From: Thiotrichales bacterium
GTDB lineage: Bacteria; Pseudomonadota; Gammaproteobacteria; Thiomicrospirales; Thiomicrospiraceae
Direction: 5' to 3'
Length of the DNA: 56,048 bases
NCBI GenBank assembly: GCA_022759035.1
Contig: JAEMQD010000058.1
Coordinates: 1 to 56,048 of the forward strand
Numbering within the stretch: position 1 is the stretch's first letter; the number at the start of each line of letters is the position of its first letter. Below, piece by piece: positions 1-56,048 of the stretch. A model generated the notes under the pieces. It was not told the origin of the DNA. It ran no database searches and saw only the letters and a list, made by a program, of their open reading frames with translations. The position numbers and the translations under genes were made by a program.

Positions 1-7
1 AAATAAA

Positions 8-84
8 TGGGGTGAGTGATGGGGATCGAACCCACGACAACAGGAATCACAATCCTGTGCTCTACCAACTGAGCTACACCCACC
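8..84 (-). tRNA. tRNA-His (GTG anticodon)
   Basis: Read on the minus strand this is a full cloverleaf with the anticodon loop TTGTGAT in a CAGGA/TCCTG stem, so it decodes CAC/CAU. It carries the extra 5' G (position 84) opposite a C discriminator, the hallmark identity element of tRNA-His. CCA is encoded at positions 10-8. It is the last gene of a Pro-Arg-His tRNA operon. Confidence 0.97.
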
Positions 85-110
85 ATTGAGGGGATTATGG
101 TCCAAGTGCA

Positions 111-187
111 TGGCGCACCCGGCAGGAATCGAACCCGCAACCGCTCGCTTAGAAGGCGAGTGCTCTATCCGGTTGAGCTACGGGCGC
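111..187 (-). tRNA. tRNA-Arg (TCT anticodon)
   Basis: The acceptor stem GCGCCCG pairs with CGGGTGC. The anticodon stem-loop CTCGC-CTTCTAA-GCGAG gives anticodon TCT, which reads AGA. The T-loop GGTTCGATTCC is normal and CCA is encoded. It is the middle gene of the minus-strand tRNA operon, with short spacers of about 20-26 nt on each side. Confidence 0.97.
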
Positions 188-208
188 GTATCGCAGAAAC
201 TTGTATAT

Positions 209-285
209 TGGTCGGAATAGAGGGATTCGAACCCCCGACCACCTGTACCCAAAACAGGTGCGCTACCAGACTGCGCTATATTCCG
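209..285 (-). tRNA. tRNA-Pro (TGG anticodon)
   Basis: The acceptor CGGAATA pairs with TATTCCG. The anticodon stem-loop CCTGT-TTTGGGT-ACAGG gives anticodon TGG, which reads CCA and related proline codons. CCA is encoded. It is the first gene of the tRNA operon, starting 14 nt from the -10 element of the promoter at 299-328. Confidence 0.97.
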
Positions 286-298
286 AATCAACTCGACT

Positions 299-328
299 AG
301 TATAGTGGTTTCTCGATAGAACTGTCAA
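299..328 (-). promoter_or_regulatory. sigma-70 promoter of the tRNA operon
   Basis: On the minus strand a perfect -35 TTGACA (328-323) and a -10 TATACT (304-299) are separated by 18 bp, just upstream of tRNA-Pro. The near-consensus boxes fit strong stable-RNA transcription. The promoter lies within the 56-bp gap after the smpB stop codon, so the tRNAs need not depend on smpB read-through. Confidence 0.85.
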
Positions 329-341
329 GCGTTTTTGGTGC

Positions 342-830
342 TTAACTGAGTTTGAGGTGGTTGCTAATCACGCGTGCTTTTTCACGCTGCCAGTCTTTAT
401 CTTTTTCGCTTTGCCGCTTATCGTGTGTTTGCTTGCCTTTTGCTAAAGCAATTTCTACCTTAACTAACGGGCCTTTCCAATACATTTTTAAGCACACGCA
501 GGTATAGCCCTGTTGCTGCACGCGACCCATAATTTTATGAATCTGGCTGCGATGCAAGAGTAACTTGCGAATGCGCTGCGCATCTGGGTTAACGTGTGTG
601 GAAGCAGAACTAAGTGGCGAAAAGTGAGCACCAATTAAAAATGCTTCTTGGTTACGGAACATCACGTAACTGTCGCGTAACTGAACGCGACCATCACGGA
701 TACTTTTTACTTCCCAGCCTTCTAAGGCAATGCCAGCCTCGAAATTATCTTCGATGCTATAGTCATGCAATGCTTTTTTATTCAATGCAATTGTTGGGGA
801 TGAGTTTTGTTTTTTAGTTGCTTTTGCCAT
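342..830 (-). CDS. smpB: SsrA-binding protein SmpB
   Basis: SmpB binds tmRNA and delivers it to stalled ribosomes during trans-translation in the cytoplasm. The 162-residue product shows family signatures: the N-terminal stretch with [11 protein letters not shown], the [15 protein letters not shown] block, and the basic C-terminal tail with [12 protein letters not shown], which is known to mimic a tRNA anticodon arm in the decoding centre. The ATG at 830 is chosen because it matches the usual family start (MAKATKK); a longer frame to 917 would add 29 residues unlike the family and run across the divergent ratA start. It is divergent from ratA, as in Pseudomonas. The tRNA operon lies downstream on the same strand but has its own promoter. 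Confidence 0.97.
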
Positions 831-869
831 AATGGTAGGATTATACGTCAAAATAAGAGGTAAGCGAAG

Positions 870-1310
870 GTGAAACGACTGCATAAAAGTCTTGTGATGC
901 CCTACAGTGCGGAGCAAATTTATGCTTTAGTGGCCGATGTATCAGCTTATGCAAGTTTTCTACCTTGGTGTGGTGGTGCTCGAGTGATTAGACAAATATC
1001 GCCAAATCAAATAGAAGCGGAGTTGGTGATAGCAAAAGGGCCTGTTAAAGTCGCATTTGTTACCGAGAATACCTTGTTTCCTAATGAGCGTATTCAGATG
1101 CGGTTAAAAGATGGACCTTTTAAAAGCTTAGAAGGTGGGTGGACATTTGAATCGCGAGGTGAAGGTGCTTGTTGCGTGACTTTGTCGTTAAATTTTGAAT
1201 TTAATAATCGTTTGTTGGCCATGACTGTGGGGGCTGTATTTGAACAAATTATTGGTTCTTTAGTAGAGGCTTTTTTAGAAAGAGCGAGCGTCTTGTATGG
1301 AAGAAAATAA
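870..1310 (+). CDS. ratA: RatA, START/coenzyme Q-binding family protein
   Basis: A 146-residue single-domain protein of the START-like polyketide-cyclase/Coq10 family. The N-terminal pattern [22 protein letters not shown] is diagnostic (here residues ~14-35), as is the glycine/phenylalanine-rich centre [14 protein letters not shown]. In E. coli RatA was described as a factor that blocks 70S association; relatives bind ubiquinone, so its true role is debated. The start is GTG at 870, preceded by AAGCGAAG. It overlaps or abuts rnfH and is divergent from smpB; this pairing is conserved in many gammaproteobacteria. Confidence 0.93.
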
Positions 1311-1311
1311 T

Positions 1312-1593
1312 ATGATTGATATTGAAGTGGCTTATGCTTTGCCTGAGCAGCAATATCTGCTTGCTGAACGTGTCGTGCGCGGTACGACGGTTGGAGAGGC
1401 TCTAGCTCAATCTGCGATTCATCAGCAAGTGGCGAATTTGGATATTGTTGATGGTCGTGTCGGTATTTTTAGCAAAGTGGTAAAGCTTTCTCAACAGCTT
1501 AAGCAAGGAGATCGTATCGAAATTTACCGCCCACTAATTAATGACCCGAAAGAAGCGAGACGGAGAAAAGCAGCAGAAGCGACTACTGCTTAG
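1312..1593 (+). CDS. rnfH: RnfH-family ubiquitin-like protein
   Basis: A small beta-grasp (ThiS/MoaD-like) protein of unknown biochemical role, conserved next to ratA. The hallmarks EVAYALPEQQYL near the N-terminus and GDRIEIYRPLINDPKEARRR near the C-terminus match E. coli RnfH closely. I chose ATG 1312 because GGAAG lies 8 nt upstream. An in-frame ATG at 1297, inside the end of ratA, would add five residues and give a length nearer that of E. coli RnfH, so both starts are possible. Its last 11 bases overlap the convergent bamE gene. Confidence 0.92.
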   Translation: MIDIEVAYALPEQQYLLAERVVRGTTVGEALAQSAIHQQVANLDIVDGRVGIFSKVVKLSQQLKQGDRIEIYRPLINDPKEARRRKAAEATTA

Positions 1594-1927
1594 ACGGTTC
1601 GTCTGTTTTGGGTGCTTCAGGCAATGTAGCATCCCAGCTTGTTACGTAGCCTTGATCATCGAAGTAAATGGTTAATTTTTTCACTTTATCCGCTTGAAAT
1701 GTCGGATCGCTAGACTGAAATAGGTATTCCCAGCGATTGGTATTGAAAGATGATTGGTTAGACGCTGGCCCAAAAAGGTTGCGCACTTGATCTTGTGTTA
1801 GTCCCGCTTGCAAGCTTTGCAAGCTTTCTGGTTCGATCAGAACACCTTGATCAACGCGTACGCGGTGTGCATTTATGCAGGCAGTTAGAGAAGTGAGCAG
1901 GGTGATGGTCAAGAGTAAACGCAACAT
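1583..1927 (-). CDS. bamE: Outer membrane assembly lipoprotein BamE (OmlA)
   Basis: A 114-residue lipoprotein with a signal peptide and lipobox LTAC (Cys17). It is followed by the SmpA/OmlA domain with the typical LQAGLTQDQVRNLFGPA and WEYLFQ motifs. BamE is a periplasm-facing outer membrane lipoprotein that supports the BamA beta-barrel assembly machine. It is transcribed divergently from fur and convergently with rnfH, overlapping the rnfH 3' end by 11 bp. This fur/bamE divergence is the Pseudomonas arrangement, unlike E. coli. Confidence 0.95.
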   Translation of the reverse strand: MLRLLLTITLLTSLTACINAHRVRVDQGVLIEPESLQSLQAGLTQDQVRNLFGPASNQSSFNTNRWEYLFQSSDPTFQADKVKKLTIYFDDQGYVTSWDATLPEAPKTDEPSKQ

Positions 1928-2032
1928 GTAAAAGCGAGCCTATTTCTATTAGTGGTAGGTAGTTTAGTCCTTCATATTGCGCTAAACTATACCGCAAAGC
2001 TAATTAGAAAGCCATAAATAGGAATATTTTGT

Positions 2033-2437
2033 ATGAAACAGACAGCAGATCTGCGTAAAGCGGGCTTGAAAGTGACTTTGCCGCGCGTAAAAATTTTGGA
2101 AATTTTGGAAAGTGCTGGTGATCGACATCATTTAACGGCCGAAGATGTGTATCGTATTTTGCTTGATCAGGATGAAGAGGTTGGCTTGGCAACAGTTTAT
2201 CGTGTGCTAACACAATTCGAAGCTGCTGGTATCGTGCGACGTTTAAATTTTGAAAACAATATTTCTACATTTGAATTAGATACAGGCGATAATCATGATC
2301 ATATTGTCTGTTTGCAATCTGGTCAGGTCGAGGAGTTTGTCGACGTAGTGATTGAAGAACGCATTAAAGCGATTGCAGAAGAGAAGGGTTACGATTTGTC
2401 TTGGCATAGCTTAACGATTTATGGCAGTAAAAAATAA
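2033..2437 (+). CDS. fur: Ferric uptake regulator Fur
   Basis: A 134-residue Fur protein with the winged-helix segment ELRKAGLKVTLPRVKIL-like at the N-terminus, VGLATVYRVLTQFEAAGIV in the recognition region, and the metal-binding dimerisation motif NHDHIVC. It represses iron-uptake genes when loaded with Fe2+. Only one Cys follows HDH (HIVCLQSGQ) and there is no C-terminal CxxC, so the structural zinc Cys4 site of E. coli Fur is absent; the Pseudomonas type is similar. The start ATG has AGGA 10 nt upstream. I saw no clear Fur box in its own upstream region. Confidence 0.95.
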   Translation: MKQTADLRKAGLKVTLPRVKILEILESAGDRHHLTAEDVYRILLDQDEEVGLATVYRVLTQFEAAGIVRRLNFENNISTFELDTGDNHDHIVCLQSGQVEEFVDVVIEERIKAIAEEKGYDLSWHSLTIYGSKK

Positions 2438-2466
2438 GTTGTATTACTTTCTAATAGGGCTGTGTT

Positions 2467-3507
2467 GTGTCAGGTAGTTTGGTTAGTGATTATGATTACG
2501 CATTGCCAGAATCACTCATTGCGCAATACCCATTAAAAGACCGTGTCGCGAGCAAATTGCTGATTGTTCCATGCGAAGGCGCATGTATAGATGCACAGTT
2601 TAGTATGCTTGTTTCCCAATTAAATGCAAATGATTTATTAGTATTAAATAATACGCGTGTTATTCCTGCGCGCTTATATGGGCAGAAACCTTCGGGTGGA
2701 CGCTTTGAAATGTTGATTGAACGTTTACTAGAAAACCACCAAGCCTTAGTGCATTTACGGATTAGCAAGAAGCCTGCTTTGGGCAGTAGGTTGTTACTAG
2801 ATGGTGGTATAGAAGCTGAGTTTTTAGGTCGAGAAGGCGAACTATTTAAAATTGCTTGGTTGACCGACGAACCTGTCTTGACATTTTTAGAACGAATTGG
2901 ACATTTGCCATTACCCCCTTATATTGAGCGCCCTGATACAACAGAAGATAGTGAGCGTTATCAAACTGTTTTTGCTCAAAATGCTGGCGCAGTTGCTGCG
3001 CCAACTGCTGGTTTGCATTTTAATGAATCACTGTTGGCAGAAATATGTGCAAAAGGGGTACAGATTGAGACACTTACTTTGCATGTGGGGGCGGGTACTT
3101 TCCAGCCCGTGCGGGTGAAGCATATTCATGAACATAAAATGCATTATGAGCGTGTCTCAGTTAGTCAGTCATTGGTAGACAAGATTACTGAAACTAAAGC
3201 GTGCGGCGGTCGTGTTGTTGCAGTCGGTACAACAGTCGTGCGCGCTCTGGAAACAGCAGCACAGCATGGTCAGTTAACTGCATTTGAAGGTGAAACGAAT
3301 ATTTTTATTACCCCTGGTTTTGTTTTTAAAGTGGTTGATGCTTTGGTGACTAATTTTCATTTGCCACAGTCAACTTTATTAATGTTAGTCAGTGCTTTTG
3401 CGGGCTACGAGCGTATCATGGCTGCTTATCGTCACGCGATTGAGCAAAATTATCGTTTTTTTAGTTATGGTGACGCGATGTTATTGACGCGTTGTTCAGA
3501 AAAATAG
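2467..3507 (+). CDS. queA: S-adenosylmethionine:tRNA ribosyltransferase-isomerase QueA
   Basis: QueA transfers the ribosyl group of SAM to preQ1 at position 34 of tRNAs, forming epoxyqueuosine. The 346-residue length is usual. Visible signatures are [12 protein letters not shown] at the start, [10 protein letters not shown], the AAPTAGLHF motif, [12 protein letters not shown] and [16 protein letters not shown]. It starts with GTG at 2467 with AGGG upstream. It is followed by a lipoprotein gene and tgt, the preceding enzyme of the same pathway, so the cluster is a queuosine unit joined to the Sec genes. Confidence 0.96.
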
Positions 3508-3518
3508 GAATATTTGCA

Positions 3519-5226
<1,708 letters not shown>

Positions 5227-5267
5227 TAGCCAAGATTGTTTTATTTACACGAGTGAACTGGATTATG

Positions 5268-5597
5268 ATGGATTTTTTTATTAGTGCTGCGCAGGCAGCT
5301 GATGCAGCGCCTTCTACTGAGCAAAATATGATGAGTATTTTGATGTTGGTGGTGTTGTTTGCAGTATTCTATTTTTTGTTGATTCGTCCGCAACAAAAAC
5401 GCGTGAAAGAGCATAAAGCGTTAGTGGAAGCCGTTAAAAAAGGTGATGAAGTAGTGACCTTTGGTGGTGTACTTGGACGGGTAACACAGGTAGGTGATGC
5501 TTTTGTTGATTTGGAAATTGCGACTAATGTTACGGTTAAAGTTCAAAAACAAAGTATTGCGAATGTCATGCCTAAAGGTACAATGGCTGACGCTTAA
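5268..5597 (+). CDS. yajC: Preprotein translocase subunit YajC
   Basis: A small inner-membrane protein associated with the SecDF-YidC complex. The 109-residue form from ATG 5268 starts MDFFISAAQAAD, like E. coli YajC, and has one membrane helix followed by YFLLIRPQQKRVKEHK. The soluble YajC domain shows GDEVVTFGGVLGRV. Alternative starts at 5253 (GTG) or 5265 (ATG) add a few residues. A strong terminator follows before secD, so SecDF levels may be set partly independently of yajC. Confidence 0.94.
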   Translation: MDFFISAAQAADAAPSTEQNMMSILMLVVLFAVFYFLLIRPQQKRVKEHKALVEAVKKGDEVVTFGGVLGRVTQVGDAFVDLEIATNVTVKVQKQSIANVMPKGTMADA

Positions 5598-5615
5598 TCT
5601 TCTATTTTTTGCTCA

Positions 5616-5646
5616 GGGGCATTAATCAATGCCCCTTTTGTTTTTT
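5616..5646 (+). terminator. Intrinsic terminator between yajC and secD
   Basis: An 8-bp perfect stem GGGGCATT/AATGCCCC with an AATC loop is followed by TTTTGTTTTTT. It should end or reduce transcription of the queA-tgt-yajC unit before secD. Confidence 0.85.
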
Positions 5647-5673
5647 ATGTCATGAAAGCAAGGTCATAACACG

Positions 5674-7554
5674 ATGGTTGTTCAATCTAATTCGCGGTCA
5701 GTCGCACATATTTATCCTGCATGGAAGGCAATATTAGTCATATTGCTGTGCGTTATTGGTTTTGTGTATGCATTGCCGAATATTTATCCTGAAGATCCAG
5801 CCATTCAAGTTTCTTCGGTGAAAGGGGATGCTTTGGGTGATCGCGAAAAAGAGGTTGTTCAAAATGCTTTGACACAGGCTGGTTTTCAGGTGAAATCTGT
5901 CACGTTAGATAATGGACAGGTGTTAATTCGTTTTAATGACACAGAAACGCAGTTAAAAGCGCAAGATGTATTGAAGTCGGGCTTGGGGCGTAGTTTTACG
6001 GTGGCGTTGAACTTGGCGCCGAGTACACCCGCTTGGCTACAAAATATTGGCGGACGTCCAGCACCTTTAGGTTTAGATTTGCGTGGTGGGGTTCATTTTT
6101 TATTTGATGTTGATATGGATACCGCTGTTGCCAGCTATTACCAGCGTCATTTGACCGATATTAAACGGCTATTACGTAACGAAGAGATTCGTTATCAAGA
6201 GGTGGCCCAAGTTGGTGATGTGTTTACAATTACCTTAAGAGAAGGACAGGAAGGAAGCTTAAATAAACTTCGCACGCTTATCAATAAAAACTTTCCAGAT
6301 TTAACTTTGATAGATGACGCAGGCTTAGTGACGCATTGGCAATTATCGAAAACAGCGGTAGCTGAGTTTAAGAAATTTACGGTACAGCAAAACGTGACAA
6401 CCTTGCGCAATCGTGTTAATGAGTTAGGGGTAGCAGAGCCGTTAATTCAACAGCAAGGAGAGCGTCGTATTGTTGTGCAATTACCTGGTGTTCAAGATTC
6501 TGCGCGAGCGAAAGAAATTCTTGGTGCCACGGCTACGTTAGAATTCCGCTTAGTGGATGAAAAAGGAGATGTTCAGGCAGCTATTGCTGGACGTGTTCCA
6601 AGCGGCGACAAATTGTATAGCACACGTGATGGTCGTCAATTATTACTGAAAAACGATGTTATCGTTGCTGGTGATTCAGTTACTGATGCAAAATCGGGCT
6701 TGGATTCGCAAAACGGTTCGCCAATGGTTAGCGTTAATTTGGATGAGGCGGGCGGTCGTAAAATGCTCGAAACAACCAAAGCAAATGTGGGCAATCGCAT
6801 GGCTGTTGTGTTTATCGAATCTCGTGTTGAAACGAAAACAGTCAACGGCGAGGTGGTTAAAACGCGGGTTACGACCCAAGATGTCATTAATGCGGCAGTT
6901 ATCCGCGATCAGTTTTCTAGCCGCTTTCAAATTACAGGGTTAGATACAGTACATGAAGCAAGAAATTTAGCACTATTATTACGAGCAGGTGCGTTATCTG
7001 CGCCTATGGAAATTGTTGAAGAACGGACAATTGGCCCATCTTTGGGTGCTGAAAATATCGAAAAGGGTATCTTATCGATTGTTATGGGTTTTATTGCTGT
7101 TTTAGTCTTCATGGCGTGGCGTTATCGTTTGTTCGGTATGTATGCTAACGTTGCGTTGCTTATGAATGTCTTTATTATCATGGCGTTATTAAGTGCGTTA
7201 CAAGCTACACTAACTTTGCCTGGTATTGCGGGTATTGTGTTAACGATGGGTATGGCTGTAGATGCTAACGTGTTGATTAATGAGCGCGTGCGTGAAGAGC
7301 TGCGAAATGGGCACACCACTTTTGCCGCGATTCAAGCAGGTTATGATAAAGCATTTTGGACGATTGCCGATTCGCACGTCACACAATTATTAGCAGCTTT
7401 ACTGCTTTTTGCTTTTGGTTCTGGACCAATTAAAGGTTTTGCGGTAACGCTCACTATTGGTGTTATTACTTCTATGTTTACAGCGTTGATGGTATCTCGG
7501 TTACTGGTTCATTGGACCTATGCCGATAAAAAAGTATCACGTTTGTCTGTATAA
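5674..7554 (+). CDS. secD: Protein translocase subunit SecD
   Basis: SecD with SecF uses the proton-motive force to help pull proteins across the inner membrane. The 626-residue protein has an N-terminal helix (IYPAWKAILVILLCVIGFVYALP), a large periplasmic part with GLDLRGGVHFLFDVD and LRNRVNELGVAEPLIQQQG, and a C-terminal five-helix RND-like membrane domain with MGMAVDANVLINERVREE. ATG 5674 has AAGG upstream. It is followed by secF with a 16-bp gap. The length and order are normal for proteobacteria with separate secD and secF. Confidence 0.97.
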   Translation: MVVQSNSRSVAHIYPAWKAILVILLCVIGFVYALPNIYPEDPAIQVSSVKGDALGDREKEVVQNALTQAGFQVKSVTLDNGQVLIRFNDTETQLKAQDVLKSGLGRSFTVALNLAPSTPAWLQNIGGRPAPLGLDLRGGVHFLFDVDMDTAVASYYQRHLTDIKRLLRNEEIRYQEVAQVGDVFTITLREGQEGSLNKLRTLINKNFPDLTLIDDAGLVTHWQLSKTAVAEFKKFTVQQNVTTLRNRVNELGVAEPLIQQQGERRIVVQLPGVQDSARAKEILGATATLEFRLVDEKGDVQAAIAGRVPSGDKLYSTRDGRQLLLKNDVIVAGDSVTDAKSGLDSQNGSPMVSVNLDEAGGRKMLETTKANVGNRMAVVFIESRVETKTVNGEVVKTRVTTQDVINAAVIRDQFSSRFQITGLDTVHEARNLALLLRAGALSAPMEIVEERTIGPSLGAENIEKGILSIVMGFIAVLVFMAWRYRLFGMYANVALLMNVFIIMALLSALQATLTLPGIAGIVLTMGMAVDANVLINERVREELRNGHTTFAAIQAGYDKAFWTIADSHVTQLLAALLLFAFGSGPIKGFAVTLTIGVITSMFTALMVSRLLVHWTYADKKVSRLSV

Positions 7555-7570
7555 CTTAAGGAAAATAAAA

Positions 7571-8557
7571 ATGTTCGGTATTAAATTATATGACACGAAT
7601 TTTCGTTTCATGCATTATCAAAAAATGTGGATGTGGGTTTCAGCAGTTGTTACTGCTGTATGCATTGCCGGGATTGCAATAAAAGGATTCAATTTTGGTA
7701 TCGACTTCACTGGTGGTCTAACTGTTGAAGTAGCTTATCAACACCCTGTTGAGTTAGAGCCATTACGCGAAAAATTGACTAAAGCAGGTTTTGATCAAGC
7801 TGTTGTGCAGCATTTTGGTTCGACGCATGATGTGCTTATTCGCACCGTAGCACAAAAAGATGTTAGTGCAAAAACCATGACAGATAATATGGTTGGTGTA
7901 CTCGCTTTACCTGATAACAGTTTAACAATTAAACGGACAGAGTTTGTGGGACCACAAGTGGGTGACGAATTGGCAAGCAATGGTTTGTTGGCACTACTAG
8001 CTGCCTTTATTATCATTACTGTGTATGTTAGCTTGCGTTATGAAATTCGTTTTGCTTTGGGTGCCATTTTGGGTGTTGTTCATGATGCAGTCATCGTTTC
8101 TGGTTTGTTCGCTTGGTTTGGCTGGTTGGTTGACTTAAGTGTGCTTGCGGCTTTGTTGGCGGTAATTGGTTACTCTATTAATGATACGATTGTTGTGTTT
8201 GACCGTGTGCGCGAAAACTTTCGTACACAACGCGGTTATTCTCCTGTAGAAGTGATGGATTCAGCATTAAATCAAACCTTGTCTCGTACGACGATGACTT
8301 CATTTGTTACTTTGTTAGTTGTCGTTGTCTTGTTCATGACTGGTGGTGAAGCGCTTCATTTGTTTTCATTGGCAATGATCATCGGTATTGTTGCAGGTAC
8401 TTATTCTTCTATTTATGTTGCCAGCTCGTTGTCGCTTGCTTTAGGTATTACGCAAGATGATTTAGTGCGTAAGGATAAAGGTAAAGATCGGGCAGCAATT
8501 GATGAAGACTTGAAAAATGATTTTCTGCAAAAAGAAGCAGCACGAGGGGTAAAATGA
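7571..8557 (+). CDS. secF: Protein translocase subunit SecF
   Basis: Partner of SecD. The 328-residue product has an N-terminal membrane helix, the [12 protein letters not shown] motif, and the membrane domain with [20 protein letters not shown] and a charged C-terminal tail. I use ATG 7571, preceded by TTAAGGA at good spacing; a longer frame beginning inside secD lacks family similarity. It overlaps prfC by 4 bp (ATGA), implying translational coupling of peptide release factor 3 to the Sec genes. Confidence 0.96.
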
Positions 8558-10137
8558 GTGTAGCGCCTTGGCAGCAAGAAATTGATCGTAGACGCACCTT
8601 TGCGATTATTTCGCATCCTGATGCGGGTAAAACCACTGTTACTGAAAAACTGTTGTTATTCGGTGGCGCTATTCAGTTGGCGGGAACGGTAAAAGGGAGA
8701 AAAGCGGCACGCCATGCAACTTCAGATTGGATGGCCTTGGAAAAAGAGCGCGGTATTTCTGTCACTTCTTCGGTCATGCAATTTCCTTATCGAGATGCCA
8801 TTATTAACCTGTTAGATACGCCAGGGCACGAAGACTTCTCTGAAGATACTTATCGCACATTAACGGCCGTTGACTCGGCACTTATGGTGATTGATTGTGC
8901 CAAAGGGGTTGAAGATCGTACCGTTAAGTTAATGGAAGTTTGTCGTTTGCGCGACACGCCGATTTTAACATTCATTAATAAGCTTGATCGTGAAGGTCGG
9001 GAAGTAATTGATTTATTAGATGAAGTTGAAAGTGTGCTGAAAATTCAATGTGCGCCTATTGTTTGGCCGATTGGCATGGGAAAGCGTTTCAAGGGGATTT
9101 ATCATCTTTTAAACGATACGGTTCGTTTATTTGAGCAGAGTAGTAATGACAAAGCAACAGAAGGTCGACTAATTCAAGGACTAGATAACCCAGCGTTAGA
9201 TGAAGTTTTGGGTGATCAAGCTGAAGAGTTGCGTATGGAAATTGAGCTGGTTAAGGGAGCGAGTCATAGTTTTGATTTAGAAGCCTTTATGTCTGGTAAG
9301 TTAACCCCCGTTTATTTTGGTTCAGCCATTAATAACTTTGGTTTACAAGAATTGTTGGATGCCTTCGTCGACTTTGCGCCTAAACCACATGGACGTAACG
9401 GTTCTGCGCGTTTTGTTGAGCCAGAAGAAGAAAAAATGACTGGTTTTGTATTCAAGATTCAGGCGAATATGGATCCACAGCATCGTGATCGCGTTGCTTT
9501 TATGCGCTTGGTTTCTGGTCGTTACGAAAAAGGCATGAAACTGTTGCAAGTACGTACTGGTAAAGAAGTGAAAATTGCTCAAGCAATTACCTTTATGGCT
9601 AATGCACGTGAAGGTGTTGAAGAAGCTTTTGCTGGAGACGTTATTGGTATCCACAATCATGGCACTATTCAAATCGGTGATACTTTTACGCAAGGTGAGG
9701 AACTAAAGTTTACGGGCATTCCTAACTTTGCCCCTGACTTGTTTCGCCGCGCACGGTTGCTCGATCCGCTTAAAATGAAAGCCTTGCAAAAAGGCTTAAC
9801 GCAGTTGTCGGAAGAGGGTGCAACGCAACTATTTAGACCATTGCTAAATAATGACCTTATTTTGGGTGCAGTTGGTGTGCTTCAGTTTGATGTGGTCGCA
9901 CATCGATTGCAAGATGAGTATGGCGTGAAGTGTTTGTTTGAGCCAGTGAGTATTGCGACTGCGCATTGGGTTGAGGGCGATAAATCGGAAGTCGATAAGT
10001 TGTTGGATAAGTCTAAAGACAACTTGGCTTACGATGCAGCAGGACATTTGTGTTATCTGGCGCCTTCACGGGTCAACTTATCGTTAACCGAAGAGCGTTG
10101 GCCTAAGTTGAAGTTTACTGCGACACGCGAACATTAA
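8554..10137 (+). CDS. prfC: Peptide chain release factor 3 (RF3)
   Basis: A GTPase that recycles RF1/RF2 from ribosomes after termination. The 527-residue length is typical. It carries the G1 motif SHPDAGKTT, the RF3 signature [28 protein letters not shown]3 [16 protein letters not shown] and G4 FINKLDRE. C-terminal domains II and III follow (GVGVLQFDV-like: [15 protein letters not shown]). It starts on the ATGA overlap with secF. RF3 is not universal, so its placement here is a moderately informative lineage marker. Confidence 0.97.
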
Positions 10138-10152
10138 GCGATTGTTTTTTCT

Positions 10153-11070
10153 GTGCATGTATTAACCCTTAATCCATGTCATGCTGGTGCACCATCGGTA
10201 GTCACCATTGGTAATTTTGATGGCTTACACCTAGGGCATCAGCAACTGTTGAAAGCAGTGCAAGATCAAGCAACAGCGATGGATGCTGTAAGTACGGTAA
10301 TTTTATTTGAACCGCAACCGCTTGAGTTTTTGCGTGCCGATAAAGCACCGCCACGATTAATGAGTCTGGGTGAAAAGTTGTATGGTTTGCAAAAGTTGGG
10401 CATTCAACGTGTCGGTATTATTCGTTTTAATCGTCATTTTGCCGCGTTAACAGCAATAGATTTTGTACGCCATATCTTGCTCGATCAATTGCACGCTGTT
10501 GCCGTATGGGTTGGCGATGATTTTCGCTTTGGTAAAGATAGACAAGGTAATTTTTCGTTACTTGCCGATTTAGCAAATCAATATCAATTTCGTGTGGCAC
10601 AAACACCTTGTTTTCAGTTGCATGGACGACGACTAGCCTCAACTTGGTTAAGAGAAGCCTTAGCTGATGCGAATCTGGCGCTAGCGGAACAGATACTGGG
10701 GCATCCTTATACCATTCGCGGTCGGGTTGTACACGGGCAAAAGTTGGGTAGAACAATAGGTTTTCCTACCTTAAATATTTTATTTAAACATTTGCCAGCA
10801 GTGACAGGGGTATTTGTTGTTCGCGTGCTTGGTTTGGCAGATCAACCGATGCTTGGTGTTGCCAATATTGGTGTTCGGCCTACTTTGTCAGGATTACAAC
10901 ATCGGTTAGAAGTACATATTTTCGATTGGCAAGGCAATGCCTATGGAAAAAAGGTGGATGTTTTGTTATTGCATCAATTAAGAGAAGAAAAAAAATTTAA
11001 CTCTATAGATGAATTAAAGCTTAATATTCAAAAGGATGCAGATGATGCTAGGCGGTTTTTATGTTTATGA
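10153..11070 (+). CDS. ribF: Bifunctional riboflavin kinase/FAD synthetase RibF
   Basis: RibF phosphorylates riboflavin to FMN and adenylylates FMN to FAD. The N-terminal nucleotidyltransferase shows VVTIGNFDGLHLGHQQLL (HxGH motif) and WVGDDFRFGKDRQGN. The C-terminal kinase shows GRVVHGQKLGRTIGFPTLNI and VANIGVRPT. At 305 residues it is normal. The start is GTG 10153 without an obvious Shine-Dalgarno sequence. It precedes ileS-lspA, the usual order, but here the RRM gene is inserted between. Confidence 0.95.
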   Translation: MHVLTLNPCHAGAPSVVTIGNFDGLHLGHQQLLKAVQDQATAMDAVSTVILFEPQPLEFLRADKAPPRLMSLGEKLYGLQKLGIQRVGIIRFNRHFAALTAIDFVRHILLDQLHAVAVWVGDDFRFGKDRQGNFSLLADLANQYQFRVAQTPCFQLHGRRLASTWLREALADANLALAEQILGHPYTIRGRVVHGQKLGRTIGFPTLNILFKHLPAVTGVFVVRVLGLADQPMLGVANIGVRPTLSGLQHRLEVHIFDWQGNAYGKKVDVLLLHQLREEKKFNSIDELKLNIQKDADDARRFLCL

Positions 11071-11243
11071 ATGAGGGTATTAATAAAAATAATCAAAATT
11101 TCATTAAAAAAACATGTTACCTAATCCTTAATTGAGCTACACTAGTGTTAATTGTTGTTTGGCAAGTAGCCATCAACACTGTTTCACTCACTCGCATCGG
11201 TGGGTAGGCAGTTTATTCAAGATGCAGATGATGAGATTTTGAT
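11071..11243 (+). promoter_or_regulatory. Long leader of the RRM protein gene with a stable hairpin
   Basis: This gap of about 170 bp is AT-rich at its start. It has a possible -10 TACACT (11138-11143) with a poor -35 (GTTACC). The putative transcript would have a leader of roughly 95 nt. A hairpin can form from TGTTG..TGGC (11153-11163) and GCCA..CAACA (11168-11178) with loop AAGTA, with outer pairing of AGTGTT to AACACT. Long structured leaders are typical of cold-shock RNAs, but regulation here is inferred only. Confidence 0.45.
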
Positions 11244-11528
11244 ATGCAACTTTATGTGGGCAACCTGCCATATACCATTAGCGAAGACGACCTACGTGCA
11301 CTATTTACTGCGCACGGTGAAGTAACTCGCGCTACAATTATTAAAGACCGCGAAACAGGTCGTTCTAAAGGCTTTGGCTTTGTGGATATGCCTGATCAAG
11401 CACAAGGCGAAGCAGCCATTGAAGCATTAAACAATGCTGATATGAAAGGTCGTCCATTAAAAGTTAACGTGTCTGAGCCTAAAAAAGACTCTCCACGTCC
11501 AGCTTTCCAACGTCGTAGCCAATATTAA
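11244..11528 (+). CDS. RRM-domain RNA-binding protein (cold-shock Rbp-like)
   Basis: A 94-residue protein consisting almost entirely of one RNA recognition motif. RNP2 is LYVGNLPYTI (residues 3-12) and RNP1 is KGFGFVDM (around 43-50), followed by a short basic tail PRPAFQRRSQY. Such single-RRM proteins in proteobacteria and cyanobacteria bind single-stranded RNA and are often cold induced. The usual Gly-rich tail is replaced by a short Pro/Arg-rich one. It sits alone, with a long leader upstream and a strong terminator downstream, so it is probably monocistronic. The cellular role cannot be read from the sequence. Confidence 0.9.
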   Translation: MQLYVGNLPYTISEDDLRALFTAHGEVTRATIIKDRETGRSKGFGFVDMPDQAQGEAAIEALNNADMKGRPLKVNVSEPKKDSPRPAFQRRSQY

Positions 11529-11545
11529 TTTATTGTCTTGATGAT

Positions 11546-11574
11546 AAAAAACCCCGCCTATGCGGGGTTTTTTA
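11546..11574 (+). terminator. Intrinsic terminator after the RRM gene
   Basis: The stem CCCCGC/GCGGGG with CTAT loop is flanked by AAAAA upstream and TTTTTTATT downstream, making it usable in both orientations. It separates the RRM gene from ileS. Confidence 0.92.
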
Positions 11575-11654
11575 TTGCACAAAAGTAGGTTGCTAAGCGT
11601 CTGTCTGTTAAAATAGACATAATTATATTTGCTGCCTAATTTGAGCTTTACTCC

Positions 11655-14495
11655 ATGACTGATTATAAATTGACGCTAAATCTTCCTGATACCTCTTTCC
11701 CTATGCGTGGCGACCTGCCTAAGCGCGAACCTATTCGTTTGGCTGAATGGCAAGCAAAAGATTTGTACGAACAAATGCGTTCGGCGAGAAGAGGGTGCGC
11801 GAGCTTTGTGTTGCATGATGGTCCACCTTATGCAAACGGTGATATTCATATTGGGCATGCTGTCAATAAAGTCCTTAAAGACATGATTATTAAATCTAAA
11901 GTGCTTTCTGGCTTTGATGCACCTTATATTCCAGGTTGGGATTGTCATGGATTGCCTATTGAGCTTAACGTGGAAAAGGTGGAAGGTAAAGTTGGTAGTA
12001 AGTTAGATGCACGTGCTTTTCGTCAAGCCTGCCGTAACTACGCTGATGAGCAGGTAGCGCGTCAGAAAAAAGACTTTCAACGCCTTGGCGTTGTTGCTGA
12101 TTGGGATCAGCCATATTTAACTAAAGATTTTAGTTTTGAAGCCAATCAATTGCGTGCGTTAGCGAAAATTGTAGACAACCATCATGTTTATTTAGGGCTT
12201 AAACCTGTCTATTGGAGTGTCGGCGCTCAGTCTGCCTTGGCAGAAGCAGAGGTTGAATATGCAGACAAGCGCTCTAATGCGATTGATGTGGCTTTTGCGG
12301 TCGTTGATCCTGAACAAGTGTTTTCTCGTTGGCAGGCGACACATTTGTTACGTGGTAAGGGGCGGCTTTCAGTCATTATTTGGACAACAACGCCCTGGAC
12401 ATTGCCAGCGAACGAAGCCGTTTCTTTGAATCCTGAGTTTGAGTACGCTCTGGTTCAAATTCAAAGAAATGGCCAAGACGAGCGCATTATTATTGCACTA
12501 TCTTTGCTTGAGTCTGTCATGGGACGTTATGGCATAGACAACTACCAAGTTTTGGCAACAGGACAAGGTCTTGCTTTGGAAGGGTTGGCATTACAACATC
12601 CATTTTTAGATAAACATGTTCCGATTATTGTTGGTGAGCATGTTACTGCCGACGCAGGTACGGGTGCTGTGCATACCGCACCAGCACATGGTATTGAAGA
12701 TTTTCAAGTTGGTTTACGTTACAACTTACCTGTGAATTGCCCTGTAGATGGTTCAGGTAAGTTTGTCGAAACAACCCCATTCTTTGCTGGCGAGTCAGTA
12801 TTAACCGTTGATGCTAAGGTGCTTGACTTATTACGCGAAAAAGATGTTCTCATACATCATGCTGCGATTACGCATAGTTATCCGCATTGTTGGCGTACCA
12901 AAACACCTTTAATCTTTCGTGCGACACCGCAATGGTTTATTAGTATGGAGCAAGCAGGGCTGCGTCAACAAGCGCTGGACACGATTCCAACGGTAAACTG
13001 GGTGCCAGATTGGGGGCAAGGTCGAATTAACGCTATGATTGATGGACGACCTGATTGGTGCATTTCTCGCCAGAGAAATTGGGGTGTGCCTATTGCTATT
13101 TTTGTGCATAAGCATACGCATGAAATGCATCCAGATACGAGCAATATCTTAAAGCGCGTTGCGGATAAAGTAGAAATGCACGGCGTTGATGTCTGGTATG
13201 AACTAGACAATGAAGCGTTTATTGGAGAAGATGCGCCTTTCTATGAAAAGGTCCAAGATATTTTGGATGTCTGGTTTGATTCTGGCGTTACCCATGCTTG
13301 CGTGTTAGAAACGCGCGAGGGTGTTTCTCGACCAGCTGACCTCTACTTGGAAGGCTCCGATCAGCATAGAGGCTGGTTTCAGTCATCATTGTTGACGTCA
13401 TTAGCTATGGATGGCACGGCGCCTTATCGCGCAGTATTGACACACGGCTTTACTGTTGATGCTGATGGTAAAAAAATGTCAAAATCGAAGGGGAATGTTG
13501 TTTCACCCCAAGAAATTTGTGATAAGTTTGGTGCGGATATTTTAAGGCTATGGATTGCTTCGAGCGATTACCGATATGAAATGACGGTATCGAGTGAAAT
13601 TATTGCGCGTATTGCCGATAGCTATCGCCGTATTCGCAATACAGCGCGCTTTTTATTGGCTAATTTGAAAGGCTTTAATGCACAGCAAGCATTACCTTTG
13701 ACTGAGTTAGTGGCGCTGGATAAGTGGGTCGTGCATAAAGCTTATGATCTGCAAACACAAATTGTCGCTGACTATCAAGCGTATCAGTTTCATCAAATTG
13801 TACAGTCGGTACACCACTTTTGCTCGGTCGATTTAGGTTCTTTTTACCTGGATATTATTAAAGATCGTCAATATACCGCTAAGCAAGGTTCTCATGCGCA
13901 TCGTTCGGTACAAACTGCACTTTACCATGTGCTACAAGCAATGGTTCGTTGGATTGCGCCTATTTTAAGTTATACCAGCGATGAAATATGGGAAACGATG
14001 CAACAAGAGCTGGGAGAGTTAGATGCCGCGCATGTGTTTACCGCACAGTGGTATACGGGGTTAGCGCCCTTATTGGCAGATAGTCAACAAATGGATGCCG
14101 CTTATTGGCAAGATATGATGCAATTGCGCGATGCGGTAAACAAACAGTTAGAGGTCGTGCGCAATGCAGGTACCATTAAGGGTTCATTGACAGCAGAAGT
14201 GGCCTTGTATGTCGATGCCTCTTGGTATGCTCGTTTAAGTTTACTGAAAGATGAATTACGTTTTGTGTTGATTACGTCAAAAGCGGACCTTCATTTATTA
14301 GACACAGCACCGTCCGAAGCGGTTGCCACTGAATTGCCAGGCGTTTCGGTTTGTATTGTTCCGACGGCACATACTAAATGTGAACGTTGTTGGCATCATA
14401 GGGATGACGTGGGTAGCTATGCTGGTCATGAAACCATTTGTGGTCGTTGTGTTGATAATGTTTCGGGCGACGGAGAGGTAAGACAATATGCCTGA
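11655..14495 (+). CDS. ileS: Isoleucyl-tRNA synthetase
   Basis: A class I synthetase of 946 residues that charges tRNA-Ile and edits valine. The HIGH motif lies in [18 protein letters not shown], the connective editing domain in [17 protein letters not shown] and [16 protein letters not shown], and the KMSKS loop in [17 protein letters not shown]. The bacterial C-terminal zinc knuckle is intact (CERCWHH and CGRCV). ATG 11655 gives the usual N-terminus with [19 protein letters not shown]. It overlaps lspA by 8 bp, the conserved ileS-lspA coupling. Confidence 0.98.
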
Positions 14496-15015
14496 TCAAT
14501 CAGAGTCGTTTCAGCAGAATAAAGGGTTGCCTTTTCAAGAAAGCGGTTTGGCTTGGCTTTGGTTGGCATTATTGATTATTGTGCTAGATCAAAGTACAAA
14601 AATATTAGCGCTTAGTTTTTTAGCGCCTTATGAACCAGTCTCTCTATTGCCTATTTTCAATTTAACCTTGGCATTTAATCCTGGTGCGGCCTTTAGTTTT
14701 TTAGGTGACGCGGGTGGCTGGCAACGTTGGTTTTTTGTCGCTCTGGCGATGATAGTTAGTGTGGCATTGTTAGTGTGGTTGCGTAAAACAGCAAAATCAA
14801 ACAAGGTTTTGGTCATTGGCTTACTTGCAGTGCTCGGCGGTGCATTGGGTAATGTAATAGATCGTCTTGCCTACCAGCATGTGGTTGATTTTTTAGATTT
14901 TCATTGGCATTTTTGGCATTATCCGACGTTTAATGTTGCCGATATTGCGATTACCTTAGGCGCATTGTTGCTTGTGTGGGATGCCTGGCGTTCGGATAGT
15001 AAACGTTCGGCGTAA
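14488..15015 (+). CDS. lspA: Lipoprotein signal peptidase LspA
   Basis: Signal peptidase II, which cleaves prolipoproteins before the lipidated cysteine. The 175-residue protein has four membrane segments and the two catalytic aspartate motifs [10 protein letters not shown] and [11 protein letters not shown]. The conserved NPGAAFSFL is also present. Its substrates in this window would include BamE, MltB and the queA-tgt lipoprotein. The first ATG overlaps ileS by 8 bp. The N-terminus is about 20 residues longer than in many relatives (hydrophilic ESFQQNKG). Confidence 0.96.
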
Positions 15016-15029
15016 CCAATGTTTACTTT

Positions 15030-15051
15030 TAGCGTTAGGTTGCTAACGCTA
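15030..15051. other. Perfect hairpin at the lspA/GGDEF-EAL convergent junction
   Basis: The 9-bp inverted repeat TAGCGTTAG/CTAACGCTA with loop GTTG spans the stop codon of the minus-strand gene. No T-tract follows on either strand, so it is not a standard terminator. It may help stop converging transcripts or protect 3' ends. Confidence 0.5.
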
Positions 15052-16699
15052 GCTCGGTTAATGGTTTTGGTTCGTTTAGGATGAAGCCTTGCACAAAGTC
15101 AACTTGTTGCTGTTGTAGCCATTCGTAGATTGTAAAGCTTTCTACCTGTTGCGCGACAGTCAGCATATTTGTTGAATGTGCGATTTGTTGAATTGCTTGA
15201 ATAATGGTTGCACCGAAAGGTGTTTCTGCTTCTTGTACGAGCGCGCCATCAATTTTCACCATATCAATGGGTAGCTTCATTAGTTGCTTAATGTTGTTTA
15301 GGTCAGCATTAACATCGTCCACGGCAAAACGACAACCTAAAGCAGACAATACGCGCATTACTTGTTCTGTATGCGCAAGGTTGTGCATCAGTGAGCTCTC
15401 GCTGATTTCAAAACACAATAACCCATGTGGTAGCATAAAGTTCGCAATGAGTGCTTCGACTTCTTCTAAAAACTGATGACTTGTAAAAGAATAAGCAGAT
15501 AAGTTGATGTGAATGCGCTCAAAGTGCGACAACATTTCTGCATGACTTGTAAGGTGCTCTAAGGTATTTCTAATAACCCACAAGTCGAGTTGCATAATCA
15601 GTCCACTGCGTTCGCATAGGGGTAAAAAACTGGCGGGTTCGTAAATGTTGCCATCAGTATCCACGCGGCGCAGTAATATTTCACAAATAGGCGACTGCGA
15701 CTTGGTAGGCTCAATCACTTGATAATAAAGTGCGAAATCGCTATTGTTTATTGCAGATTGAATCGCAATAAGTTCGCTATTGTATTGCCGAATTTGCTCG
15801 GCGTTAAAGCAAGAAACGCTATTTCGTCCCGCCTGTTTTGCTGCAAAACAAGCACTTTCTGCCTCGTGTAACAGCTGTATCACGTTTGATGGGCTTTGCG
15901 CACTAATAACAACAATGCCAATACTCGCTGTAACGGGCCATTGGCCACTACCAATATCTAACACGGTATTTTCTATTTGTTGACGAATGTTTTCGGCAAT
16001 TTTTTGTGCTGTGTCAACTTTGCAGTGTGCGAGGAGGACTAAGAATTGATCTGAAGCATTGCGTGATAAATGATCCGTTGCGCGCAATAATCCTTTTAGT
16101 AGTTGCGCAATGTGTACCAGTAGTTCGTCGCCATAGTGATTACCGGCTAATTCATTTAGCTGACGAAAATGGTCGATATCAATCAGTAGGAGCGCATGTT
16201 CTTGTTGATCTCGTTTTGCAGTTAATAACAAGGCATTGCATTGTCGTTCAAATTCAAAACGGTTGTATAGTCCTGTTAGCGTATCGTGGCTTGCGTTCCA
16301 AGACAATTGTTTTCGAGAAAAGCGTGCTAGGCGTACATCATGGATTGTTAACAAGACACCATTCACTTTATCATCATTAATGAGTGGTGTTGCCGTAACC
16401 TCTACCGGTAACTCACTTAACCCATCTTTGCCAATGAGTAATGCATTGCTGCCAGCATTTTCTTCCTGTCCAGAAATCATGGCTTTAAGGCCAATACAAG
16501 CGATCACTTCATCGGTGGTTTCGTCGACAAGAGTGACGATATCCGATAGCGGTAAGTCTAAAGCGGTTTGTTGCGTGTAGTTAAGTAGTGTTACTGCGGC
16601 AGGATTAAGATATTTAACGCGACCATCTATATCTCCAACAACGATAGCGTCTGGAAGTGATTGAATAATTTGCTTGATGCGTATTTCAGAAGTTGACAT
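15035..16699 (-). CDS. PAS-GGDEF-EAL protein with degenerate catalytic motifs
   Basis: A 554-residue soluble protein with PAS (about 1-125), GGDEF (about 130-300) and EAL (about 310-550) domains. The diguanylate cyclase signature is replaced by ASDQF (215-219), although the first metal site LLIDIDHF and the DTLTGLYNR entry motif remain. In the EAL domain E340 (EILLR), N399, E431, E434, D461, D462 and K482 persist. DDFG has become DDVN and the catalytic-base position of AEGVE is Gln517 (VAQQVE). The protein is therefore predicted to bind c-di-GMP without making or cleaving it efficiently, resembling FimX of Pseudomonas in design. It lies 54 bp downstream of mltB on the same strand. Confidence 0.9.
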   Translation of the reverse strand: MSTSEIRIKQIIQSLPDAIVVGDIDGRVKYLNPAAVTLLNYTQQTALDLPLSDIVTLVDETTDEVIACIGLKAMISGQEENAGSNALLIGKDGLSELPVEVTATPLINDDKVNGVLLTIHDVRLARFSRKQLSWNASHDTLTGLYNRFEFERQCNALLLTAKRDQQEHALLLIDIDHFRQLNELAGNHYGDELLVHIAQLLKGLLRATDHLSRNASDQFLVLLAHCKVDTAQKIAENIRQQIENTVLDIGSGQWPVTASIGIVVISAQSPSNVIQLLHEAESACFAAKQAGRNSVSCFNAEQIRQYNSELIAIQSAINNSDFALYYQVIEPTKSQSPICEILLRRVDTDGNIYEPASFLPLCERSGLIMQLDLWVIRNTLEHLTSHAEMLSHFERIHINLSAYSFTSHQFLEEVEALIANFMLPHGLLCFEISESSLMHNLAHTEQVMRVLSALGCRFAVDDVNADLNNIKQLMKLPIDMVKIDGALVQEAETPFGATIIQAIQQIAHSTNMLTVAQQVESFTIYEWLQQQQVDFVQGFILNEPKPLTELALAT

Positions 16700-16753
16700 G
16701 GTCGCTCGTTATTTCCTATATCACTATCCATTAATTAGCTAATGTAATATTTT

Positions 16754-18058
16754 TTACAAAGACAGATCGAGTTTCTTTAATGTTTCGTTATTGGGGTAGC
16801 CATCTGCTGGTAAGCCATTGTCCCTTTGAAAGTTTCTTAATGCCTGCATGCTGCGATTGCCAAACCAACCGTCGCTACCACCTGTATCGTAACCGAGCGC
16901 GGTTAACGTGTTTTGTAGCTGAAGGATAAATGTTTTTGGCCAAGGTTTATTGTCTTTAGGGGCTTTAATACTCAAACGATAGTCTGTTGCTAGGCGTTGC
17001 GCCATTAAGCCCACTGCAATAGCATAATTATTCGAGTTGTTCCACCGTTTAATCACTTTAAAGTTCGACCAAGCAATAAAGGCAGGACCTTCGTGTCCAG
17101 CGGGGAGTAATAATATAACAGAACTGTCGTCGTTATTTTGCCAACTAGCACCACCAGCAGGCTGTATGCCGAGTGCTTTAATTTGTTTAAGTGGCACATC
17201 TGTTTTGCCATCAGCAAGGGCATAGTCAAAGTTGTTTGGTAACGAAACTTCTTGTAGCCAAGGCTGATTTGGTTGCCAGCCAGCTTGTTTAAGGTAGGCA
17301 GCTGCCGAAGTAAGGGCATCGGTTGTACTGTGCCATAAGTCAGCTTTATTGTCATGGTCGGCATCGAGCGCGTGTTTTAGGTATACGGTGGGCATAAATT
17401 GCATTTGACCAATAGCGCCCGCCCAAGAGCCAACCATATCTTTAGCGTCAATGTTACCGCGATCGATAATATTAAGTGCTGCTAATAACTCTTTGCGAAA
17501 AAAACTACTTCGCCTTGGGTTGTAGGCGAGTGTGGTTAAGGCTTCTAATGTCGAGAAGTTGCCTAAATATGTGCCATAGTTTGTTTCTAATCCCCAAAAA
17601 GAAACTAATATTTCTGGCGGTAAGCCGTAATCGGTCTGAATTTGTGCAAGTAACGATTGATAGCGAAAAATTTGTAATTTTCCAGCTTGAATGCGAATCT
17701 CGGAAAGACGCTTATCGAGATAAGTCCAAAAAGTTTGCGTAAACTCTGGTTGTTGCTGATCGAGTTTAAGCACCGTCTCATTAATCGTTAAATAAGGCGT
17801 TGCCGCCGAAAGGGTGCTTTCTTTAATGCCTTTTGCTTTTGCTTCTGCTTTAAAGTTAGCTAACCAGTCAGGAAAAGATTGCATTGGGGTTGCATCTAAC
17901 GCTGCTGGAGCGGGTAAAGAAGGTGTCGCAAAAGTATCAATTTTTGTTGTTTGTACTGCTTTCTGGTTAGGCAAATCACCTTGCACATCATTAGCGCATG
18001 CGCTTACAGATAATACCGCAAGAAGCAAAAATAACTGACTAATAAGGCGATGTATCAC
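16754..18058 (-). CDS. mltB: Lytic murein transglycosylase of the MltB family
   Basis: A 434-residue lipoprotein (lipobox VSAC near residue 21) that cleaves peptidoglycan glycan strands to 1,6-anhydro-muropeptides. The SLT2 domain shows SFWGLETNYGTYLG with the catalytic Glu and GSWAGAIGQMQFMPT. A C-terminal PG_binding_1 domain (about 365-434) has LQNTLTALGYDTGG and DGWFGNRSMQALRNFQ. The start is GTG at 18058, 11 bp after the ArsR-type gene, so they are probably co-transcribed. The added peptidoglycan-binding domain marks the MltB subtype seen in many proteobacteria rather than the shorter E. coli form. Confidence 0.92.
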   Translation of the reverse strand: MIHRLISQLFLLLAVLSVSACANDVQGDLPNQKAVQTTKIDTFATPSLPAPAALDATPMQSFPDWLANFKAEAKAKGIKESTLSAATPYLTINETVLKLDQQQPEFTQTFWTYLDKRLSEIRIQAGKLQIFRYQSLLAQIQTDYGLPPEILVSFWGLETNYGTYLGNFSTLEALTTLAYNPRRSSFFRKELLAALNIIDRGNIDAKDMVGSWAGAIGQMQFMPTVYLKHALDADHDNKADLWHSTTDALTSAAAYLKQAGWQPNQPWLQEVSLPNNFDYALADGKTDVPLKQIKALGIQPAGGASWQNNDDSSVILLLPAGHEGPAFIAWSNFKVIKRWNNSNNYAIAVGLMAQRLATDYRLSIKAPKDNKPWPKTFILQLQNTLTALGYDTGGSDGWFGNRSMQALRNFQRDNGLPADGYPNNETLKKLDLSL

Positions 18059-18069
18059 AACATTGTCGC

Positions 18070-18390
18070 TTAGTTAATTTGACAAAAAGTTTTTTGCATT
18101 ACAGACATTAGCGAAAGTAGTTCAGAGTCTTTAATACGACATAAAATTTTACTGCCTTCTCTTCGAGAAACAATAATCCCTTTTTCACGCAAAATATCAA
18201 TGTGTTGAGAAACGTTGCTTTGCGTTGTGCCTACTTGTTCAACAATGTCCATAACAGGAACTTCTTCATTGCCGATGACACATAAAATTTTAAGGCGCAA
18301 CGGATGCCCCATTGCTTTTAATGCGATCGCTGCCTTTTGTATGTTGTCTTCTCTGCCATCAAAAGGTACGTTATCCATAAAGCCAGTCAT
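18070..18390 (-). CDS. ArsR-family winged-helix transcriptional regulator
   Basis: A small wHTH protein of about 106 residues. The core KAMGHPLRLKILCVIGNEEVPVM followed by the recognition helix TTQSNVSQHIDILREKGII is typical ArsR/SmtB. The arsenic-binding ELCVCDL motif is missing; cysteines occur at LKILCVIG, SKILCRIK and the C-terminus (TFCQIN), so a metal or redox ligand is possible but unknown. I use ATG 18390 (GAGGAAAT upstream at long spacing); ATG 18441 or 18378 are alternatives. It heads a minus-strand unit with mltB and the GGDEF-EAL gene. Confidence 0.82.
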   Translation of the reverse strand: MTGFMDNVPFDGREDNIQKAAIALKAMGHPLRLKILCVIGNEEVPVMDIVEQVGTTQSNVSQHIDILREKGIIVSRREGSKILCRIKDSELLSLMSVMQKTFCQIN

Positions 18391-18579
18391 TTTGTTTTTA
18401 TTTCCTCTGTATTCTTTCTTTATTTTGACTAATATTAGCACATTTACGCATTTTAGCTAACCGAGTTGTGTGCCGAGTAAATAAGGATGTTCATTAAAAT
18501 TAAACGAAGAGGCTGCTGTTTAGATAAAAATTACAGTATGATTAGCGAAAGTTGAATTTTGTGTGTAAAGGTTATTGGC

Positions 18580-19932
18580 ATGGCAAACAAAAAGAGTTTA
18601 TGGGTTGCATTAGGGTTTAGTGTTGGGATTATTGTTGCTGGTTCTGCAAGCGTTCTGGCCGATAAGGTGGGCAGTAAGGCTGAGGCGACATCGGAAGGCG
18701 GTTTACCTTTGGCCGAGCTTCGTGCATTTGCAGAAGTTTTTGAACGTATTGGCAAAGACTATGTTGAGCCTGTTGATGATAAAGCCCTGTTAGAAAATGC
18801 CATTGATGGTATGTTGTCTAATCTCGATCCGCACTCTGCTTACTTAAAAGCCGACTCTTTTAAAGACATGGAAGAAACTACTAAAGGAGAGTTTGGTGGT
18901 GTGGGGATGGAAGTGGGCATGGAAGATGGCTTTATTAAAGTCATCGCCCCCATTGATGATACGCCAGCCAACAAAGCAGGTATTAAAGCAGGTGACTTAG
19001 TTGTACGCATTGATGATGTGCCAGTTAAAGGCTTAACGCTGCAACAGGCAGTGGACAAGTTGCGTGGCAAGGCAGGGACTGATGTGCAGTTAACGGTTAT
19101 GCGTAAGTCGGAAGATAAACCACTTATCATCAAATTAACGCGTGCGGTTATTAAAGTAAATAGTGTTAAACAGCGTTTGCTGAGCGCTGATTATGGTTAT
19201 GTCCGTATCAGTCAGTTTCAGGTAAAAACAGGCACCCAGTTGGTGGATGCTATTGATAAACTTACCAAGGAAAATACGCGCCCATTAAAAGGATTGGTAC
19301 TTGATTTGCGTAATAATCCTGGTGGCGTGTTGAACGCCGCGGTAGAAGTTTCTGACGCTTTACTCGATAAGGGACTGATTGTTTATACAGAAGGACGTGT
19401 GAAAGATTCTGACATGCGTTTTAGCGCTACAAAAGGCGATGTACTAAATGGTGCGCCAGTTGTCGTGTTAATTAATGAAGGCTCTGCCTCTGCTTCTGAA
19501 ATTGTAGCTGGTGCGTTACAGGATAATGGTCGTGCCTTGATTGCTGGCCGCACGAGCTTTGGTAAAGGCTCTGTACAAAGTGTGATACCGCTACAAAACG
19601 GTGCTGCAATTAAATTAACAACGGCGCGTTACTTTACGCCTGCAGGTCGTTCTATTCAAGCGGAAGGTATTACGCCAGATGTGAAGATCGAACAAGTTAA
19701 GGTAGACTTAGTAGACAAGTCATTAGAACGTGTTAAAGAAGCCGATTTAAGTCGTCATTTAGCGAATCCTAAAGACGATAAAGATGGCAAAGCTGCCGCT
19801 AAAGCGGTAGATAAAGACAAGGCGGATACAAACGCAACAGATGCTAAGCCAGAAGATGCATTAGTGAGTAAAGATTATGAGCTTTACGAAGCGCAGAACT
19901 TGCTTAAAGCAATGGCTATGTCGAAGCGTTGA
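18580..19932 (+). CDS. ctpA: Carboxy-terminal processing protease (S41 family)
   Basis: A 450-residue periplasmic serine protease with an N-terminal signal or anchor helix. A PDZ domain follows (about 90-180, GGVGMEVGMEDGFIKVIAPI and AGIKAGDLVVRIDDVPVKG), then the S41 catalytic core with the Ser in INEGSASASEIVAGALQD and the Lys in GRTSFGKGSVQSVIPL. The C-terminal tail is rich in Lys, Asp and Ala and low complexity. CtpA-type proteases degrade cell-wall hydrolases and other envelope proteins in relatives. ATG 18580 is chosen because AAGG precedes it by 9 nt. A DJ-1 family gene follows after 7 bp. Confidence 0.95.
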   Translation: MANKKSLWVALGFSVGIIVAGSASVLADKVGSKAEATSEGGLPLAELRAFAEVFERIGKDYVEPVDDKALLENAIDGMLSNLDPHSAYLKADSFKDMEETTKGEFGGVGMEVGMEDGFIKVIAPIDDTPANKAGIKAGDLVVRIDDVPVKGLTLQQAVDKLRGKAGTDVQLTVMRKSEDKPLIIKLTRAVIKVNSVKQRLLSADYGYVRISQFQVKTGTQLVDAIDKLTKENTRPLKGLVLDLRNNPGGVLNAAVEVSDALLDKGLIVYTEGRVKDSDMRFSATKGDVLNGAPVVVLINEGSASASEIVAGALQDNGRALIAGRTSFGKGSVQSVIPLQNGAAIKLTTARYFTPAGRSIQAEGITPDVKIEQVKVDLVDKSLERVKEADLSRHLANPKDDKDGKAAAKAVDKDKADTNATDAKPEDALVSKDYELYEAQNLLKAMAMSKR

Positions 19933-19939
19933 TAGCTGT

Positions 19940-20491
19940 ATGAATAAACGCGTGTTGGTGCCTTTGGCCGCTGGTTTTGAAGAACTTGAAGCGGTAACTG
20001 TTATTGATTTATTGCGCAGAGCCGGTGTCGAAGTGATTGCGGCTAGTCTAACCGACGATTTGTTGGTTAAGGCGAGCCGTGGCGTCGTCATTCAGGCCGA
20101 TGCGATTCTGTCGTCGGTATTGGATGCGCCTTTCGATTTGATCGTGCTTCCTGGTGGTATGCCCGGTAGTAAACATCTGCATGATGACGCACGAATCATC
20201 AGCCTGCTACAGCGGCATTACGCTGCTGGTGGTATTGTTGCAGCTATTTGTGCAGCCCCCATGGTGTTGTTAAAGGCAGGATTGTTGGATGGACGGTCCG
20301 TTACTGCTTATCCTGGGGTGTTAAGTACGACCGATGTCCGTTTTAATTATGTTGGTAGTGCTGTTGAAATAGCTGAACGCGTTATTACTTCTCGTGGTCC
20401 AGGAACTGCAATAGATTTTAGCTTACAGTTAATTCAGTTATTAATGGGGCAACAACAGGCTGATCAGGTGGCTTCTGCGCTAGTTCGTTGA
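19940..20491 (+). CDS. yajL: DJ-1/PfpI family protein (YajL-like)
   Basis: A 183-residue flavodoxin-fold protein of the DJ-1 superfamily. The nucleophile elbow is IVAAICAAPMVLL with Cys104, the acid is in AGFEELEAV (Glu14/15), and the end carries SRGPGTAIDFSLQLI, as in E. coli YajL. YajL-like proteins act as protein chaperones or repair glycated or oxidised proteins; the exact activity is disputed. It begins 7 bp after ctpA and is likely co-transcribed. Its stop codon overlaps the -35 box of the rimP-operon promoter. Confidence 0.9.
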   Translation: MNKRVLVPLAAGFEELEAVTVIDLLRRAGVEVIAASLTDDLLVKASRGVVIQADAILSSVLDAPFDLIVLPGGMPGSKHLHDDARIISLLQRHYAAGGIVAAICAAPMVLLKAGLLDGRSVTAYPGVLSTTDVRFNYVGSAVEIAERVITSRGPGTAIDFSLQLIQLLMGQQQADQVASALVR

Positions 20492-20517
20492 CTTTTTGGT
20501 GTTGGTTTCGGTATAAT
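20488..20517 (+). promoter_or_regulatory. Strong promoter upstream of rimP-nusA-infB
   Basis: The -35 TTGACT (20488-20493) and -10 TATAAT (20512-20517) are separated by 18 bp. Transcription would start near 20524. The -35 overlaps the stop codon of the preceding gene. A terminator-like hairpin starts about 7 nt after the expected start site. Confidence 0.8.
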
Positions 20518-20530
20518 GCACGAAAAATAT

Positions 20531-20555
20531 AAAACCCCGTTTAACGGGGTTTTTT
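20531..20555 (+). terminator. Terminator hairpin in the rimP operon leader (possible attenuator)
   Basis: The stem AAAACCCCGT/ACGGGGTTTT with a TTA loop is followed by more T residues. It would terminate read-through from ctpA-yajL, but it also lies immediately downstream of the rimP promoter and so could act on that transcript too. In E. coli the leader of the same operon contains terminators whose read-through links nusA expression to NusA activity. Confidence 0.8.
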
Positions 20556-20574
20556 CATTTATCTGGAGAAGTAA

Positions 20575-21039
20575 GTGACTTTATTGGAAAAGCTCGAACA
20601 CATGTTGCGTCCCGTTGTGACTGGATTGCAGTACGATTTGTGGGGGATTGAGTTTGCGCGCCACGCGCATTCAGCGACATTGCGAATTTATATTGATAAA
20701 GCGAATGGCGTTACTGTTGATGATTGCGCGCGCGTTTCGCGTCAAGTCAGTGCAGTTATGGATGTTGAAGATCCCATCGATGTTGCTTATCGTTTAGAAA
20801 TTTCTTCGCCAGGACTAGAGCGTACATTCTTTTATTATGAGCAACTTGCTCACTATGTTGGACAAGAAATTCGCGTTAGAACACATACGCAAGGTAAAGG
20901 GAAAAAACGAAATTTTACCGGCGTATTGCGTGGTTGCGAAAATGGGCAGTTGTCGCTGCAAGATGAAGCAGGACAATTGATAGATTTTTTATGGAGTGAA
21001 GTCGATAAGGCTTCACTTATTGTTCGATTTGATGATTGA
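20575..21039 (+). CDS. rimP: Ribosome maturation factor RimP
   Basis: RimP binds the pre-30S subunit and aids S12/S5 assembly. The 154-residue product shows DLWGIEFARHAHSATLRIYID, the signature DDCARVSRQVSAVMDVEDPI and YRLEISSPGLERTF. It starts at GTG 20575 with GGAGA upstream. It begins the rimP-nusA-infB-rbfA-truB operon; 11 bp separate it from nusA. Confidence 0.96.
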   Translation: MTLLEKLEHMLRPVVTGLQYDLWGIEFARHAHSATLRIYIDKANGVTVDDCARVSRQVSAVMDVEDPIDVAYRLEISSPGLERTFFYYEQLAHYVGQEIRVRTHTQGKGKKRNFTGVLRGCENGQLSLQDEAGQLIDFLWSEVDKASLIVRFDD

Positions 21040-21050
21040 GGACGTATAAC

Positions 21051-22535
21051 GTGAGCAAGGAAGTTTTGCTAGTTGTTGAAGGTATTGCTAACGAAAAGCG
21101 TGTACCAAAAGAAGCTATTTTTCAAGCAATTGAAGAGGCATTGGCAATGGCAACTCGTAAGCGTCATGACGATGCTTGTGAAGTACGCGTTGCGATCGAT
21201 CGTAAAACAGGAGAGTACGATACTTTCCGTCGCTGGGAAGTAGTGGCGACAGAAGAAGAGATGATTGATGGCTCTATCCAAATGTCATTAGATGCCGCGC
21301 GCCAAATGGATGCTAACGCACAGGTTGGTGGTTGGGTAGAACAGCCGATGGAATCAATTGAGTTTGGTCGTATTGGTGCACAAACAGCTAAGCAGGTTAT
21401 TCTGCAAAAATTGCGCGAAGTTGAACGCGCTAAAGTAGTGGAAGAATATAGCGCGCGCCAAGGCAAGCTGATTACGGGCGTTGTCAAGCGCATCGATAAG
21501 GGCATGGTATTCCTTGATTTAGGTGAAAACGTTGAAGCTGTTGTGATGAAACAGGACCAGTTGCCAAGTGACAACTTCCGTATGGGCGAACGTGTGCGTG
21601 GTTTATTGCGTGAAGTGAAATTTATGCCACGCGGTCCTCAGTTGTTTGTTTCTCGTACTACGCCTGAAATGTTAATTGAACTGTTCAAAATTGAAGTCCC
21701 AGAAGTTGGCGACGAGATGATTGACATTATGGGTGCAGCACGTGATCCAGGTGTTCGTGCAAAAGTAGCTGTTCGTGCTAACGATAAACGTATTGATCCG
21801 ATCGGTGCTTGCATTGGCATGCGTGGTGCGCGCGTTCAAGCAATTACCAATGAGTTGGGCGGTGAGCGTATAGACGTTGTGTTATGGAATGACGACCCAG
21901 TACAGTGCGTAATTAATGCCATGGCACCCGCAGAGATTGTCAAAATCTCTATGGATGAAGACATGCACAGTATGGATTTAGCTGTACCTGATGATGGTCT
22001 TGCTAAAGCGATCGGTATTCGTGGTCAAAACGTTCGTCTTGCTAGTGAATTAACTGGCTGGGAATTGAACGTTATGACGCAAACAGAAATGGAAGCAAAA
22101 GCTTATGCTGAGTCATCAACGCAAATTCAATTATTTGTTAATGCGCTTGGTGTTGATGATGATTTAGCACAAGTTCTTGTTGCAGAAGGCTTTACGAGCA
22201 TCGAAGAAGTGGCTTATGTACCACTTGCTGAAATGTTGGAAATTGATGGCTTTGATGAAGCGTTGGTTAATGTATTGCGTGAGCGTGCTAAAGACTATTT
22301 GTTAACAAAAGCGATTGAGTTGGAAGAGCGTAAAGAAAGCCTACGTCCAGAAGCTGATTTGTTGGCATTAGACGGCATGACAGAAGAAATGGCACTAACC
22401 CTAGCTGAAAACGGCGTAAATACGCAAGAGTTGTTAGCAGAGTTAGGCGTAGATGAATTATTAGAATTGATAGCAATGCCGGAAAGCAAAGCATCTGCTT
22501 TAATTATGGCGGCGCGTGCGCCTTGGTTTGCTTGA
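21051..22535 (+). CDS. nusA: Transcription termination/antitermination factor NusA
   Basis: NusA binds RNA polymerase and modulates pausing, intrinsic termination and antitermination. The 494-residue product has the N-terminal polymerase-binding domain, an S1 domain (GKLITGVVKRIDKGMVFLDL), two KH domains (IGACIGMRGARVQAI and AIGIRGQNVRLASELTGW) and the two C-terminal acidic repeats found in gammaproteobacterial NusA. GTG 21051 is chosen for its GAGGA site and its match to E. coli NusA; a TTG 15 nt earlier would overlap rimP. Confidence 0.97.
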   Translation: MSKEVLLVVEGIANEKRVPKEAIFQAIEEALAMATRKRHDDACEVRVAIDRKTGEYDTFRRWEVVATEEEMIDGSIQMSLDAARQMDANAQVGGWVEQPMESIEFGRIGAQTAKQVILQKLREVERAKVVEEYSARQGKLITGVVKRIDKGMVFLDLGENVEAVVMKQDQLPSDNFRMGERVRGLLREVKFMPRGPQLFVSRTTPEMLIELFKIEVPEVGDEMIDIMGAARDPGVRAKVAVRANDKRIDPIGACIGMRGARVQAITNELGGERIDVVLWNDDPVQCVINAMAPAEIVKISMDEDMHSMDLAVPDDGLAKAIGIRGQNVRLASELTGWELNVMTQTEMEAKAYAESSTQIQLFVNALGVDDDLAQVLVAEGFTSIEEVAYVPLAEMLEIDGFDEALVNVLRERAKDYLLTKAIELEERKESLRPEADLLALDGMTEEMALTLAENGVNTQELLAELGVDELLELIAMPESKASALIMAARAPWFA

Positions 22536-22556
22536 GAAGAATAAGGAGGTCATGAT

Positions 22557-25043
22557 ATGGCCGATATGACAGTTGCACAGTTTGCAAAAAGTATGAATCG
22601 TGCGGTTGAGCAGCTTATAGAACAGTTTTCTGCAGCGGGTGTAGGAACGAAGCGCGCAACTGATATTGTTTCAGAAGAAGAAAAAAAACAATTATTGACT
22701 TATTTACAACGTAAGCATGGACAAGCAGAAGAAACAACGCCCAGTAAGGTAACCTTAACGCGTAAAACCGTGCAGACGGTCAGTGTTTCGCCTAGTTCTG
22801 GTCACCGTGGTGCGCGCACCGTTGACGTTGAGGTGCGTAAAAAGCGTACATACGTTAAACGCGATGGTGATGCCGCAGCAGAAGTGCTAAGCACACCAGC
22901 ACCACAAATGGCGTCTAAACCAGTTGTTGAAATGGAACAGGTAGAAGTTGTACCGACTGTTGAAACAAAAGAAAAAATTGCAGATGTTACGCCCGTTGTT
23001 GACGTTCCAGAAGCTCCGGTGATGACACCTGAAGCAGTAGCAGAGCCAGAAGTTGTTGTGCATCATAAAAAGCCATTTGTTGAAGTGCCCAGCGTTGCTG
23101 AAGCCATTGAGCCAGTAGACAAAAAGAAAATGGTTAAACATGGCGCACACAAAGCCGGCAACAAGCCTTCGCCAAAAGAAAATCAAAACGAAGACCGTTT
23201 TAGCCGTGGCGCTAAAAAAGCACCACACAAAGGCAATAAAAAGCAACAAGAAGATAATCAGCATGGCTTTAAAAAGCCTGCAGCACCAATTGTTCGTGAA
23301 GTTGCCATTGGTGAAACCATTACCGTAGCAGAACTCGCTGACAAAATGTCGGTTAAGGCTTCTGAAGTCATTAAATTTATGATGGTTAGCCTAGGCACAA
23401 TGGTGACCATTAACCAAACGCTAGACCAAGAAACAGCGGTATTGGTTGTTGAAGAAATGGGACATACGGCTAAAGTTATTAACGAAAACGCCTTGGAAGA
23501 AGCACTATTAGCAAGCGCTTCTGAAGGTCAGTTGGTAACGCGCTCGCCAGTAGTTACTATTATGGGTCACGTCGACCATGGTAAAACATCATTACTCGAT
23601 GCGATTCGTCGTGCTAAAGTGGCGCATGGTGAAGCGGGCGGTATTACACAGCATATCGGTGCTTATCATGTAGAAACAGAACGTGGTGGCATTACCTTTA
23701 TTGATACACCTGGTCACCAAGCCTTTACTGCTATGCGTGCCCGTGGTGCAAAAGTAACAGACATCGTTGTCCTTGTTGTTGCTGCTGACGATGGTGTGAT
23801 GCCACAAACTGTTGAAGCTATTCAGCATGCTAAAGCAGCTGGTGTTGCGATTGTTGTTGCTGTGAATAAAATCGATAAACCTGAAGCTAACCCAGAACGC
23901 GTAATGCAAGAGCTGTCTGGTTATGAAGTGGTTGCAGAAGAATGGGGTGGCGATGTTCAATTCATTCAAGTTTCCGCTAAGCTTGGCCAAAACTTAGATG
24001 GTTTATTAGATGCAATTCTTATTCAATCTGAAGTATTAGAATTGCAAGCGGTTAAAGATGCACCAGCCCATGGCTCTGTGTTGGAATCACGTTTGGATAA
24101 AGGACGTGGTCCTGTTGCGACTGTGCTTGTTCAGCAAGGTACCTTGCGTAAAGGTGACATTGTTGTTTGTGGTATGGAGTACGGTCGTGTTCGTGCCTTA
24201 GTGAACGAAAATGGTCGTCCTATGGATGAAGCTGGCCCAGGTATTCCAGCGGAAGTACTAGGTTTGTCAGGCGTTCCTAATGCGGGTGACGAGTTGTCTG
24301 TTGTGCCTGACGAGCGTAAAGCACGTGAAGTAGCAATGTTCCGTCAAACGCGTGCCAAATCATTGCGTGAGGCAGCACAGCAGAAATCTAAGTTGGAAGA
24401 TATGTTTAAAGGCATGACCGAAGGGGATATTAAAATTGTTAATATCGTCCTTAAAGGTGATGTTCAAGGCTCGATAGAAGCCTTAACCGGTTCGCTTGAG
24501 AAGTTGTCGACTGATGAAGTGCGCGTAAAAATTATTTATGCTGCGGTCGGTGCTATTACCGAAACAGACGTAGATTTGGCGATTTCGTCTAATGCCATTA
24601 TGTTTGGTTTTAACGTGCGTGCCGATGCAGGTGCGAAACGCCGTATCGAACAAGAAGGCTATGAAGTGCACTACCATAGTATTATTTACGAGGTAGTGGA
24701 TGAAGTTCGTAACGCGATGTTGGGTCGATTAGAGCCAGAATTTAAAGAACAAATTATTGGTATTGCCGAAGTGCGCGATGTATTCCGTTCGCCGAAATTT
24801 GGTGCGATTGCTGGTTGTATGGTGACAGAAGGCTTGATTAAGCGTAGTAACCCAATTCGTGTATTGCGTGATAACGTTGTTATTTATGAAGGCGAATTAG
24901 AGTCATTACGTCGTTTCAAAGACGATGCAGCAGAAGTGCGTCAAGGCTTTGAATGTGGTATTGGCGTTAAAAACTATAACGACGTTAAACCAGGCGATCA
25001 AATTGAAGTTTACGAGCGAGTTCAAGTTAAACGTACACTATAA
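22557..25043 (+). CDS. infB: Translation initiation factor IF-2
   Basis: A GTPase that brings fMet-tRNA to the 30S subunit. The 828-residue protein has an IF2_N motif at the N-terminus, a long charged low-complexity linker (about 60-250), a second IF2_N region, then the G domain: G1 [14 protein letters not shown]3 DTPGHQAF, G4 NKIDKP. Domains II to IV follow. A perfect AAGGAGG lies 7 nt before ATG 22557. Position between nusA and rbfA is universal in this phylum. No obvious internal start for a short IF2 isoform was verified. Confidence 0.98.
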
Positions 25044-25165
25044 GTGATCGTTTGTTGAATTGACATGCTTAACAGGTCGGGGGTGATAGCCATTGTTATC
25101 GTAAGATGATATTTGTGCTCTCGCCCCCTTCTTTATCGTGATTAACAGAGAGAAATAAATCGGCT
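25044..25165 (+). other. infB-rbfA spacer with possible weak hairpin
   Basis: A 122-bp gap inside the operon. GGGGG (25079-25083) can pair with CCCCC (25124-25128), enclosing about 40 nt with a small internal GATA/TATC stem; CTTCTTT follows. This may be an RNA processing site or weak terminator, but the loop is long and the evidence is thin. Confidence 0.3.
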
Positions 25166-25564
25166 ATGGCTAAAGAGTTTTCGCGAGCACGACGCATTGA
25201 ACAACAAATTTTGCGAGAGTTGGCGCAGTTGCTGCGTTTTGAATGTAAGGACCAACGTTTGGCGTGGGTAACGCCAGTAGACGTTCGTTTATCTTCGGAC
25301 TTATCTGTTGCGAGTATTTATGTTGGTATTTTGGGTAAAAATGCTGACGAAGCAGCAGAGATAATGAAAGTCTTGAATCAGGCTGCGGGCTATTTTCGTA
25401 CAGAAATTGGTAAACGTATGATGCTTAGAATTACGCCACAGTTACGTTTTTTCTTTGACAGTGTTGAAGAAGAAGCGCAAAAGGTTGATGCGCTACTAAG
25501 AAAAGCGGCAGTTATTTCTAGTGAAATGCCAGCAGATGTAGCGTCTGAAACAGATAAAGGCTAA
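25166..25564 (+). CDS. rbfA: 30S ribosome-binding factor RbfA
   Basis: A cold-shock ribosome assembly factor with a KH-type fold that acts on the 5' end of 16S rRNA. The 132-residue product shows RARRIEQQILRELAQLL near its start, the DLSVASIYVGILG strand, and RTEIGKRMMLRITPQLRFFFD. ATG 25166 follows AGAGAGAAATAAATCGGCT-type sequence. It lies 9 bp before truB. Confidence 0.95.
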   Translation: MAKEFSRARRIEQQILRELAQLLRFECKDQRLAWVTPVDVRLSSDLSVASIYVGILGKNADEAAEIMKVLNQAAGYFRTEIGKRMMLRITPQLRFFFDSVEEEAQKVDALLRKAAVISSEMPADVASETDKG

Positions 25565-25573
25565 ATATTACGC

Positions 25574-26482
25574 ATGGCAGAAGTGAATGGCATTCTATTG
25601 CTAGATAAGCCAGCGGGTATTACCTCTAACGGCGCTTTGCAAAAAGCACGCTATATGTTGAACGCAAGCAAAGCTGGGCATAGTGGCACGCTGGATCCGA
25701 TGGCGACGGGCTTGTTACCAATAGGATTTGGACAGGGTACAAAAGCCCTTCCTTATTTGTTAGATGCCCATAAGCGTTATGTTGCTACCATTCAATTAGG
25801 TCAAACGACGACGACGGGCGATGCCGAAGGTGATTTGTTACAACAACAAACTGTGCCTAAGTTGACGGCCTCGTTAATTGAATCGGTTTTATCACGCTTT
25901 CGTGGCGCTTATGCGCAAACGCCACCTATGTACTCTGCCTTAAAACAACAAGGGCAACCCTTGTATAAGCTGGCGAGAGAAGGGATTACTGTTGCGCGTG
26001 AAGCCAGGGGAATTCATTTCTATCTTATTGAATTGCTCGCATTTACCGATGATCAAATTTCCATTCAGGTTTGGTGTTCTAAGGGAACTTATATTCGTGT
26101 GTTGGGAGAAGATATTGGTACAGCCTTAGGGTGTGGTGGACATTTAATTGCACTACGCCGCATTGGTGTTGCAGGGTTTGATCCTTTAGAAGATATGCAT
26201 GCAACGACTAAAGACTGGTGTGCTTGGCAACATGTTTTAGACAAAAGCTTACAGTCGTATTTATTGCCTATAGATCGTGCCTTAATGCATTTTGAAGCGA
26301 TTAGCTTGCCGATGCCGCTCATTAATCGGCTTGCACAAGGACAAAAAATTTCTGCGCAAGACCTTGGTTATCCGCTAACAAGTTCAGCCCCGATGCGCTG
26401 TTATGATCAAGACGGCAAATTTTATGGTTTAGTAAAAGCAACCCCATTTCAAGGCGTCATGTTAGAACGGTGGATGAATTAA
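25574..26482 (+). CDS. truB: tRNA pseudouridine-55 synthase TruB
   Basis: TruB makes pseudouridine 55 in the T-loop of tRNAs. The catalytic Asp is in AGHSGTLDPMATGLLPIG. Further motifs are KRYVATIQLGQTTTTGDAEG, TPPMYSALKQQGQPLYKLAREG and SKGTYIRVLGEDIG. The 302-residue length includes a short C-terminal PUA-like tail. ATG 25574 follows rbfA closely. It is the last gene of the rimP operon here. Confidence 0.96.
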   Translation: MAEVNGILLLDKPAGITSNGALQKARYMLNASKAGHSGTLDPMATGLLPIGFGQGTKALPYLLDAHKRYVATIQLGQTTTTGDAEGDLLQQQTVPKLTASLIESVLSRFRGAYAQTPPMYSALKQQGQPLYKLAREGITVAREARGIHFYLIELLAFTDDQISIQVWCSKGTYIRVLGEDIGTALGCGGHLIALRRIGVAGFDPLEDMHATTKDWCAWQHVLDKSLQSYLLPIDRALMHFEAISLPMPLINRLAQGQKISAQDLGYPLTSSAPMRCYDQDGKFYGLVKATPFQGVMLERWMN

Positions 26483-26493
26483 ACTGTTTTTGA

Positions 26494-26522
26494 TTGTCTT
26501 TATGGTTAGCTTTTGCTATCTT
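26494..26522 (+). promoter_or_regulatory. Promoter of the cyclic-nucleotide-binding protein gene
   Basis: A -35-like TTGTCT (26494-26499) and -10 TATCTT (26517-26522) have a 17-bp spacer, 33 bp before the start codon. It suggests separate expression from truB. Both boxes match consensus only partly. Confidence 0.5.
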
Positions 26523-26555
26523 AAAACAATGTAATGTATAGAAGCGAGATAGCGC

Positions 26556-27047
26556 ATGATGAATATGACCACTGAAGAAATGATTGCTTATTTTCGTAAG
26601 AATCTAATTTGTGAAACATTAACGCGTCAAGAAGTAGCTACCTTGCGAGAGTATTTGCAGGATGTTACCTTTAAGAAAGATCAAGTGATTGCTGAAATTG
26701 GTGAAGTGGGTGATGCCCTTTATTTCGTGGTTTCAGGAAAGTCAGCGATTTATCGTGAAGAAGAAGGTTCTGAAATTAAAGTTGCCAGTATGAAAGAAGG
26801 TACTTTGGTGGGTGAGATGTCTTTCTTCGATCGTAAGCCGCGTAATGTACGCATAAAAGCAGATTCAAAAAGTGTGCAAATGTTGGTGTTAACGCGCGCC
26901 ATGTACCAACGCTTAAAAATAGAGCATCCAATTATTGCTGTAAACTTATTGGAAAATGCGATTGTCAGTTTGGACTATTTAATTCGCCATATGGGCGAAG
27001 ACATCGCCAATCTCAATCATTATTTCTATGGCAATGGTCGGCACTAA
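26556..27047 (+). CDS. Stand-alone cyclic nucleotide-binding domain protein
   Basis: A 163-residue protein with a single Crp-type cNMP-binding beta-roll (about 20-140) and no DNA-binding domain. The phosphate-binding cassette is clear: GEMSFFDRKPRNVRIKA, with the Glu and the Arg that contact ribose and phosphate. LYFVVSGKSAIYREEEGSEI is the preceding hairpin. A C-terminal helix with LIRHMGEDIANLNHYF replaces the winged helix. It lies alone between truB and rpsO, which are usually adjacent. It may act as a protein-protein regulator responding to a nucleotide, but the ligand and partner are unknown. Confidence 0.85.
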   Translation: MMNMTTEEMIAYFRKNLICETLTRQEVATLREYLQDVTFKKDQVIAEIGEVGDALYFVVSGKSAIYREEEGSEIKVASMKEGTLVGEMSFFDRKPRNVRIKADSKSVQMLVLTRAMYQRLKIEHPIIAVNLLENAIVSLDYLIRHMGEDIANLNHYFYGNGRH

Positions 27048-27088
27048 CCCTATTGCACAGTCATTTGGTGTTGCGGTAAATAGATGTA

Positions 27089-27117
27089 TTGGCTTGTTTG
27101 CTGAATTAAGTTATAAT
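27089..27117 (+). promoter_or_regulatory. Promoter of rpsO
   Basis: TTGGCT (27089-27094), 17-bp spacer and TATAAT (27112-27117). Transcription would start near 27124, at the 5' edge of the leader pseudoknot. Confidence 0.75.
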
Positions 27118-27120
27118 AGT

Positions 27121-27173
27121 AAATTCCCTGCTATCGGTTGCGGGGAAATTTGTTAAAAAACCGATCCTAGGAG
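27121..27173 (+). promoter_or_regulatory. Putative S15 autoregulatory pseudoknot in the rpsO leader
   Basis: Stem 1 pairs AAATTCCCTG (27121-27130) with CGGGGAAATTT (27141-27151), with one bulged A. Its loop contains ATCGGTT (27133-27139), perfectly complementary to AACCGAT (27159-27165), which would form stem 2 and an H-type pseudoknot. The Shine-Dalgarno AGGAG (27169-27173) begins four bases later. In E. coli, S15 represses its own mRNA by stabilising a pseudoknot at the same place, so this is a likely operator. The first bases of stem 1 could be trimmed if transcription starts at about 27124. Confidence 0.7.
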
Positions 27174-27180
27174 TTTTATT

Positions 27181-27450
27181 ATGTCTTTATCTAAAGAACA
27201 AACTGCAGCGATTATTGCCGAATACGGCACCGTTGCAAACGATACTGGTTCACCTGAAGTGCAAGTTGCTTTAATGACAACGCGTATTGTTCAGTTAACT
27301 GAACACTTCAAAGAACACAAAAAAGATCACCATTCACGTCGTGGTCTGTTGCGTTTAGTTAGCCAACGTCGTAAGCTATTAGACTATCTGAATCGTAAAG
27401 ATCATGAACGTTATAAAGCTTTAATTGCTCGTTTAGGCCTGCGTAAGTAA
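27181..27450 (+). CDS. rpsO: 30S ribosomal protein S15
   Basis: A primary 16S rRNA-binding protein of the 30S platform, 89 residues as usual. Diagnostic are [47 protein letters not shown] and the C-terminal [13 protein letters not shown]. It is preceded by its own promoter and a leader pseudoknot, and followed by a terminator before pnp. This gene pair is conserved. Confidence 0.98.
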
Positions 27451-27460
27451 TTGTTACGCC

Positions 27461-27498
27461 AAAAAGAAGCCTGTCAGCGATGATGGGCTTTTTTTTAC
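27461..27498 (+). terminator. Intrinsic terminator between rpsO and pnp
   Basis: An interrupted stem AAGCC-TG-TCA / TGA-TG-GGCTT with GCGA loop is followed by TTTTTTTT. It corresponds in position to the rpsO terminator of E. coli, which lets only part of transcription reach pnp. Confidence 0.8.
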
Positions 27499-27531
27499 CC
27501 CGAATTTTCGTTAATGCAAAAGGCAAATCCT

Positions 27532-29643
27532 GTGTTTAATAAAAAAAGTATCTCTTTTCCCTATGGTCAACATACCGTTACACTTGAAACAGGTGAAATA
27601 GCCCGTCAGGCAGATGGCGCTGTTATGGTTAAAATGGGGGATACGCAGCTATTAGTAACGGTCGTTGCAGCTAAGAAAGCGAAAGCAGGGCAAGATTTCT
27701 TCCCGTTAAGCGTACATTATCAAGAAAAGGCCTTTGCAGCAGGTAAGATTCCTGGTGGTTATGGTAAGCGCGAAGGTAAGCCTTCCGACGCTGAAACGCT
27801 GATTTCTCGCTTAATTGACCGTCCGTTACGCCCGTTATTTCCAGAAAGCTTCTTTAACGAAGTACAAATTATTGCAACCTTGCTTTCTTTAGACCCTGAA
27901 ATTCAGGCAGATATTCCAGCAATGCTTGGTGCTTCTGCGGCATTAGCACTTTCTGGCGTGCCGTTTAATGGTCCTATTGGTGGTGCACGAGTTGCTTATA
28001 TTGATGGTCAGTATGTATTGAACCCCTTGCGCTCGCAAATGTCAGAAAGCAAGTTAGACTTGGTTGTTGCTGGTACATCGCAAGCGGTGTTAATGGTAGA
28101 GTCTGAAGCGCATGAGTTGACTGAAGAAACGATGCTTGGCGCAGTTGTTTTTGGACACCATCAAATGCAAGCAGCGATTGCTGCTATTAATGCTTTTGCT
28201 GCCGATGCAGGTAAGGCTGCTTGGGATTGGACGCCAGCTGAAGAAAATGTCGCGTTGAAACAAGCATTAGCTACGTTGGTTGAAACGCGTTTGGGTGAAG
28301 CATACCGTATTACTGAAAAGCAAACGCGCTACACAATGGTAGGCGCATTGCGTGACGAAGCTTTAGAAGCCCTAGCAGGCGGTGATGCGCCACAGTTTGA
28401 AGCGCACGATGTTGAAGTGGCTTTCGGTAAAATGGAAGAAAAAATCGTTCGCGGTCGCATTTTAGCTGGTGAGCCACGTATTGATGGTCGTGATACGAAA
28501 ACTATTCGCCCTATTAATGTACAAGTGGGTGTCTTGCCTCGTGTTCACGGTTCTGCTTTGTTTACGCGCGGTGAAACACAAGCTTTAGTGGTCACAACAT
28601 TGGGGACGGAAACCGATGCCAAAATTACCGACGACTTGGCGGTAGGTGCTTTCCGTGACCGTTTTGCGCTACATTACAATTTTCCGCCTTACTCTGTTGG
28701 TGAAACTGGCCGTTTAGGGACACCAGGCCGTCGAGAAATTGGTCATGGTAATTTGGCGCGTCGCGGAGTTTTTCCTGCTGTGCCTTCACAAGAAGTATGG
28801 CCTTATACGATTCGTGTTGTTTCTGAAATTACCGAATCAAATGGTTCTAGTTCAATGGCAACGGTTTGTGGTTCGTCATTAGCGATGATGGATGCTGGTG
28901 TGCCATTAAAGTCGCCTGTTGCGGGTATTGCGATGGGGCTTATTCAGGAAGGTGACCGCTTTGCTGTGCTATCTGACATTTTGGGTGACGAAGACCATTT
29001 AGGTGATATGGACTTCAAAGTGGTAGGTACAGCAGAAGGCGTTACCGCACTGCAAATGGACATTAAAACACTGGGCATTACACCAGAAATTATGGAAGTG
29101 GCGCTGAAACAAGCCAAAGATGGTCGCTTGCATATTATGGGTATTATGAACCAAGTGTTGCCGCATCCGCGTGCAGAGGTTTCTGAATGGGCGCCACGTT
29201 TTACTGTATTCAAAATTAACCCAGACAAAATTCGCGAAGTGATTGGTAAGGGTGGCGCAGTTATTCGCAGCATTACCGAACAAACTGGCACAACAGTCGA
29301 GTTGAGTGATGATGGTACTGTGAAAATTGCCTCAGTAACTAAGGCAGCGGCAGAGGCAGCGCGGAAAATGATTGATGACATTACCGCTGAAATTGAAGTT
29401 GGTAAAACCTACCGTGGTAAGGTGGTAAAACTGGCTGAGTTTGGTGCCTTTGTTAATGTCTTGCCTGGCAAAGATGGCTTGGTTCATATTTCACAAATTG
29501 CACACGAACGCGTGGAAGATGTCAGCAAGTATTTAGCTGAAGGTCAAGAAGTTAATGTTTATGTTATGGAAATTGATAAACAGGGTAAGGTTCGCTTAAC
29601 CATGAAAGACGTTGATCAAACAGCGCCTGCAAAAGCGGATTGA
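27532..29643 (+). CDS. pnp: Polyribonucleotide nucleotidyltransferase (PNPase)
   Basis: A trimeric 3'-5' phosphorolytic exoribonuclease, part of RNA degradosomes. Two RNase PH domains flank an all-helical domain; the first carries [20 protein letters not shown], the second [14 protein letters not shown] and the active-site [14 protein letters not shown]-terminal KH ([17 protein letters not shown]) and S1 ([21 protein letters not shown]) domains follow. I prefer GTG 27532 (703 residues) because AAAAGG lies 7 nt upstream and it aligns with the E. coli start; ATG 27514 lacks a ribosome binding site and would add six residues. Confidence 0.96.
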
Positions 29644-29660
29644 TGCATTTTTGATAAAGT

Positions 29661-29686
29661 AAGAGCACCGCGAGACGGTGCTTTTT
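29661..29686 (+). terminator. Intrinsic terminator after pnp
   Basis: A 7-bp stem AGCACCG/CGGTGCT with loop CGAGA is followed by TTTTT. The next 190 bp up to leuC contain no convincing gene. Confidence 0.9.
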
Positions 29687-29878
29687 ACTTTATGCTAGTT
29701 TGTTGCTGAATTGGTTTAATCGTTGGTTTTTTATTGCAATAAGCACGCAATTTACGGCGATAATAGACAATTTATTGTTTTGTGTGCGGGATAAAATAAC
29801 ATTGAGTCAACGGATTTATCGTGAAAACGTTATGGGCTTAGTAAGCAAAATGACGATGTGTTGTAAAGAAGGGGTGAG

Positions 29879-31300
29879 ATGATGGCTGGAAAAACGCTAT
29901 ATGATAAGTTGTGGGAACAACACTTGGTACGCATGGATGCTGATGGTACGGCATTGATTTATATTGATCGTCAATTAGTACATGAGGTGACCAGTCCACA
30001 GGCGTTTGAAGGCTTACGTATCGCTAACCGTAAACCATGGCGCGTTTCAGCGAATGCTGCGGTTCCAGATCATAATGTGCCAACGACAGATCGTTCTGGT
30101 GGCGTCGATGCGATTGTCGACCCGATTTCGCGTATTCAGGTTCAAACCTTAGATAAAAACGCGTCAGAGTTTGGCATTACCGAATTTAAAATGGGCGATA
30201 TTCGTCAAGGTATCGTGCATGTTGTTGGTCCAGAGCAAGGGTTAACCTTGCCAGGTATGACGGTAGTCTGTGGTGATTCACACACCTCAACACATGGTGC
30301 TGTTGGTGCGTTGGCTTTTGGTATTGGTACTTCTGAAGTCGAGCACGTGTTGGCTACGCAATGTTTACTGCAGAAAAAAATGAAAAACATGCGTATTCGT
30401 GTCGAAGGTAAGTTGCAACCCGGTGTGACCGCTAAGGATGTGGTGTTGGCAATTATCGGTAAAATTGGTACAGCTGGTGGCACAGGCTATGCAATAGAGT
30501 TTGCAGGGCAGGTGATTCGTGACTTGTCGATAGAAGGCCGCATGACCATTTGTAATATGTCGATTGAAGCAGGCGCACGTGCTGGCATGGTTGCACCAGA
30601 TGAAAAGACTTTTGCTTATGTTCAGGGTCGTCCTTTTGCACCAAAAGGTGAGCTTATGACCAATGCTGTAACAGCATGGCAAGACTTGTATTCCGATGCA
30701 GATGCAGTATTTGATGCGGAAGTTGTGCTACAGGGCGAAACAATTTTGCCGCAGGTGTCTTGGGGTACTTCACCTGAAATGGTCATTCCCATAACTGGTG
30801 CGGTGCCTGACCCTGAAGCAGAGTCTGATGAGGTTAAAGCAGATAGCATTCGTCGTGCATTGGCTTATATGGGGTTAAAGGCAGGGATGAAGGCAACGGA
30901 TATTCCCGTAAATGTTGTTTTTATTGGCTCTTGTACTAATTCTCGTATCGAAGACTTGCGCCAAGCTGCGGCAGTATTGCAGGGTAAGAAAATTGCACCT
31001 TCCGTTGAAATGGCGTTGGTGGTACCAGGTTCTGGTTTGGTAAAACAACAAGCAGAGCAAGAAGGGCTAGATAAAATATTTATCGCCGCAGGATTTGAAT
31101 GGCGGGAGCCAGGTTGTTCTATGTGTTTAGCAATGAACGCAGATCGTGTGCCAGCAGGTAAGCATTGTGCATCGACGTCGAATCGTAATTTCGAGGGGCG
31201 TCAAGGTGCAGGTAGTCGGACGCATTTGGTCAGCCCTGCTATGGCGGCTGCGGCTGCGGTGGCTGGACATTTTGTTGATGTGCGTGGCATGACAGTATAA
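29879..31300 (+). CDS. leuC: 3-isopropylmalate dehydratase large subunit LeuC
   Basis: With LeuD it isomerises 2-isopropylmalate to 3-isopropylmalate in leucine synthesis. The 473-residue aconitase-family protein shows the three [4Fe-4S] cysteines in FIGSCTNSR and [25 protein letters not shown] and [13 protein letters not shown] are also present. Two tandem ATGs (29879 and 29882) follow AAGAAGGGG; E. coli similarity fits either. leuD follows after 10 bp. No leuA or leuB is in the window. Confidence 0.97.
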
Positions 31301-31310
31301 GGAGTTTTAT

Positions 31311-31946
31311 ATGTACCAGTTTACTACACTAACTGCGCTTGTTGCGCCTTTGGATCGTGCCAATGTTGATACCGATGCCATTATCCCGAAACAGTTTCTA
31401 AAGTCGATTAAACGTTCTGGTTTTGGTCCTTTTGCTTTTGATGAGTGGCGTTATCTGGACGTTGGTCAACCAGATATGGATTGTACAAATCGTCCTATTA
31501 ATCCTAGTTTTTCATTGAATCAACCACGTTATCTTGGTGCTAAAATTTTGTTGACGCGTCAAAATTTCGGTTGTGGTTCATCGCGTGAACATGCGCCTTG
31601 GGCATTAAAAGATTATGGGTTTGACGCGATTATTGCACCAAGCTATGCCGATATCTTCTTTAACAATAGCTTTAAAAATGGTATTTTGCCCATTGTGTTG
31701 CCAGATGCGTTGGTACAGCAGTTGTTTGAAGAGGTTGCTGCAACCGAAGGTTATCAGTTAACCATTGATTTGCCTAGTCAAACGATTACAACGCCAAGTG
31801 GTCAACAGATTGCGTTTGATGTTGATCCTTTCCGTAAGCATTGTTTATTGAATGGGTTGGATGACATTGGTTTGACCTTGCAACACGCAGATGAGATTAA
31901 ACGTTATGAAGAAGCAAGACGGGTGACGATGCCTTGGATGTTTTAA
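31311..31946 (+). CDS. leuD: 3-isopropylmalate dehydratase small subunit LeuD
   Basis: Swivel-domain subunit paired with LeuC. The 211-residue product has [21 protein letters not shown], the [20 protein letters not shown] motif and [13 protein letters not shown] strong AAGGAG precedes ATG 31311. Normally leuB follows in many gammaproteobacteria, but here the gene is followed after 16 bp by the truncated end of a transporter gene on the other strand. Confidence 0.97.
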
Positions 31947-31962
31947 TACTAATTGTTAGGTC

Positions 31963-32193
31963 TCAACTGGTTGTGAATAGTTCCTGAAAGAAGCCAATTT
32001 CTGGGCCGCACTGTACCGCAACATTAATACCAATCGCTTTCGATAAAGGTAACCAAAAAACCGAAAAACCATAGGCCATACCAATACACAAGTGAATGGC
32101 TAAGGCAGCAGGTGGAACCAGCCAACGGTTGTAGCCAGGGTGGGCGATGGTTCGTTTTTTCGATAAAAAACTACCATGAATGTCGGTTGTCAT
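31963..32193 (-). pseudogene. N-terminal remnant of an OFA-family MFS transporter
   Basis: A 76-codon frame matching only the extreme N-terminus of oxalate/formate-antiporter-like MFS proteins: NRWLVPPAALAIHLCIGMAYGFSVFWLP covers the first membrane helix, followed by CGPEIGFFQELFTTS. In intact family members this point leads directly into a cytosolic/helix 2 segment and about 450 more residues. Here a stop codon follows and leuD begins 16 bp further on, so the rest of the gene is deleted. The start codon and a plausible AGAGAA site remain. It could still be expressed as a one-helix peptide, but decay is the simplest reading. Confidence 0.75.
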
Positions 32194-32261
32194 TAAAGTG
32201 TTCTCTGGGGTTGTTGGTGTGTTGCTTGAATTACGGTGATATGCAGTGTTTAAACAGAAAC

Positions 32262-32287
32262 AAAAAAGCGACCAATAGGCCGCTTTT
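32262..32287 (-). terminator. Intrinsic terminator after rpmJ
   Basis: On the minus strand AAAAGCGGCC-TATT-GGTCGCTTTTTT forms a stem of about 10 bp with a G-T pair and a T-tract. It ends the rpmJ transcript before the transporter remnant. Confidence 0.8.
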
Positions 32288-32318
32288 CGATTGCACTTAA
32301 AACACTACCAAAAACGAA

Positions 32319-32444
32319 TTAACGTTGACGTGCTTTAAATTTAGGATTCGTTTTGCAAATTACATAAACCTTGCCACGACGACGAACAACTTGACAGTCT
32401 TTATGACGTGTTTTAGCAGATTTTAAAGAAGATAGAATTTTCAT
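32319..32444 (-). CDS. rpmJ: 50S ribosomal protein L36, zinc-independent type
   Basis: A 41-residue protein beginning [17 protein letters not shown] and ending [12 protein letters not shown]. This is the YkgO-type (C-minus) L36: only two cysteines remain, so the zinc ribbon of the canonical form is absent. GAGGTAATCCC precedes the ATG. It is transcribed alone from a strong promoter and ends in a terminator. A canonical L36 is expected in the main ribosomal protein operon elsewhere. In some bacteria this paralog is Zur-repressed and used in zinc limitation; no clear Zur box was seen here. Confidence 0.95.
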
Positions 32445-32472
32445 GGGATTACCTCGGTCAATTTATTTCGCA

Positions 32473-32502
32473 ATTATAGCGTTACCCTATCCGTTTAGTC
32501 AA
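32473..32502 (-). promoter_or_regulatory. Strong promoter of rpmJ
   Basis: On the minus strand TTGACT (32502-32497), 18-bp spacer, TATAAT (32478-32473). It faces away from the rpsF promoter, which begins 22 bp further right, so two ribosomal protein promoters diverge here. Confidence 0.8.
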
Positions 32503-32523
32503 TGACTTGATCAGGCTATTTGC

Positions 32524-32553
32524 TTGCTAAAGAGATTATTAACATGTTAAAAT
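32524..32553 (+). promoter_or_regulatory. Promoter of the rpsF-rpsR-DUF2232-rplI operon
   Basis: TTGCTA (32524-32529), 18-bp spacer, TAAAAT (32548-32553). The expected start near 32560 gives a leader of about 90 nt. Confidence 0.6.
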
Positions 32554-32559
32554 GTTGCG

Positions 32560-32645
32560 CTTGTACTTTTTGGAAGTACGTCCTCCTTGTCAACAGAGGT
32601 TTTTATTGTTGGCTCATGTAAGTAATACATTGATCCATAAGGAGC
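32560..32645 (+). promoter_or_regulatory. rpsF leader with anti-Shine-Dalgarno element
   Basis: The leader has a hairpin GTACTT/AAGTAC (32563-32579). CTCCTTGT (32583-32590) can pair with ATAAGGAG (32637-32644), covering the rpsF Shine-Dalgarno in an 8-bp helix with one G-T pair. A competing short stem CCTC/GAGG (32582-32599) is followed by TTTTT. In other bacteria the S6:S18 complex represses this operon through its leader, so a regulatory switch is plausible. The known motif with a CCG loop is not evident. Confidence 0.45.
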
Positions 32646-32649
32646 ATTC

Positions 32650-33036
32650 ATGCGTCATTATGAAATTGTGTTTCTTGTTCACCCAGATCAGAGTGAGCAG
32701 GTTACCTCTATGGTTGACCGTTACCGTGCCGTTATTGAAGGCAAGGGCGGTAAAATTCACCGTTTAGAAGATTGGGGTCGTCGTCAGTTGGCATACCCAA
32801 TTAAGAAAGCATATAAAGCACACTATATTCTTATGAATATTGAAGCAACACCAGAAGTTGTTGCTGAGCTAGATAACGCGTTCTATTACAACGATGCTGT
32901 TCTGCGTAACATGATTATGCAACGTGACGAAGCAATTACGGAAGAATCTCCGATGATGCGTCGTGAAAGCAGCGAACGCGGCGAACGTCGTGAGCGTGAT
33001 TTTGATCGTAACGATCGTCGCGGAACAGAGGAGTAA
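32650..33036 (+). CDS. rpsF: 30S ribosomal protein S6
   Basis: A 128-residue S6 with [46 protein letters not shown] and an acidic/basic C-terminal tail ([19 protein letters not shown]). In E. coli the tail receives added glutamates by RimK. AAGGAG precedes the ATG. It pairs with S18 on the 30S platform; rpsR follows after 5 bp. Confidence 0.97.
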
Positions 33037-33041
33037 TCAAT

Positions 33042-33266
33042 ATGGCACGTTTTTATCGTAAAAAAGTTTGTAAATTTAGTGCAGATGCAACTAAAGAAAT
33101 CGACTACAAAGATGTGGCAATGTTGAAGGGCTATATTACTGAAACAGGTAAAATTGTTCCTAGCCGCATTACAGGTACAAGCGCACGTTATCAGCGTCAA
33201 TTGGCGTCTGCAATTAAGCGCGCGCGTTATTTGGCCTTGTTGCCGTTTTCTGATCAACATCATTAA
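33042..33266 (+). CDS. rpsR: 30S ribosomal protein S18
   Basis: A 74-residue S18 that binds with S6. Motifs are [39 protein letters not shown] and [19 protein letters not shown]. The frame starts 5 bp after rpsF. Position and length are standard. Confidence 0.97.
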
Positions 33267-33280
33267 GTTGTATTAATTTT

Positions 33281-34183
33281 ATGCTGTTTTTAGCAAACGC
33301 GATCATGAAAAGCCCACAGCAGGCGCTTATGTGGTCAGCGGTGCTAGGCGCAGTAACCCTTGTTCTTTCACCTTTTGGTTTGTTGTCGGGCGCGGCAATT
33401 GCCTTGGTTACGTTATCTGCGGGCTTAATGCCAGGTGTTAAATCACTTTTGGCTGCTTTGCTAGGTGGTGTCATCATGGCAGTGTTTACCGAGCATTGGT
33501 CGGGCTTAATGTTGGCGTCGGCCGAGTTTTGGTTGCCAGCCTTTGCGTTTGCAGTTATTTATGGGCGCACAGCATCGCTGTCGACTATGGTGGCAGCTGC
33601 AACGATAGTAGCGTTAGCTGGTGTGGCTTTTGCCTATACCTATTATGGGTCGATGGAGATTTTTTGGTCTACATTGATGCAAACGATGGTGCAGGCTTGG
33701 CAAGATCAGGGCGTAGTATTGGAGCCACAAGCAGTCGATTTGATGCTTGAGCAAATGCCGAAGCTATTAACCATGTTGATAGCGATGGGTATGCTAACCG
33801 TGTGGTTGAGTATGTTGTTTTTAGCCAGATGGTGGCAAACACGACTTTATGAAATGGCGCCATTTTCGGCTTCGTTTCAACAAATAGCGCTCGGTAACGC
33901 ATTTGCTGTTGGTTTGCTGCTCGTTTTGTTGTTGGCATTGTTTATGCCAGAGCAGGCGATGCTACAAGACATGCTTGGGGTGCTTGTGCTTGCATTTATG
34001 GTGCAGGGTTTGGCTGTTATTCACACGGTTGCAATGGTGAAACAGTTGAATAAGGGTTGGTTGATACTGGTTTATATATTATTAGGGGTGTTACCGCATA
34101 TGATTATGTTGGTGGCATCGTTGGGTTGGTTAGAAAACTGGATAAACTGGCGTAGTAAAATTACGTTAGATTCACAGTCCTAG
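33281..34183 (+). CDS. DUF2232 integral membrane protein between rpsR and rplI
   Basis: A 300-residue inner-membrane protein with about eight predicted helices and a central loop (QAWQDQGVVLEPQAVDLMLEQ). A YybS/DUF2232-type membrane protein is commonly found at exactly this position in gammaproteobacteria, and the overall pattern agrees. Its function is unknown. No strong ribosome binding site precedes ATG 33281; ATG 33305 is an alternative. It is translated within the S6-S18-L9 operon, so it is probably made at low level. Confidence 0.85.
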   Translation: MLFLANAIMKSPQQALMWSAVLGAVTLVLSPFGLLSGAAIALVTLSAGLMPGVKSLLAALLGGVIMAVFTEHWSGLMLASAEFWLPAFAFAVIYGRTASLSTMVAAATIVALAGVAFAYTYYGSMEIFWSTLMQTMVQAWQDQGVVLEPQAVDLMLEQMPKLLTMLIAMGMLTVWLSMLFLARWWQTRLYEMAPFSASFQQIALGNAFAVGLLLVLLLALFMPEQAMLQDMLGVLVLAFMVQGLAVIHTVAMVKQLNKGWLILVYILLGVLPHMIMLVASLGWLENWINWRSKITLDSQS

Positions 34184-34198
34184 ATAGAGGAACAGACA

Positions 34199-34645
34199 AT
34201 GAATGTCATTCTGATGGAAAAAGTTAAGGGATTGGGTGCCATGGGTGATGTGGTGTCCGTTAAGGGTGGTTACGCGCGTAACTTCTTAATTCCTAATGGT
34301 AAAGCTAAAATGGCTACTGAAGGTAATATTCAAGTATTTGAAGCACGTCGTGCTGAGCTTGAAGCTGCCGCTGCAGTGGCTTTGTCTGCAGCGCAGGCGT
34401 TGCACGAAAAAATGCAAGGCTTGGTGGTTGCTATTACTGCTAAAGCAGGTGATGAAGGCAAATTGTTCGGCTCAGTTGGTACACAAGACGTTGTTGATGC
34501 GTTAGCAACACAAGGTTTTGCAGTTGAACGTCGTCAAGTTCAAATGCCAGATGGCGCGATTCGCGTTGTTGGTACTTATGAATTGACATTAGCACTGCAT
34601 GCAGATGTCAACGCAACGATTACAGTTGACGTTAAAGCAGCGTAA
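34199..34645 (+). CDS. rplI: 50S ribosomal protein L9
   Basis: A 148-residue L9 with the N-terminal domain MNVILMEKVKGLGAMGDVV and GGYARNFLIPNGKAKMAT. A long connecting helix and the C-terminal domain follow (AGDEGKLFGSVGTQDVVDAL). GAGGAA precedes ATG. It ends the ribosomal protein operon; a strong terminator follows before dnaB. Confidence 0.97.
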   Translation: MNVILMEKVKGLGAMGDVVSVKGGYARNFLIPNGKAKMATEGNIQVFEARRAELEAAAAVALSAAQALHEKMQGLVVAITAKAGDEGKLFGSVGTQDVVDALATQGFAVERRQVQMPDGAIRVVGTYELTLALHADVNATITVDVKAA

Positions 34646-34668
34646 TTTTTATCGCTGTTTATAGAAAT

Positions 34669-34697
34669 AAAGGGGCCTTTTGGCCCCTTTATTTTTT
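34669..34697 (+). terminator. Intrinsic terminator after rplI
   Basis: A perfect 9-bp stem AAAGGGGCC/GGCCCCTTT with TTTT loop, followed by ATTTTTTG. A TATAAT (34709-34714) just beyond it is the likely -10 of dnaB, although no good -35 is seen. Confidence 0.93.
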
Positions 34698-34740
34698 GTG
34701 CTTTCCGTTATAATGACGCTCTTGGTTAGGACGGACACGA

Positions 34741-36132
34741 ATGGCAAAAATACTATCGACAGATACGCCGCTGACACAGTTAGGTGATCAGCTTAAAACA
34801 CCTCCGCATGCCTTAGAGGCCGAGCAGTCGGTATTGGGTGGCTTGCTTATCGATAATGCGAGTTGGGATCATATTGCGGAAATTTTATCTGAAGCGGACT
34901 TTTTTAAGCATGCACATCAATTAATTTGGCGTCATATCGCTAGCTTGGCGCAGAAGTCGGTTTCTTTCGATTTGGTTACTGTTGCTGACGTGTTAACTGG
35001 GCATGGGCTATTAGAAGAAGCGGGTGGTTTGGCTTATTTAGCCTCGTTAGAGTCGGCAACACCGAGCGCTGCGAATATTCGTGTTTATGCGCAAATTGTC
35101 CGTGAAAAAGCATTACTTAGAAAGTTAATTTCTGCGGGAACGGAAGCCGTTAATATGGCTTTTTTGCCAGAAGGGCGGAGCGCGCTTGATGTCATTGATT
35201 CGGCTGAAAAGCTAATTTTTGATGTGGCACAGTTGGGGCAGTCGGGCAAAAAAAGTTTTGCCACTAGCAAAGACTTGTTAAAAGCGTGCGTAGAGAAAAT
35301 TAGTGAGCTTTACGAAAACCCAAACCAAGTAACGGGTATTCAAACTTTTTATAGCGATTTTGATGATAAGACGGCTGGTCTGCAAAAAGGAGACCTAGTT
35401 ATTGTTGCGGGTCGTCCTTCGATGGGTAAAACTACCTTTGCTATGAACATTGCAGAAAATGTTGCTGTTCGTGGTAAGAAGGCTGTTGCGGTGTTTAGCT
35501 TGGAAATGCCTGGTGAGCAGTTGATGATGCGTATGATTTCGTCTGTCGGTCGTATTGAAGCGAATAAGTTACGTACAGGCCAGCTTTCTCAACAAGATTG
35601 GCATTCGCTAACTGGGGCAATTAGTAAGCTAAGTGATGCGCCTATTTTTGTGGATGAAACCGCTGCGCTTACGCCGTTAGAATTGCGTGCGCGTGCCAGA
35701 CGCTTAAAGCGTGAGCATGATATTGGCTTAATAGTAATCGACTACTTGCAGCTCATGCGTGGTAATACGGCTAATACGAATCGTACAGAAGAAATTTCTG
35801 AAATTTCGCGTTCGTTAAAGGCGTTGGCAAAAGAATTAGAGGTGCCTGTCATCGCGTTATCTCAGCTTAATCGCAGTTTGGAGCAGCGCCCAGATAAGCG
35901 CCCTAAAATGTCCGATTTGCGCGAGTCTGGTGCGATTGAGCAAGACGCGGACATTATTTTATTTATTTATCGTGACGAAGTTTATCATCCAGATACCGAG
36001 CAGAAAGGGGTGGCTGAGGTGATTATTGGTAAACAGCGTAATGGTCCGATTGGTAAGGTGTTGTTAACCTTTATGGGTGAGTTTACGCGGTTTGAAAACT
36101 TTGCTCAGGGTAGTGGCTGGGTGGATGAGTAG
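34741..36132 (+). CDS. dnaB: Replicative DNA helicase DnaB
   Basis: The hexameric 5'-3' helicase of the replisome. The 463-residue protein has the N-terminal primase-binding domain (PPHALEAEQSVLGGLLIDN), Walker A GRPSMGKTTFAMNIA, Walker B IGLIVIDYLQLM, the DnaB motif EISRSLKALAKELEVPVIALSQLNR, and the arginine finger region DLRESGAIEQDADIILFIYR. No intein is present. It overlaps alr by one base. The rplI-dnaB-alr order matches Pseudomonas. Confidence 0.98.
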   Translation: MAKILSTDTPLTQLGDQLKTPPHALEAEQSVLGGLLIDNASWDHIAEILSEADFFKHAHQLIWRHIASLAQKSVSFDLVTVADVLTGHGLLEEAGGLAYLASLESATPSAANIRVYAQIVREKALLRKLISAGTEAVNMAFLPEGRSALDVIDSAEKLIFDVAQLGQSGKKSFATSKDLLKACVEKISELYENPNQVTGIQTFYSDFDDKTAGLQKGDLVIVAGRPSMGKTTFAMNIAENVAVRGKKAVAVFSLEMPGEQLMMRMISSVGRIEANKLRTGQLSQQDWHSLTGAISKLSDAPIFVDETAALTPLELRARARRLKREHDIGLIVIDYLQLMRGNTANTNRTEEISEISRSLKALAKELEVPVIALSQLNRSLEQRPDKRPKMSDLRESGAIEQDADIILFIYRDEVYHPDTEQKGVAEVIIGKQRNGPIGKVLLTFMGEFTRFENFAQGSGWVDE

Positions 36133-37259
36133 TGGCTCGACCAATTTGCGTTTATATTGATTGTGAGGCAGCACAACATAATTTAAGACGTGTGCGTGAG
36201 ATGGCGCCCGGATGTTACTTAATGGCGGTCGTGAAAGCGAATGCCTATGGACATGGTATCGAACGCTTAGCCAATTGTTTTAGCGAGGCGGATGCGTTTG
36301 CGGTTGCTTCCGTAGAAGAAGCGATTGCGTTACGCAATTTGGGTGTTCAGCATCCTATTGTTTTGTTGGAGGGGGTTTTTCACGCGCATGAGTTGGAAGC
36401 GGTAAAAGCCTTAGGCTTGCAAATGGTTGTGCATTGCCATGAACAAGTGGCGATGTTGCGTAATATTGGTGATGCTTCGTGTTTTGAAGTGTGGCTGAAG
36501 GTCGATACGGGGATGCATCGGTTAGGATTTTCGCCAGAAGAGGCGGTAGCGGTGTGGCATAGCTTGGCAGAGATGGCTTGTATAGTGCAGCCTCCGGGGT
36601 TAATGACGCATTTTGCTTCTGCCGATATGGTTGATTCGCCAGCGAATAAAAAGCAACAAGCCTTGTTTGATCAAGTGGTGGCGGCCTTACCTAGCCCAGT
36701 GCGTTGTAGTTTGGCTAATTCTGCGGCGATTGTACATTTTCCAGCAAGTCATGGCGATTGGATACGCCCCGGCGTGATGCTGTATGGTGTTAGTCCGAGC
36801 GCTGTTTCGACAGAGGCGTTAGGACTGAAGCCGGTGATGACTATGGTGACGCGTGTTATTTCAGTAAAAACAGTCAATGCTGGTGAGTCGGTTGGTTATG
36901 GTGGTATTTGGACGGCGGATCGTGATAGCCGTATTGCCATTATTGCTATTGGTTATGGTGATGGTTATCCCAGGCACGTTCCTTCAGGTACGCCTGTATT
37001 AATTAATGGTATGCAAGCACCGATTGTAGGTAGGGTGTCGATGGATATGATTTGTGTGGATGTCTCTGCCCTGTCACCTGTTGATGTTGGTGATCCTGTT
37101 GTTTTATGGGGAAAGGGGTTGCCGATTGCGTTATTGGCCGAGGCGGCAAATACCATCAGCTACGAGCTGCTGTGTGGTGTGACGAAGCGTGTGCCCGGGG
37201 TGTTAGCCTCTGTACCCGATAGTTGGTTTCATAAACCACAACAACGGCGCGTAATGTAA
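36132..37259 (+). CDS. alr: Alanine racemase
   Basis: A PLP enzyme that interconverts L- and D-alanine for peptidoglycan. PLP-lysine lies in YLMAVVKANAYGHG (near residue 35). LKVDTGMHRLGF and SANAAIVH-like LANSAAIVHFP match the TIM barrel; GRVSMDMICVDVS and GYGDGYPR match the C-terminal domain. At 375 residues it is normal. The start is GTG 36132, overlapping the last base of dnaB. Confidence 0.96.
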   Translation: MARPICVYIDCEAAQHNLRRVREMAPGCYLMAVVKANAYGHGIERLANCFSEADAFAVASVEEAIALRNLGVQHPIVLLEGVFHAHELEAVKALGLQMVVHCHEQVAMLRNIGDASCFEVWLKVDTGMHRLGFSPEEAVAVWHSLAEMACIVQPPGLMTHFASADMVDSPANKKQQALFDQVVAALPSPVRCSLANSAAIVHFPASHGDWIRPGVMLYGVSPSAVSTEALGLKPVMTMVTRVISVKTVNAGESVGYGGIWTADRDSRIAIIAIGYGDGYPRHVPSGTPVLINGMQAPIVGRVSMDMICVDVSALSPVDVGDPVVLWGKGLPIALLAEAANTISYELLCGVTKRVPGVLASVPDSWFHKPQQRRVM

Positions 37260-37546
37260 TGTGTTCTTTTGCGGCGTGGCGTTTTGGTCGCGTATTGGGG
37301 GCATGTTGGTACCTTGAACGTTGGGGTGCAATGTTGGTGCTATTTATATGGCTTTATTATGTGCTATACACTCGTGATATTCTGGCTTTTGCACAGCAGG
37401 GTAACTTGCATTTGGTCGATGTGTTGCTTGGCCTGCCTTTAGTTGTCGCGGTTGGTTTGGTGGGCGCGGTCATTTGGATTGGTTTAGTGCGTACCTTATG
37501 TTGTGTCATGAATAAGGTCGAAGAACCCCATTATGAAGCAGATTAA
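37259..37546 (+). CDS. Small two-helix inner-membrane protein, unknown function
   Basis: A 95-residue frame that shares one base with the alr stop and overlaps the MATE gene start by 14 bp. It has two predicted membrane helices (WGAMLVLFIWLYYVLYT and VVAVGLVGAVIWIGLVRTL) separated by a polar loop, and an acidic C-terminus. I do not recognise a family. Tight overlap on both sides supports real translation and membership of the dnaB-alr-MATE unit. Confidence 0.65.
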   Translation: MCSFAAWRFGRVLGACWYLERWGAMLVLFIWLYYVLYTRDILAFAQQGNLHLVDVLLGLPLVVAVGLVGAVIWIGLVRTLCCVMNKVEEPHYEAD

Positions 37547-38909
37547 CTGGCCAGAAATTAAGCTGCTGTTATGGTTAGCGCTTCCGTTAATTGCTGGGCA
37601 ATTAGCGCAAACAGGCATGGGTGTTGTGGATACCATGATGGCTGGTGGCGTTAGCAAGTTGGATTTAGCGGGTGTTGCTCTTGGTACAGCGGTTTGGTTG
37701 CCTACGTTTTTGTTTACAAGTGGTATTTTGCTGGCATTGACGCCAAGTATCGCACAAGCGGTTGGTCGAGAAGACTATATTGTTGTTAAGCAACAGCTAA
37801 TGCAGGGTGTTTGGTTGGCGTTAGCATTGGCTATTTTTGTTGTTGTTGTGCTGATTTCTGCTAAATGGTGGATATTGTGGTTCAGCTTAGAAGCAGCGGT
37901 GCGTGAAATTGCTTTAGGCTATTTAATGGCATTGGCGTGGGGGGCGTTACCTGCGCTGCTTTTTCAAACTATTCGTAATTTTCATGAGTCTCATGGGCTA
38001 ACTAAAGTTACCATGTATTTGTCTTTTTTGGGTTTTTTGCTCAATATTCCATTAAATTTCCTGTTTGTTTATGGCTATGGTCCAATTCCCGCGCTTGGTG
38101 GTGTCGGATGTGGTGTTGCGACTAGTTTAGTGTATGTGGTTATGGCCGGTGGTGGCTGGCTAATTTATTTTTTGTATAAGCGCTATCAACGTTATCATGA
38201 TCAACCTTTGTTTGCTGTACCTAATGGGAAACAAATAAAGTCGCTGTTAATTGTGGGCGTGCCGATTGGTTGGGCGATTTTATTTGAGGTAGGGCTATTT
38301 ACTTTTATTGCTTTTTTAGTAACACCGCTAGGGACAGATGCTTTAGCAGCGCATCAGGTGGCGATTAGCTATACAGCGTTAATTTTTATGCTGCCATTAT
38401 CTTTGGCGATGGCGTTGACCGTTCGTGTGGGTCAATTACATGGTGCAAACAATAAGGCGCAATTGACGATTAGCATTCGCTCGGCATTGTATATTGCCAT
38501 TAGTTTGGGGATGGCAATTGCGTTAGGTACTTGGCTGTTTTCCCATAATATTATCGCGCTTTATACGAAAGACTCCGACGTAGCCTTGGTTACCGCAAGC
38601 CTGTTGCTAATGGCGGCTTTGTATCAGGTTTCAGATGCGATACAAGTCACTTGTGCGGGTGCATTGCGCGGTATTGGTGACACAACAGCGGTTATGTGGG
38701 TAACCTTAGTAAGCTATTGGGGTATTGGTTTGCCTGCTGGGTTTTACTTATGCTATGGTGCATGGGATATGCATCATGGTGTTTTTTTAGGGATTACGGG
38801 GTTTTGGTTAAGCTTCGTAATTGGTTTGAGCGCAGCGGCCGTGGGGTTGGGGTGGCGTGTATATCGCAAGTTTTATTGTATTCATGATGCTACGGCAAGT
38901 AGTTTGTAG
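37533..38909 (+). CDS. MATE family multidrug efflux transporter (NorM-type)
   Basis: A 458-residue inner-membrane protein with 12 predicted helices in two homologous halves. Diagnostic segments are LPLIAGQLAQTGMGVVDTMMAG in helix 1 and ALAAHQVAISYTALIFMLPLS in helix 7, with an Asp in helix 1 (VVDTMMAG) that coordinates cations in NorM. It exports drugs or metabolites in exchange for H+ or Na+. The start ATG lies within the end of the preceding small membrane gene. Substrate specificity cannot be read from sequence. Confidence 0.92.
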   Translation: MKQINWPEIKLLLWLALPLIAGQLAQTGMGVVDTMMAGGVSKLDLAGVALGTAVWLPTFLFTSGILLALTPSIAQAVGREDYIVVKQQLMQGVWLALALAIFVVVVLISAKWWILWFSLEAAVREIALGYLMALAWGALPALLFQTIRNFHESHGLTKVTMYLSFLGFLLNIPLNFLFVYGYGPIPALGGVGCGVATSLVYVVMAGGGWLIYFLYKRYQRYHDQPLFAVPNGKQIKSLLIVGVPIGWAILFEVGLFTFIAFLVTPLGTDALAAHQVAISYTALIFMLPLSLAMALTVRVGQLHGANNKAQLTISIRSALYIAISLGMAIALGTWLFSHNIIALYTKDSDVALVTASLLLMAALYQVSDAIQVTCAGALRGIGDTTAVMWVTLVSYWGIGLPAGFYLCYGAWDMHHGVFLGITGFWLSFVIGLSAAAVGLGWRVYRKFYCIHDATASSL

Positions 38910-39435
38910 CAAGTGTCGTTGCCTTTTTGCGCAAAGTAAGAACCACCGGTCTTCCTGGTTGTCTGTCTTCTAAATCTACGGATAGTGTTGCGTTATCGTC
39001 TTCCCATTGATAAGCATTGTAGTCTGTTAATCCTGGTGAGGTTCTGCGGATACGCGCTTTAGGCGAGCCGATCATCGGTGTTAACTGCGCCACTACCGCT
39101 TGAATGTTTGACCCTTGGTGTTGATTGTTGAATTCACTATTAAAAGGGCGATATTTTATTTGTAAGCTGGCAAAGGTTCCATCTAATTCGTAGCGAAATT
39201 CGACGCGGTAGGCTTCTCGTAATATATTGACCGGATAAAAGCGATCAAATCGTTTGCTGTTTAGCGAGGCTTGCGGTTTCGTAAAACCATCCCATTTGAA
39301 TAAAGTGTTACGGATGTCGACCTGCTTCATTTCTACCACCTTCATGCCAAGCAGCGTATAGTCAGAGACGCTGGCAGCATGTGCTTCGTTTAATAGCGCG
39401 CAGAACAGCAAACTGAAAGTAAGAAGGTGTCGCAT
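38890..39435 (-). CDS. Exported protein of unknown function
   Basis: A 181-residue protein with a clear N-terminal signal peptide (MRHLLTFSLLFCALLNEAHA, cleavage after AHA) and no later membrane helix or lipobox cysteine context. The mature part is polar, with no cysteine. It is convergent with the MATE gene and overlaps its 3' end by 20 bp. It is upstream of nothing obvious; rppH lies 69 bp further right on the same strand. I do not recognise a domain. Confidence 0.7.
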   Translation of the reverse strand: MRHLLTFSLLFCALLNEAHAASVSDYTLLGMKVVEMKQVDIRNTLFKWDGFTKPQASLNSKRFDRFYPVNILREAYRVEFRYELDGTFASLQIKYRPFNSEFNNQHQGSNIQAVVAQLTPMIGSPKARIRRTSPGLTDYNAYQWEDDNATLSVDLEDRQPGRPVVLTLRKKATTLATNYLP

Positions 39436-39504
39436 GTCAATTTCCGAAAAATATCTGTAATGATTCTACTTTGTTAGCGACAGTTAGCCAGAAAAGTTGA
39501 GCTT

Positions 39505-40002
39505 TTAGCGTGCTTTGGGATGCCAGTAACGGTTAAGGGCTTGTTCTAGTTCTATTAGTGCTTGTTGGTAGACATCTTTTTTAAAGCTGACGACTTCGTG
39601 TACAGGCTGCCAATAGGGTACCCAGCGCCATTCTTCAAATTCTGGCGTGTGCGATGCTTGTAAGTTGATGTGGCTTTCATCTCCGACCAAGCCCAACATA
39701 AACCAGCGTTGTTTTTGTCCAATACACAACGGGGAGGCGTTTTGTCGAATCAAGCGTTTGGGTAGATCGTAACAGAGCCAGCCTTCTGTTTTGCCTAATA
39801 CACGCACATGCCCTGGATCTAATCCAATTTCTTCTTTGAGTTCTCTAAATAAAGCTTGCTGCGGTGTTTCATTGGGACGAATGCCACCTTGAGGAAATTG
39901 CCACGCATCTTCATGACCAATACGCCGACCAAGAAAGAGTTGATTATCTTGGTTTACCAAGATAATACCAACGTTGAGTCGATATCCATTGTCATCAATC
40001 AC
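39505..40002 (-). CDS. rppH: RNA pyrophosphohydrolase RppH
   Basis: A Nudix hydrolase that removes 5' pyrophosphate from mRNAs and so triggers RNase E decay. The Nudix box reads GGIRPNETPQQALFRELKEEIGL with all key Glu residues. The N-terminus DDNGYRLNVGIILVNQ and WQFPQGG match the family. The 165-residue length is usual. In Pseudomonas the neighbouring genes are a HAD phosphatase and ptsP; the HAD gene is here on the opposite side, divergently transcribed. Confidence 0.95.
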   Translation of the reverse strand: MIDDNGYRLNVGIILVNQDNQLFLGRRIGHEDAWQFPQGGIRPNETPQQALFRELKEEIGLDPGHVRVLGKTEGWLCYDLPKRLIRQNASPLCIGQKQRWFMLGLVGDESHINLQASHTPEFEEWRWVPYWQPVHEVVSFKKDVYQQALIELEQALNRYWHPKAR

Positions 40003-40122
40003 AAAGACGTTTTCCCTTATTTAGGTTTATCATTTACGTATTATTTTATCTAAAAATCATTTTAATGCCTATCAACATCGGATAGGATGTTGTTTTTTCT
40101 TTCAGTAGTTAATGAGACTTTA

Positions 40123-40797
40123 ATGAAATTAGCCATATTTGATCTCGACAATACGCTCATCGCTGGTGACAGTGATTATGAATGGGGTGCGTTTGTTATC
40201 CGCAAAGGGTTGGTGGATCCTGTTGCTTACGCTAAGCAAAATGATGCTTTTTATGAAGATTACAAAGCGGGTAATTTAGATATTGTTGCTTACCAACGTT
40301 TCGCTTTAGCACCGTTGGTGGGGTTGCCTGTTGCGACCTTGCGTCAATTGCATGATGAGTTTATGCATGATGTTATTTTTCCTTTAGCGTTACCAAAAGC
40401 GTTTGATTTAATAGACGAGCATCGCCAAAAAGGGCATAAATTATTGGTCATTACAGCAACAAATGCTTTTATTACTGCGCCGATTGTTCGTTGGTTAGGC
40501 ATTGAAGAAATGATTGCCACAGATCCAGCTTTTGACGAAGCAGGGCATGTTTTAGGTGATATTGTCGGTACGCCCAGTTTTCAATCTGGAAAAATAGCGC
40601 GGTTAACGCAGTGGTTGAAAGAAAAATCTTTTACACCAACTGAAACGTGGTTTTATTCAGATTCTCGCAATGATTTGCCGTTATTACAACAAGTTAATTA
40701 CCCTGTTGCTGTTGATCCTGATGCCGTTTTGCGCCAGTTTGCACAACAGCAAGGTTGGCCAATTTTATCGTTAAGAACAGACAACAAGGCAGTCTGA
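40123..40797 (+). CDS. HAD-superfamily IB hydrolase (SerB-like phosphatase)
   Basis: A 224-residue HAD phosphatase. Motif I is IFDLDNTLIAGDSDYEWG (nucleophile and acid Asp), motif II VITATNAF, motif III with GKIARLTQWLK, and motif IV YSDSRNDLPLLQ. It has the IB-type helical cap. Relatives next to rppH in Pseudomonas act on phosphoserine or histidinol phosphate-like substrates; the present substrate is unknown. ATG 40123 is chosen as it begins MKLAIFDLDNT; the frame is open to 40087. Confidence 0.9.
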   Translation: MKLAIFDLDNTLIAGDSDYEWGAFVIRKGLVDPVAYAKQNDAFYEDYKAGNLDIVAYQRFALAPLVGLPVATLRQLHDEFMHDVIFPLALPKAFDLIDEHRQKGHKLLVITATNAFITAPIVRWLGIEEMIATDPAFDEAGHVLGDIVGTPSFQSGKIARLTQWLKEKSFTPTETWFYSDSRNDLPLLQQVNYPVAVDPDAVLRQFAQQQGWPILSLRTDNKAV

Positions 40798-40941
40798 GGC
40801 GATATCTGGTATCATATTGCCACCATTTTGCCAGTAAAAGCTGCATCAAAGGGGTGACTCATAGCGCATGTTACCCTGACTTACCCGTCTGCAAGCTAGT
40901 GTTGGCGTGATTAGAACATCATGTACCCATGAGGAAATCGT

Positions 40942-43599
40942 ATGAGCGAACCGTTTGTTGATCTTGACCCACAAGAAACGCAAGAGTGGCTAGATGCCCT
41001 GGCGTCGGTGGTTGAGTTTGAAGGCACAGAAAAAGCAAAACACTTAATTAATAGCTTAATTGCACATGCCCGTAAATACGGTATTGATACTTTGTATAGT
41101 GCAACGACGCCATATATCAATAGCATTCCTACAGAACAGCAAGCGGTTTATCCAGGTGATCAAGAAATTGAAGGACGTTTACGTTCATTAATTCGTTGGA
41201 ACGCGATGGCAATGGTTGTTAAAGCGAACCGTATTTCAACAGAGTTGGGTGGGCATATTGCTTCGTTTGCATCGAGCGCTACCTTGTACGAAGTTGGCTT
41301 TAATCATTTCTTCAAGGGTCCCGATGCACCAACAGGTGCAGATATGATTTTCTTTCAAGGACACACTTCACCAGGCATGTATTCGCGTGCCTTTATGGAA
41401 GGTCGCTTATCTGAAGAAGATCTTGGAAACTTCCGTCAAGAAGTTGATGGCAAGGGGTTGTCTTCTTATCCGCATCCTTGGTTGATGCCTGACTTTTGGC
41501 AATTTCCAACGGTATCGATGGGCTTAGGGCCATTAATGGCGATTTACCAAGCCCGCTTTATGAAATACTTGCATGCGCGTGGGTTAATTGATGCAACAGG
41601 CCGTAAAGTGTGGGCGTTCTTGGGTGATGGCGAAATGGATGAGCCAGAATCTCAAGGTGCCATCGCCCTGGCACATCGTGAAAAGCTAGATAATCTTATT
41701 TTTGTTGTTAACTGTAACTTGCAGCGTTTGGACGGGCCTGTTCGTGGTAACGGTAAAATCATTCAAGAATTAGAAGGCAACTTCCGAGGTGCTGGCTGGA
41801 ATGTCTTGAAAGTGGTTTGGGGAAGTGAGTGGGACGCTTTGCTCGCACGTGATAAGTCTGGCAAACTCATGCAACGCATGATGGAAGTTGTCGACGGTGA
41901 GTATCAAGCCTATAAAGCACGTGGTGCGGCTTATACGCGTGAGCACTTCTTTGGTAAGTACCCTGAAACTGCGGAATTGGTTAAAGATATGTCTGATGAC
42001 GAAATCTTTAAGCTTTCTCGTGGTGGGCATGATCCTCGTAAAATTTATGCTGCCTATAAAGCGGCAACCGATCATGTTGGTCAACCAACGGTTATTTTAG
42101 CGCATACCGTTAAAGGTTACGGTATGGGCGAGTATGGTGAAGGCGCAATGGCGGCACACCAGCAAAAGAAATTAGATGTTAATGGATTGCGTCATTTCCG
42201 TGATCGTTTCAGTATTCCTATTTCTGATAGTGAGTTGGACAACATTCCGTTCTATAAGCCGCAAGACGATTCGCCTGTTATGAAGTATATGCACGAGCGT
42301 CGTGCTGCTTTAGGTGGCTACTTACCTTCACGTCAAGATCGCTCGGAAGCGCTGCCTGTACCAGCATTGTCAGCGTTTGATGCCTTAATGCAAGGGACTG
42401 GTGATCGCACCATGTCGACAACGATGGCGTTTGTACGTATTTTGGCTGTATTGCTTCGTGATAAAGCAATAGGGCCACGTGTTGTGCCAATTATTCCAGA
42501 TGAAGCACGTACGTTTGGTATGGAAGGTTTGTTCCGTCAAGTCGGTATTTATGATCCAGCAGGTCAGTTATACGAACCAGTCGATGCTGATCAGGTCATG
42601 TGGTATAAACAAGCACAAAATGGTCAAGTATTGCAGGAAGGCATTAACGAAGCCGGTGCAATGTCATCGTGGATTGCAGCAGCAACCAGTTATGCCAATC
42701 ATAGTGTCGCGATGATTCCTTTCTATATTTATTATTCGATGTTTGGTTACCAACGTATCGGCGATTTAGTATGGGCTGCTGGTGACTCACAAGCTCGAGG
42801 CTTCATGCTCGGCGGTACGGCTGGTCGTACAACCTTGGCTGGTGAAGGATTACAGCATCAAGACGGTCATAACTTAATTCAGTTTGGTCAAGTGCCTAAT
42901 TGTATGACCTATGATCCTACTTTTGCATATGAGTTGGCAGTTGTTATTCAAGACGGCCTGCGCCGTATGACGGCAGAAAAAGACAAAGTCTTTTACTACA
43001 TTACGGTCATGAATGAAAATTACGAGCACCCAGCAATGCCAGCAGGTGTTGAAGATCAAATTATTCAGGGCTTGTATCGTTTATCTGAAGCTAAAGGTGA
43101 AGGTGTACGCGCACAATTGATGGGTTCGGGTACCATTTTACGCGAAGTGATGGCTGCGGCTGAGCTGTTAGCAGCAGATTGGGGTGTTCAAGCAGATGTT
43201 TGGTCGGCAACCAGTTTCAACTTGTTGAAACGTGATGGTGATGAATGTGAGCGCTGGAATACGTTACATCCGTTAGAGCATAAGCGCGTTCCGTTCATTA
43301 CGAAACAGCTTGCGGGTAGTGAGGGTCCTGTGATCGCGGCAACCGACTATTTACGTGCTTATGCAGATCAAGTTCGTGCGTTTATCCCAGGTGATTTTGT
43401 CGTATTGGGTACGGATGGCTATGGTCGTTCAGATACGCGTGCTAAGTTGCGGCAATTCTTTGAAGTCAATCGTTACTATGTTGTGATTGCTACATTAAAA
43501 GCCTTGGCAGATCGTGGTGAAGTACCAACTCAACTGGTTGCTGATGCGATTGCACGTTATGGTATTGATGCGGATAAACCCGCACCTTGGTCAGTATAA
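40942..43599 (+). CDS. aceE: Pyruvate dehydrogenase E1 component (homodimeric)
   Basis: The 885-residue homodimeric E1 decarboxylates pyruvate with thiamine diphosphate and reductively acetylates E2. Visible features are the TPP motif FLGDGEMDEPESQGAI...NCNLQRLDG, the GHTSPGMYSRAF region and HTVKGYGMG. LDPQETQEWLDAL at the N-terminus binds E2. A GAGGAAAT site precedes ATG. It heads the aceE-aceF-lpd operon. The 144-bp upstream gap has a possible TATCAT -10 (about 40811-40816) without a clear -35. Confidence 0.97.
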   Translation: MSEPFVDLDPQETQEWLDALASVVEFEGTEKAKHLINSLIAHARKYGIDTLYSATTPYINSIPTEQQAVYPGDQEIEGRLRSLIRWNAMAMVVKANRISTELGGHIASFASSATLYEVGFNHFFKGPDAPTGADMIFFQGHTSPGMYSRAFMEGRLSEEDLGNFRQEVDGKGLSSYPHPWLMPDFWQFPTVSMGLGPLMAIYQARFMKYLHARGLIDATGRKVWAFLGDGEMDEPESQGAIALAHREKLDNLIFVVNCNLQRLDGPVRGNGKIIQELEGNFRGAGWNVLKVVWGSEWDALLARDKSGKLMQRMMEVVDGEYQAYKARGAAYTREHFFGKYPETAELVKDMSDDEIFKLSRGGHDPRKIYAAYKAATDHVGQPTVILAHTVKGYGMGEYGEGAMAAHQQKKLDVNGLRHFRDRFSIPISDSELDNIPFYKPQDDSPVMKYMHERRAALGGYLPSRQDRSEALPVPALSAFDALMQGTGDRTMSTTMAFVRILAVLLRDKAIGPRVVPIIPDEARTFGMEGLFRQVGIYDPAGQLYEPVDADQVMWYKQAQNGQVLQEGINEAGAMSSWIAAATSYANHSVAMIPFYIYYSMFGYQRIGDLVWAAGDSQARGFMLGGTAGRTTLAGEGLQHQDGHNLIQFGQVPNCMTYDPTFAYELAVVIQDGLRRMTAEKDKVFYYITVMNENYEHPAMPAGVEDQIIQGLYRLSEAKGEGVRAQLMGSGTILREVMAAAELLAADWGVQADVWSATSFNLLKRDGDECERWNTLHPLEHKRVPFITKQLAGSEGPVIAATDYLRAYADQVRAFIPGDFVVLGTDGYGRSDTRAKLRQFFEVNRYYVVIATLKALADRGEVPTQLVADAIARYGIDADKPAPWSV

Positions 43600-43612
43600 G
43601 GAGGCGCAAGTT

Positions 43613-44935
43613 ATGTCAGTTAAACAAATGCTGCTTCCTGATATCGGCGATTTTAAAGGCGTTGATGTCATTGAAATTTTAGTCAAAGAAGGCGATGTTA
43701 TTGCGATTGATGACCCTTTGTTTGTGCTAGAAAGTGATAAAGCGACAATGGAGATACCTTCTCCAATGGCGGGAAAGGTTTTGTCGCTTAAAGTAAAAGT
43801 GGGCGACAAGGTGAGCACTGGGGTATTAGTCGCGGATATTGAAGTAGATGAGTCTGCTGTCGCAACCAAGCCAGCGACACCTGCGCCAGCCGTTGCACAA
43901 TCAACGCCTGCTGCTGTAACCGCGGCTGTGTCAGTTGCACCCACAGTGACGCAACCGCCTGTACAGGCACCCGTGAGTGCACCGTCTTTAGCCGAAAAAC
44001 CAATTAATGCACCTGTTGCTGGCGCTAAGGCACATGCTAGCCCGTCGGTGCGTGCTTTTGCGCGTCAGCTTGGCGTTGACTTGTCTTTAGTGGTAGGGAC
44101 AGGTGTTAAAGGACGTATTAGCAAAGATGATGTACAGGGCTTTGTGAAAGGCGTAATGAGCGGCGCTAAAAGCTTACCGAATGCTGCATCTGGTGGTATG
44201 GGTATTCCGAGCATTAAACAACCTAACTTTGCTGATTTTGGTGAGATTGTTGCCGAACCTTTATCGCGTATTAAAAAAATATCGGGTAAGCATTTGCATG
44301 CATGTTGGTTAAATGTACCGCATGTGACGCAATTTGATGAGTGCGATATTACTGAAATGGAAGCTTTCCGTAGCGGCTTAAAAGAGCAAGCTAAAGCTCG
44401 TGGTGTTGGTGTTACGCCGTTAATTTTTGTTATTAAAGCGGCTGTAGCAGCGTTGAAGAAGTTTCCGCATGTTAATGCCTCTTTGTCAGCAGACGGTGAA
44501 AACTTAATTATTAAACAGTATTATCACATCGGTGTTGCTGTTGATACGCCAAACGGATTGGTTGTTCCTGTCATTCGTGATGCCGATAAAAAATCGGTAT
44601 GGGAATTGGCTGAAACGCTAAAAGAATTGAGCCAAAAAGCACGTGACGGCAAATTGTCGCCTGCGGACATGTCTGGTGCAACTTTCTCGATTTCGAGTCT
44701 TGGTGGTATTGGTGGTACGCAGTTTACCCCGATTGTGAATGCACCAGAGGTAGCGATTTTGGGTGTTTCTAAAGCGAAAATGCAACCTGTTTGGAATGGC
44801 AAAGAGTTTACACCACGTTTAATGATGCCTTTCTCTATGTCTTACGATCATCGTGTTATTGACGGTGCGCAAGGGGTTCGCTTTACGACTTATTTAGGTC
44901 AAATGTTGGCCGATATTCGTCAACTATTGCTTTAA
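43613..44935 (+). CDS. aceF: Dihydrolipoamide acetyltransferase (PDH E2)
   Basis: A 440-residue E2 with a single lipoyl domain (residues 1-80; lipoylated Lys in ESDKATMEIPSP), an Ala/Pro/Val-rich flexible linker, and the E3/E1-binding peripheral subunit domain (ASPSVRAFARQLGVDLSLV). The CoA-dependent acyltransferase core follows, with MSYDHRVIDGAQG carrying the catalytic His and Asp. AAGGAGG lies before ATG 43613. E. coli AceF has three lipoyl domains; here a further lipoyl domain is instead on Lpd. Confidence 0.96.
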   Translation: MSVKQMLLPDIGDFKGVDVIEILVKEGDVIAIDDPLFVLESDKATMEIPSPMAGKVLSLKVKVGDKVSTGVLVADIEVDESAVATKPATPAPAVAQSTPAAVTAAVSVAPTVTQPPVQAPVSAPSLAEKPINAPVAGAKAHASPSVRAFARQLGVDLSLVVGTGVKGRISKDDVQGFVKGVMSGAKSLPNAASGGMGIPSIKQPNFADFGEIVAEPLSRIKKISGKHLHACWLNVPHVTQFDECDITEMEAFRSGLKEQAKARGVGVTPLIFVIKAAVAALKKFPHVNASLSADGENLIIKQYYHIGVAVDTPNGLVVPVIRDADKKSVWELAETLKELSQKARDGKLSPADMSGATFSISSLGGIGGTQFTPIVNAPEVAILGVSKAKMQPVWNGKEFTPRLMMPFSMSYDHRVIDGAQGVRFTTYLGQMLADIRQLLL

Positions 44936-44944
44936 GAGGCGACT

Positions 44945-46705
44945 ATGGGACAGATTATTGATATTAAAATTCCCGATTTAGGGGACTTTAAAGATGTGCG
45001 CGTCATTGAGGTATTGGTTGCTGTTGGTGAAGATGTTGCCATTGATCAACCGCTCATTACCCTAGAAAGTGATAAAGCGACGATGGAAATTCCGAGTCCG
45101 CACTCTGGTAAAATTACCGCAATGACGGTCAAGGTTGGCGATGTCATTAATACGGGCGTAATTATTGGACAAATGGCGAGTTCTAACGCTGCTAAATTAA
45201 CGCCAGCAGAAAAAACCATTGCGCAGCCACAAGTAGCTGATTCTGCAAATATGCCTACGGCGATAGCTGCTTCTGGTGATGCGGATATGGCTTGTGAAGT
45301 TTTGGTGCTTGGTAGCGGTCCAGGCGGTTATACTGCGGCATTTCGTGCTGCCGATTTGGGCAAAAATGTCGTGCTTGTTGAGAAGTTTCCAGTTATTGGT
45401 GGTGTGTGTTTGAATGTAGGATGCATCCCATCCAAAGCATTGTTGCACATTGCGCATATTATGAATGAAACCAAAGAAATGGCCGAGCATGGTGTCACTT
45501 TTGCAGCGCCTCAAGTGGATTTAGATAAAATGCGCTCCTTTAAAGAAGGCATCATTAAGAAATTAACAGGTGGCTTGTCTGGGCTTGCTAAACAGCGCAA
45601 AGTTCAAGTTGTTACTGGTTATGGTAAATTTATTGATGCGCACACTGTCGCAGTCACGGATAGCGAAGGAACCGTTAAAACGATTCGCTTTGAGCAAGCG
45701 ATTATTGCTGCGGGTTCTCGCGTAATTAAATTACCATTTATCCCGCACGACGATCCTCGCGTGTGGGATTCGACAGATGCATTAAACTTAAGCAATGTGC
45801 CTGATCGTTTGTTGATTTTAGGTGGCGGCATTATTGGCCTAGAAATGGCGCAGGTCTATGGTGCCTTAGGTTCAAAAATTACCGTTGTTGAATTAATGGA
45901 TCAACTGATTCCTGGCGCTGATCCAGATATGGTTCGTCCATTGATGAAGCGCATTAAGCCTCGTTATCAAGCGATTCATTTAAAAACAAAAGTAACCGAT
46001 GTGACGGCAACCCCAGAAGCCCTTACTGTTACCTTTGTTGGCGAAGGCGATAAAACATGGCAAGAAGACTTTGATGCGGTACTGGTTGCTGTTGGTCGCG
46101 CACCTAACGGCAAACTGATTGATGCTGAAAAAGCAGGCGTAGTTGTTAACGATCGCGGATTTATTCCTGCCGATCAACGACAAAAAACGAATGTTGATCA
46201 TATCTATGCTATTGGCGATATTATTGGTCAGCCTATGCTGGCACATAAAGCTGTGCATGAAGGTAAGGTTGCGGCAGAAGTAATTTGTGGCCTACCATCA
46301 GCGTTTACCCCAGTCAGTATTCCTTCTGTTGCTTATACCGATCCAGAAGTGGCATGGGTTGGTATGACCGAGCGTGAAGCAAAAGAAAAGGGCTTTGACA
46401 TTGAAGTTGGTGTCTTCCCTTGGGCAGCTAGTGGACGTAGTTTAAGTATTGGTCGTGATGAAGGTATGACTAAAGCTATTTTCGATGCAAAAACCCATCG
46501 ATTACTCGGGGCAGCAATGACCGGAACGAATGCTGGTGAGCTTGTTGCGGAAGCAGCGTTAGCTTTGGAAATGGGCGCAGATATTGCAGATATCGCATTG
46601 ACGATTCATCCGCATCCGACTTTATCTGAAACGTTGGGTTTTGCGGCCGAAATGGCAGAAGGTACGATTACAGACCTAATTGCGCCTAAACATCGTAAAA
46701 AGTGA
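44945..46705 (+). CDS. lpd: Dihydrolipoamide dehydrogenase with N-terminal lipoyl domain (PDH E3)
   Basis: A 586-residue flavoprotein that reoxidises lipoamide with NAD+. An N-terminal lipoyl domain (about 1-80, ESDKATMEIPSPHSG) and a short Ala-rich linker precede the standard E3: FAD motif VLGSGPGGYTAAFRAADLG, redox disulfide GGVCLNVGCIPSK, NAD motif LILGGGIIGLEMAQVYG, and the catalytic His/Glu in HPHPTLSETLG. Lipoyl-bearing E3 enzymes are known from Neisseria and some other bacteria. It follows aceF after 9 bp and ends in a strong terminator. Confidence 0.96.
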   Translation: MGQIIDIKIPDLGDFKDVRVIEVLVAVGEDVAIDQPLITLESDKATMEIPSPHSGKITAMTVKVGDVINTGVIIGQMASSNAAKLTPAEKTIAQPQVADSANMPTAIAASGDADMACEVLVLGSGPGGYTAAFRAADLGKNVVLVEKFPVIGGVCLNVGCIPSKALLHIAHIMNETKEMAEHGVTFAAPQVDLDKMRSFKEGIIKKLTGGLSGLAKQRKVQVVTGYGKFIDAHTVAVTDSEGTVKTIRFEQAIIAAGSRVIKLPFIPHDDPRVWDSTDALNLSNVPDRLLILGGGIIGLEMAQVYGALGSKITVVELMDQLIPGADPDMVRPLMKRIKPRYQAIHLKTKVTDVTATPEALTVTFVGEGDKTWQEDFDAVLVAVGRAPNGKLIDAEKAGVVVNDRGFIPADQRQKTNVDHIYAIGDIIGQPMLAHKAVHEGKVAAEVICGLPSAFTPVSIPSVAYTDPEVAWVGMTEREAKEKGFDIEVGVFPWAASGRSLSIGRDEGMTKAIFDAKTHRLLGAAMTGTNAGELVAEAALALEMGADIADIALTIHPHPTLSETLGFAAEMAEGTITDLIAPKHRKK

Positions 46706-46730
46706 TGATAACAATTACTTAACTTTGTCA

Positions 46731-46760
46731 AAGCGACCGCAGTAAGTGGTCGCTTTTTTT
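46731..46760 (+). terminator. Intrinsic terminator after lpd
   Basis: The 8-bp stem AAGCGACC/GGTCGCTT with a 9-nt loop is followed by a run of T. It ends the PDH operon and lies just before the 3' end of the minus-strand Cys-rich gene. Confidence 0.92.
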
Positions 46761-46778
46761 ATGCTATTTTCATAATGC

Positions 46779-47003
46779 TTAGGCACGCCAGCCTGTTTTT
46801 TTGTTGGTTGGTGCTGAGCGAGCAGGGCGTTGTTTCAATTGAAAAGCATGACATGCTTCACCACTAGATTCGATAACAGATAATGCAGGACTTTGAAGTG
46901 ATTTAAAACCAAAGAAATGACAACCATGTGGACAGCTAGCATCCCAAGTAACAAAGTAATGCTGACATTGAGCGCAATCAATTTTTGGCGTTTTATCTGA
47001 CAT
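46779..47003 (-). CDS. Small cysteine-rich protein with putative zinc knuckle
   Basis: A 74-residue protein with the pattern CAQCQHYFVTWDASCPHGCHFFGFKS and a later Cys in SSGEACHAFQ. Similar small proteins in Pseudomonas-like genomes carry the same HGC.AFGFKS.. and SSG..C.F motifs and are often mislabelled uracil-DNA glycosylase; no glycosylase motif is visible. Four or five cysteines suggest a metal site. ATG 47003 is used; ATG 47009 is possible. No Shine-Dalgarno sequence is evident. Confidence 0.75.
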   Translation of the reverse strand: MSDKTPKIDCAQCQHYFVTWDASCPHGCHFFGFKSLQSPALSVIESSGEACHAFQLKQRPARSAPTNKKTGWRA

Positions 47004-47073
47004 GAGCATTCATTAATATATTAAAATGAGTCAATTGTAACATTTCGTTTTAAATCGATTGAGGGTAAATAAT

Positions 47074-47583
47074 ATGAGTATCGGGTTGTTTTATGGTACA
47101 GATACAGGGAATACTGAGCGCGTTGCACAGCAAATTGCGGATGCTTTTGGTGTTGAAGTGACATTGCACGATGTCGCAACAGCTAAACCTGCTGATTTTG
47201 CACCATACTCACATATTATTTTGGGTCAGCCAACTTGGTACTATGGTGAACTACAAAGCCATTGGGAAGATTTTTGGCCACAGTTTCAAACAGTCGATTT
47301 TACAGGTAAAACGATTGCTTGTTTTGGCTTGGGCGACCAGCATGATTATTCAGAGTATTTTTTAGATGCAATGGGTTTAATGCATGATATTGCTGTTGCT
47401 AATGGCGCTAAAGCCGTAGGTTACTGGTCAACAGATGGTTATGAATTTGATGAATCTAAAGCCTTATCTCCAGATGGAAAACATTTTGTTGGCTTGGGTA
47501 TTGATGAAGATCAACAAGCCGAGTTAACTGCAGCACGGGTGGCACAGTGGGTTGCACAAGTTAAAAAAGAGTTTGGCGTATAA
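47074..47583 (+). CDS. fldA: Flavodoxin (long-chain, FldA type)
   Basis: A 169-residue FMN protein that transfers electrons at low potential. The phosphate-binding loop is FYGTDTGNTERVA, with aromatic FMN contacts in PTWYYGELQSHWEDF. The long-chain insertion is present, and the C-terminal GYWSTDGYEFDESKAL matches E. coli FldA. ATG 47074 follows GAGGGTAA. Typical partners are ferredoxin-NADP reductase and radical-SAM enzymes such as IspG/BioB; none is nearby. A terminator follows directly. Confidence 0.93.
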   Translation: MSIGLFYGTDTGNTERVAQQIADAFGVEVTLHDVATAKPADFAPYSHIILGQPTWYYGELQSHWEDFWPQFQTVDFTGKTIACFGLGDQHDYSEYFLDAMGLMHDIAVANGAKAVGYWSTDGYEFDESKALSPDGKHFVGLGIDEDQQAELTAARVAQWVAQVKKEFGV

Positions 47584-47612
47584 TTAGCGTCCATCGTTTT
47601 TAAATCTTAATG

Positions 47613-47637
47613 AAGGCGGCTTTTGTCGCCTTTTTTT
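47613..47637 (+). terminator. Intrinsic terminator after the flavodoxin gene
   Basis: The stem AAGGCGGC/GTCGCCTT with TTTT loop is followed by TTTTTTT. It lies only 14 nt upstream of the thioredoxin-like gene, which must therefore have read-through or a promoter within this short space. Confidence 0.9.
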
Positions 47638-47651
47638 GTACAAGGATGTCT

Positions 47652-47966
47652 ATGTCACCCTGTTTAGCTGAAATAATTCAGCAAGAAGATGCTGTACTTG
47701 TTCTATTTGGTGCGCCGACTTGCCATGTGTGTGGCGACATCAAGCCACATTTATTTGAAGCGATACAAAAAGCCTATCCTTCAATGAAAACGGTTTATGT
47801 CAATTGCAATGATGAAGTAGAAACTTGCGCGCAACGCGGCATCTTCAGTCTGCCTGTTGTTCATGTGTATTTACAGGGACAAAAATTTGTTGAAAAAATT
47901 CGTGTTTTTAGCATTGCTGCGCTTATTGATGAGTTAGCGCGCCCTATGATGCTGATGCAGAGTTAA
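47652..47966 (+). CDS. Thioredoxin-like protein with CHVC active site
   Basis: A 104-residue cytosolic thioredoxin-fold protein. The redox motif is APTCHVCGDIKP (Cys-His-Val-Cys instead of CGPC), followed by VYVNCNDEVETCAQRGIFSLPVVHVYLQG with the cis-Pro. Two more cysteines (VNCNDEVETC) are present. ATG 47652 has AAGGA 6 nt upstream. It is adjacent to flavodoxin and an M48 protease gene 15 bp downstream. Specific substrates are unknown. Confidence 0.85.
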   Translation: MSPCLAEIIQQEDAVLVLFGAPTCHVCGDIKPHLFEAIQKAYPSMKTVYVNCNDEVETCAQRGIFSLPVVHVYLQGQKFVEKIRVFSIAALIDELARPMMLMQS

Positions 47967-47981
47967 GGAGTTAAGCGTTTA

Positions 47982-49235
47982 ATGAATGTAATTAGTGTGC
48001 TGTTTGTCGCAAGTTTACTTGCTCATATGGTCATTGAATGGTGGCTGAGCGTAAAAAACCAACGTTATATTGCGCAACATCGTGCTGAAGTACCATCCGA
48101 GTTTGCTGGCATTGTTACCTTGGCTTCACATCAAAAAGCAGCAGACTATAGTGCAAAAAAATTGTCTATGGGGCGCTACTTGCTTGTATTCGATGTAATG
48201 CTTTTGCTTGTGTTATCGTTGGGTGGTGGTTTTCAATTCATTTACAATCAATGGTTGGCAGTCGATTTGTTGACAGGTACGGCGCGTGATGTTGCTTTTA
48301 TATTGAGTATCTTTGCTATCATGGCGCTACTGCATTTACCTTTTACCCTATACAGCACGTTTGTTATCGAAACAAATTTTGGGTTTAATCACATGTCGTT
48401 AGGTATGTTTGTAAAAGATACCTTAAAACAATGGGCTGTTGTGTTGGTAATTGGCGTGCCTTTGCTTTGGGCGATGATTGCCACGATGAATACGTTTATC
48501 GACGATTTATGGTGGTTATATGCTTGGTTAGGATGGCTTTTTTTTAACTTCTTACTCGTCTGGGCTTATCCTATTTTAATTGCGCCCATTTTTAACAAAT
48601 TTACCCCCTTAGAGGCGGGCGAAGTGAAAACACGTATTGAAGCATTGTTAGCAAAAACGGGCTTTGATAGTGATGGTATTTTTGTGATGGACGGTTCTTC
48701 TCGGTCAGGGCATGGTAACGCCTATTTTACTGGTTTTGGTAAGCATAAACGTATCGTTTTTTACGATACGCTCATTGAAAAATTGCATCCTTCCGAAGTG
48801 GAAGCGGTATTAGCGCACGAAATTGGTCATTTCAAACATGGGCACATTAAGCAACGCTTGATCGAAGGTGGATTCATGAGTCTTGCTGGTTTGGCTTTAT
48901 TGGGCTGGCTGGTGCATCGGCCAGAATTTTATACAGGGCTGGGTTTAACAACGCAAACCCCTGTGATGGCACTACTCTTGTTTTTGACGGTTGTGCCTAG
49001 CTTTTTCTTTTGGATGAGTCCACTGATGGCGATTAAAAGTCGTAAGCATGAGTTTGAAGCTGATGCATTTGCTGCAAAATATGCATCAGCGACAGCGCTC
49101 ATTAGTGCGCTATTAACCATGTATCGTGATAATGCGAGCACGTTAACACCAGACCCATGGTATTCTGCTTACCATGACAGTCATCCACCAGCTAAAATCC
49201 GTATAGATCATCTTAACGCCTTAGTGCATCAGTGA
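47982..49235 (+). CDS. M48-family membrane metalloprotease (Ste24-like)
   Basis: A 417-residue integral membrane zinc protease. The HEXXH motif is VLAHEIGHFKHGH, and the third ligand Glu lies in KHEFEADAFAAKY. Several membrane helices flank the active site, as in Ste24/CAAX-type proteases (FNHMSLGMFVKD and IFNKFTPLEAG). It is expected to clear misfolded membrane or periplasmic proteins. It starts 15 bp after the thioredoxin-like gene, with AAGGAG upstream, and overlaps the convergent reductase gene by 7 bp. Confidence 0.93.
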   Translation: MNVISVLFVASLLAHMVIEWWLSVKNQRYIAQHRAEVPSEFAGIVTLASHQKAADYSAKKLSMGRYLLVFDVMLLLVLSLGGGFQFIYNQWLAVDLLTGTARDVAFILSIFAIMALLHLPFTLYSTFVIETNFGFNHMSLGMFVKDTLKQWAVVLVIGVPLLWAMIATMNTFIDDLWWLYAWLGWLFFNFLLVWAYPILIAPIFNKFTPLEAGEVKTRIEALLAKTGFDSDGIFVMDGSSRSGHGNAYFTGFGKHKRIVFYDTLIEKLHPSEVEAVLAHEIGHFKHGHIKQRLIEGGFMSLAGLALLGWLVHRPEFYTGLGLTTQTPVMALLLFLTVVPSFFFWMSPLMAIKSRKHEFEADAFAAKYASATALISALLTMYRDNASTLTPDPWYSAYHDSHPPAKIRIDHLNALVHQ

Positions 49236-49996
49236 CTTGCGGCGATCGCGGTAATACTGGGTAGTGTGATGTTGTGTTGCTTAGCAAGCGCCAGTGCTCG
49301 CTGTAAGCGAGCGGGCGCGCTTCGACCCATACAGCTATGATTGGGGTCACCATAAAATGCTGTTTTTAAGGCTTCCATGAGTTGCGTGTGATCGAAATGA
49401 TGATTGGTGAGTTTTTCTTGTAGTGCAATGACATCATTCGCAACCGCTTGCATTAAATGCCCATGTTGTTCTACAAGTTCGCTGGTTGTGCCGCCGACAG
49501 CAAGTCCTGCGATGTTGCTTGTTTGAATATAAAGATTTTTTAGTACAAGTTCAAAGCGTAGGGCGTCTTCGCTAACCAGTTGGCGTATGGGTAAGTTAAG
49601 CTTGTTATAAACAGCGATAACAAGTTCTGATAGTGCGCCATAAGTGACTGAAGGTAAGACAACCTGAGGAAGCTTTCCAGCTTTTTTTTCAAACCATACA
49701 GAAATGACCGTCGGGTTTGGAATATGGTGTTGTTGCCAGTCATGAGGCAGCAATTCATTTTGTATTAAGATAAGTTGACTACGCCATGCCTCAGGTATTT
49801 CAGCTAATAGGTTGTGAATGTCTTTTTCCGCAACGCACACCCAAACGCTTGCTGGTGTAGTGATGTCTTGTGCCATCTCTGTTAAGTTTTGATTTCTTAA
49901 TATGGGAACGACTGTATGTCCTAACTTAAGTAGTCCTGTTGCAAAAACACTACCGAGTTCCCCGAGACCAATGACCAAATGCTGCGCTTGAGACAT
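49229..49996 (-). CDS. Ketopantoate reductase-like (PanE/ApbA family) protein
   Basis: A 255-residue protein with an N-terminal Rossmann motif (VIGLGELGSVFATGLLKLG) and a C-terminal helical domain with ELVLKNLYIQTSNIAGLA, resembling the Lys/Asn region of PanE. It is shorter than typical PanE (about 300), and the middle is weakly conserved, so a different 2-hydroxyacid or 6PGDH-like substrate is possible. ATG 49996 has AGGA 9 nt upstream; the open frame extends to 50116 but would overlap rnr's start. It is divergent from rnr. Confidence 0.75.
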   Translation of the reverse strand: MSQAQHLVIGLGELGSVFATGLLKLGHTVVPILRNQNLTEMAQDITTPASVWVCVAEKDIHNLLAEIPEAWRSQLILIQNELLPHDWQQHHIPNPTVISVWFEKKAGKLPQVVLPSVTYGALSELVIAVYNKLNLPIRQLVSEDALRFELVLKNLYIQTSNIAGLAVGGTTSELVEQHGHLMQAVANDVIALQEKLTNHHFDHTQLMEALKTAFYGDPNHSCMGRSAPARLQRALALAKQHNITLPSITAIAASH

Positions 49997-50084
49997 GGTG
50001 TTTTTCCTTTTATAAAATGAGTTTGCATAAATTTTAACTGATTCGCTATGTTTGTGGTCAAACAAGTCGTTATAATGTGAGACT

Positions 50085-52607
50085 ATGAAAAATACGTCAA
50101 AAGTCACATCGCCCATGTCAGAAAATCAATCTGAAAAATCAAATGCCATTGCACCTGTTGTTGGTGCGGATATCAGTACACACTTAGCGCAAGACCCAGC
50201 ATTCGAACGCGAAGCGGAAAAGTACGACAATCCTGTTCCAAGTAGAGAATACATCCTAGCGTTATTAGCGCAATCGGGTAAACCTATGTATACCGATGAA
50301 ATCCAGCTCGCGCTGGGTGTGGATGATGAAGAACGTCAAGAAGGTGTTCGCCGCCGTTTAAAAGCAATGGTGCGTGATGGGCAGCTACTGCAAAATCGTA
50401 AAGGTGCTTTTGGTGTTGTGCAACGAATGGATTTAATTCGTGGTCGTATTCATGCACATCCAGATGGTTTCGGTTTTTTGGTGCCAGATGCTGGCGGTGA
50501 AGACCTATTTATGCCGTTTCGAGAAATGCAGCGAGTTATGCATGGCGATATCGTTTTAGCGCATGTCACGGATATTGATAATCGTGGTCGCAAAATCGGT
50601 GCTATTGTTGAAGTCATTGAGCGTGCGCATCAGCAAGTGGTTGGTAAGTTGATTTATGAACATGGCTTGGCTTATGTTCGCTCAGAGAATAAACGTATTA
50701 CGCAGGATGTTTTGATTCCTTTCGATGCACTGTTAGGTGCGAAAGAAGGACAACTGGTTATTGCAGAAATCACGCATCCACCTACACCGCGTTCAAGTGC
50801 TGTGGGTTATGTGAAACAAATCTTGGGTGATGTGATGGATCCAGGGTTGGAAATTGATGCTGCGATTCATGCTTATCAAATTCCGAATAGTTGGTCTGAT
50901 GCCCTGCTTGCCGAGGTTGCTCAACTGCCTGATGGCGTTATTGAGTCTGATTTGGATGGACGTGAAGATATTCGTCATTTGTCGTTAGTGACAATTGATG
51001 GTGATGATTCTAAAGATTTTGATGACGCTGTTTATGCGGCAAAACGCCCTGATGGCTCATGGCGCTTAATCGTGGCCATTGCCGATGTGGCGCATTATGT
51101 TAAAGAAGGTACGGCGCTAGATGAAGAGGCGGTTAAACGTGGAAACTCTGTTTACTTCCCGCAGCGCGTCGTTCCTATGCTGCCGGAGAAGCTGTCTAAC
51201 GAACTTTGTTCGCTAAATCCACATGTTGATCGTTTATGCATGGTAGCCGATCTGTCGTTAAATGCCGATGGTAGCGTGCGTCGTAGCCGGTTTTATAATG
51301 GGGTTATGCATTCGCATGCTCGATTAACGTATAACACAGTTGCTAAAATTGTTGTCGATAAAGATGAAGCATTGCGCGAGCAATATGCGCCCTTAGTAAA
51401 ACAATTAGATGGCCTATACGAGCTTTATCACGCTTTGCGTGCGTTACGTGATGCGCGTGGTGCTATTGATTTTGATTCTGTTGAAACCAAAATTGTTTTT
51501 GATGAAGATCGTAAAATTGACCGCATAGAACCAGTTGTTCGCAACGATGCGCATAAGTTAATTGAAGAATGTATGTTGTTAGCGAATGAATCTGTAGCAA
51601 AGCATTTATCGAAAGCAAAGCTACCGACTTTATATCGTTTACATGAAGCACCGCCAGAAGAGAAACTAGCCGATCTGCATAAGTTTTTGGGTGATTTTAG
51701 ATTACAGTTGGGTGGTGGCACAGAAAAGCCAACAGCAATGGATTACACTAAGCTCATTGGCGAGATTCAGGATCATCCCAATAAAGAACTGATTGAAACC
51801 GTGTTGCTGCGTTCAATGGCACAGGCAACCTATAGTCCGAAAGAAGGTGGGCACTTCGGCTTAGCCTATGAGCATTATTTGCATTTTACTTCGCCGATTC
51901 GTCGTTATCCCGATTTGATGGTTCACCGTGGGTTGAAGCATCTTATTGCAAAAGGCAAAAAAGCCGATTGGCATTGGACGGAAAGCGCATTGGAACAATT
52001 GGGTAGTCACTGCTCATTAACCGAGCGTCGCGCGGATGAGGCGGTGCGGGACGCAACGAATTGGTTGAAGTGTGAGTATCTATCGCATTTTGTTGGCGAT
52101 ACCTTTGTAGGGAGTATCACTTCAGTTGCAAGTTTTGGTATTTTTGTCCAGCTAGATAAGCTATTTGTTGAAGGTTTGGTACATGTCACTGAACTGGGTA
52201 ATGAATATTTCCACTATGATTCCGCTAAGCACATTATGCTGGGTGAGCGCAGTGGTAAGACTTATCGCTTGGGTGATCGTGTTGCCGTACAGGTTGCTAA
52301 AGTTAATTTAGATGAACGCAAGGTCGACTTTTCTTTTCCAAATACGGAAAAGAGCATCAATAGCGATGAGAAAGGTCAGTCTGCTTATGATCGAGCAGCC
52401 AAAAAGCGCACATCAAATACGAAAACGCCAGTTTCAGATATGGGCGAACAAAACCGTCAGGCACATCAACCAATTGTTGACTCGCTTAACGCCATTAGAG
52501 CGTTAATGCTAGAAGATGAACCTGCGCAGAGTGTTAAAAAAGAAGGGGATGCGCCTGCTAAAAAACGCCGTCGTCGTCACTTCAATAAACGTCGCCGAGA
52601 GAGTTAA
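50085..52607 (+). CDS. rnr: Ribonuclease R
   Basis: A 3'-5' hydrolytic exoribonuclease for structured RNA, also linked to trans-translation with SmpB. The 840-residue protein has an N-terminal winged helix (SREYILALLAQSGKPMYTDEI), cold-shock domains (GRIHAHPDGFGFLVPD), the RNB catalytic domain with DGDDSKDFDDAVYA and FTSPIRRYPDLMVHR, an S1 domain (GSITSVASFGIFVQL) and a basic tail KKRRRRHFNKRRRES. A TATAAT at 50071-50076 is only 8 bp before ATG 50085, so ATG 50115 may be the true start. rlmB follows after 2 bp. Confidence 0.96.
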   Translation: MKNTSKVTSPMSENQSEKSNAIAPVVGADISTHLAQDPAFEREAEKYDNPVPSREYILALLAQSGKPMYTDEIQLALGVDDEERQEGVRRRLKAMVRDGQLLQNRKGAFGVVQRMDLIRGRIHAHPDGFGFLVPDAGGEDLFMPFREMQRVMHGDIVLAHVTDIDNRGRKIGAIVEVIERAHQQVVGKLIYEHGLAYVRSENKRITQDVLIPFDALLGAKEGQLVIAEITHPPTPRSSAVGYVKQILGDVMDPGLEIDAAIHAYQIPNSWSDALLAEVAQLPDGVIESDLDGREDIRHLSLVTIDGDDSKDFDDAVYAAKRPDGSWRLIVAIADVAHYVKEGTALDEEAVKRGNSVYFPQRVVPMLPEKLSNELCSLNPHVDRLCMVADLSLNADGSVRRSRFYNGVMHSHARLTYNTVAKIVVDKDEALREQYAPLVKQLDGLYELYHALRALRDARGAIDFDSVETKIVFDEDRKIDRIEPVVRNDAHKLIEECMLLANESVAKHLSKAKLPTLYRLHEAPPEEKLADLHKFLGDFRLQLGGGTEKPTAMDYTKLIGEIQDHPNKELIETVLLRSMAQATYSPKEGGHFGLAYEHYLHFTSPIRRYPDLMVHRGLKHLIAKGKKADWHWTESALEQLGSHCSLTERRADEAVRDATNWLKCEYLSHFVGDTFVGSITSVASFGIFVQLDKLFVEGLVHVTELGNEYFHYDSAKHIMLGERSGKTYRLGDRVAVQVAKVNLDERKVDFSFPNTEKSINSDEKGQSAYDRAAKKRTSNTKTPVSDMGEQNRQAHQPIVDSLNAIRALMLEDEPAQSVKKEGDAPAKKRRRRHFNKRRRES

Positions 52608-52609
52608 TC

Positions 52610-53353
52610 TTGAGTCATGGACAAGCACATCCAGGGTGGCATGCTGCGCATGCCGCGCTAACTAAACATCCTGAGTGGGTACTGAAATTATGGGTATTGC
52701 AGGGGCGAGATGATGCACGTAGTGGCGAGTTAGTTTCGCTAGCAAAATCTTTGGGCATTACCATAGAATATGTTTCCAAAACAGCGCTAGACAAGCAAGA
52801 TAAACGGCATCAAGGCGTTATTGCTTGGTTAAAGGAACATACGTTACCAGCAGAAGATGCACTGTTCGACTTTTTAACTGGTTTACAAAAGGATGCACCA
52901 CTCGTGTTGGTGCTTGACGGCGTACAAGACCCGCATAACTTAGGTGCTTGCTTGCGTACTGCCGACGCTGTAGGTGTTGATGCTGTGATTATTCCACGGC
53001 ACCATGCAACAGGCATTACGCCTACGGTAAGTAAAGTTGCTTGTGGTGCGGCTGAGTCGTTGGCAGTATTTCAGGTGACGAATTTATCGCGTACTTTAGA
53101 TGTTCTGAAAACAAAAGGGTTTTGGGTAAATGGCTTGGCGCTCGCAGAGGGTGCACAAAGCGTTTTTAATGTTGATTGGCATGGTCCGTTAGCGATTGTT
53201 ATGGGTTCTGAAGATACGGGATTGCGTCCACTAACGATGAAGCAATGCGATCGACTCGTGATCATCCCTATGTTGGGAAGTGTGCAGAGTTTGAACGTGT
53301 CAGTAGCCACAGGTGTGGTACTTTATACGGCATTGCAACAACGTATAAAATAG
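52610..53353 (+). CDS. rlmB: 23S rRNA 2'-O-methyltransferase RlmB
   Basis: A SPOUT methyltransferase that modifies G2251 of 23S rRNA. The 247-residue product shows the N-terminal L30e-like domain (GWHAAHAALTKHP), LVLDGVQDPHNLGACLRTADA, VSKVACGAAESL and the knotted SAM site IVMGSEDTGL...IPMLGSVQSLNVSVATG. The start is TTG 52610, 2 bp after rnr, with GAGAGAG upstream; coupling to rnr is likely. The rnr-rlmB pair is standard in gammaproteobacteria, although here rpsF is elsewhere. Confidence 0.95.
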   Translation: MSHGQAHPGWHAAHAALTKHPEWVLKLWVLQGRDDARSGELVSLAKSLGITIEYVSKTALDKQDKRHQGVIAWLKEHTLPAEDALFDFLTGLQKDAPLVLVLDGVQDPHNLGACLRTADAVGVDAVIIPRHHATGITPTVSKVACGAAESLAVFQVTNLSRTLDVLKTKGFWVNGLALAEGAQSVFNVDWHGPLAIVMGSEDTGLRPLTMKQCDRLVIIPMLGSVQSLNVSVATGVVLYTALQQRIK

Positions 53354-53398
53354 TTTAGCAGTGTTCTCTCTTTTTCATGCTTAATCGTTAATGTTGTT

Positions 53399-54598
53399 TT
53401 AAGCGAGGAAAATGTTTCCTAGATCATCAATAATAATAGGTACAGCCTTTAGTGCTTGATTTTGACAAGGACCTGAAACGCAGAAGCCATCTTCAACTCT
53501 AAAAAATGCATCGTGTACAGAGCATTTCATGGTTAGTGTGCGCGGATCAATTTCGACTTTGTACATATTGTCTAATGGCACGTTTGCGTGCGGACAATTG
53601 TTGACGTAGGCGCGAGCTGTATTTTGATATTTAACTAAAATAAGCGATTCTGCTTTGCCTTCGACATGAAAAATATTGCCTTTATAGGCATTGAGTTGCG
53701 CGATATTGGTAAGGTGCATTTTGTTGTCGTTGGCAAAGAGTTTGTTTAGGCCTTTCTGTTGTATTTTTCTTTCTGCTAGTTCGACGCCAAGTTTTAACGC
53801 TTCTGCTGTGCTATGGCCGCGAATCAGTCCGTCAATAACACCGGCATTAAAGGTATCTCCAGCGCCAATGGTATCGACTACTTTGATGTTTTGTGTGGCG
53901 GCAACAAAGTGACTTTCGCCTTTGTTGTCCATTGCATAGGCTCCATCACTGCCCCATCCACAGAATAATTGCGCATTTGGTGCCAATTTATGCATCGCGG
54001 TTAAGAAAGTAATCGCGTCAGAATACCCTTGTTGTTGCGCATAGCTACGAGAGAAAAACAAGACGTTCACTTGCGTCATAAGTTGCGCTAGCAATGGGCG
54101 GTCTTTTTCTATTTCTAATGAAATGGGTTGTGTTGTTAGGAAGCATTTTGCAAGATTAAGCATCGCATTGACAGCTTCGCTATTGCGTGCTTCAAAATGT
54201 AGCCAATCGAAGTTTTCTATTTCTATCTTGGCGAAGTGTTCGAAATCAAGCTCGGCTAAATCGCGAAAGTGAGCGATTGTTCTTGAGCCAGTATCTTCGG
54301 CTAACCAAATGCTTGAAATGGGCGTTTTTCCGCCTCGAACAAGTTGTGCTTGTTGATAATCAATTTGCGCAAGATCTAGCATTTTAAGAAGCTTTATGCC
54401 CGCATCATCTTTAGCATAAGTACCTGACCAAGCTGTTTCGTGATTAAGTTGCCTTAGTACAGACAGGGTGTTAATGGTGTTGCCGCCAAGTGCTTCATAC
54501 ATGCCAAGACAACGAAACTCGCTATCTTCTTCAGGGTAAGTTGCTATCTGTGTTATTTGATCGATGAGGGCGTTACCAATGCCAAGAATTTTTGCCAT
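53399..54598 (-). CDS. PfkB-family ketohexokinase-like kinase fused to a Rieske [2Fe-2S] domain
   Basis: A 399-residue two-domain protein. Residues 1 to about 290 form a ribokinase/PfkB kinase that is notably like animal ketohexokinase: YPEEDSEFRCL, GGNTINT, SRTIAHF, FEARNSE, CGWGSDGAY, and the catalytic motif DTIGAGDTFNAGV (Asp248). Residues equivalent to KHK sugar contacts (Asp13, Asp25, Asn40, Asn43) are present. Residues about 298 to 399 form a Rieske domain with ligands Cys335, His337, Cys359 and His362 (CPH...CSVH) and extra cysteines at 373 and 378. The two domains share one unbroken frame. The natural substrate and the electron partner are unknown. No other sugar genes are nearby. The ATG lacks a clear ribosome binding site. 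Confidence 0.92.
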   Translation of the reverse strand: MAKILGIGNALIDQITQIATYPEEDSEFRCLGMYEALGGNTINTLSVLRQLNHETAWSGTYAKDDAGIKLLKMLDLAQIDYQQAQLVRGGKTPISSIWLAEDTGSRTIAHFRDLAELDFEHFAKIEIENFDWLHFEARNSEAVNAMLNLAKCFLTTQPISLEIEKDRPLLAQLMTQVNVLFFSRSYAQQQGYSDAITFLTAMHKLAPNAQLFCGWGSDGAYAMDNKGESHFVAATQNIKVVDTIGAGDTFNAGVIDGLIRGHSTAEALKLGVELAERKIQQKGLNKLFANDNKMHLTNIAQLNAYKGNIFHVEGKAESLILVKYQNTARAYVNNCPHANVPLDNMYKVEIDPRTLTMKCSVHDAFFRVEDGFCVSGPCQNQALKAVPIIIDDLGNIFLA

Positions 54599-54620
54599 GT
54601 TTTAATGCTTTTAGCTAATG

Positions 54621-54636
54621 AAATTACATGTAATTT
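54621..54636. promoter_or_regulatory. Perfect 16-bp palindrome upstream of the kinase-Rieske gene
   Basis: AAATTACATGTAATTT is fully self-complementary and lies 22 bp upstream of the kinase start codon. A dimeric repressor or activator could bind it. A nearby ATGACA (-35-like) and TAAAAT on the minus strand would place it close to the transcription start, though their spacing (15 bp) is short. Confidence 0.5.
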
Positions 54637-54672
54637 TACTGCAAATAAATCTCTGTCATAAGAAAATATTTT

Positions 54673-54681
54673 TGTGGATAA
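54673..54681 (-). promoter_or_regulatory. DnaA box 1 (perfect consensus)
   Basis: Minus-strand TTATCCACA matches the strong DnaA-box consensus in all nine positions. It is one of two such sites in the same orientation in this gap. Confidence 0.6.
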
Positions 54682-54858
54682 GAAAATTTTTTGTATCAAT
54701 ACGCTTGACTTATGATTGTTGTCTGTTGTTGTGTTTTTATAAATTAAAATTTAAATACACTTTATAACAACATGATTAAATTAATAAAAATATTTTTATT
54801 TGTATAATTTTAATGAGTAACTTACTGATTATGGTTTGTTAAAATTACTCAACAAGAC

Positions 54859-54867
54859 TGTGGATAA
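54859..54867 (-). promoter_or_regulatory. DnaA box 2 (perfect consensus)
   Basis: A second perfect TTATCCACA on the minus strand, 186 bp from the first, on the other side of the AT-rich core. Confidence 0.6.
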
Positions 54868-54925
54868 CTTTGTGTATATTTTTATAAATGGTATAGAGCG
54901 CATTGTCTCGGCGATATTTTTACTA

Positions 54926-54946
54926 CATGCTTAATTTTTAAGCATG
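54926..54946. promoter_or_regulatory. Inverted repeat upstream of the ExeA/MshM-like gene
   Basis: CATGCTTAA-TTT-TTAAGCATG is a 9-bp perfect inverted repeat ending 66 bp upstream of the ATG. It lacks a following T-tract on the plus strand, so it looks more like an operator or leader hairpin than a terminator. Confidence 0.5.
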
Positions 54947-55012
54947 CAACAGGCATAGTAAATATTAATATTGCTTGGTAGAATGAGAGCAACTAACTAC
55001 AGATGAAGTATT

Positions 55013-56048
55013 ATGTACGAGTCGTTTTTTGGCCTTAGTGGATTGCCGTTTAAAATCACACCAGATGACCGCGTTTTTTTCGGCGGTGCACAACGTCAAG
55101 AAATGTTGGATGCCTTACTTTACACCATAGAGCGTGGTGAAGGGTTGATTACGGTTATTGGTGAAGTAGGTATTGGTAAAACGACCTTAGCTCGGGCGTT
55201 GGTCAAAAAATTTCCTGAATCGGTTCAAATTATTTCGATTTTTATGCCTAATGTGCAACCCTTAGATATGCTCTATATGATTGCGCAGTCTATCCATCTT
55301 GATGTTGCACCGCATCAACCCAAGTTTGTTATCTTAGAACAATTGCGTGGCTATTTTGTCAAACAACATGAATTGGGTAAGCATACCCTTTTGTTAATCG
55401 ACGAAGCGCAAACAATGCCCGTGGAAACGTTGGAAGAGTTGCGGTTGCTTTCAAACATGCAAACGGATGATTTTAAGCTATTGCAAATTTTGCTTTTTGG
55501 GCAGCCAGAATTAGAAACGATGTTGAATTTGCCCAATGTACGCCAAGTACGCGATCGCATTGTCTATCATATTGGTATTCAACCTTTTTCTGTTGAAGAG
55601 GTCGCTGATTATTTAGAGTTTAGAATGAAAATGGTAGGGTATAAGGGCGAGCGCTTTTTTTCTCCAGAGGTAGCACAAGCCATTTTTGATGTTACAAAAG
55701 GCTTTCCGCGAGCAGTTAACCGTGTCGCCGATCAGGCACTTATGTCTGCATTTGCACAGCAAGTAAAAGAGATCACCGTAAGTCATATTCAAGCGCCGAT
55801 TGTTGCTAGTACCATTCACCTTATTGAGCATAAGGCGAAATTGAAGAATATTGTATTAGTTGTTGGGTTAATGTTAGTTACCTTGTTGCTTGGTTATGTG
55901 CTTGGTAGCTATTTGAATATACATAGCTTGGGCAAGCTTAAAAATGACGCGTCTGTTACTGGTACAGCATCCACTGAAACGCCAGCAGTAAAACCAGCAG
56001 TAAAAAGTGAACTCGAAGTGCCAGCTACGTCTGAGTTGTCGGAGCCTT
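55013..56048 (+). CDS. ExeA/MshM-type AAA ATPase (partial, runs off the window)
   Basis: The first 345 residues of a secretion- or pilus-associated ATPase. MYESFFGLSGLPFKITPDDR is the family start. Walker A is GEVGIGKTT (50-58), Walker B LLLIDEAQ (126-133), and DRIVYHIGIQPFSVEEV follows. A single membrane helix near residues 280-305 (IVLVVGLMLVTLLLGYVLG) leads into a Thr/Ala/Pro-rich, probably periplasmic region that is cut by the window end. ExeA/GspA proteins help place the secretin through peptidoglycan; MshM serves MSHA pili. Downstream genes would decide between them. Confidence 0.88.
   Translation, partial: MYESFFGLSGLPFKITPDDRVFFGGAQRQEMLDALLYTIERGEGLITVIGEVGIGKTTLARALVKKFPESVQIISIFMPNVQPLDMLYMIAQSIHLDVAPHQPKFVILEQLRGYFVKQHELGKHTLLLIDEAQTMPVETLEELRLLSNMQTDDFKLLQILLFGQPELETMLNLPNVRQVRDRIVYHIGIQPFSVEEVADYLEFRMKMVGYKGERFFSPEVAQAIFDVTKGFPRAVNRVADQALMSAFAQQVKEITVSHIQAPIVASTIHLIEHKAKLKNIVLVVGLMLVTLLLGYVLGSYLNIHSLGKLKNDASVTGTASTETPAVKPAVKSELEVPATSELSEP

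Follow-up and report, generated by a model that had tools for sequence, protein, structure and literature searches.

A ketohexokinase-type kinase fused to a Rieske [2Fe-2S] domain: a Rosetta-stone fusion of a widespread gammaproteobacterial gene pair

The fusion gene and its conservation

We analyzed a stretch of 56,048 nucleotides from a Thiotrichales bacterium (contig JAEMQD010000058.1), the whole of which is called the window here, and detected on its minus strand a complete coding sequence at 53399..54598 for a protein of 399 aa plus stop, in which a ketohexokinase (KHK)-type kinase is joined to a Rieske domain. The frame starts with ATG at 54598 and ends with the stop codon at 53401-53399, with no stop inside the minus-strand translation, and the plus strand has many stops over 53399-54598. 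The uninterrupted 399-codon frame with kinase and Rieske parts, proposed earlier from the sequence (the original prediction), was borne out at exactly 53399-54598 on the minus strand, both Pfam matches being above the curated cut-offs.

A Pfam profile search assigned aa 3-285 (53744..54592, minus strand, as for all protein features below) to the KHK-type PfkB kinase domain (PF00294, E 1.5e-28) and aa 301-381 (53456..53698) to the Rieske [2Fe-2S] domain (PF00355, E 2.3e-8), which extends past the Pfam match to about aa 399. The kinase domain contains GAGD at aa 245-248 (53855..53866), corresponding to the anion hole and the catalytic base D248 (D258 in human KHK). The gap separating the two Pfam matches, aa 286-300 (53699..53743), is the interdomain linker, and in the fusions of the window's family the HMM-defined domains lie 52-61 nt apart. 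In the Rieske domain, the first cluster-ligand motif, C335-P-H337 (53588..53596), is followed by the second, C359-x2-H362 (53513..53524), and by an extra Cys pair, C373-x4-C378 (53465..53482, motif GxCxxGPC), which is non-canonical as a ligand. The residues named in the original prediction (GAGD 245-248, D13, D25, N40, N43, C335, H337, C359, H362) had all been placed correctly. The idea that the Rieske part has its own internal start was rejected, since M294 varies among homologues. The AlphaFold2 structure model of the fusion protein, computed from only three alignment rows, had a mean pLDDT of 45, too low for use.

The intergenic stretch at 54599..55012 (no strand assigned) separates the fusion gene from the divergent AAA ATPase gene, and the promoter of the fusion gene, if any, would be expected within it. 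Promoter-like matches in this stretch were not above chance expectation, and an Rfam search of it gave no RNA family match. The neighbours in the window, which from our reading of the sequence we take to be rnr and rlmB (convergent with the fusion gene) and an ExeA-like AAA ATPase (divergent), are functionally uninformative.

The fusion gene was present in all 63 genomes examined of the window's order (one family, seven genera), with 43-64% identity. It forms a single open full-length frame over both domains in 61 of these genomes, several one-contig assemblies among them; the two exceptions (G046 and G055) have interrupted frames, in G046 near the C-terminus. The MAGs Gammaproteobacteria JN10.006 and Thiotrichales 35-46-9, both already counted among the 63, carry the full-length fusion with 64% identity. 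The in-frame conservation in 61/63 order genomes rules out a sequencing error or a hidden stop at the domain junction. The fusion protein is genuine and not an artefact.

The two halves and their known relatives

The kinase half matched the whole PfkB profile PF00294 with 100.4 bits (cut-off 25.8), which places it in the PfkB/ribokinase family. Its closest PDB matches were mammalian ketohexokinases (E down to 1.5e-43), with the best bacterial PfkB structure, sulfofructose kinase, far behind (1.2e-8), and the identity to human KHK was 35% (99/282) over aa 3-284. D13, D25, N40, N43 and D248 align with human KHK D15, D27, N42, N45 and D258, and the set of residues that marks eukaryotic-type KHK (D15, N42, N45, K174, D258) is represented completely (D13, N40, N43, K165, D248). 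In human KHK, D15, N42 and N45 are essential for activity, K174 and R141 affect the fructose affinity, and D258 is the base (PMC11332825). Among 80 aligned kinase domains, D13, N40, K165, D248, R138 and R106 are conserved, except for one D13 gap in a sequence cut off by a contig end, and N43 is conserved in all but one, which has a substitution. The KHK-like sugar contacts of the original prediction were thereby strengthened, with mammalian KHK as the best structures and the fructose residues kept in about 80 homologues. Phosphorylation of C1 of a ketose is predicted for this kinase with good support from the sequence.

The eukaryotic KHK (KHK-A/KHK-C; PDB 2HQQ, 2HW1, 2HLZ) has the fructose-binding and catalytic residues in common with the fusion kinase but carries no Rieske domain. 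The lid-loop residue D114 of human KHK, which pairs with R141, has no counterpart in the fusion kinase alignment, and the position of human Y112 is occupied by a histidine, H110, which is invariant in and specific to the kinase family described here. No NCBIfam equivalog scored above its cut-off for the kinase half, and the named bacterial PfkB equivalogs (ribokinase, fructokinase, 1-PFK, others) were rejected, the best reaching 65 bits against a cut-off of 500. The haloarchaeal KHK (Haloferax/Haloarcula), distant from the eukaryotic type and reported as the first prokaryotic KHK with a demonstrated physiological role, is also a prokaryotic PfkB enzyme making fructose 1-phosphate (PMC11519228). 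Unlike the fusion protein it has no Rieske domain, and assignment of the fusion kinase to this type (PF25270) was rejected at 11.3 bits, far below the cut-off of 35.

The Rieske half matched PF00355 with 34.3 bits (cut-off 20.3) and has the complete CxH...CxxH pattern, which places it among Rieske domains. The four ligands C335, H337, C359 and H362, as previously named, together with C373 and C378, are invariant in 51/51 homologues, fused and separate, consistent with a predicted [2Fe-2S] domain; the C373/C378 pair is a possible disulfide or thiol switch. The established role of Rieske clusters is electron transfer, in respiration, in oxygenases and in small ferredoxins. A profile built from 31 Rieske domains matched the Rieske ferredoxins of carbazole dioxygenase, toluene-4-monooxygenase and biphenyl dioxygenase. 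The NCBIfam matches of these domains were to dioxygenase ferredoxin subunits and NirD, with only one, weak match for the window member. The ferredoxins BphF, T4moC, CarAc and HcaC, and NirD, likewise consist of a single small Rieske domain with CxH...CxxH and no bc1-type disulfide cysteine. However, the Rieske ferredoxins of oxygenase systems are not fused to a kinase and come with oxygenase and reductase genes, which are absent beside the kinase-Rieske pair, and the invariant Cx4C (GxCxxGPC), a signature of the Rieske family described here, is incomplete in the two aligned PDB relatives.

Two other Rieske classes were rejected. A bc1/b6f-type protein does not fit the motifs CPHAN and CSVH, the missing CxHxGC...CPCH disulfide cysteines and the missing membrane/TAT anchor. 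The cytochrome bc1 Rieske protein of the window genome, encoded elsewhere (contig C1), has the Rieske domain and ligand pattern in common with the fusion, but it also has an N-terminal TAT/membrane-anchor region and CTHLGC/CPCHGS motifs, and the fusion protein has neither. A Rieske non-heme iron oxygenase would have a START-like catalytic domain at the C-terminal side, while the fusion protein ends with the Rieske domain and its remainder is PfkB.

Both halves belong to known families, and what is new is their combination. A search of the open-access literature for Rieske together with PfkB, KHK or sugar kinase retrieved no relevant paper and no characterized protein of this design (a paywalled report is possible), in agreement with the original prediction, which knew of none.

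The kinase-Rieske gene pair and its genomic context

We searched a class sample of 369 genomes, evenly spread over Gammaproteobacteria, with homology support for gene calling at the sampled loci, and detected the KHK-type kinase in 102 of them, 98 of which are outside the window's family. Among these 98 outside carriers there were 31 separate pairs and 5 fusions. In the separate pairs a same-strand Rieske gene adjoins the kinase gene, immediately downstream in 30 and immediately upstream in 1. Pair or fusion together account for 36/98 carriers in 24 families. Many pairs have stop-start junctions (ATGA overlap or TAAATG abutment), which is a signature of translational coupling. The binomial tail for chance adjacency was below 1e-40, even assuming 20 Rieske genes per 3000.

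In the phylogeny of the kinase, the fused state requires three changes, at least two of them forced by well-supported branches, with origins in the window's order, in a group with G207 and family f158, and in G116; given tree support that is moderate in places, the fusion events number about three. Repeated fusion of adjacent genes is classical Rosetta-stone evidence for joint action of the products. The window protein is thus a Rosetta-stone case, with a widespread gene pair fused into one, and the pairing and repeated fusion support a task shared by the kinase and Rieske products. The oddity of a Rieske domain on a sugar kinase, stressed in the original prediction, holds in that no characterized protein of such design was found, but not in origin, the two genes being a recurrent adjacent pair in Gammaproteobacteria that was fused about three times. 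As a fused operon, the fusion has an ordinary evolutionary origin; what it implies for function is unusual. No Rieske gene adjoins the kinase in about 60% of the carriers from outside the window's family, so the Rieske part is dispensable for the kinase reaction. The same Rieske subfamily was also found in genomes without the kinase.

The recurrent neighbours of the pair are a cNMP/rhodanese/FGE protein, SnoaL-like proteins and an SBF-type transporter, and no oxygenase, reductase or ferredoxin-reductase gene recurred beside it in about 57 neighbourhoods. Counting only same-strand genes of >300 aa directly 5' of the kinase, we detected a long cNMP-binding/rhodanese/FGE-type gene in 13 loci, 12 of which have the Rieske gene (Fisher p = 0.001); the underlying neighbour group ('cluster 1') lumps several proteins via common rhodanese or FGE domains. 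The long protein has two cNMP-binding domains, a rhodanese domain, a long Pfam-free middle and usually a C-terminal FGE-sulfatase-like domain, and we know of no characterization of it. Its length is 1,595-1,881 aa (e.g., L100:1434-6509, L101:734-6316, L083:7799-13069, L103:929-6574). A related gene leads straight into the Rieske gene, without the kinase, in three further genomes. The window genome itself has an FGE-like domain in a 701-aa protein (G000:C3:38502-39263; locus L215:913-3018), which is presumably an OvoA-type ovothiol synthase.

A second context was found in 13 other loci (L064, L069-L073, L078, L079, L088, L089, L092, L095, L119), where a zinc-ribbon membrane protein of ~100 aa is encoded directly upstream of the kinase, and in seven of them a pentapeptide-repeat protein is encoded downstream of the kinase. 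The Rieske gene is present in none of these 13 loci (p = 1.5e-5).

In six loci, five of them Rieske-linked, the kinase or kinase-Rieske genes are closely followed by a gene for a PanS-like transporter of the SBF family (e.g., L112:978-2090, L090:3488-4495, L084:8046-8978, L118:7877-8908). This transporter possibly moves the kinase substrate or product.

Of the 20 relatives examined within the window's family, 15 (L127, L128, L130-L135, L137-L143) encode a Crp/FNR-type regulator divergently to the fusion gene; beside the window gene there is none. The cysteines of the regulator are FNR-like (Cx2Cx5C, with the fourth Cys 102 residues past the first in most). FNR boxes upstream of the fusion are not conserved, with two sites among the 20 relatives (L127, L132) and zero in the window.

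RuBisCO-family genes were found in 94/102 kinase carriers of the class sample vs 93/267 non-carriers (p = 4e-25), and at the family level in 52/55 carrier families vs 40/127 (p = 2e-16). The kinase-RuBisCO link amounts to a correlation between lineages, not to a requirement, because the statistics are not corrected for phylogeny, the profile also picks up RuBisCO-like proteins, and eight kinase carriers have no RuBisCO match. RuBisCO carriage is alike for Rieske-linked and unlinked kinases (p = 0.15). Full-length sucrose synthase is also commoner in the kinase carriers (36/102 vs 19/267). Sucrose synthase as the fructose source was rejected for the window genome, where PF00862 has no match, and a source of free fructose is therefore not evident there.

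Proposed function

The reading that we prefer, and to which we give about even chances, is that the fusion protein is a ketose 1-kinase whose usually separate Rieske partner became a C-terminal redox module in the ancestor of the order. The ketohexokinase-type kinase would convert ATP and a ketose to ketose 1-phosphate and ADP. The ferredoxin-type Rieske [2Fe-2S] partner, elsewhere usually the product of its own gene downstream of the kinase, often with translational coupling, would have joined the kinase C-terminus in that ancestor, and both halves would serve one task. The Rieske domain may act as a redox module (for electron supply or oxygen), sensing or relaying redox state, that tunes the kinase activity or couples the kinase to an electron carrier. 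The substrate is probably fructose or another ketose, or a sugar leaked from the Calvin cycle or from sucrose metabolism; we infer fructose by homology, and a Calvin-cycle ketose is an attractive alternative because of the RuBisCO link. The original prediction raised both redox or oxygen gating and anchoring to an electron-transfer partner as possibilities; we lean toward regulation of the kinase by the cluster rather than electron delivery, since the recurrent neighbours of the pair include no oxygenase or reductase. Speaking against the preferred reading are the many kinase carriers without an adjoining Rieske gene, the presence of the Rieske subfamily in genomes lacking the kinase, and the window genome offering no evident source of free fructose.

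A different role of the cluster is possible but rather unlikely, in which the Rieske domain is the electron carrier for an unlinked oxygenase, reductase or membrane complex that works on the same metabolite either before or after it is phosphorylated, the fusion channelling electrons or substrate. The nearest solved Rieske relatives are electron-carrying ferredoxins of oxygenase systems, the NCBIfam matches point to dioxygenase ferredoxin subunits and NirD, and there is no bc1-type disulfide cysteine adjoining the ligands, all consistent with a carrier, but the expected oxygenase, reductase and ferredoxin-reductase genes do not recur in about 57 neighbourhoods of the pair.

We consider it doubtful that the kinase acts on a substrate other than free ketoses, for instance a CBB-linked sugar phosphate or a nucleoside-like compound, which would make the KHK name misleading. 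All the fructose-contact residues required in human KHK are kept in about 80 homologues, and this argues against such a substrate, even though every NCBIfam equivalog is far under its cut-off, the invariant H110 of the family replaces human KHK Y112, PanS-related SBF transporters adjoin some members and the kinase is correlated with RuBisCO. Two domains with unrelated jobs, co-transcribed and fused because the same condition needs both (e.g., autotrophic, low-oxygen growth) and not functionally coupled, would agree with the independent variation of the two genes (kinase often without Rieske gene, Rieske gene also without kinase) but are quite improbable, as about three independent fusions and the order-wide retention of the fusion, with all ligands invariant, favour a shared task.

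The occurrence of the gene pair in mostly RuBisCO-carrying bacteria suggests that sugar phosphorylation may be tied to the cell redox state there. Tentatively, the protein could serve CO2-fixing Gammaproteobacteria as a ketose kinase gated by redox state or oxygen, in which the cluster and a possible C373/C378 thiol switch toggle the phosphorylation of a leaked Calvin-cycle ketose with electron supply; if true, this would be, to our knowledge, the first demonstrated case of a metabolic kinase under the control of a Rieske domain. A predicted Rieske cluster fixed on a carbohydrate kinase throughout an order raises the question of whether an Fe-S cluster controls, or feeds on, sugar phosphorylation. 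The kinase belongs to a eukaryotic-type ketohexokinase family in bacteria that tracks RuBisCO and for which we found no characterized member in the open-access literature, and this family may be an unrecognized part of carbon metabolism in CO2-fixing Gammaproteobacteria.
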